Origin: a virus
DNA length: 27,934 nucleotides
Strand: one strand, 5' to 3'
IMG/VR virus record: IMGVR_UViG_3300003873_000051
Coordinates: 1-27,934 of that record
Position numbers and translations under genes: made by a program. A model generated the notes under the pieces. The model was not told where the DNA came from and did no database searches. It saw only the letters and a list, made by a program, of their open reading frames with translations. Of this stretch, positions 1 through 27,934 are shown in pieces (position 1 is the stretch's first letter; each line of letters begins with the position of its first letter).

Positions 1-77
1 TTTCTTCTATAGTTATTTAAGGTTTGACTAGTAATACCTAGTCTATTTTTTACTTCCTTAGCTGTTATATAACTCAT
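1..77 (-). CDS. Helix-turn-helix protein, N-terminus only (cut by window edge)
   Basis: Only 25 codons are visible before the window ends. They begin MSYITAKEVKNRLGITSQTL, which fits the first helices of a MerR/excisionase-type winged helix-turn-helix (an alanine-lysine-glutamate turn, then LGITSQTL as recognition helix). The start is the ATG at 75-77, preceded on the minus strand by AAAAGGA. It would be a DNA-binding regulator or the N-terminal domain of a larger protein; with so little sequence the function cannot be narrowed further. A TATAAATA match lies at 91-98, almost on top of the ribosome binding site. Confidence 0.5.
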   Translation of the reverse strand, partial: MSYITAKEVKNRLGITSQTLNNYRR

Positions 78-90
78 ATAAATCCTTTTA

Positions 91-98
91 TATTTATA
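91..98 (-). promoter_or_regulatory. TATAAATA match, doubtful late promoter
   Basis: Exact TATAAATA on the minus strand, only 13 bp upstream of the HTH gene start at 77. A start site at the normal distance would leave almost no leader, so this may be a chance match in AT-rich DNA. Confidence 0.25.
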
Positions 99-150
99 TA
101 TTAAGTAACTTAGTTATATAATATCATTAGTTTAGAAAGTTATTACTTAA

Positions 151-1383
151 TTATAGACCTATTTTTTTAGGATTTTTAACTTTAGAATATAAAGATATAC
201 CGTTTTCTTTAATATAAGGTTTTACTTCAATGTTTTTAGCTTTAGCTTTTATTATCATTGATATAGTAGTACCTAAATCTGCTTGTAACACTTCTTTATC
301 TCTACCAATTTCTTTATAAAATAATTCTTCATCTAAACCATTACTTAACCATATATTCTTTGCTTCTTCATTTTTTAGTTTTCTTAATTCTAAAATATCA
401 AATGTTCTGCCTTTTCTAAGTACAGCTGTGTCTATATTTTCTACGGGTCTATTACTTGTTATAATAAATTTTGTTTTATTACCAGATTCAAATATTCCAT
501 CGGTAAAACTTAATAAATTACTAATAAATTTGTTCTTTTGTATATCCTCAGAACTACTTATTTGCTGCGTTCTTGGTAATAAAGAATAATCTAAATCGTC
601 TAAAAAAACGAGGTTATATTCATCTTCTTTTAATATATTCCATAGCTCATCAGTAGCTAAAATTTCTTCATTTTTTATATAAGCAACTTTCACACCTTTA
701 TTTGTTTCAGACATATAGATATCGTCTTCATCTAATGAAATCTTCTTTGTTTTAGCATTACTTAATGTAATATCATCTTCACTTTCGTCTAATAGATATT
801 TCATAAAGCAATCTCCTAAACGTGTTTTACCTGTACCAGGAGTACCACATAATAAAAGAATATTACTATCTGAAATCATATATTGCTTAAACATTTCGAC
901 AGTATCTATATAAGGATAATATGCTAAAGAATTATAATTAAAATCACTTTTAACTTTTTTATTTTCTATATTTTTTATTTTTCTTTGCTCGTCCAATGAA
1001 AGACTATTTATTGTTACAAAAATCTCATCGTCTTTATCCTGAAACGATTGTATTATATCAAATATAACCTTAGAATCTGTATAAGAATTAAAATAATAAT
1101 TTATTGATATTCTCTTTTTATTATCATAACTATCAAATGTTATCAAATTATTATCTGACTCTAATATATGAAAATCGTAAAATGCAGAAATAGGAAAATC
1201 TGTTCTTACTAAGTTTTTATCAACCTCTTTAATTTTATCTATAACATTTTCTAAATCTTCTGTTTTTATCTTTAAATCTTCGAAAGTTAAAGAAAATCTA
1301 TCTATAACATAAGAGGAAAACATTACTTGGTGATCGCTCGTATATGCATCTCTTAAAACCTTTATTTCTACAGGTACAGACAT
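151..1383 (-). CDS. AAA-family ATPase
   Basis: A 410-aa P-loop ATPase. Visible motifs are Walker A GTPGTGKT (residues 180-187), Walker B LVFLDDLD (258-265), a sensor-1-like FIITSN (306-311) and a candidate arginine finger in RKGRTF (323-328). This order is that of a classical AAA module. The first ~150 residues are a separate alpha/beta domain I do not recognise. The core resembles Cdc48/FtsH-type AAA modules and is unlike the clamp-loader ATPase elsewhere in this window. T4-like phages often carry such ATPases of unknown role. It is the last complete gene of the minus-strand block that also carries lysis and internal-protein genes, 50 bp after the lipoprotein gene, so late expression is possible. 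The substrate is unknown. Confidence 0.75.
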   Translation of the reverse strand: MSVPVEIKVLRDAYTSDHQVMFSSYVIDRFSLTFEDLKIKTEDLENVIDKIKEVDKNLVRTDFPISAFYDFHILESDNNLITFDSYDNKKRISINYYFNSYTDSKVIFDIIQSFQDKDDEIFVTINSLSLDEQRKIKNIENKKVKSDFNYNSLAYYPYIDTVEMFKQYMISDSNILLLCGTPGTGKTRLGDCFMKYLLDESEDDITLSNAKTKKISLDEDDIYMSETNKGVKVAYIKNEEILATDELWNILKEDEYNLVFLDDLDYSLLPRTQQISSSEDIQKNKFISNLLSFTDGIFESGNKTKFIITSNRPVENIDTAVLRKGRTFDILELRKLKNEEAKNIWLSNGLDEELFYKEIGRDKEVLQADLGTTISMIIKAKAKNIEVKPYIKENGISLYSKVKNPKKIGL

Positions 1384-1433
1384 TTTTATCCTTTATTTTT
1401 ATATAACTAATTATAACACCATAATACTTAATT

Positions 1434-1805
1434 TTATTGTAAATCTTCTAGATTTACGTCATTTACTTCTATGGGTTTTTTATTTTTTTGTTCAGTGTTG
1501 AGCTTTTTTATTTTATTATTAAATAATTTTATTCTATTAAGTAGTAAATTATAATTGCTTCTAAGTTCTTTAGTATTTCTTATAAAGCCAAACGCCTCGT
1601 ATTTATCAGCAACAAGGTATTTTTTTATCGTCCCGTTAACATCTTCTTGTTCTTCCCATACTTCTAGGGAATATTTTTCAGACTTCTGGAAATCCTTCGT
1701 CGGGAATGTAGGATAATATGTATTAGATGGTACTAATATTATCTTTTTATCAGCACAACCACTTACTAGTAAAACTAATACAGTACTTAGTATTATATTT
1801 TTCAT
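1434..1805 (-). CDS. Small lipoprotein, candidate outer-membrane spanin
   Basis: A 123-aa protein with a clear lipoprotein signal: MKN, a hydrophobic run IILSTVLVLLV, then lipobox SGC with the lipidated Cys at residue 17. The mature part ends in a charged, probably helical segment rich in Asn, Lys and Leu (about residues 80-110). Phage lipoproteins of this size next to a membrane-anchored coiled-coil protein and a holin-like protein are usually the outer-membrane half (o-spanin) of a two-component spanin that fuses inner and outer membranes at lysis. The proposed partner is at 3258-3626, four small genes upstream. The o-spanin role is inferred from architecture and neighbours; an unrelated phage lipoprotein (for example superinfection exclusion) remains possible. 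Confidence 0.55.
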   Translation of the reverse strand: MKNIILSTVLVLLVSGCADKKIILVPSNTYYPTFPTKDFQKSEKYSLEVWEEQEDVNGTIKKYLVADKYEAFGFIRNTKELRSNYNLLLNRIKLFNNKIKKLNTEQKNKKPIEVNDVNLEDLQ

Positions 1806-1824
1806 TTATTATCCCTTTTAGTTA

Positions 1825-2085
1825 TTATTCAAATAATTCAGGGTACACATCTTTTGCATCTTCAATATCAAGGTCATAAAAGTCTTTATCAGTTAAATAG
1901 CTAATAATCGACTTTTTAGTTCCTGATAAAATTGCAGTCTCCCCTTTCTTAAAAGTAATCTTTATTTTTCTCTTCTTGAACATTGCGATTTCTTCAGCGT
2001 TTAATTCATCTTCACTCTCTGCCATAAAATCTACCTCAATATTGATTTTAGCACCTTCATTAACGTATTCTCTAAATGTTTTCAT
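1825..2085 (-). CDS. Small capsid-targeted internal protein candidate (86 aa)
   Basis: An 86-aa acidic protein starting MKTFREYVNEGA. This N-terminus matches the capsid targeting sequence of T4 internal proteins (T4 IPs and Alt begin with an MKTYQEF-like peptide), which is removed by the gp21 prohead protease after a hydrophobic-x-Glu motif; here VNE/G would be the cut, leaving about 76 residues. The body, mixed beta/alpha with many Glu, Asp and Lys, is not a family I recognise. It has its own late promoter match (TATAAATA, 2107-2114, minus) and an AAGGAGAAG ribosome binding site. The inferred role is packaging in the head and possible injection into the host. Confidence 0.55.
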   Translation of the reverse strand: MKTFREYVNEGAKINIEVDFMAESEDELNAEEIAMFKKRKIKITFKKGETAILSGTKKSIISYLTDKDFYDLDIEDAKDVYPELFE

Positions 2086-2106
2086 TTTTTCTTCTCCTTT
2101 TTATAT

Positions 2107-2114
2107 TATTTATA
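2107..2114 (-). promoter_or_regulatory. T4-type late promoter core
   Basis: Exact TATAAATA on the minus strand, 21 bp upstream of the start of the 86-aa internal-protein candidate, which is the usual spacing in this window. It would be read by RNA polymerase carrying gp55. Confidence 0.55.
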
Positions 2115-2135
2115 TTGCATCTACTTCTAATATTC

Positions 2136-2414
2136 CTAGTGATTGTCTTTTGTTATATTCGTCTCGTCGGCTATTTTCTTGCCCTTAGGCGTTTTAGAAA
2201 TAAGTTCTAATTTTTTATCTATTATTTCTTTCCATTTTTTAATATTTCTTCTATTAATATGACCTATAATAACACCATCTTTTGATACAGATAATGAACC
2301 CATGGAATTCTCAAATTCCACTTTACCATATTCTTTTTCTATATCTTTCATAATACCATTATACATTGGTAATATTTCTTTTCCTTCATTTATAAATTCA
2401 CTAAACGTTTTCAT
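2136..2414 (-). CDS. Small capsid-targeted internal protein candidate (92 aa)
   Basis: A 92-aa protein starting MKTFSEFINEG, the same 11 residues as the 102-aa protein at 2947-3255. The peptide fits the T4 capsid targeting sequence, with INE/G as predicted prohead-protease cut, leaving about 82 residues. The remainder is basic in its C-terminal half (KKWKEIIDKKLELISKTPKG) and matches no family I know. Its start codon abuts the stop of the 173-aa gene (the two share one base), so it is translated as part of the same message as the lysis genes. Proposed role: a head-packaged protein delivered with the DNA. The function after delivery is unknown. Confidence 0.6.
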   Translation of the reverse strand: MKTFSEFINEGKEILPMYNGIMKDIEKEYGKVEFENSMGSLSVSKDGVIIGHINRRNIKKWKEIIDKKLELISKTPKGKKIADETNITKDNH

Positions 2415-2935
2415 TATAAAGAATCCTTATACTCTTTTATATCTTTCTTATTAGGGTTTTTAATAATCCTCATAGGTGCACCTCTATCATCATCGTCAGA
2501 ATATTCGTAGTATACTATATATGTTGCTTCTTTAGTCATTATATAGTCTATCTGATATCCATCTGCATCTACTTTAGATTGAACTTTCTTGTTTTTATTT
2601 TTTTCTAGTTCTCTCATTAGTTTATCAGCTTCTAAGCCTTCTAAATCTTCTCTATCAAGTTGTTTAACCTCATTAATAGTAACGCCATATTTTTTAGCAT
2701 CCTTTATAGGTGCTAACTCAAAACTATCACCACTAAATCCGTCATAAGCGTGTTTGATAAACATTCCAGCTTTTTTAATTGCTTTACCTATACTATCGTT
2801 CATACCATCTGATTTAATAAGTATATCCAATAAGCCATCTTTATTTTCTACAGCTGTATTTATATCTTTATGCTTAAGTAATTCTTTAGCAACCTTTATA
2901 ATATCTGTTGATTCTAATAAATCTCTAAATTTCAT
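2414..2935 (-). CDS. Hypothetical protein, possible internal head protein (173 aa)
   Basis: A 173-aa charged protein starting MKFRDLLESTDI. The short N-terminus could be a divergent capsid targeting sequence with LLE/S as prohead-protease cut, but the match is weaker than for its neighbours and rests largely on its position between two MKTFSEFINE genes. The middle is helical with runs of Lys and Glu (about residues 95-120). The C-terminal part contains DADGYQIDYIMTKEATYIVY, a beta-rich stretch followed by an acidic patch. I recognise no enzyme motif. It lies 11 bp after the 102-aa gene and abuts the 92-aa gene, so it belongs to the same operon. Confidence 0.55.
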   Translation of the reverse strand: MKFRDLLESTDIIKVAKELLKHKDINTAVENKDGLLDILIKSDGMNDSIGKAIKKAGMFIKHAYDGFSGDSFELAPIKDAKKYGVTINEVKQLDREDLEGLEADKLMRELEKNKNKKVQSKVDADGYQIDYIMTKEATYIVYYEYSDDDDRGAPMRIIKNPNKKDIKEYKDSL

Positions 2936-2946
2936 TTTATAAACTC

Positions 2947-3255
2947 CTATGCATATGAAAGTTTTTTAACTTTCCACATTTTAATATCACCAGATGAAAT
3001 AGCTTCTGATCCAATAGCATCTTTAAAGGTTTCATAGCCTTCTTTTGCTAGCTTTTCTGTTGGATAAAATACATGATCATATTGGTCATGTTTCTTTGAG
3101 TTTTTCATCATTTTCTTAAATTGTGCAATTAAGTATATTGCTCCATCTTCTGGACTAACAATGTCTTTACCATCTGTAATTACCCATCTTTCTTGAAATA
3201 CATCAATTGGGTGGAACTTTTTCCCTTCATTTATAAATTCACTAAAGGTTTTCAT
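2947..3255 (-). CDS. Small capsid-targeted internal protein candidate (102 aa)
   Basis: A 102-aa protein whose first 11 residues MKTFSEFINEG are identical to those of the 92-aa gene, while the rest is unrelated. That pattern, shared leader and different body, is what the T4 internal proteins show for their capsid targeting sequence. Predicted cleavage is INE/G. The body (…ERWVITDGKDIVSPEDGAIY…) looks like a small alpha/beta domain with a basic helix (FKKMMKNSKKHDQYDH). No known family is evident. The start lies 2 bp after the i-spanin-like gene, so it is co-translated with the lysis genes. Confidence 0.6.
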   Translation of the reverse strand: MKTFSEFINEGKKFHPIDVFQERWVITDGKDIVSPEDGAIYLIAQFKKMMKNSKKHDQYDHVFYPTEKLAKEGYETFKDAIGSEAISSGDIKMWKVKKLSYA

Positions 3256-3257
3256 TT

Positions 3258-3626
3258 CTATACCTCTATATTAATTTTTTTACTTCTTGTTCTATTTACT
3301 ACCTTTTTAGATGCCTTTGCTTTATGGATATCTTTTTCTATATCCTGCATTTCTTTTTGAACCTTTTTACTTTCTTTCTTTAGTTCTCTAAGAACTTCTA
3401 CTTCAGTTGACGTTTCTATTTTTACTGCAGAAGCTTTAGCTTTAGCTTTTTTAGTTGCTATTACAACATTTGCTTTTGCAATTTTATTTTCTACTGCTTT
3501 CAACCTATCTTTAGCTTGATAAGAATCGTACTTTAACTTAAGAACGTATCCTCCTATTAAAGCAGCACCTATAGCAATTATTATGTTTTTAGTTGAGCTA
3601 AAAAACGTTCCTATAAAACTAAACAT
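3258..3626 (-). CDS. Membrane-anchored coiled-coil protein, candidate inner-membrane spanin
   Basis: A 122-aa protein with one N-terminal membrane segment (about residues 14-32, IIIAIGAALIGGYVLKL) followed by a long charged, Lys/Glu/Ala-rich helix predicted to form a coiled coil (about 36-110). This is the architecture of Rz-type i-spanins: a membrane anchor and a periplasmic rod. It begins one base inside the stop of the holin-like gene (TAATG overlap), which favours translational coupling. Together with the lipoprotein at 1434-1805 it could span the periplasm at lysis. The alternative is an unrelated membrane-anchored head or membrane protein. Confidence 0.6.
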   Translation of the reverse strand: MFSFIGTFFSSTKNIIIAIGAALIGGYVLKLKYDSYQAKDRLKAVENKIAKANVVIATKKAKAKASAVKIETSTEVEVLRELKKESKKVQKEMQDIEKDIHKAKASKKVVNRTRSKKINIEV

Positions 3627-3904
3627 TACAATTCCTTACCAGAGGGTGTGCCCTGTTTAATTTTTGCTATACCGTCTAAAATTATTTTTATACCGTTTAT
3701 ACCTAGCGTAACCGTAGCGTATGCTACTATGTTAGAATAAAATACCATATCTACTACTGCAGACGGTATTATAACACCATTAAAACTAGCTATAACAACA
3801 ACAATAAAAGATAATAGAAAAACAATCATTGTACCTCTAGTACCAAGATTATATTTTGCCCATGTATCCTGAGAAGCAAGTAGTTTTTCTTCAAATTTAT
3901 TCAT
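3626..3904 (-). CDS. Holin-like small membrane protein
   Basis: A 92-aa protein with two predicted membrane segments, about residues 26-46 (MIVFLLSFIVVVIASFNGVI) and 50-78 (VDMVFYSNIVAYATVTLGIN…), and a short charged C-terminal tail. Size and topology fit a class II-type holin, which would permeabilise the inner membrane at lysis. The first gene behind a late promoter, immediately followed by an i-spanin-like gene, is a typical lysis cassette position. No endolysin gene is adjacent, so the holin assignment comes from topology and context and not from a recognised family. Confidence 0.55.
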   Translation of the reverse strand: MNKFEEKLLASQDTWAKYNLGTRGTMIVFLLSFIVVVIASFNGVIIPSAVVDMVFYSNIVAYATVTLGINGIKIILDGIAKIKQGTPSGKEL

Positions 3905-3925
3905 GATAAACCTTCCTTTTATGTT

Positions 3926-3933
3926 TATTTATA
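3926..3933 (-). promoter_or_regulatory. T4-type late promoter core
   Basis: Exact TATAAATA on the minus strand, 21 bp upstream of the holin-like gene. It would drive the lysis and internal-protein operon downward from 3904. It lies just past the end of the clamp-loader gene, separating early-type from late-type genes on the same strand. Confidence 0.65.
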
Positions 3934-3935
3934 AC

Positions 3936-4667
3936 TTAAATAAATTCTATACTAGGTGTACCCATTAATTCTACAGCAAAAGCGGCAGCACATATTCCTT
4001 TATCTCTTGAATTCTCATGCATATCTTGGTATTTTGCACATAATAAAACAACTTGAGGTTGGCTAGGTTGTTTGAACCATTCATCTAAATGTTTGAATAT
4101 ATATGTATATAGACTACCAGGGTCATCTAGGTCTTGTAGTCTTCTTCTAACATCAACAAATTTTTTATCTTTTATAAAAACCATAATCTCAGAAAAGCGT
4201 GTATTTAGATTAATCATATTTTCATCTAAATTTAGTTTATTATCATCTATACTTTGTTGTAGAACTAAAACCATTTTTCTAACTGAAGGATACATATTTG
4301 ATACAACTGGCTGAAGATCTTTTTTCTCGTACTCAACATTTTCATTATCTAGTATAAAAGATAATCTATTAAATATTTGTAAGCCTATATCTTTTTTATT
4401 CTGATTGTATAGAGAGTCAAAATCGAAATGAATGAATCTATTTCTTAGAGGTTCTATAAGTTGTTCTTTATAGTTACAGGTTAATATAAATGTACTATTT
4501 TTAGAGAATTCCTCTATTAAACCTCTTAATATTTTTTGGGCGTCTTTTGTTAATCCATCACAATTCGATACTGTAAAACCTTTACTTTGTAAAAAAGTAT
4601 GATTGTTATGTACTGTCACGTTCGCAACTCTTTTAACACCTAATTTTCTTATTGTCTTAATTTTCAT
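3936..4667 (-). CDS. 44: Clamp-loader ATPase (gp44-like), third piece: intein C-half plus C-extein
   Basis: This 243-aa ORF starts with a 35-residue C-terminal intein half (MKIKTIRKLG … FTVSN, Asn35 last), then the C-terminal 208 residues of the gp44-like clamp loader beginning Cys36 (CDGLTKDAQKILRGLIEEF). Joined behind …VVIDE of the middle piece it rebuilds the DECD Walker B/DEAD-type box. Downstream are the sensor-1 strand TFILTCN and IEPLRNRFIHFDF with the clamp-loader SRC-like arginine region (RNR), then the C-terminal collar helices. In T4, gp44 forms a pentamer with gp62 that loads the gp45 clamp. The start ATG overlaps the previous stop (ATGA) and has its own GAGG site, so the piece is translated separately. 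The block G penultimate residue is Ser (VSN/C) instead of the common His. Confidence 0.85.
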   Translation of the reverse strand: MKIKTIRKLGVKRVANVTVHNNHTFLQSKGFTVSNCDGLTKDAQKILRGLIEEFSKNSTFILTCNYKEQLIEPLRNRFIHFDFDSLYNQNKKDIGLQIFNRLSFILDNENVEYEKKDLQPVVSNMYPSVRKMVLVLQQSIDDNKLNLDENMINLNTRFSEIMVFIKDKKFVDVRRRLQDLDDPGSLYTYIFKHLDEWFKQPSQPQVVLLCAKYQDMHENSRDKGICAAAFAVELMGTPSIEFI

Positions 4668-5116
4668 TTTTGTTCCTCTATAATAGTGTCCAAGAAACCT
4701 CTTAATAAATGTTCTAGATTAATATTGGAATTTTTTAATATATCTACTTGGTCCTTTCTCATATTTACTGTAACAGGTACGCCTAAAGAATCTTTATTAG
4801 ACTGTTCTTCTATAAACCAGTCAATAATATAATCTTCTTCAGACAGGCCTTCATTAATACTTTTCTTAGTAACATTTCCTATATTATCTTTTACTAAAAT
4901 AGGGTGATCGCCTGTTAATTTAACTGTTCTACCATCTTCTGTTTCTATTTCGTAAACTTCGTCATCTTTAAATGATATTACTTCGCATGTATCTTTTTCT
5001 ATTAGAGAAGTTTCTTTGTTAAAAGACATACATTCGTATGTTTCGCCTATTACCATATCTTTTAATTTCATAGTTTCAGAGTCAGAAATCATAATTTCTT
5101 CGTTTTCTTCTAAACA
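4563..5116 (-). other. Split intein b (in the clamp-loader Walker B), both halves
   Basis: The N-half is residues 181-330 of the middle ORF (5116 down to 4667): block A CLEENEEIMIS with Cys1, and block B GRTVKLTGDHPILV with the TxxH motif. The C-half is residues 1-35 of the third ORF (4667 down to 4563): block F VANVTVHNNHTFLQSKG, block G FTVSN, followed by Cys+1. Insertion is between VVIDE and CDGL in the ATPase active site. The halves are separated only by a stop/start overlap. The N-half is about 50 residues longer than usual and ends with HLLRGFLDTI, which looks like a remnant of a LAGLIDADG homing-endonuclease helix. Confidence 0.85.
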
Positions 5117-5656
5117 CTCATCAATTACTACAATCTTGGGACTATCGTCTATAGATACAGACGTTATAAACTCTTTAACAGAAACTTTAAATGTGTCTAT
5201 TCCTCTATCTTGAGAACCATTTAGCCATTTAACATCCGCATCTAATTCTTTTATTATTGCTGTAACGAGGGAAGTATTATGATGTATTACACCATTAGGC
5301 GTAATATATAGATGAGGATCATCTATACAAATATCATAAACATTATCTGTACACACATATTCTTCTGATACTTTATCGACTTGTCCATTAATCGTATCTA
5401 TTTTATTACATTTTTTTGCATGTGTTGCTTTTCCATCATTTAAAAATAGATGTTCGTCAGAACACTTAATAGATATATTATTGGTAAAATCATATTTAAA
5501 TATCTTTTTAGGCGATTTTTTAATAAATCCTTTTACCTCTGTTAAATTTCCAGCAGGAGTTTTTACATATATACCGTTTATTTGTTTTACTATGTCTATT
5601 TGTTTAATATCTAATTTATTAAACAAATCACCTATTTTTATTTTTATTTTCTTCAT
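4664..5656 (-). CDS. 44: Clamp-loader ATPase, middle piece: intein C-half, 53-aa extein, second intein N-half
   Basis: A 330-aa ORF made of three parts. Residues 1-127 are a C-terminal intein part ending VIHHN. Residues 128-180 (TSLVTAIIKEL … PKIVVIDE) are the clamp-loader segment between Walker A and Walker B. Residues 181-330 start a second intein (CLEENEEIMIS, TGDHPILV). The extein aligns by eye with T4 gp44 from its GKT Thr to its VIDE. The ORF therefore needs trans-splicing on both sides to give a working ATPase. It has its own AAGGGA ribosome binding site. It is not a decayed pseudogene: all extein parts are in frame and uninterrupted, and the spliced total of 56+53+208 = 317 aa is close to T4 gp44 (319). 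Confidence 0.88.
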   Translation of the reverse strand: MKKIKIKIGDLFNKLDIKQIDIVKQINGIYVKTPAGNLTEVKGFIKKSPKKIFKYDFTNNISIKCSDEHLFLNDGKATHAKKCNKIDTINGQVDKVSEEYVCTDNVYDICIDDPHLYITPNGVIHHNTSLVTAIIKELDADVKWLNGSQDRGIDTFKVSVKEFITSVSIDDSPKIVVIDECLEENEEIMISDSETMKLKDMVIGETYECMSFNKETSLIEKDTCEVISFKDDEVYEIETEDGRTVKLTGDHPILVKDNIGNVTKKSINEGLSEEDYIIDWFIEEQSNKDSLGVPVTVNMRKDQVDILKNSNINLEHLLRGFLDTIIEEQK

Positions 5657-5760
5657 TTGGTCCCTTTATATATTTATCTATAAGTTTTTTCTTAGTTTGT
5701 TAGTAAGTCATAAATATCATCTTCAACCCATAATTCCATTTCCTCATCTTCATGAAGACA
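5276..5760 (-). other. Split intein a (in the clamp-loader Walker A), both halves
   Basis: The N-half is only 22 residues, CLHEDEEMELWVEDDIYDLLTN (5760 down to 5695), then a stop. The C-half is residues 1-127 of the next ORF (5656 down to 5276) and carries block B (ISIKCSDEHLFL, with Ser in place of Thr), block F (VYDICIDDPHLYITPNG) and block G VIHHN, followed by Thr+1. Insertion is exactly inside the P-loop, GLGK/T. A break directly after block A is the rare, atypical split arrangement known from AceL-TerL-type inteins; canonical split inteins break about 100 residues in. The gap between the halves is 35 bp and holds no endonuclease gene. Confidence 0.85.
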
Positions 5761-5928
5761 TTTACCTAAACCTGGAAAAGTAGATGATAATAATGTATGA
5801 GGGAATCTACCTTCGTCAAGATATCCTTTAAATTTTTTTCTTGTGGCTTCTGGTAATATTACATCATCTAAAACCTGAGGTCTATATCGCTCAGCCCATA
5901 TAAAATTACTCGTATCAACTTTTTTCAT
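5692..5928 (-). CDS. 44: Clamp-loader ATPase (gp44-like), first piece: N-extein plus 22-aa intein N-half
   Basis: A 78-aa ORF. Residues 1-56 are the clamp-loader N-terminus: WAERYRPQVLDDVILPE is the conserved start of gp44/RFC/DnaX ATPases (T4 has QKYRPSTIDECILPA), and FPGLGK is the first half of Walker A. Residue 57 is the intein Cys, and 22 intein residues follow before the stop. By itself this ORF could not bind ATP because its P-loop lacks the Thr supplied by the next ORF. It has an AAAGGA site and is the first gene after the gp59-like gene. Splicing to the middle and third pieces restores a 317-aa ATPase. Confidence 0.87.
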   Translation of the reverse strand: MKKVDTSNFIWAERYRPQVLDDVILPEATRKKFKGYLDEGRFPHTLLSSTFPGLGKCLHEDEEMELWVEDDIYDLLTN

Positions 5929-5967
5929 TTTAATCCTTTTATTGTTATAATTATACTTAGTTTTTGC

Positions 5968-6537
5968 TTAATTTATTGATATGTTTTCTTTCATTAATTT
6001 TCTAATCTCTAATACAGATTTTTCTGAAAACGTTATATATAATAACAGCTTGTTTATTTTTTCCATCAAATGCTTATTTATTCTTGATTTGTTTATTTTT
6101 TCCATCTCATTATTGACTAGTATATAAAAATAAAATGTATACCATTTTATTTTTCCTAACCTATATTCACTTATAATATAATCTAAGCTTACGTCAAAAC
6201 TCTCAATGTTTATTCTATTTATGTCATCTATTAGATATTTTTTATAATAGAGTATTTCGTTTTTAAATTTCATTATATTTTTTTCTTCTATATCAACTAA
6301 TAACTCATACGACGAATTAAGAGAACTAGGCGACTTTGTAAACATAATATATAAACAAGCTAATATAAAATTTTCTTTTGTCCAAGATTCGTATTGCTTA
6401 TATGGGAATATTTGTTTCATTATTTCTCTTTTCTCTTTACCATGAGAAACACTTAATATTCTTTTATTTGATTTATTATTAAATGCCATAAATATACCTG
6501 AGCATATATTATATTGCTCATTATAACTTAATCCCAT
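5968..6537 (-). CDS. Probable gp59-like helicase loader (alternatively gp62-like)
   Basis: A 189-aa, mostly helical protein. By eye it shares the helix pattern of T4 gp59, the protein that loads gp41 helicase onto gp32-covered DNA: a block ENFILACLYIMF … FKNEILYYKKYLIDDI and a later YRLGKIKWYTFYFYIL correspond to LALIFISNL … YIGRLKQIKFKFEEDI and LLQSNIISFETFILL of gp59. It follows the gp33-like gene by 3 bp, the same 33-then-59 order as in T4. It also lies directly before the clamp-loader ATPase and has nearly the length of T4 gp62 (187 aa), the small clamp-loader subunit, so that assignment cannot be excluded. A profile search would decide. Confidence 0.45.
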   Translation of the reverse strand: MGLSYNEQYNICSGIFMAFNNKSNKRILSVSHGKEKREIMKQIFPYKQYESWTKENFILACLYIMFTKSPSSLNSSYELLVDIEEKNIMKFKNEILYYKKYLIDDINRINIESFDVSLDYIISEYRLGKIKWYTFYFYILVNNEMEKINKSRINKHLMEKINKLLLYITFSEKSVLEIRKLMKENISIN

Positions 6538-6540
6538 TTA

Positions 6541-6816
6541 TTACCATTCCTCTTCGTTTAACTCTATATCATTTTTACTTTTATCTTTTAATATATAACC
6601 GTCTCTCTCTAACTGTTTTTCTAACATAGAGACAAACTCCGAATGCTCTGATATGACATTACCTACCTCTTGAATAGGTATATCATAATGAAACGAATAT
6701 TCTATTAGAGTATCAACGAGTGAAAGCCCGTCACATTTTTCTCTTTTAAAAGCAAAAATTGATTCTATTAATTCGTTCGATTTATACTTATTATCTTTTA
6801 TTTTTCTAATGTCCAT
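6541..6816 (-). CDS. Probable gp33-like late-transcription co-activator
   Basis: A 91-aa acidic protein. The core LVDTLIEYSFHYDIPIQEVG and following helices resemble the T4 gp33 pattern (an EKMVEEFGMSYLEA-like helix, then helices rich in Glu). gp33 bridges RNA polymerase and the gp45 clamp and, with gp55, activates late promoters. The C-terminus IELNEEEW resembles the end of the gp55 homologue here (IEDVFDEW); in T4 both proteins end in a short acidic/hydrophobic clamp-binding tail. The gene overlaps the nucleotidyltransferase by 11 bp and precedes the gp59-like gene. The call is based on size, tail and gene order; direct similarity is modest. Confidence 0.45.
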   Translation of the reverse strand: MDIRKIKDNKYKSNELIESIFAFKREKCDGLSLVDTLIEYSFHYDIPIQEVGNVISEHSEFVSMLEKQLERDGYILKDKSKNDIELNEEEW

Positions 6817-7525
6817 ATTTTTCCTTTATATCTTCAAGCTCTTTTTTCGTATTATAAGAATAAATATTATTAGTATGATTACTTATATAACATTTGATAT
6901 CCTCTTCTATAGATAAAACATGTATAACATAAAGAAATTCAAATTCACTTGATTCAGTTATATATCTACCATCTTTATATGTACAATTATGAAAATTCTC
7001 TAATGCTTTATATAATTTTTTCTTATTAAATTTAAATATACACTTATCTTGTAAGCCATTTATGTTTGTTTCACCATACTTTGAAAAATCAACAGATTTA
7101 GCATTTAAATTAGAGTCACATTTAAAAGAAACATAAGGATCTTTTATACTTACAACAGGTATAGCACAATCTGAAGGATATTCTATTAACTCTTTAATTA
7201 TAGTATTATCTGATACTATAGCATCTCCCCAAATTAAGCAAAATTCTTTAGATGTATTTGCATTATCTTCTAAAGAAGCTTTAACTGCATGTCCAGAACC
7301 TAAACCTGATGATATAACTATAATATCTATATTTTTGTTTATATTATCTCCAAATAGCTTAACATCTGAAGTGTTTATGACAACTCTTATATTGTCAAAT
7401 AAATCTTTACACATATTGTATATATTATTGATATTATTATCGTTATTTAGTGTCTTATGTAACGCTTTTGGAAGTTCTGAATTCATTCTAGAACCTTTAC
7501 CGGCTGCTAATATTAATAAATCCAT
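6806..7525 (-). CDS. Sugar-1-phosphate nucleotidyltransferase (GlmU/RmlA-type fold)
   Basis: A 239-aa protein with the signature LILAAGKGSRMNSELPKALH: the nucleotide-binding loop GKGSRM (9-14) and the PK pair (19-20). LGSGHAVKASLE (about 75-86) matches the GTGHAV segment of GlmU, and WGDAIVSD contains the metal-binding Asp. These enzymes join a sugar-1-phosphate to an NTP to make NDP-sugar plus pyrophosphate; the GlmU-like details hint at UTP and an N-acetylhexosamine or hexose-1-phosphate. There is no left-handed-helix acetyltransferase domain, so it is only the transferase module. It lies 5 bp after the YvcK-phosphomannomutase fusion and in the same operon as the glucosyltransferase, so it may make the donor sugar for DNA modification. 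The exact sugar is not readable. Confidence 0.75.
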   Translation of the reverse strand: MDLLILAAGKGSRMNSELPKALHKTLNNDNNINNIYNMCKDLFDNIRVVINTSDVKLFGDNINKNIDIIVISSGLGSGHAVKASLEDNANTSKEFCLIWGDAIVSDNTIIKELIEYPSDCAIPVVSIKDPYVSFKCDSNLNAKSVDFSKYGETNINGLQDKCIFKFNKKKLYKALENFHNCTYKDGRYITESSEFEFLYVIHVLSIEEDIKCYISNHTNNIYSYNTKKELEDIKEKYGH

Positions 7526-7530
7526 TACGC

Positions 7531-9195
7531 TTATTCTTCTATAAGTTTAAGAAATAATTTAGTATCAAAAACGCTATTTACTTTTATAAACTTTTCTAAA
7601 CCTATATCGTTTTTTAAATTATATATAGTAGAATCATTACCTTCTTCATATTCATCGCCTATATAATAGACTCTTCTTTCTCTATTATTATTTATTATTT
7701 CTTTGACTGAAAATATCTTGTCTGTTTCTTTATTCATTATATCAATTGTTGTATTACCATTAATTTTTGCAACAAGATTTTCTGGTATTAGAATATTTAA
7801 TAATCTACATATAGCCTTTCTATATTCATTATCTAAAGGTTTAATAGAAATACATGTATTTCCTCTATTTTGTATCTTTGAATCATCAAAGCCAATATCG
7901 TTTATTATTTTTTTAATATCTATAAAATACTTATCTATACTTAGTGACTTATTAACACAATATTTAAATGTTCCATCTTTATAAAGATTTATACCTGCGT
8001 CAGCATATACTCTAGACATGTCTATACCATGATGTGTATTACCTGTAACAATAATTGAATCAATATTTTTTACTTTCTTTATATTAGACTTAGAGATATC
8101 TAAATGTTTATTTTTTCTGGCTTTTATGGTATCGTCCCAATCAAAAATAAATAAATCTTTATTTGTAGGATAACCGTAATAGTCTTTTAATATACTATCT
8201 ATGAGTAAATTTCCGTTATGTTTATCATTATTACCAGATAAAGAAAAAGATATATTATTATATCCATTAACTGTATTAAGACCCTCAACAGCATCTTTAT
8301 CTATAACAGTTTTAATATCATGCATATTTAAATATCTTTCTAATATATTTAAAATATCGTTTGCATCTGAATCTATCATATCTTTGTCATTTGTACTATT
8401 CATAACAAGACATTTATCTGCTTTACTAGCTAAAATTAAATCTTTAAATGATAAATCTCCATTATAAGATTTATAAGTTGGTATTAAACTACTCCATTGT
8501 GTACCAGAACTAAAAATAATAATATCTGCATTATTAACTGACTCTATGGTTTCTTCATTAAAAGTACTGTGTGTAACTTTTTCAGAGTCTTTAAAAAAAC
8601 CAATATCTTTAATTCTATTTTTAGAATTATGCTCAACTATATCTGCTTCATCATATAAAAAATTACCATCTTCGCATTCAGCATATAAAAATAAGCTTTC
8701 GTCTGAATTAACCAATATTCTATTCTTAATATTTAATTGTTTTCTAATAATATCTGCTGCGGCCTGCATAGAATTATTATTTTCATGAGCTAATTGTCCA
8801 TATATGATGTTTCCTATACTAAAATCTTCATATACGATGTTATTAGTTTTAGGATTATTAAAATATCTATTAACAACATCTCTAAAAAAACTTGGTATAT
8901 TTTTTCGTTGCCAATATTCTTCTATAAAATTTTTAGGATGTTCACTAGTAAATCTATAATCTAAAAATTCTGTTAATTTACTATCTTTATATTGAAGTTT
9001 ATATTGATTAAATTGATTTTTTCTTATATCAGAAGGTCCTAATATTTTACCATTAAACATTTTTCTTATAGCTCCCGTAGATTTGCCATTATCATATCCA
9101 TTTACTATTATATCCACATCTATCTCTGGGTATTGCATTAATCCTTTTTGTATTTCGGTACTACCAGAGCCGCCACTAAAAATTACAACTTTCAT
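7531..9195 (-). CDS. YvcK/CofD-like domain fused to a phosphomannomutase-type HAD domain
   Basis: A 554-aa two-domain protein. Residues 1-335 follow the YvcK/CofD family: glycine loop FSGGSGSTEI (6-15), YDNGKSTGAIRKMF and LGPSDIRKN (the family's DDGGSSGxLR … PGDIR), SIGNIIYGQL (127-136), and ADIIIFSSGTQWSSLIPT (223-240). YvcK proteins bind UDP-GlcNAc; CofD makes a phosphodiester from a nucleotide-activated phospholactate. Residues 346-554 are a HAD enzyme with DWDDT (352-356), IIVTGN (381-386) and GDEYEEGND (513-521). Its middle (RGNTCISIKP, GNTTIDIMNKETDK) resembles eukaryotic-type phosphomannomutases. I do not know this fusion. Next to a nucleotidyltransferase and a DNA glucosyltransferase it probably handles sugar phosphates. 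Confidence 0.75.
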   Translation of the reverse strand: MKVVIFSGGSGSTEIQKGLMQYPEIDVDIIVNGYDNGKSTGAIRKMFNGKILGPSDIRKNQFNQYKLQYKDSKLTEFLDYRFTSEHPKNFIEEYWQRKNIPSFFRDVVNRYFNNPKTNNIVYEDFSIGNIIYGQLAHENNNSMQAAADIIRKQLNIKNRILVNSDESLFLYAECEDGNFLYDEADIVEHNSKNRIKDIGFFKDSEKVTHSTFNEETIESVNNADIIIFSSGTQWSSLIPTYKSYNGDLSFKDLILASKADKCLVMNSTNDKDMIDSDANDILNILERYLNMHDIKTVIDKDAVEGLNTVNGYNNISFSLSGNNDKHNGNLLIDSILKDYYGYPTNKDLFIFDWDDTIKARKNKHLDISKSNIKKVKNIDSIIVTGNTHHGIDMSRVYADAGINLYKDGTFKYCVNKSLSIDKYFIDIKKIINDIGFDDSKIQNRGNTCISIKPLDNEYRKAICRLLNILIPENLVAKINGNTTIDIMNKETDKIFSVKEIINNNRERRVYYIGDEYEEGNDSTIYNLKNDIGLEKFIKVNSVFDTKLFLKLIEE

Positions 9196-9209
9196 ATATT
9201 TCCTTTAAT

Positions 9210-10349
9210 TTATTTAATAACAGTTTCAACAAAATTTTTACAATAAGAATTATCTAATTCTGTATCTTTTCTCTGATGATCAACAAAAAGCTTATATTGT
9301 TCATCCGTCCATGTATTTATTACATCAAGTTTTTTCTTAACATCTTCCCCATTTTTAACATATAAAAAATTTGCTAATCTTTTATCTTTAAAAACTCTTT
9401 TTGTTCTATCATAATCCTCGTCTATAAATGTAACTATACCAGCTTGAATTGATTCATATATACGTTGAGCCAAATCGTCTATCTCTTTATAATATTTGTC
9501 TCCAATAATAACTGTTGCTTTAGCTTCTGACATTTTACTATTAAAATCATCATATTTTACTGCTTTCTCTAATTTAGGTATATCTGCTATAGTAAAACCT
9601 TGAGCTTCTACTTTTTTAATATTAAAATCTTTTTCTTTAATATTACCAAACATCGTAGTATTATCTTGCCCGAAATAAAACTTTATCATATCTTCTTGTC
9701 TTTTTCCACCTCTAAATGTACCACCGTATAATAAATTATATTTTTTTTGAGACAATGGTACATCTATTTTTTTATCAGATAATAATGGGAATAATTCAAA
9801 TGGATAATGTATCATATCTGTAACATTTATTTTTGTTTTTTCCTTTATTTTTTCCTTAATAGACGTTAACTTTGGTTGTGAAATATATCTTATAGGAGTA
9901 TCAGCTAACTCTATTTCTTCTTGTTTATATTTAGATCCCCATGGTTTTTTTACTACGCTATTCCATGTCTCTTTTAAAGTAAGATTTGGATCACAATATA
10001 TATAGTTTATTGTTCCACCAGATTTAGAAAAATTAGTCATTGCTTTATAGTTTAATATCTGAGCTTCATCTTCTGCTCCACCAAAATAATTTACAGAACC
10101 GTTTAATACGACTAATGTATCAAAATTGTCTGCATTTATAATATCAATATTATCTATTATATCTTTTACTTCTATATTAGGTATATCTTTATCTTTTTTT
10201 AGTACTTTTGTAAATGCTGTTACAAGTGCTCCGCCTTTTTCTAGCATATCTATAATAGCGAGAGCTTCGCCTGATCCGCCGCTTGTTCCACCATATGCTA
10301 TTCTAGAACCTAATTTTATAACAGCAACTTTGTTTTTATCTAATATCAT
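9210..10349 (-). CDS. bgt: DNA beta-glucosyltransferase homologue (T4 bgt family)
   Basis: A 379-aa protein similar along its length to T4 beta-glucosyltransferase (351 aa), which transfers glucose from UDP-glucose to 5-hydroxymethylcytosine in DNA. Matching blocks are LVVLNGSVNYFGG (79-91), YIYCDPNLTLKETW (116-129) with Asp120 at the position of the T4 catalytic Asp100, YGGTFRGGKR (208-217) with Arg213 and Arg217 spaced as T4 Arg191/Arg195, and ATVIIGDKYY … AQRIYE, where Arg296/Glu299 match T4 Arg269/Glu272 that hold the UDP-sugar. All key residues are kept, so it should be active. The N-terminal loop is longer than in T4. It overlaps the cupin gene by 14 bp. The sugar may not be glucose, given the sugar-nucleotide genes beside it. 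Confidence 0.88.
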   Translation of the reverse strand: MILDKNKVAVIKLGSRIAYGGTSGGSGEALAIIDMLEKGGALVTAFTKVLKKDKDIPNIEVKDIIDNIDIINADNFDTLVVLNGSVNYFGGAEDEAQILNYKAMTNFSKSGGTINYIYCDPNLTLKETWNSVVKKPWGSKYKQEEIELADTPIRYISQPKLTSIKEKIKEKTKINVTDMIHYPFELFPLLSDKKIDVPLSQKKYNLLYGGTFRGGKRQEDMIKFYFGQDNTTMFGNIKEKDFNIKKVEAQGFTIADIPKLEKAVKYDDFNSKMSEAKATVIIGDKYYKEIDDLAQRIYESIQAGIVTFIDEDYDRTKRVFKDKRLANFLYVKNGEDVKKKLDVINTWTDEQYKLFVDHQRKDTELDNSYCKNFVETVIK

Positions 10350-10701
10350 TCTTATTTTCCTCTCTATCGTATTTTTGGCATATTGCTATAAAACGTAAAT
10401 CTGTATCATTATCGTTATATACCTTATGAAACTCTCCACCATTTACGTGATATATATCTCCCGGAGATATATCATACATGGATTCATCTATTTGTATTCT
10501 ACCAATTCCTTCTAAAAATATATAGACCTCGTCTAAACCGTCATGTTTATGCTCAGAAGCATGTTTATTTGCGTGTAATACAGTTTCTGACGTTGTAAGA
10601 TTTTTTAGATAATTATTATCAGTAACAGTATATATGTCTGTATCTCGTATAGGCTCTAATGATTGGTTTGTAAATAGTTTATTTGTATTTAATTTAAACA
10701 T
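10336..10701 (-). CDS. Small cupin-fold protein
   Basis: A 121-aa single-domain cupin. Motif 1 is HKHDGLDEVYIFLEGIG (His51, His53, Glu58, then the conserved Gly) and motif 2 is PGDIYHVNGGEFHKVYN with His92, so the usual 3-His/1-Glu metal site is present. Members of this shape include sugar-phosphate isomerases and epimerases, and also sensors. Its position between dCMP hydroxymethylase and the DNA glucosyltransferase, overlapping the latter, suggests a part in making or altering the sugar donor, for example isomerising a hexose phosphate upstream of the phosphomannomutase-type domain. The fold is clear; the substrate is not. Confidence 0.7.
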   Translation of the reverse strand: MFKLNTNKLFTNQSLEPIRDTDIYTVTDNNYLKNLTTSETVLHANKHASEHKHDGLDEVYIFLEGIGRIQIDESMYDISPGDIYHVNGGEFHKVYNDNDTDLRFIAICQKYDREENKNDIR

Positions 10702-10756
10702 ATTTTTCCTTTTGCTATATATGGTTATATTTATGAATTTGTAATTTCAAAAATTT

Positions 10757-11434
10757 CTAGGATTCTCTATAATTTTCGTCGATTAGATGAAAATGACGAG
10801 AATAAACATGGAGAGATCCAACTTGATGTATAATATTTCCAGCTTCTAATTCAGGATAGTCAAATACGAGTTCTTCTACTAGTTTGTTTTGTACATGTCT
10901 TGCCCAGTACAAATCATTCTTGGCGCCAAAAACAGCGTCGCAAGAACGTTGGTTTAAAATATAGTCAAGTTTATTGTCTCTTATTAAAATTTGAACAGAG
11001 TTAGTACACATAAAATCAGACATACCATTCTTATTAAATTCCCATTGCATAGATGGTCTAGTATAAATCATCATAGCTCTTCTTGAATCTTTGTCTTTTC
11101 TAAGAGTTCTTAAACAGTGTTTATATTGATTGCCATTTTCTTCAGAATATATAACATAACCATAATTTGAGTTAATATATCCTCTAGAGTCTGAAACCTG
11201 TTTCCAAATCAAGGGTGTTTTAGGTAAATCATAAACATTCAAAGATTGAGATTCGTACCAAATAACCTCTCTTATCGCATAATCCATATTCAATGTACCA
11301 AATATAACTTCTTCATCTGCTATATACGACTCTCCAACTAACTCAACTGTTTTAGAATCTGTTTTGTCTATAACAAAATCTTCATTTTTTAATTTTTCAA
11401 TTAGCTCTTTTTTAATATCGTTTATTTTTTTCAT
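10757..11434 (-). CDS. 42: dCMP hydroxymethylase (T4 gp42 homologue)
   Basis: A 225-aa enzyme of the thymidylate synthase fold that is closely similar to T4 gp42 (246 aa), which adds a hydroxymethyl group to dCMP using methylene-tetrahydrofolate. Shared stretches are INSNYGYVIYSE (88-99), SRRAMMIYTRPSMQ, NGMSDFMCTNSVQ with nucleophile Cys143 (T4 Cys148), RSCDAVFGAKND (163-174) and VGSLHVYSRHFHL (205-217). Asp174 stands where thymidylate synthases have the Asn that reads dUMP; in T4 gp42 it is Asp179 and gives dCMP specificity. So the phage should contain hydroxymethylcytosine. It lacks about 20 residues of the T4 C-terminus. It lies among tmk-like, SGNH-like, cupin and glucosyltransferase genes. 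Confidence 0.9.
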   Translation of the reverse strand: MKKINDIKKELIEKLKNEDFVIDKTDSKTVELVGESYIADEEVIFGTLNMDYAIREVIWYESQSLNVYDLPKTPLIWKQVSDSRGYINSNYGYVIYSEENGNQYKHCLRTLRKDKDSRRAMMIYTRPSMQWEFNKNGMSDFMCTNSVQILIRDNKLDYILNQRSCDAVFGAKNDLYWARHVQNKLVEELVFDYPELEAGNIIHQVGSLHVYSRHFHLIDENYRES

Positions 11435-11466
11435 TTACTTTCCTTTTTCGTTTGATTTAATGGATA

Positions 11467-12498
11467 TTATATCTTTAATTCTTTTAATTTTTTCTGTCCG
11501 AAATCATTAATTCTGCTATATTTCCATGAAACATGGGCTCCTTGATGTTTTTCTAATAATAACTCATATTGAACTGGATCTAGTTCATACCAATGTTTTG
11601 GATATGTCTTTATTAAAATACCGGGCTTAGCTATGGCTTCTAATTCCTGAATAAAATATAATGTAAGTTTTGCTCTATCTTCTCTTGAGCCATAAAAAGG
11701 AGTATCTTTATAATATGTTCCTTTGGGTATTCTTCTAGCCTCAGGTTCTATAGGTGTAGGACAATGAATAGTTACTTCTTCTACTTCAGTATTTGATAAT
11801 ATCCATTCACAATCTTCAATATACTTCTTTAAAATACCATCTAATGATTTATATCCATTATCTGTTCTACATAAGTGATGACGAATGTCAACAGAACCAA
11901 ACATAAATTCTATTTTTTTCCTGTTGCTATCAATAGCATATTCTTTCAGAAGGTTATTTTTAGTAACAGAATAAAGTGTTTTACCCATCAATTTATTATA
12001 AGGAGTTCCACTAGATACAACCGTTACGCCATGAGAATCTCCATATAAAATAGACTCGCTAGGTATATTATTTGGTTCAATTACTGTAATATTTCTAAGT
12101 TTTTCTTGAGCTTTAGCCACAAACTCTTCATTAAATTTATGATATGTACTAGGATTGTTTAGTCTATTTGATAAACTTTCTATAAAACCTTCAGGTATTT
12201 TGTATATCAATGAATAAACATTATCATTCTCTATAATTGAATTAAGAGAGTTGTAAATTATATCATGTAACCCATCATACAAATTCAAAGCTTTTCCACC
12301 AAAATAATCATTGTTTAAATAAATTATTAACGGTTTATCATTACAACTTATCTTGCCGTCATACATAACTTCACAATCTAATAAGTCAGCATAGTGTTCA
12401 ACAACAGCTTGAGCAGGTGCATATCCATATTTCTTTGACGTTATTTTTTTAGTCAAAGAAATAATTTGGCCGCCTTTTATTTTGTCTAAGTTTAGCAT
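11467..12498 (-). CDS. SGNH/GDSL-like protein in the modification block
   Basis: A 343-aa protein. From about residue 150 it resembles an SGNH/GDSL hydrolase-like domain: ILYGDSHGV (150-158, block I with Ser155) and FMFGSVDIRHHL (198-209), similar to the FGxxDxRxH strand of SGNH-like proteins found in polysaccharide clusters. A YPKHWYELDPVQY segment near the C-terminus might hold the last catalytic residues. The first 140 residues are another domain; one stretch, LIIYLNNDYFGGKALN (57-72), recalls the NSSINFFGG segment of T4 beta-glucosyltransferase but may be coincidence. It overlaps the kinase gene by one base and precedes gp42 by 32 bp. A role in adding, trimming or acylating the DNA sugar is inferred only from context. 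Confidence 0.5.
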   Translation of the reverse strand: MLNLDKIKGGQIISLTKKITSKKYGYAPAQAVVEHYADLLDCEVMYDGKISCNDKPLIIYLNNDYFGGKALNLYDGLHDIIYNSLNSIIENDNVYSLIYKIPEGFIESLSNRLNNPSTYHKFNEEFVAKAQEKLRNITVIEPNNIPSESILYGDSHGVTVVSSGTPYNKLMGKTLYSVTKNNLLKEYAIDSNRKKIEFMFGSVDIRHHLCRTDNGYKSLDGILKKYIEDCEWILSNTEVEEVTIHCPTPIEPEARRIPKGTYYKDTPFYGSREDRAKLTLYFIQELEAIAKPGILIKTYPKHWYELDPVQYELLLEKHQGAHVSWKYSRINDFGQKKLKELKI

Positions 12499-13040
12499 TA
12501 TTTTCCTTCTATAAAGTTAATTATTATATCTTTTACTTGTTCAATATCAAGACCATCAATATTAATAAGTATCTTATTAGTCAATGTTGATTTATTATAT
12601 GCTTCTTCAAATCTTTGTTTCTCATAAGATATTTTTCTAATAGACTCTTCTATATTATCAGACTTAGATAAACTTAAACCGTCTTCTCTATATAAAACAT
12701 TTTTAGGCTCATCGACTAAAACAATTAAAAAAGTTGTATCTTTATCTACTTCTAAATCAAATGTCCAATTTGCATCATAATTTCTATATATTTTACCATA
12801 TACGTATTCACCAAGATGAGCTCTATCGAAAACAATATTTCTATCTTTATTACATTCCGAAATAATTTTAAACATATCAGTATAAAGTTTTTTAGAATAC
12901 GTCTCAGCTTCGTCACTAGATAAAGTTTTTACAGCACTATAATGAATTTTATGAAATATTCTATCTTTATAGTGCTCAATTAAGTTTTGTATTTGTGTAG
13001 ATTTTCCTGTATTATCTAGACCTTCAAATAATGTTATCAT
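12498..13040 (-). CDS. Thymidylate-kinase-like deoxynucleoside monophosphate kinase
   Basis: A 180-aa P-loop kinase of the TMK family. Walker A is EGLDNTGKST (6-15) and the DRAHLGEYVYG segment (about 93-103) corresponds to the DR(Y/H)xxS-type substrate loop of thymidylate kinases. It makes dNDPs from dNMPs. T4 needs a phage kinase (gp1, a different fold) to phosphorylate hydroxymethyl-dCMP; since this gene sits in the same block as dCMP hydroxymethylase, it may act on hydroxymethyl-dCMP here, though ordinary dTMP kinase activity is equally compatible. The start is the only good ATG before Walker A. Confidence 0.7.
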   Translation of the reverse strand: MITLFEGLDNTGKSTQIQNLIEHYKDRIFHKIHYSAVKTLSSDEAETYSKKLYTDMFKIISECNKDRNIVFDRAHLGEYVYGKIYRNYDANWTFDLEVDKDTTFLIVLVDEPKNVLYREDGLSLSKSDNIEESIRKISYEKQRFEEAYNKSTLTNKILINIDGLDIEQVKDIIINFIEGK

Positions 13041-13082
13041 TTATATCCTTTTTATTAATATTATATTATACTAAATAATTAC

Positions 13083-15149
13083 TTAAATTTCTTCAATGTT
13101 TATTGTACTAAATTTGTCTCTAGTAACAGTTATTAGTCTGTCGAATAATTCTATTTTTTCTTTTACTTGGTCGTTGTGTGATATAATAATAATATCTTTT
13201 TTATTACTAAATTCTCTACTTAATATTTCTAGTAACTCTTCTCTACCAGATGAGTCTACAGAACTATCTAAAACTTCATCTAATATTAATAAATTAGTTT
13301 TAACACCGTTTCTTTCTTCTATTAGTTTCAAAAATGCAAACATTATACTAAACGATATTCTAGATTTTTGTCCGTTACTAAGAGAATTAAATTCTGAATT
13401 GTCGTCTTTAGTTATTAGAGTTTCTTTAAAATTTTCATCTATAACAAAACTATAATCTACCATACTGAATAACTCTAGGAAATGATTAATACCTTTATTT
13501 AAAAATGGTATCTGTTTTTTAATAACTGCGCCTTTTAGATTATTACCATTTATTAATTTCTCTAAATATATTAAATCATCAGCTAATAAAATTGCATTAT
13601 TTAAATCTTCAGAGAATAGTGTAAAATTTTCATTTTTTTCATTTAATGAATCATAATTTATTTCTACAATTTTTACACTTTCAAGCTCTACAAGTTTATT
13701 TGAGTAAAAATCAAATTTTTCCTTATTATCTTCTAAAACTTCCTTTACTCTCTTACCATTTAACAATTTTTCTCTATAAGAATCTACTATCAATCTCGTT
13801 TCATCTATTTTATTTCTTTCTTCTTTATACATTTCTAATATATTTTCATTCTTAGCTTTTATTTCTTGTTCTTTAGTTATCTTGTTATTTAACTCTTTTT
13901 CTTTTTTTGAATTATATAACGCAATATCTTTTTCTTTTAATGTCTTAAGCTCTTTTTCTTTTTTATTTATTTTTGTCTGTAAATCGTTAGTATTATCCAT
14001 TATTTTTTGTATATCTTCTTTATAATGTACTTTACATTTCACCTCATCTTCAGATATATCCATTAAATAATTTGTTGTACTACAAGATACGCACTTTATA
14101 GAGTCCTTCTCCGCAGACTCTATTGTCTTTATTTTTAGGTCTAGATTATGTTTATTTTTTGTATCTTCTATTATTAGGGATTTATAATTATCTATTTCCC
14201 TTAAATACTCATCATAATTTAAGCTATTATAATCTTCTTCTATTTTAGATATATTATCATTGTATTCTTTAAAGCTATTATCTCTAAGTTTATTTATTAT
14301 TTCTGAATCTTTTTTCTGTTTACTTGCAAAATCTTCTTCTAGTTTTTGAAATAATAAGTTTTTTTCATCATATTCTACTTTAAGTTCTTTTAGTTTTTGT
14401 AAACCATTATTACATTTATCTATATTATCTTTAGCAGATTCTATATTATTTTTAGTTTCAGATATATTATCTTTATGATGAGTTTTAAAGTCTTCATTTT
14501 GTTTTTCTGCTTGTTCTATCATAAGTGTTTCAGATTCTATAGAACTTTTTAATATATCCGTTTTATATTGTAAGTCTTTTATTGTCTGTTTATTTTCTGA
14601 TATTCTATTTTTTATATTTTGCTTTATAAAACCAAATATAGATGTGTCTGTTAATACCTGGAATAAAGATTCTTTCTCAGAAGAACTCAGTTCCATGAAC
14701 GGTTTTGAAGAAGGAATATTTGCGCCGAGTACTATTAATTGTCTAAAAATTGTATCATTTAACTTAAGAATATCTTCTTCCAAATATTTCTGATAATCTT
14801 TTGTTGCTGCCCTTTGTTCTATAAGTGTGAATTCTTCTTCACAAGAAACATATATTTCAAATTTATTAGGTTTAATACCTCTTATAATCTTATATTTTTT
14901 ACTATCTACAGCAAATGTTAATTGGCATTCAAGATTTTTTTTGCTTAATCTGTTTATTAAAGAAGATGTTTTTACTTTTCTAAAAGGTTTACCAAAAAGT
15001 GAATAAAACAATGCATCCGGAATGCTCGATTTTCCGGATGCATTTTTTCCCTCCAAAAGGTCTATACCATTATTAAAATCTATTTCCGTAAATTTATCAC
15101 CGTATGACATTAAATTTTTAAATTTCAATTTTTCGAATATTATATTCAT
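13083..15149 (-). CDS. 46: Recombination endonuclease subunit gp46 (SbcC/Rad50-like)
   Basis: A 688-aa SMC-type ATPase. It has N-terminal Walker A GKNASGKSS (34-42), two long coiled-coil arms around a zinc hook CVSC (353-356), the ABC signature LSNGQKSR (590-597), and Walker B NLLILDEVLD (619-628) followed by a D-loop and IIIISHN. T4 gp46 with gp47 resects DNA ends for recombination-dependent replication. It is longer than T4 gp46 (560 aa), mainly in the coiled coil. It lies 11 bp after gp47, so the two subunits are made together, as in T4. All ATPase residues are present. Confidence 0.93.
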   Translation of the reverse strand: MNIIFEKLKFKNLMSYGDKFTEIDFNNGIDLLEGKNASGKSSIPDALFYSLFGKPFRKVKTSSLINRLSKKNLECQLTFAVDSKKYKIIRGIKPNKFEIYVSCEEEFTLIEQRAATKDYQKYLEEDILKLNDTIFRQLIVLGANIPSSKPFMELSSSEKESLFQVLTDTSIFGFIKQNIKNRISENKQTIKDLQYKTDILKSSIESETLMIEQAEKQNEDFKTHHKDNISETKNNIESAKDNIDKCNNGLQKLKELKVEYDEKNLLFQKLEEDFASKQKKDSEIINKLRDNSFKEYNDNISKIEEDYNSLNYDEYLREIDNYKSLIIEDTKNKHNLDLKIKTIESAEKDSIKCVSCSTTNYLMDISEDEVKCKVHYKEDIQKIMDNTNDLQTKINKKEKELKTLKEKDIALYNSKKEKELNNKITKEQEIKAKNENILEMYKEERNKIDETRLIVDSYREKLLNGKRVKEVLEDNKEKFDFYSNKLVELESVKIVEINYDSLNEKNENFTLFSEDLNNAILLADDLIYLEKLINGNNLKGAVIKKQIPFLNKGINHFLELFSMVDYSFVIDENFKETLITKDDNSEFNSLSNGQKSRISFSIMFAFLKLIEERNGVKTNLLILDEVLDSSVDSSGREELLEILSREFSNKKDIIIISHNDQVKEKIELFDRLITVTRDKFSTINIEEI

Positions 15150-15160
15150 ATAATTCCTTT

Positions 15161-16306
15161 TTATAAGTCTTTATTTATAGTTCTATCGATATCAACTAAA
15201 ATGCTATTTAATAACGGCAATAAAGAGTCTTTATTAGACTTTACCGTTTCTATTATTAAAGTTCTTGTGTCACTTATATCTAATTCTGTTTCTTCAATAT
15301 AATCTGTACCAATTAGTTCAGAAAGTTCTTCATTATTTACAACAGTACTTTTTATACCAGATTCGTTCATAGAATATAAAATATCATCAAAATGTCTATC
15401 TTTTGATTTGTTTATAAAGAATTTTATCTCATGGTTTTTTAACACAGGGAGTAAATCTTTATATTCTTCGTCTGTTAATAATTTTCTATGTTTAAATAAA
15501 CCTGAAACTTCTATGTTTCTATCAGTATTTTTCTCATCATTATATTTTACTTTTATAAATTTTTTAGAAGAAGTATTCTCAAAAAACTCTAATGTATCAA
15601 ATTCGTCCCATACATAAAAGCCTTTACTCTCTTCATAATCACTATAATTATTTTGCCAAGGTGTACCTAAATACTTTACTAAACCTTTTGTATCTTTTAT
15701 ATGATAATGGCCACTAAAAACATTTCTAACTTTTGTATTCTTAGTAAAAAAATCAACGGTTAATTTGGAATTTTCATCAACATGACCTTTAACAAGCGAA
15801 AAATTACGTATTTCGAAATGACCTAAAATATTATGAGAATCTTTTATTTCGTCATATGTAAAATCTTCATCTTTAGTTATCCATGGAACAACATAAGTTT
15901 TGTTACTATTTATTGTAATATATTCTCTATTTTCATAAAGTACAAAGTTATCAGGATATAATTCTTTAAAAAATCTAACAAGTGTTATATCTCTAGATTC
16001 TCTATAGTAAATGTCATGGTTTCCTACCAAAGAATGTAATATTATATTATTTTCTTTTAATTTATCGAAAAATTCCTTCTGGATAACGTTTAAAAAATTT
16101 ATATCTGTTGTAGTTCTGTTATCAAATAGATCTCCTAACTGAAATATAACATTTATATTATTATCTATCATATATGGTATAACCTGTTTGTTTATAAATT
16201 TTAACTGGTCTTTTAATACATCTATATTAAATTTCTTTATACCAAAGTGACAATCGCCCAAAAGTATTAATTTTCCTTCTATATTTTTACCATTCATCGA
16301 AAACAT
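15161..16306 (-). CDS. 47: Recombination endonuclease subunit gp47 (SbcD/Mre11-like)
   Basis: A 381-aa calcineurin-type phosphoesterase. Metal-binding motifs in order are LLGDCHFGI (15-23), QLGDLFDNR (56-64), LVGNHDIYY (93-101), LGHFEIRNF and FSGHYHIKD. It is the nuclease partner of gp46 in DNA end processing. The gene overlaps the gp55 gene by 20 bp. A second ATG three codons in (position 16297) has a better-spaced AGAAG site and may be the real start. Nothing appears missing from the active site. Confidence 0.93.
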   Translation of the reverse strand: MFSMNGKNIEGKLILLGDCHFGIKKFNIDVLKDQLKFINKQVIPYMIDNNINVIFQLGDLFDNRTTTDINFLNVIQKEFFDKLKENNIILHSLVGNHDIYYRESRDITLVRFFKELYPDNFVLYENREYITINSNKTYVVPWITKDEDFTYDEIKDSHNILGHFEIRNFSLVKGHVDENSKLTVDFFTKNTKVRNVFSGHYHIKDTKGLVKYLGTPWQNNYSDYEESKGFYVWDEFDTLEFFENTSSKKFIKVKYNDEKNTDRNIEVSGLFKHRKLLTDEEYKDLLPVLKNHEIKFFINKSKDRHFDDILYSMNESGIKSTVVNNEELSELIGTDYIEETELDISDTRTLIIETVKSNKDSLLPLLNSILVDIDRTINKDL

Positions 16307-17465
16307 CTTCTATATTAGGTATTTCTTCTTTTACTTCTTTAACTTTTTTGTTGCTGTCTTTATTTATTGGTGATACTATACTTATATTTAGATTATCGTC
16401 TGAATAATCTGATATATCAAAATCTATTATATCTTCTTCATTCTCTTTTATTATAGATAATTCATTTATTTTAACATCCTCGATTAAAGGCGGCATGGAT
16501 GATTTTAGATATTCTATATAGTCATTATAATCAACCGTATTTTTTTCAGGTATATCAGCTAATGTGTCTATTTCATATTGTATATTTTCTCTTTCTTCTA
16601 AATTTTTATTAGAATGTTTTATATACTTTATGTTCGATTCAATAACATCTTTTATATTGTCTTTTCCGTCTAACTGTATAACAAGTTTATTTTTCTCTTC
16701 TAATGTGTCTATATGTTCAAATTTGAAATTGTTTCTGACACCTTCTGTCTTAGCAGCTGCAGAAGATATTTCATCTTTTAAAAAACTTTCTTCTTTTTTT
16801 CTTATGTTTATTACATTTACAAATGCATTAAAACATATTTGCGTAATATAAGCAAATGCTTTGCTTTTTCCACCTGTTCTCTTAGATAAAAGATTCTCAT
16901 CAAAATTATGTATATAAAGAAGTGTTTTTTCAACAGCATTTGAATAAAAATCAGTTTTCCAATTTTCTGTATAACCACTAAATGAAGGCATTGTTCCTAA
17001 ATTTTTTATAATTAACATAAGCATTACACCAAATTTTTCTTTAGAAGCGTTTTCTGTTAATTCTGTTTTTTCTACATATTCAAGTATTTCTTTATATTTA
17101 TTCTGATTCGTTTCTTCTATTTTATTATTCAAAAACGAAATAAATAAACTTTTTTGCTCTTCAAACATTTTAAATATATCTTTTTCAGTATAATGCGATT
17201 TTAACGTTTGTATATATTCTAAGTTTTTCTCTAAAGATGCTATCTCTGTTTCATTTTTATCTTTAATTGCTTTTTCTAAATCCCTACTTATTGATTTTAT
17301 TCGTTTCTGTCTTTCCGCGTTTGTTTTATCAAAAATCTCTTCTTGGGTCTTATTTCTAATATCTTTTAACATTGAAGAATATTTTAAAAAATATATATTA
17401 AATTTTAATTCTTCCTCTGAAACAAACTCTCTTATAGAAACTTTTTTATTTTTATTCTTAGACAT
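16287..17465 (-). CDS. 55: Late-transcription sigma factor gp55, extended form
   Basis: A 392-aa protein whose centre (about residues 143-225) matches T4 gp55: MLMLIIKNLGTMPSFSGYT, AVEKTLLYIHNFDE and AFAYITQICFNAFVNVINIRKKE correspond to the gp55 sigma-region-2 helices with SGYTxSW, LHNFDE and HAYITQACFNAFV. gp55 directs RNA polymerase to TATAAATA late promoters, which are plentiful in this window. T4 gp55 is 185 aa; this one has about 140 extra N-terminal residues of charged coiled coil and a longer acidic C-terminal region. It ends IEDVFDEW, probably the sliding-clamp-binding tail. It is first in the minus-strand operon, followed by gp47 and gp46. Confidence 0.88.
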   Translation of the reverse strand: MSKNKNKKVSIREFVSEEELKFNIYFLKYSSMLKDIRNKTQEEIFDKTNAERQKRIKSISRDLEKAIKDKNETEIASLEKNLEYIQTLKSHYTEKDIFKMFEEQKSLFISFLNNKIEETNQNKYKEILEYVEKTELTENASKEKFGVMLMLIIKNLGTMPSFSGYTENWKTDFYSNAVEKTLLYIHNFDENLLSKRTGGKSKAFAYITQICFNAFVNVINIRKKEESFLKDEISSAAAKTEGVRNNFKFEHIDTLEEKNKLVIQLDGKDNIKDVIESNIKYIKHSNKNLEERENIQYEIDTLADIPEKNTVDYNDYIEYLKSSMPPLIEDVKINELSIIKENEEDIIDFDISDYSDDNLNISIVSPINKDSNKKVKEVKEEIPNIEDVFDEW

Positions 17466-17523
17466 TATTATCCTTATTATAAGTGTTTATAATATTATTA
17501 TATAATATAATTACTTACTTTTT

Positions 17524-17531
17524 TATAAATA
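17524..17531 (+). promoter_or_regulatory. T4-type late promoter core
   Basis: Exact TATAAATA 21 bp upstream of the plus-strand tail gene at 17553. It lies in the 87-bp AT-rich gap between that gene and the divergent gp55 gene. The gap should also hold the early or middle promoter of the gp55 operon, but I cannot place it. Confidence 0.65.
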
Positions 17532-17552
17532 TTACAAAAGAGGAAATATAAA

Positions 17553-18014
17553 ATGCCTAATTTAAGAAACTTTGCGCACACATCCAACTTTGCGTTTGGT
17601 ACGAACCTATTCGGAGAGTCAACAGTTTATTCTGTTCAAGAATGTAATCTACCAGGAATAAGTTTTAATCATATAGAAGTAGCTAAAAGAGCTGTTTTCG
17701 GTAATATTCAAGGTGACACATTAACATATAACAATTTGTATATTAATATTATACTTGACGAAGACTTAAAAAACTGGATAGAAATAGTATCTTCTTTACA
17801 AAAAATGAGAGACCCTACGACAACAAACGGTATAAGTATATCCGAAGACTCATGGTTAGAAATACATGACGATAATTCTAATAGAGTATTAAAGTTATCG
17901 TTTAAAAATTGTATTCTAGAAACAATAGAAGATGTAGCGTTTTCTACAACGTCAGAAGACGAAATATTAACGGTTGGTATTAATATAAAATATGATTATT
18001 ATACTATAGAATAA
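17553..18014 (+). CDS. Tail-tube-fold protein (gp54/gp19-like)
   Basis: A 153-aa structural protein. The pattern CNLPGISFNHIEVAKR … GDTLTYNNLYINIILDEDLKNWIEI … SWLEIHDDNSNRVLKLSFKNCIL … INIKYDYYTI is that of the tail-tube fold shared by T4 gp19, gp54 and gp48 relatives: a proline-glycine loop near residue 34, a central beta sheet and a final beta strand ending in Tyr-rich sequence. It could be the baseplate-tube junction (gp54-like) or a tube initiator or terminator; the sequence alone does not decide. It has its own late promoter and an AGAGGAAA site, and its stop almost touches that of the convergent fibre gene. Confidence 0.6.
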   Translation: MPNLRNFAHTSNFAFGTNLFGESTVYSVQECNLPGISFNHIEVAKRAVFGNIQGDTLTYNNLYINIILDEDLKNWIEIVSSLQKMRDPTTTNGISISEDSWLEIHDDNSNRVLKLSFKNCILETIEDVAFSTTSEDEILTVGINIKYDYYTIE

Positions 18015-18033
18015 TCCAGTTATATAACTGGAT
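18014..18033. terminator. Inverted repeat between convergent genes, candidate bidirectional terminator
   Basis: A perfect 20-bp palindrome, ATCCAGTTATATAACTGGAT, overlapping the stop codons of both the plus-strand tail gene and the minus-strand fibre gene. It can form an 8-bp stem with an ATAT loop on either strand. There is no clear T-run on either side, so it may be a weak or factor-assisted terminator, or block antisense read-through. Confidence 0.5.
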
Positions 18034-21000
18034 GTTCCAAGTTAAATACACGTTGTTCTAACGCTGCTATAAGAGCATTTGCTGAACCTATATCTAGATT
18101 AGCCTGATTTAAGCCTGTCTGTAAATTAACTGTATCTGCTTGAGCTAAAGTTAAATCGTTTCTTAAACCTGTTGCTGTAGTATTTAGTGTATCTATTTCT
18201 ACTTGTTGAGCCTTAATTCCTTCTATTAAAAGAGCTGATATACGACCATATGAAACAGTCGCTTTTGTTACTCCACCTATTGTTGTTGTACTTGTTACTT
18301 CTGGTAACTGTACTTGTAAATCTTGTGCAGCTATACCAGCATGTACTGTTGTTGTATCTGCTACATCGTTTCTTGTATATGTTATCCCTGTTAAGGCTTT
18401 TATTTTTGCTATAGGTGTTGCTATAGGTGTTGAACCAGTATATGAAGATAAGTCCGCTAACTCATAAAATTCACTAACAAGGGTCGATACACCGTCAACA
18501 AACATATCACCTATTATACTTGAATTACCTGTTACGTTTATACCTAAGCTAGTTGTTATTCCACCTGTTACAACTATATCACCTGTTATATTTGCTCCTA
18601 AACCAGCAGTTAGCGTACCGCTCGCATTGACGTGTCCTGTTATACTTGTATCACCTATAATAGTTGCTCCGCCAAGTGTTATATTTAAACCATTTTTACC
18701 TGTTATTGAACCATCTATAGTTATTTTTCCAGCTATATATGTTTCGCCATCTCCCCATACAGTAAACTTTATATCTGAGGGTCTTAATAATAAACCTGTA
18801 ATAGGGTCTAATTCGCCTGCTAATGTACCGTTTGGATTTGATCTTAATTCTATAAGTTTATCTGCATCACCAGCAGATGCAGGGTCACCATCCATATCAA
18901 CCAATATACCGTATGAAGCACCTGTATTTTGTTTGTGCATTATGTATAAACTAGGTTCATCTAGGTTAGTCATAGGTGAAACCGTAGGATCGTTAATAAT
19001 TATCTTTGTATTAACAGTTTGAGTGCTTACTGATGTTAGTATAGGACTTGCTGGATTAGTATTATCATATACATTCTTTGAGTATTTTAAGTAACCAGCA
19101 GGGTTTACACCATCATTTAATGGGCCCATTTGGTCTTCAGCGTCAGTTATTTTTAAATATATACCAGCTACCTCAGAATCTAATGCATAATCTGCTGCTG
19201 GTATACCTGCCAAATTAAGTGAATTTTGTATAGTACCAGAAGATAGTAGATATTCTGCTGCAAGCTTTCCACCTAATCTATCAGAGTCATAAGCTGTGCT
19301 TATCGTACTAAGATAAAAACTAGGTAATTCGCCACCAAATGTTGCTGCATCAATTGTACTACCGAAATCATGCGTATGACCTTCTAATGAGAATTTTATA
19401 CCATTAACAACAGGTGTTTGTTCAAAAGAAACATAGCTATGATTATTATGCCAACCAAATAAAGGTGTTTTTATTGAGTTTGTGCTTTTATAGAATACAG
19501 TCCAATCAGCTGTTTTAAGATCATCAGGTGTATCATTACCATTATATAAAATACCAGAACCAAAGTCAATACTTTGTCCTAAAAATAGTTCTGATGAACC
19601 TTGACCTGACGTAGTCATTTCTATAATATTCTTATGGGTATTATCTGTTTTCATTCTTATAATATTATCTTGAGCTTTTACTGTACTACCAACTTCTATT
19701 GTTCCTGCATTTTTTGCAAGTTCTATTGTTGTTGTACTTTCTCTATAAGTTAATACCTCTTCTAATGTTAGTGCATCTAATATAGAAACAAAACCCATAC
19801 CACTCGCGTCTGTAGCTAAATAAGAAGAATTAAACGTTACGTTAGAATTAGCTATCATACCGGAATTAACGTTTAATTTATCATTAGTATTAAGTATACC
19901 TGTTAGATTTATATTACCTGCCTCATCTAATCTAAGTCTCTCTGTACCATTAGTATATAATGTTATATTCGTATTTGTAGAGTTAAACGTACCGTCAAGA
20001 CCTATTGCTATACCAGTACTATTAGTTCCTCTCTCATTTGAAGCTTCTATAGCGTTTGTATAAATCCATGATGCATTAAGATATGCTTCGTTATTATGTA
20101 TAGTACTATTACCTTGAAAAACACTTTGTAATGTAGGCATAGAAGAAGTAATGCCTTGTCCTCTACCCGTATTACCTATTGAAACAGCTGATGTTGCAGT
20201 ACTTTCTGCCGTGCTTCTAATAAAGTCTGCCGACGTTAATCCACCTAATGTTCCTAATTCTGATGCAGGGTGTGTATGATCAGCTAAAGATACAGCAACT
20301 CTTGTTGTTGTCGAAGTTTGTACACTAGGAACATTATCGAATGTAACATAATCTTCTGTATTATGCCACCTAAACATAGATAATTTAGTACCAGAATTAA
20401 CTCTATAAAATACTGTATCGTCTGCATTACCTATATTATTTGGCGTATCATTACCATTATATAAAATACCAGAACCAACATACTGTGTTTGTCCAAAGAA
20501 TATTTCAGATGAACCTTGACCAGCTGTAATCATTTCTATATAGTTTCTGTTTGTATCTGAAGATATCATTCTCAATACATTATCTACATTTTTTATATCG
20601 CTACCTATTTCTATAGTTCCTTTAGAAGGGAGCATTGTTGCAATAGAGGTACTTTCGTCGTATGTAAGTATGTCTTGGGAATTAAATGAGTCTATTAAAC
20701 CTATTTTACTAACACCGTCTCCTAAAGAATTTAATAATAAAGAAGAACTTAGAGAGTTTATATTACCATTTACAGATATATTACCATTTACTGTTGTTGG
20801 AGTATATATATCTGTTTGCGTAGAATTAGTTCTTATTCTTTCTAAGCCATTAGTATATAAAGTTATATTATCAGGTGTTGTGTTAAATACATTGTCCATA
20901 CCTATTGCTATACCAGTACTTAGAGAATCTCTTTCTCCTTGTGCTTCTATAGCGTTTGTATAAATCCATGATGCATTAAGATATGCTTGTCCTTCATGTA

Positions 21001-22141
21001 ACGCTGTAGATTTTTTTTGAAAATAACTTTCTAAACCAGTAGCTGATAAACCAATAGATATAGGCTGATTTACAGAGCCTGTTCTTATAAAATTAGTAAT
21101 AGGTTCGCCTGCAAATAACTCTGTATCAAGAGATAAAGTAGAAACAAGGTTTGATTTAACAGTCGAACTTATAGTACCAAGAATAGATACAACAGATATA
21201 TACCATTTATTTAACCATATGTCTAAAGCATAAACTGAAGCACCTATAAAATTTTTAGGCGTTATAACTACATTATCCCATACAGTGTTTATATCTCCTA
21301 TATAGATACAGTTCGTATCGCCGTCATCCCCAAAATGAATATTATAGAATGTTTTTGACGAGCCTTTTTGTGTTGCGAATACATTAGACCATATATTATC
21401 AGGTGTATCATTTCTACCGCCGATAGTTATTGTTTTTGATTCACCAACATTATCATAAATTTCTAAATCAAATTTTATAGTTGTACTATTCCAAGTTGTA
21501 GGCAATTTTATTTTTATATAGCCCGTTTCTACAGATGTATTATTATATATGTTAGAATTTATTTTATCTATATCTATAGCGCCTATATCTTTTGAATATA
21601 ATGATTTTATTAATTCTATATTACCATTTATACTAGTATCTGAATCAGATCTTATAAATTGTGAAGATGTTAAACCATTTAATTTATCTTCATTAGATAA
21701 TATAAGTTTTATTCTGTCTGTGTCTATAGCTGTAGCGACGTATGCAGCGCCTTCATAAAATATATCTTGTATTAGTCCAGGTGTTGTCGCATCTAAATAG
21801 TATTTTTTACCTTTTATTGCACCTTTATACTCAACCGTTCCTGAAAAAGCTATAATATCATCGCCTGCTATTTGTACATATATAGCTGTAGCAGGATTTA
21901 CTATAGAAGCTTTTTCCCATAGTTTTGTTGTCTCATTCATATAAACAAAATCATTTATCTGAACATTAGCATCTAAATTCACAGATGTAATGTTTATTCC
22001 AGTAAAAACGCTTTGGTCTGTTAATCCACCTGTATCTATTAAAGACGCCATTTTTATTAATGGTCTATTTAATACAGTACTATCGATATCCTCGCCGTTT
22101 TTTACAAAGTAAGAAGATAGTTCGTTAATAACGTTAATCAT
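18020..22141 (-). CDS. Tail fibre protein with duplicated module and S74-like C-terminal chaperone domain
   Basis: A 1373-aa protein rich in Ser, Thr, Asn and Gly, typical of a trimeric fibre. A ~280-residue module occurs twice (about 351-624 and 640-924), each ending in a histidine motif DHTHP or GHTHD. Residues ~1140-1220 are short repeats of the kind found in fibre shafts. The end resembles the peptidase S74 intramolecular chaperone: IKALTGITYTRND, HAGIAAQDLQVQLPEV, YGRISALLIEGIKAQQVEIDTL, then a coiled coil. The usual SDxRLK-type self-cleavage motif before it is not obvious, so it may fold the trimer without being cut off. Its N-terminus should attach to the particle. It is preceded by a late promoter. 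Confidence 0.75.
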   Translation of the reverse strand: MINVINELSSYFVKNGEDIDSTVLNRPLIKMASLIDTGGLTDQSVFTGINITSVNLDANVQINDFVYMNETTKLWEKASIVNPATAIYVQIAGDDIIAFSGTVEYKGAIKGKKYYLDATTPGLIQDIFYEGAAYVATAIDTDRIKLILSNEDKLNGLTSSQFIRSDSDTSINGNIELIKSLYSKDIGAIDIDKINSNIYNNTSVETGYIKIKLPTTWNSTTIKFDLEIYDNVGESKTITIGGRNDTPDNIWSNVFATQKGSSKTFYNIHFGDDGDTNCIYIGDINTVWDNVVITPKNFIGASVYALDIWLNKWYISVVSILGTISSTVKSNLVSTLSLDTELFAGEPITNFIRTGSVNQPISIGLSATGLESYFQKKSTALHEGQAYLNASWIYTNAIEAQGERDSLSTGIAIGMDNVFNTTPDNITLYTNGLERIRTNSTQTDIYTPTTVNGNISVNGNINSLSSSLLLNSLGDGVSKIGLIDSFNSQDILTYDESTSIATMLPSKGTIEIGSDIKNVDNVLRMISSDTNRNYIEMITAGQGSSEIFFGQTQYVGSGILYNGNDTPNNIGNADDTVFYRVNSGTKLSMFRWHNTEDYVTFDNVPSVQTSTTTRVAVSLADHTHPASELGTLGGLTSADFIRSTAESTATSAVSIGNTGRGQGITSSMPTLQSVFQGNSTIHNNEAYLNASWIYTNAIEASNERGTNSTGIAIGLDGTFNSTNTNITLYTNGTERLRLDEAGNINLTGILNTNDKLNVNSGMIANSNVTFNSSYLATDASGMGFVSILDALTLEEVLTYRESTTTIELAKNAGTIEVGSTVKAQDNIIRMKTDNTHKNIIEMTTSGQGSSELFLGQSIDFGSGILYNGNDTPDDLKTADWTVFYKSTNSIKTPLFGWHNNHSYVSFEQTPVVNGIKFSLEGHTHDFGSTIDAATFGGELPSFYLSTISTAYDSDRLGGKLAAEYLLSSGTIQNSLNLAGIPAADYALDSEVAGIYLKITDAEDQMGPLNDGVNPAGYLKYSKNVYDNTNPASPILTSVSTQTVNTKIIINDPTVSPMTNLDEPSLYIMHKQNTGASYGILVDMDGDPASAGDADKLIELRSNPNGTLAGELDPITGLLLRPSDIKFTVWGDGETYIAGKITIDGSITGKNGLNITLGGATIIGDTSITGHVNASGTLTAGLGANITGDIVVTGGITTSLGINVTGNSSIIGDMFVDGVSTLVSEFYELADLSSYTGSTPIATPIAKIKALTGITYTRNDVADTTTVHAGIAAQDLQVQLPEVTSTTTIGGVTKATVSYGRISALLIEGIKAQQVEIDTLNTTATGLRNDLTLAQADTVNLQTGLNQANLDIGSANALIAALEQRVFNLEHPVI
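19370..21091 (-). repeat. Tandem duplication of a ~280-residue fibre module
   Basis: Copy A spans 20270-21091 and copy B 19370-20224 (minus strand). The 15 residues AYLNASWIYTNAIEA are identical in both, as are LYNGNDTP-type and GQGSSE segments. At the DNA level the 46 bases at 20043-20088 and 20943-20988 are identical and exactly 900 bp apart, while other parts have diverged. This points to an old duplication with local conservation or gene conversion. Confidence 0.85.
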
Positions 22142-22164
22142 ATTTTAATTTCCTATTTTTATTT

Positions 22165-22172
22165 TATTTATA
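22165..22172 (-). promoter_or_regulatory. T4-type late promoter core
   Basis: Exact TATAAATA on the minus strand, 23 bp upstream of the tail fibre start at 22141. It sits in the 109-bp gap between the tail-tube and fibre genes, after the strong palindrome at 22219-22248. Confidence 0.65.
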
Positions 22173-22218
22173 CATTTTAAATAAAAAGTAAGAATATTAT
22201 AATAAATTTCTTACTTTG

Positions 22219-22248
22219 TATTTAATCCCAATATATTGGGATTAAATA
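22219..22248. terminator. 30-bp perfect palindrome after a tail-tube gene, candidate terminator
   Basis: A perfect inverted repeat with half-site TATTTAATCCCAATA, starting 3 bp past the stop of the 172-aa tail-tube gene. On the minus-strand transcript it gives a stem of about 13 bp with a tiny loop. No T-run follows, but the position, right after a gene expected to be highly expressed and before the fibre promoter, suits transcription termination or mRNA end protection. Confidence 0.55.
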
Positions 22249-22250
22249 TT

Positions 22251-22769
22251 TTATACTTTTATCCAGTGACTATAAGCAAAGTCGACTGTAAATTCCGTTA
22301 TTGCGTCAACAGCGTCATCTGCTAATTCTATAGAAGATATATTTGTTGGCCATAAATTTTTAAATTCGTACGTAGCAACTACAGAATTATCTGTTGCAGA
22401 TAATTGTTGTACTTTAGCTCCCTCAGTCATATAGTCCTTATGTTCTACAGCACCTCTAGTATTTGTTTCTACACTATCTATAAAAGTAATCCAATCATCG
22501 AAAGAATTTCTTAAAGATAAATCTTGCGTATTCCAGAAAGTTAAAGACCAAGTATTTTCGAACTGTGCGTCACCAGCAATTATAAGTTTTCTACCTTGGT
22601 TCCATACTTCTATTTGTCCCATTGTTTTAGCAGGTATAGATGCACCTTTACAAATTGTATCTATAATAGCATCATCGGAATTTCCTACAGGAGCAGCAAT
22701 CATAACTTTATATTTATTACCTCTTGCCCCCATACCTAAGTTTGTTTTTAAATCATCTAATACACCCAT
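22251..22769 (-). CDS. 19: Tail tube protein gp19 homologue, copy 1
   Basis: A 172-aa protein similar to T4 gp19 (163 aa), the subunit of the inner tail tube. Shared features are NKYKVMIAAP at the first strand, SIPAKTMGQIEVWNQGRKLIIAGDAQFENTWSLTF (T4: ALPAGIVEKIPVGFMNRKINVAGDRTFDDWTVTV), the FKNLWPTNISSIEL segment (T4 IKGLWPTNVGELQL) and the final FAYSHWIKV. It has a strong GGAGG ribosome binding site, fitting high expression. It is a close paralogue of the next gene at 22819. This copy keeps LWPTN exactly as in T4, so it is the better candidate for the main tube protein. Confidence 0.85.
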   Translation of the reverse strand: MGVLDDLKTNLGMGARGNKYKVMIAAPVGNSDDAIIDTICKGASIPAKTMGQIEVWNQGRKLIIAGDAQFENTWSLTFWNTQDLSLRNSFDDWITFIDSVETNTRGAVEHKDYMTEGAKVQQLSATDNSVVATYEFKNLWPTNISSIELADDAVDAITEFTVDFAYSHWIKV

Positions 22770-22815
22770 TGTGTACCTCCACTATTTTTATTAAATATCT
22801 TTCGATACTTTTTTA

Positions 22816-22823
22816 TATTTATA
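22816..22823 (-). promoter_or_regulatory. T4-type late promoter core
   Basis: Exact TATAAATA on the minus strand, 46 bp upstream of tail-tube copy 1 and overlapping the stop codon of copy 2. It would give copy 1 a separate, independent supply of message. Confidence 0.5.
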
Positions 22824-23331
22824 TCTTCTCCCAGTAGCTGAAGTTGAATTCTATAGTAAACTCTATAAGTGAACTATTATCATCTGAAAAACTTATATCA
22901 GACATTGATTTTGGATAAACATCATATAATTCATATGTAGCCGTTGGATAACCTGTTACACTGCTCAACTGCGATAGCTTAACGCTTGTCATATATGAAG
23001 GATTATCTGTTGATATCCTCTTATCGTTTTTAACAGAATCTATAAATTCCATCCAATTATTAAATTTAGTCCTAAGACTATGTTTTTCATCATCTAAAAA
23101 TGTAACACTCCATGTACTATCATATTGTGCATCGCCTGCAACTGTTATTAGTCTACCTTGGTACCATACTTGTATATCGTTAAAGCTCCTACCGGGTATT
23201 GTTGTTGACTTAGCTAATGTATTAATTTCTTCTCCATCAGGACCACCGCTAGGAGAAGAAAGTATTATTTTGTATTTATTACTTCTAGCGCCCATACCAA
23301 GGGTCTTTTTTAAATCGTCTAGTTTACCCAT
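22819..23331 (-). CDS. Tail tube protein gp19 homologue, copy 2
   Basis: A 170-aa paralogue of copy 1. The start MGKLDDLKKTLGMGARSNKYKI is nearly the same, followed by TIPGRSFNDIQVWYQGRLITVAGDAQYDSTWSVTF and the final FNFSYWEKI. The LWPTN motif of gp19 is replaced by DVYPKSM here. It starts 10 bp after the 167-aa structural gene and has an AAGGAG site. It may be a second tube component, such as a tube cap, a baseplate-proximal ring or a head-proximal ring, or a spare tube protein. The fold is certain; the special role is unknown. Confidence 0.8.
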   Translation of the reverse strand: MGKLDDLKKTLGMGARSNKYKIILSSPSGGPDGEEINTLAKSTTIPGRSFNDIQVWYQGRLITVAGDAQYDSTWSVTFLDDEKHSLRTKFNNWMEFIDSVKNDKRISTDNPSYMTSVKLSQLSSVTGYPTATYELYDVYPKSMSDISFSDDNSSLIEFTIEFNFSYWEKI

Positions 23332-23341
23332 TAAGTACTCC

Positions 23342-23845
23342 TTATAAGTTTATATATGAACATTTAAGTGTTACTGAAAATTCTGCTATAGAAGCAACTG
23401 CTGAGTTATCAAGTGTTGGTCCTGAAACAGTCGTTAATATACAATCTTTAAACTCTAATATTCTAACCAAATTGTTTATATCGAAATCCTGTGCTGTTTT
23501 AACCTCAACATTAATTTTCTGATCATCAGGGTATTCTCTTGCAAAATTTTGTATAGCATTAGCCCATAACTTATATATTTTAAAGTTATCATAATCTTTC
23601 ATTGTAATAGTTAATAGGTAATTCTCAAGTCTGCCTGTAGCAAATCTCCATTCTTCACCTATATATTCTTCTACTGGAGAAGTATTTATTTCAGCAAGAG
23701 TAATAGATGTTACTGCTGCTGTTAATATTGTAGGGTGTACACTAGAAAAGTTCGCTTTTTCTGCGCCCGCTCCCGTTATATGTACTTGAAATTTACTTGG
23801 ATCTTGCCAATTTAAAGAATTTATTAAATTAATTGCCGCCGCCAT
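23342..23845 (-). CDS. Tail structural protein, tube-like fold (167 aa)
   Basis: A 167-aa protein first behind a minus-strand late promoter and followed 10 bp later by a tail-tube paralogue. The layout FQVHITG … SITLAEINTSPVEEYIGEEWRFATGRLENYLLTITMKDYDNFKIYKLWANAIQ … VRILEFKDCILTTVSGP … FSVTLKCSYINL has the strand-loop-strand order and final Tyr-containing strand of tail-tube-fold proteins. It is clearly not a close gp19 copy. It may be a tube-baseplate or tube-neck adaptor. There are no membrane or enzyme motifs. Confidence 0.5.
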   Translation of the reverse strand: MAAAINLINSLNWQDPSKFQVHITGAGAEKANFSSVHPTILTAAVTSITLAEINTSPVEEYIGEEWRFATGRLENYLLTITMKDYDNFKIYKLWANAIQNFAREYPDDQKINVEVKTAQDFDINNLVRILEFKDCILTTVSGPTLDNSAVASIAEFSVTLKCSYINL

Positions 23846-23872
23846 ATACTATCCTCTCTGTATTCATATCGT

Positions 23873-23888
23873 TATAAATATATTTATA
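23873..23888. promoter_or_regulatory. Two abutting divergent late promoters
   Basis: A perfect 16-bp palindrome, TATAAATATATTTATA. The left half (23873-23880) is TATAAATA on the plus strand, 28 bp upstream of the gp26-like gene at 23909. The right half (23881-23888) is TATAAATA on the minus strand, 35 bp upstream of the structural gene starting at 23845. The two cores touch, so two polymerases could hardly bind at once. Confidence 0.65.
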
Positions 23889-23908
23889 ATAAACAAAAAG
23901 GATAGTAT

Positions 23909-24604
23909 ATGGCGTTAAATACATATAGTGAAGAATATAATTTTACGGCTAATCTTGGCAACAAAAAATTTAAATTTAGACCATGGACAACAAAAAACGA
24001 AAAAGAATATCTTATAGCTATAGAGTCTGAAGAAACAATTACAGAAAAATTATTATTTGATATATTAATAAGACCCTGTTTAGAAGATAAAAATGTCGTT
24101 CTAACAAACGATGAGCAAAAAATGCTTATAATAGAAATAAGAAAAAAATCACTAGGTAGTACATTCCCGATGAAATATGCTTGTTCACATTGTAATAATG
24201 TAAATGACATAGATATAAGCTTCGATAAAATCGTTAAATTTAAAGAATCTAGATACGAAGATATAAGTATAGAGAATATGACATTTATATTTGGCGATAT
24301 TCAGTCAGAAAATTTAAAATCTAGACTAGATTCGTCGGATTCAACATCCATAGAAAAATCTTTTATTGAGTTAATTCTACATATACATGCTATAGAAATA
24401 GATGATAGAATGGAAGACACCTTTTCTTATGAAGAATTATTTACTTTTATAGAAAGTTTACCTAGTTATATATTCGATGAACTTTTTAGTAAATTTACAA
24501 ATATGAAAAGTAGTATAGAATTTTCATATATAAGCAACTGTGCTATATGCTCAAAAGAAAACAATATAGATTTTGGTGATATTACAAATTTTTTGTGGCT
24601 GTAA
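23909..24604 (+). CDS. gp26-like baseplate/tail assembly protein, copy 1
   Basis: A 231-aa protein related to the T4 baseplate hub protein gp26 family, judged by the organisation NLGNKKFKFRPWTTKNEKEYL … LLFDILIRPCLEDKNV … LPSYIFDELFSKF and by its position before a tape-measure-like gene. It has two CxxC pairs (Cys92/Cys95 and Cys211/Cys214), a likely zinc ribbon. It shares sequence throughout with the gene at 24806, including the conserved end NFLWL versus NLLWI. Its last codons contain a TTTTTTG slippery heptamer from which a -1 shift would add 54 residues (total 283 aa). That is the behaviour of tail assembly chaperones, which sit just upstream of tape-measure genes. Confidence 0.65.
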   Translation: MALNTYSEEYNFTANLGNKKFKFRPWTTKNEKEYLIAIESEETITEKLLFDILIRPCLEDKNVVLTNDEQKMLIIEIRKKSLGSTFPMKYACSHCNNVNDIDISFDKIVKFKESRYEDISIENMTFIFGDIQSENLKSRLDSSDSTSIEKSFIELILHIHAIEIDDRMEDTFSYEELFTFIESLPSYIFDELFSKFTNMKSSIEFSYISNCAICSKENNIDFGDITNFLWL

Positions 24605-24627
24605 TTATAGAATCTGACTTAGATTCT
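24589..24627 (+). promoter_or_regulatory. Candidate -1 ribosomal frameshift signal
   Basis: The heptamer T TTT TTG (24589-24595) is in the zero frame of the upstream gene, three codons before its stop. It is followed after 13 nt by a perfect 7-bp hairpin, AGAATCT-GACTT-AGATTCT (24609-24627). A slip back by one base moves into the small open frame to 24759. Slippery site and stem are seen directly; frameshifting itself is inferred. Confidence 0.5.
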
Positions 24628-24759
24628 CTTTATAGGTTTTATAATAATATGAAATTTTTTGGTAAATATAGTACATTCGAAATAGATAGTATGTTACCAT
24701 TTGAGAGAGATATATTTTTTAGCTTATTATCAAAAACATTAGAAGAGCAAAATAAGTAA
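24595..24759 (+). CDS. Small downstream frame, probably a frameshift extension of the gp26-like protein
   Basis: An open frame of 54 codons in -1 relative to the upstream gene. It can begin at a GTG (24595) or at an inner ATG (24649), but neither has a convincing ribosome binding site, which favours access by frameshifting. The peptide contains DLDSLYRFYNNMKFFGKYST then FEIDSMLPFERDIFFSLL; a hydrophobic/ProPheGluArgAsp pattern like this recurs in small tail assembly proteins. It fills what would otherwise be a 201-bp gap between the two gp26-like genes. If made separately from the ATG it would be a 36-aa peptide. Confidence 0.5.
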   Translation: MAVIIESDLDSLYRFYNNMKFFGKYSTFEIDSMLPFERDIFFSLLSKTLEEQNK

Positions 24760-24781
24760 TAATTATTAGTAAAGATTATAA

Positions 24782-24789
24782 TATAAATA
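24782..24789 (+). promoter_or_regulatory. T4-type late promoter core
   Basis: Exact TATAAATA 16 bp upstream of the second gp26-like gene, between the frameshift frame and that gene; an AAAGGA ribosome site follows. Confidence 0.6.
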
Positions 24790-24805
24790 AAAATAAAGGA
24801 TAAAT

Positions 24806-25498
24806 ATGAGTTTAGTATATGAAGTCGGATACGACAACGTTTCAAATATAGGCAATTTAGAAGTTAAATTTAAAGAATGGACAGCAAAAGACGAAAGAAA
24901 ATATTTGCAACTTGTTGAAAAAGAAGGCAATGAATTAACAGATAAAATGGTATATGATGTTCTTATAAAGCCGTGTGTAGAAAATAAAGATTTGGTTTTA
25001 TCTGCATCGCAACAAAAGAAACTATTAATAGATATAAGAATAAAATCTATAGGTGATGAATTTACAGATATAATAGAGTGTTCGAATTGTGAAGCAAAAA
25101 ATACTGTAGATATTAATATTAGTGATATAATGAAATATAAAGAAGCAAATTTTAAAGAAGTTAAAATAGATAACTTGGTTTTTAATATGGGACCCATTAA
25201 AAGTAATGATGATAAAGATAAATTAAAAATAGAAGACGGAATAGTACAATATGTATTTACTGATTTTTTATTACATATAAATTCTATAGAAATAGATGGC
25301 GAATTACACGAAAAGTTTAGTTTTAGAGAATTACATAAATTTGTAGATAAATTACCTACTAGAATTTTTGATGAACTTTTTGAAGAATATCAGAAAATGA
25401 TAGATGTACTAGATCTAGATTATAATTTTGTTTGTTCTTCTTGTTCAGAAGAAGAAGTAAAAGATTATACTTATATTCCTAACTTATTATGGATATAA
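24806..25498 (+). CDS. gp26-like baseplate/tail assembly protein, copy 2
   Basis: A 230-aa paralogue of the gene at 23909, with which it shares NIGNLEVKFKEWTAKDERKYL, MVYDVLIKPCVENKDLVL, LLIDIRIKSIGDEF and LPTRIFDELFEEY. The zinc-ribbon cysteines are kept (Cys92/Cys95 and Cys210/Cys213). It ends NLLWI and, unlike copy 1, has neither slippery heptamer nor trailing frame. It lies directly before the tape-measure-like gene. The two copies may form a hetero-oligomer in the baseplate hub, or have taken on separate structural and chaperone roles. Confidence 0.65.
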   Translation: MSLVYEVGYDNVSNIGNLEVKFKEWTAKDERKYLQLVEKEGNELTDKMVYDVLIKPCVENKDLVLSASQQKKLLIDIRIKSIGDEFTDIIECSNCEAKNTVDINISDIMKYKEANFKEVKIDNLVFNMGPIKSNDDKDKLKIEDGIVQYVFTDFLLHINSIEIDGELHEKFSFRELHKFVDKLPTRIFDELFEEYQKMIDVLDLDYNFVCSSCSEEEVKDYTYIPNLLWI

Positions 25499-25501
25499 AT
25501 A
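25494..25501 (+). promoter_or_regulatory. T4-type late promoter core
   Basis: Exact TATAAATA overlapping the stop codon of the second gp26-like gene and 20 bp upstream of the TTG start at 25522. Confidence 0.55.
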
Positions 25502-25521
25502 TTAAATAAAGGAGCTGTATT

Positions 25522-27934
25522 TTGCAAAACCCTAATAAAGTAACTACTGAAGATATAAACGCTTATAGAGATGAAAATTCAAATATCGTTCTTAAAAAAG
25601 TAAGTAATATAGAAAAAGATGTAAAAGAAATAAAAGGTTTTGCTAAAAGTATAGAAGATAAAAAATCAAGAGATGAAGAACTTTTAGAAGTACAAAAAAA
25701 ATCTTTAGAAATTCAAGAAGAAGAACAATATGACAGAAAGCACTCTTATAAAAGTAAAATAAAAGAAAAAATAAAAGAAACTAAAGAAAAAATAAAAGAT
25801 AAAGCTGTTTCAATAAAAGATAAAGTAGTAAAAAATAAAGGTATTTTATCTATGATAGGAAAACTTATAGGTGCAGCGTATCTGGCTAAAACGATGTGGC
25901 CTATTATTAAAGATAAATTATGGCCTTTTATTCAGGATAAAATATTCCCGTTTTTTGAAGATACTATAATGCCTTTTATAAAAAGAAATATAGGCGAAGT
26001 TCTACTTGGTGCGGTTGCCGGATTAGGTCTTGCATCATTATTTATCAGTCCAATTAATACAATAAAAACATTATTAGGAACTATAACTGGTATATCAAAA
26101 AATATAATATCAAGCATTGTTAAATTGACCGGTTTTACAGCAAAAGGTATATTTAGCCTATTTAAAGGCTCATTTAAAATGGCAATGGATTGTGTATCAG
26201 AACTAGCGAAAATGGGTAAAAATGGTATATCTACGGCTCTTACAACAGTAAAAAAATCCGTTGCCTCTATAAGTAAATCAATTACATCTAAAGTTTCTGA
26301 CGGATTATTGAATTTAAAAAATAAAGCTGCGAACGTAACCTCTGGTATAGGTTCTAAAATAAGTGATACATTTACAAAAGCAAAAGATGGTACAAAAAAT
26401 ATATTACACAAAGCAACAGGCGGTTTATTCGATGATGGAGGCAAATTCGATAAGTTTAAAGAATCAATGAATGAAAAAATGAGTTCAATTGGTAAAAGAA
26501 TAGGCTCAATAAAAAATTCTTTAGTAGATAAAGGCTTTGCTATGGGTGGAAAAATAAAATCTGGTGGTAAACTTGCCGGTAAAGGTTTAGCTGTAGCCTT
26601 TAAAATATTTAAAAATCTTGCAAAAGTAATACCATTTTTAGGGCCTATAATAATGTTATGGGATTTATTAGGCATGTTTTTCCCTAATTTACAAGAAAAA
26701 ATATCCGAAATGTTCAGCATAAAAAATATAGAAGAATTTGCTGGAAAAATATGGGATAAAGTAAAAGCTTGGGCAGATGATATTGGTAAATGGATGGGTG
26801 ATAAATTAGGCGGTGTTTTAGACGGTGTAAAAGAATATATAGCAAAATTTATAGAAAATACTTATGGTAAAATGCTATTTATAGGTTCTTACGCTAAAGA
26901 TATAGCTAATATGATTAGAGGCAAAAATGATAAAGTAAAAAAACCTAAATCATTAAATACAAAAGAAGAAAAAGAAGTATATAAGCCTAAAACAAGAATA
27001 GAAAGATATAAAGAAAATATAAAAGGACTAAATAGTAGTATATCCGGTATAGAGAAATCTATAAGCGTTAAAAAAGAAAAAGGTGAAAATACTTCTAAAC
27101 AAGAAAAATCGCTTAAAAGATTAAAAATAATAAAAGCAAAATATACTAAAAAACTTGAAAATGTTAGTCCTATAAAAAACGAAATATCTTCTCAAAAAGG
27201 TATTGCTAAAACAATTATAGAAAAAGGTCCTAAAGATATTAAAGTATCTATACCAGCAAATATAACTGCTAATGAAACAAATGAGAAAGGCTCGTTATTA
27301 GGTAATAAAGAAGAAGATATATCTAATATAGATAGTATAAAATCATCAAAAATATTTAAATTAACTGGAAGTTCCGTAAAGGGATTTGATGAATTAAATA
27401 CGAGTGTTAAATATAATACAAAAATGATGGGTGTTGAATTTAAGTCTATAACAGGCAAGAAGATGCAGGTAAATTCAGCTAATAGAAGCATAGAATCCCA
27501 ACAAAAATTATGGGATTCTATGCTTAAGAAAAATAATGGTATACCTGATGGAAGTGTAGCTGTACCAGGTAGTAGTCTTCATAATTATGGCTTGGCTGTA
27601 GATATGCAGTCTGCAGACTTAAATAAAGCAGATTCACTCGGTTTATTAGATAAATATGGCTTCGAAAGACCAGTTCATACAAAAAGTGGAAAAAAAGAAA
27701 CATGGCATATGCAACCGAAAGGTGCGCCGAGTGTAAAAAAAATAAAAGCTAAACATAAAGAAGAACCTAAGTCTCTAGTTAAAGCTAAAGCTAAACCTAA
27801 AGAAGAACCTAAGTCTTTAGTTAAAGCTAAACCTAAAGAAGAACTTAAGTCTTTAGTTAAAGCTAAACCTAAAGAAGAACCAGTTTTAGGTAAATTAGCT
27901 TCTTTATTAACTAAAGGCAAAGAAGGTACATCTT
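25522..27934 (+). CDS. Tape-measure-like tail protein with M15 peptidase domain (3' end outside window)
   Basis: An open frame of at least 804 codons that runs off the window. The start is TTG at 25522 with GGAG 7 nt before it; an in-frame stop just upstream excludes a longer form. The first ~110 residues are Lys/Glu coiled coil. Hydrophobic segments lie at about 157-175 (IGEVLLGAVAGLGLASLFI) and 368-386, as in tape-measure proteins that enter the host membrane. Residues ~655-732 are a peptidase M15 (VanY/L-Ala-D-Glu peptidase) domain: SLHNYGLAVD with His687 and Asp694, and ETWH with Glu726 and His729. The following 12-residue repeat KAKPKEEPKSLV occurs about four times. It probably sets tail length and cuts peptidoglycan during DNA entry. 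Confidence 0.75.
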   Translation, partial: MQNPNKVTTEDINAYRDENSNIVLKKVSNIEKDVKEIKGFAKSIEDKKSRDEELLEVQKKSLEIQEEEQYDRKHSYKSKIKEKIKETKEKIKDKAVSIKDKVVKNKGILSMIGKLIGAAYLAKTMWPIIKDKLWPFIQDKIFPFFEDTIMPFIKRNIGEVLLGAVAGLGLASLFISPINTIKTLLGTITGISKNIISSIVKLTGFTAKGIFSLFKGSFKMAMDCVSELAKMGKNGISTALTTVKKSVASISKSITSKVSDGLLNLKNKAANVTSGIGSKISDTFTKAKDGTKNILHKATGGLFDDGGKFDKFKESMNEKMSSIGKRIGSIKNSLVDKGFAMGGKIKSGGKLAGKGLAVAFKIFKNLAKVIPFLGPIIMLWDLLGMFFPNLQEKISEMFSIKNIEEFAGKIWDKVKAWADDIGKWMGDKLGGVLDGVKEYIAKFIENTYGKMLFIGSYAKDIANMIRGKNDKVKKPKSLNTKEEKEVYKPKTRIERYKENIKGLNSSISGIEKSISVKKEKGENTSKQEKSLKRLKIIKAKYTKKLENVSPIKNEISSQKGIAKTIIEKGPKDIKVSIPANITANETNEKGSLLGNKEEDISNIDSIKSSKIFKLTGSSVKGFDELNTSVKYNTKMMGVEFKSITGKKMQVNSANRSIESQQKLWDSMLKKNNGIPDGSVAVPGSSLHNYGLAVDMQSADLNKADSLGLLDKYGFERPVHTKSGKKETWHMQPKGAPSVKKIKAKHKEEPKSLVKAKAKPKEEPKSLVKAKPKEELKSLVKAKPKEEPVLGKLASLLTKGKEGTS
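27486..27525 (+). other. Perfect 15-bp hairpin inside the M15 peptidase coding sequence
   Basis: Arms 27486-27500 and 27511-27525 (AAGCATAGAATCCCA and its exact complement) are separated by a 10-nt loop, in a region coding for SIESQQKLWDSML. The reading frame passes straight through. Its stem core AATCCCA/TGGGATT also occurs in the palindrome at 22219-22248. Confidence 0.7.
27745..27882 (+). repeat. 36-bp coding repeats (KAKPKEEPKSLV)
   Basis: About four tandem copies of a 36-bp unit encoding KAKPKEEPKSLV, one with an extra Lys-Ala pair and one with Leu for Pro. The near-identical codons imply recent slippage. In the protein it forms a charged, flexible linker after the peptidase domain. Confidence 0.85.

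Follow-up and report, generated by a model that had tools for sequence, protein, structure and literature searches.

A candidate late-expressed cassette of T4-type capsid-targeted internal head proteins with unrelated cargoes in an uncultured T4-like virus

What are four adjacent small genes doing among the lysis genes of an uncultured phage, when three of them begin with nearly the same ten residues, the fourth with a shorter version of them, and the rest of their products have nothing in common? The question is raised by the IMG/VR record IMGVR_UViG_3300003873_000051, from an uncultured T4-like virus, whose positions 1-27,934 (27,934 nt, hereafter the window) were analysed as a whole. The reading that we favour, with a probability of about 0.8, is that these genes form a late-expressed cassette of T4-type capsid-targeted internal head proteins with unrelated cargoes. 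Three of the genes carry the T4 head-loading tag and one resembles it, and their products are therefore probably a cargo that enters the host as infection begins.

Four leader-bearing genes among lysis genes

A preliminary description had reported that three ORFs begin with MKTF(S/R)E(F/Y)(I/V)NEG and one with MKFRDLLES, and all four are indeed present, on the minus strand. A regular expression for the leader matches exactly these four among the 35 non-overlapping ORFs of the window. In gene order (a slash marks the putative cleavage site), the 102-aa ORF (2947..3255) starts with MKTFSEFINE/G at 3226-3255 and would yield a mature body of 92 aa with a pI of 8.75. It is followed by the 173-aa ORF (2414..2935), with the shorter, leader-like start MKFRDLLE/S at 2912-2935 and a predicted mature body of 165 aa (pI 5.5), by the 92-aa ORF (2136..2414), with MKTFSEFINE/G at 2385-2414 and a body of 82 aa (pI 9.3), and by the 86-aa ORF (1825..2085), with MKTFREYVNE/G at 2056-2085 and a body of 76 aa (pI 4.65).

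The cluster is surrounded by lysis genes rather than head genes. Ahead of it on the same strand lie the operon's first gene (3626..3904), whose small hydrophobic product appears holin-like from its sequence and found no family match in a Pfam and PHROGs search, and the gene of an inner-membrane spanin-like protein (3258..3626), with an N-terminal hydrophobic stretch, a coiled coil and a weak match to an Rz-like PHROG but to nothing else. After the 86-aa ORF comes the gene of a small, o-spanin-like lipoprotein (1434..1805, minus strand), recognized by its lipobox LVSGC and by weak matches. The T4-type late promoter sequence TATAAATA precedes the start of the 86-aa ORF by 22 nt (2107..2114, minus strand) and, again by 22 nt, that of the holin-like gene heading the operon (3926..3933, minus strand). 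In this AT-rich window TATAAATA is not more frequent than expected by chance and is enriched in position alone: 9 of its 13 copies precede a start codon by 17-36 nt, whereas circular shifts gave 0.28 such copies on average and not once 9 in 5000. Expression of the leader genes hence looks late, and the position of the promoter fits production together with the head.

This arrangement is also what might be expected if the four ORFs encoded lysis-related or membrane proteins of a holin-spanin cassette, the leader being incidental, as they sit between the holin- and spanin-like genes and the lipoprotein gene and the late promoter at 3933 is probably common to all. However, their sequences read as those of soluble proteins and do not resemble lysis families, while their leaders agree with the capsid leader of T4 and, in relatives, such leaders are found next to head genes, at a distance from those for lysis, so that we consider this explanation very improbable. 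For a cassette of internal head proteins, T4 itself offers a parallel, since its ipII and ipIII genes both flank the lysozyme gene e, just as the leader genes of the window are close to lysis genes.

Two other features of the window may be mentioned here. At 3936-5928, on the minus strand, a gp44-like clamp-loader gene is apparently spread over three ORFs, with breaks in the P-loop (GLGK, then C...HHN, then TSLV) and near Walker B (VVIDE, then C...SN, then CDGLTK) that look like two successive split inteins. A search for relatives of a 392-aa window protein returned none.

The leader in T4 and in two relatives

In T4, according to its record, MKTYQEFIAE/A opens both ipII and ipIII, and MKTFKEFTSTTTPVSTITE/A opens ipI. 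The first 10 residues of IPIII are enough for packaging, as described in a review of Lindsay Black's work, and published mutagenesis assigns targeting to residues 4 and 7 and processing to residues 8 and 10, the motif of the T4 protease being L/I-x-E (PMC9026906). All of these mapped positions are matched in the three MKTF leaders of the window (F4, F/Y7, I/V8, E10). The account of the T4 leader as cut after hydrophobic-x-Glu is correct, and the window proteins have putative sites of this kind, with I-N-E/G in two leaders, L-L-E/S in the 173-aa protein and V-N-E/G in the remaining one, V-x-E here standing in for the L/I-x-E of T4. In the 173-aa protein the distance from the aromatic residue to the Glu is shorter by one residue than in its three neighbours, which makes it the weaker member of the group. 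Its start, MKFRDLLEST, resembles the N-terminal propeptides of T4 gp24 (MAKINELLREST) and of the gp23 encoded by the related contig G001 (MADYKALLEST), but its body is not a capsid protein and has no match in PHROGs or Pfam.

The window proteins thus share with T4 IPI, IPII and IPIII a 10-residue leader, MKT[FY]xE[FY][IV]xE, with a small residue after it, bodies that are small, mutually unrelated and similar in size, and late expression signals. They differ in that their bodies have no homology to those of T4 and belong to another phage lineage with other surrounding genes, and in charge: mature T4 internal proteins have pI values of 9.0-9.7, whereas two of the window bodies are basic (9.3 and 8.75) and two acidic (4.65 and 5.5). 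The ejection proteins of phiKZ-like phages and SPN3US are also injected after processing by a head protease, but are set apart by another protease lineage and other propeptides (PMC5694885, PMC10052503).

If the likeness to T4 extends to function, the first 10 residues would act as a T4-type capsid-targeting sequence, with the aromatic residues 4 and 7 binding the prohead core, and the head protease would cut the leader after I/V-N-E. The freed body would then stay beside the DNA within the head and accompany it into the host, by analogy early in infection. Each of the unrelated bodies would be a cargo of its own, with rapid counter-defence or takeover of the host as the likeliest job.

Two related contigs link the leader to head genes. 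On the 183-kb contig G001 the 102-aa protein has a homologue: the two bodies are 54% identical (hhalign E 4e-25 between them), yet MKTFSEFINEG is replaced there by MKFKEMFLEA. Leaders of the G001 type (MFKELFTEA, MFRELFTER, MFKKLFIED etc.) are found on 10 of its 273 ORFs against 0.11 expected, an expectation derived from internal positions for a motif selected once the data had been inspected; with the looser motif tried first, the count was 11 ORFs against about 2-3 expected. One G001 leader gene is flanked by those of the prohead protease (phrog_207) and scaffold (phrog_237), beside the portal and major capsid genes. HPPR and GVSSRG, the active-site motifs of T4 gp21, are conserved in the G001 protease, and a candidate cleavage site, MIAE/GTIS, is seen in G001 gp23. 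In the 55-kb contig G002, the leaders MKTFSEFINE and MKTFREYVNE follow immediately on the major capsid gene (phrog_138, E 4e-24), in a group that also includes MIKFKEYITE, MIKFKDFMNE and MTFKDYVNE. The 27.9 kb of the window include neither a head protease nor a scaffold gene, and a gp21-type protease was not found in the G002 fragment, so that co-occurrence of the leader with protease and scaffold is seen in G001 only. A match in G002 to the 86-aa protein was rejected as a homologue, as the leader alone is responsible for it and the G002 body is not homologous.

At the level of sequence, the leader is independent of the body, one leader being carried by unrelated bodies and one body by another leader. 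Taken with the T4 match and the proximity to head genes in G001 and G002, this leader swap argues strongly that the three MKTF proteins are sent to the prohead, as the preliminary description had proposed; the proposal stands less firmly for the fourth, whose leader is shorter. At least the three MKTF proteins are very probably packaged, while for the 173-aa protein packaging is somewhat favoured.

Common 5' ends could also reflect a recently duplicated stretch or a recombination seed with no targeting role, and the two MKTFSEFINEG leaders of the window are in fact only 2 codons apart. Against this, MKTFREYVNE of the window and its G002 counterpart differ by 5 codons, all synonymously, which indicates that the leader is conserved as a protein, with selection on the peptide, and the peptide type recurs across very distant phages. 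We therefore give duplication alone very little credence.

Both contigs have further features of their own. G001 and G002 encode small leucine-repeat-like proteins with the common start M.F[RK]D[TS][KR][YF]GDLTGQ, several copies of them in G001 (e.g., G001:538, 129527 and 169642; G002:1102), and several CxxxCxxC-type radical-SAM-like genes adjoin sugar-metabolism genes at 144-167 kb of G001.

Unrelated bodies in the window and across IMG/VR

The view that the four bodies are unrelated to one another is upheld by pairwise comparison, with a best BLASTP E of 0.15 over 18 aa and hhalign probabilities below 1%. Searches of the bodies against Pfam, PHROGs and PDB sequences returned no significant family match, an hhalign comparison with about 50 leader-body clusters and the T4 ipI, ipII and ipIII bodies gave no significant match to either, and an IMG/VR search found no relative of the 173-aa and 92-aa proteins. 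Structure prediction covered the 102-aa and 86-aa proteins (AlphaFold pLDDT 59 and 68, respectively), whose models had no significant fold match in Foldseek; Acb4 and NUDIX folds were dropped as identities because these matches were at chance level. Matches of the 86-aa (E 0.4) and 102-aa (E 0.045) proteins to phrog_2667, annotated as an internal head protein, were not counted either, as the alignments begin at residue 1 and are probably driven by the leader.

The leader itself is widespread. A scan of IMG/VR with the codon-degenerate pattern MKT[FY]xE[FY][ILVM]xE[AG] retrieved at least 120 stretches; once its codons were permuted, a control pattern with the same information matched 0. The resemblance is therefore not due to chance. 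Among the matches listed, 116 tagged bodies of at least 40 aa fall into 53 unrelated clusters, 38 of them singletons, and in an alignment of 81 tagged proteins from these matches M1 and E10 alone are nearly invariant. Position 11 is Ala in 103/117 of the environmental leaders among the matches listed (Gly in the MKTF leaders of the window) and position 8 is V in 15/117. Four PHROG families annotated as internal head or virion proteins are found in the retrieved tagged set (phrog_2667, 8765, 5341 and 3155). The window shares with these marine and environmental T4-like phages the leader pattern on unrelated bodies, but its own bodies are unrelated to theirs, several of which are recognizable enzymes.

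Among the latter is Acb1 (anti-CBASS), encoded with a capsid-leader-like N-terminus on an environmental contig (L045:2104-2571; Pfam E 2.8e-23) and by the Vibrio phages pv27 and Va1 (L143:2492-3016 and L147:1992-2525). The Acb1 domain of the L045 protein starts at residue 21, past the leader, and the two Vibrio phage homologues begin with KSFREHLNQTSTDFITE/A, a segment that ends in F-I-T-E/A and is similar to the long leader of IPI, whereas T4 Acb1 (57B) has no leader-like N-terminal extension. SAM lyases with an MKT[FY]xEF leader are encoded at L127:2127-2657, L091:2598-3149 and L077:4876-5382 (Pfam E 3.2e-13, 1.4e-8 and 2.2e-6, respectively), and it is possible that they are virion-delivered anti-restriction or anti-BREX enzymes. 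Other tagged Pfam types include cytidylyltransferase-like, GNAT, HAD-type and DPBB proteins. A leader on Acb1 or SAM lyase was not found in the literature searched, which was limited to part of the open-access literature. In addition, a YHGT...GF...ST pattern with the look of an ADP-ribosyltransferase fold (cf. T4 Alt) is seen in tagged proteins of L023, L062, L066, L078, L098 and others; that of L023, the one tested, had no Pfam match.

These data also bear on the idea that, although the leader directs the proteins to the prohead core, their bodies are head-assembly or structural proteins, acting in the virion with no job in the next host. Loss of IPIII slows T4 head assembly (PMC9026906), basic-tailed gp68-like proteins of G002 and G001 have a similar N-terminus, and a PA5oct homologue of one tagged protein is annotated as structural. 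This homologue, of a tagged marine family, is found in the PA5oct virion according to an ESI-MS/MS note in the record, which also speaks for our own reading; it begins with MKSFRDYYDAS, without the Glu, and therefore supports the virion location of the family but not cleavage. A purely structural role is nonetheless rather improbable in light of the very fast turnover of bodies (53 clusters in 116 among the matches listed) and of Acb1 and SAM lyase, two tagged counter-defence lineages with no obvious structural use.

Plausible DNA modification, restriction and a possible delivery of phage enzymes

If the bodies are delivered cargo, against what could they act? The window encodes, at 10757..11434 on the minus strand, a dCMP hydroxymethylase-like protein that aligns over its full length with T4 gp42, FGxxND stretch included. 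Modified cytosine in the phage DNA is hence plausible, and with it type IV restriction as a threat. The adjoining region (6806-10701) encodes a nucleotidyltransferase, a CofD-domain protein (PF01933, E 2e-24), whose C-terminal part is apparently HAD-like, and a cupin.

T4 Ip1, Ip2 and Ip3 are all inhibitors of type IV restriction, with a different GmrSD as the target of each (PMC12373910), and an anti-restriction role of the window bodies is plausible. Several points count against inhibitors of this kind: the window bodies do not resemble Ip1-3 or known inhibitors, two of them are acidic, the modelled ones gave no fold match, and the tagged proteins found elsewhere are very different enzymes. 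We lean slightly towards at least one of the four proteins acting against a host defence, but action on type IV restriction specifically seems unlikely.

Internal proteins are an already known kind, of which the window provides new members; more surprising are the tagged enzymes found elsewhere. Repoila (1994) is reportedly a source for proteins of this kind in T-even phages. The leader-search approach, formerly used in T-even phages, works here in distant uncultured ones, and offers a simple sequence route to injected phage proteins, including counter-defence proteins without a recognizable domain. That Acb1 and SAM lyases bear the tag suggests delivery of such enzymes by some phages, ready-made and together with the DNA. 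Whether the T4-superfamily leader is a general, lineage-specific packaging tag for enzymes and not just for small inhibitors, the window being a local cargo set, is to us an evenly balanced question. If so, Acb1, SAM lyases, nucleotidyltransferases, acetyltransferases and HAD-type proteins would be pre-loaded in the virion, the window cargo might include new folds, and counter-defence would be immediate, ahead of any phage gene expression.
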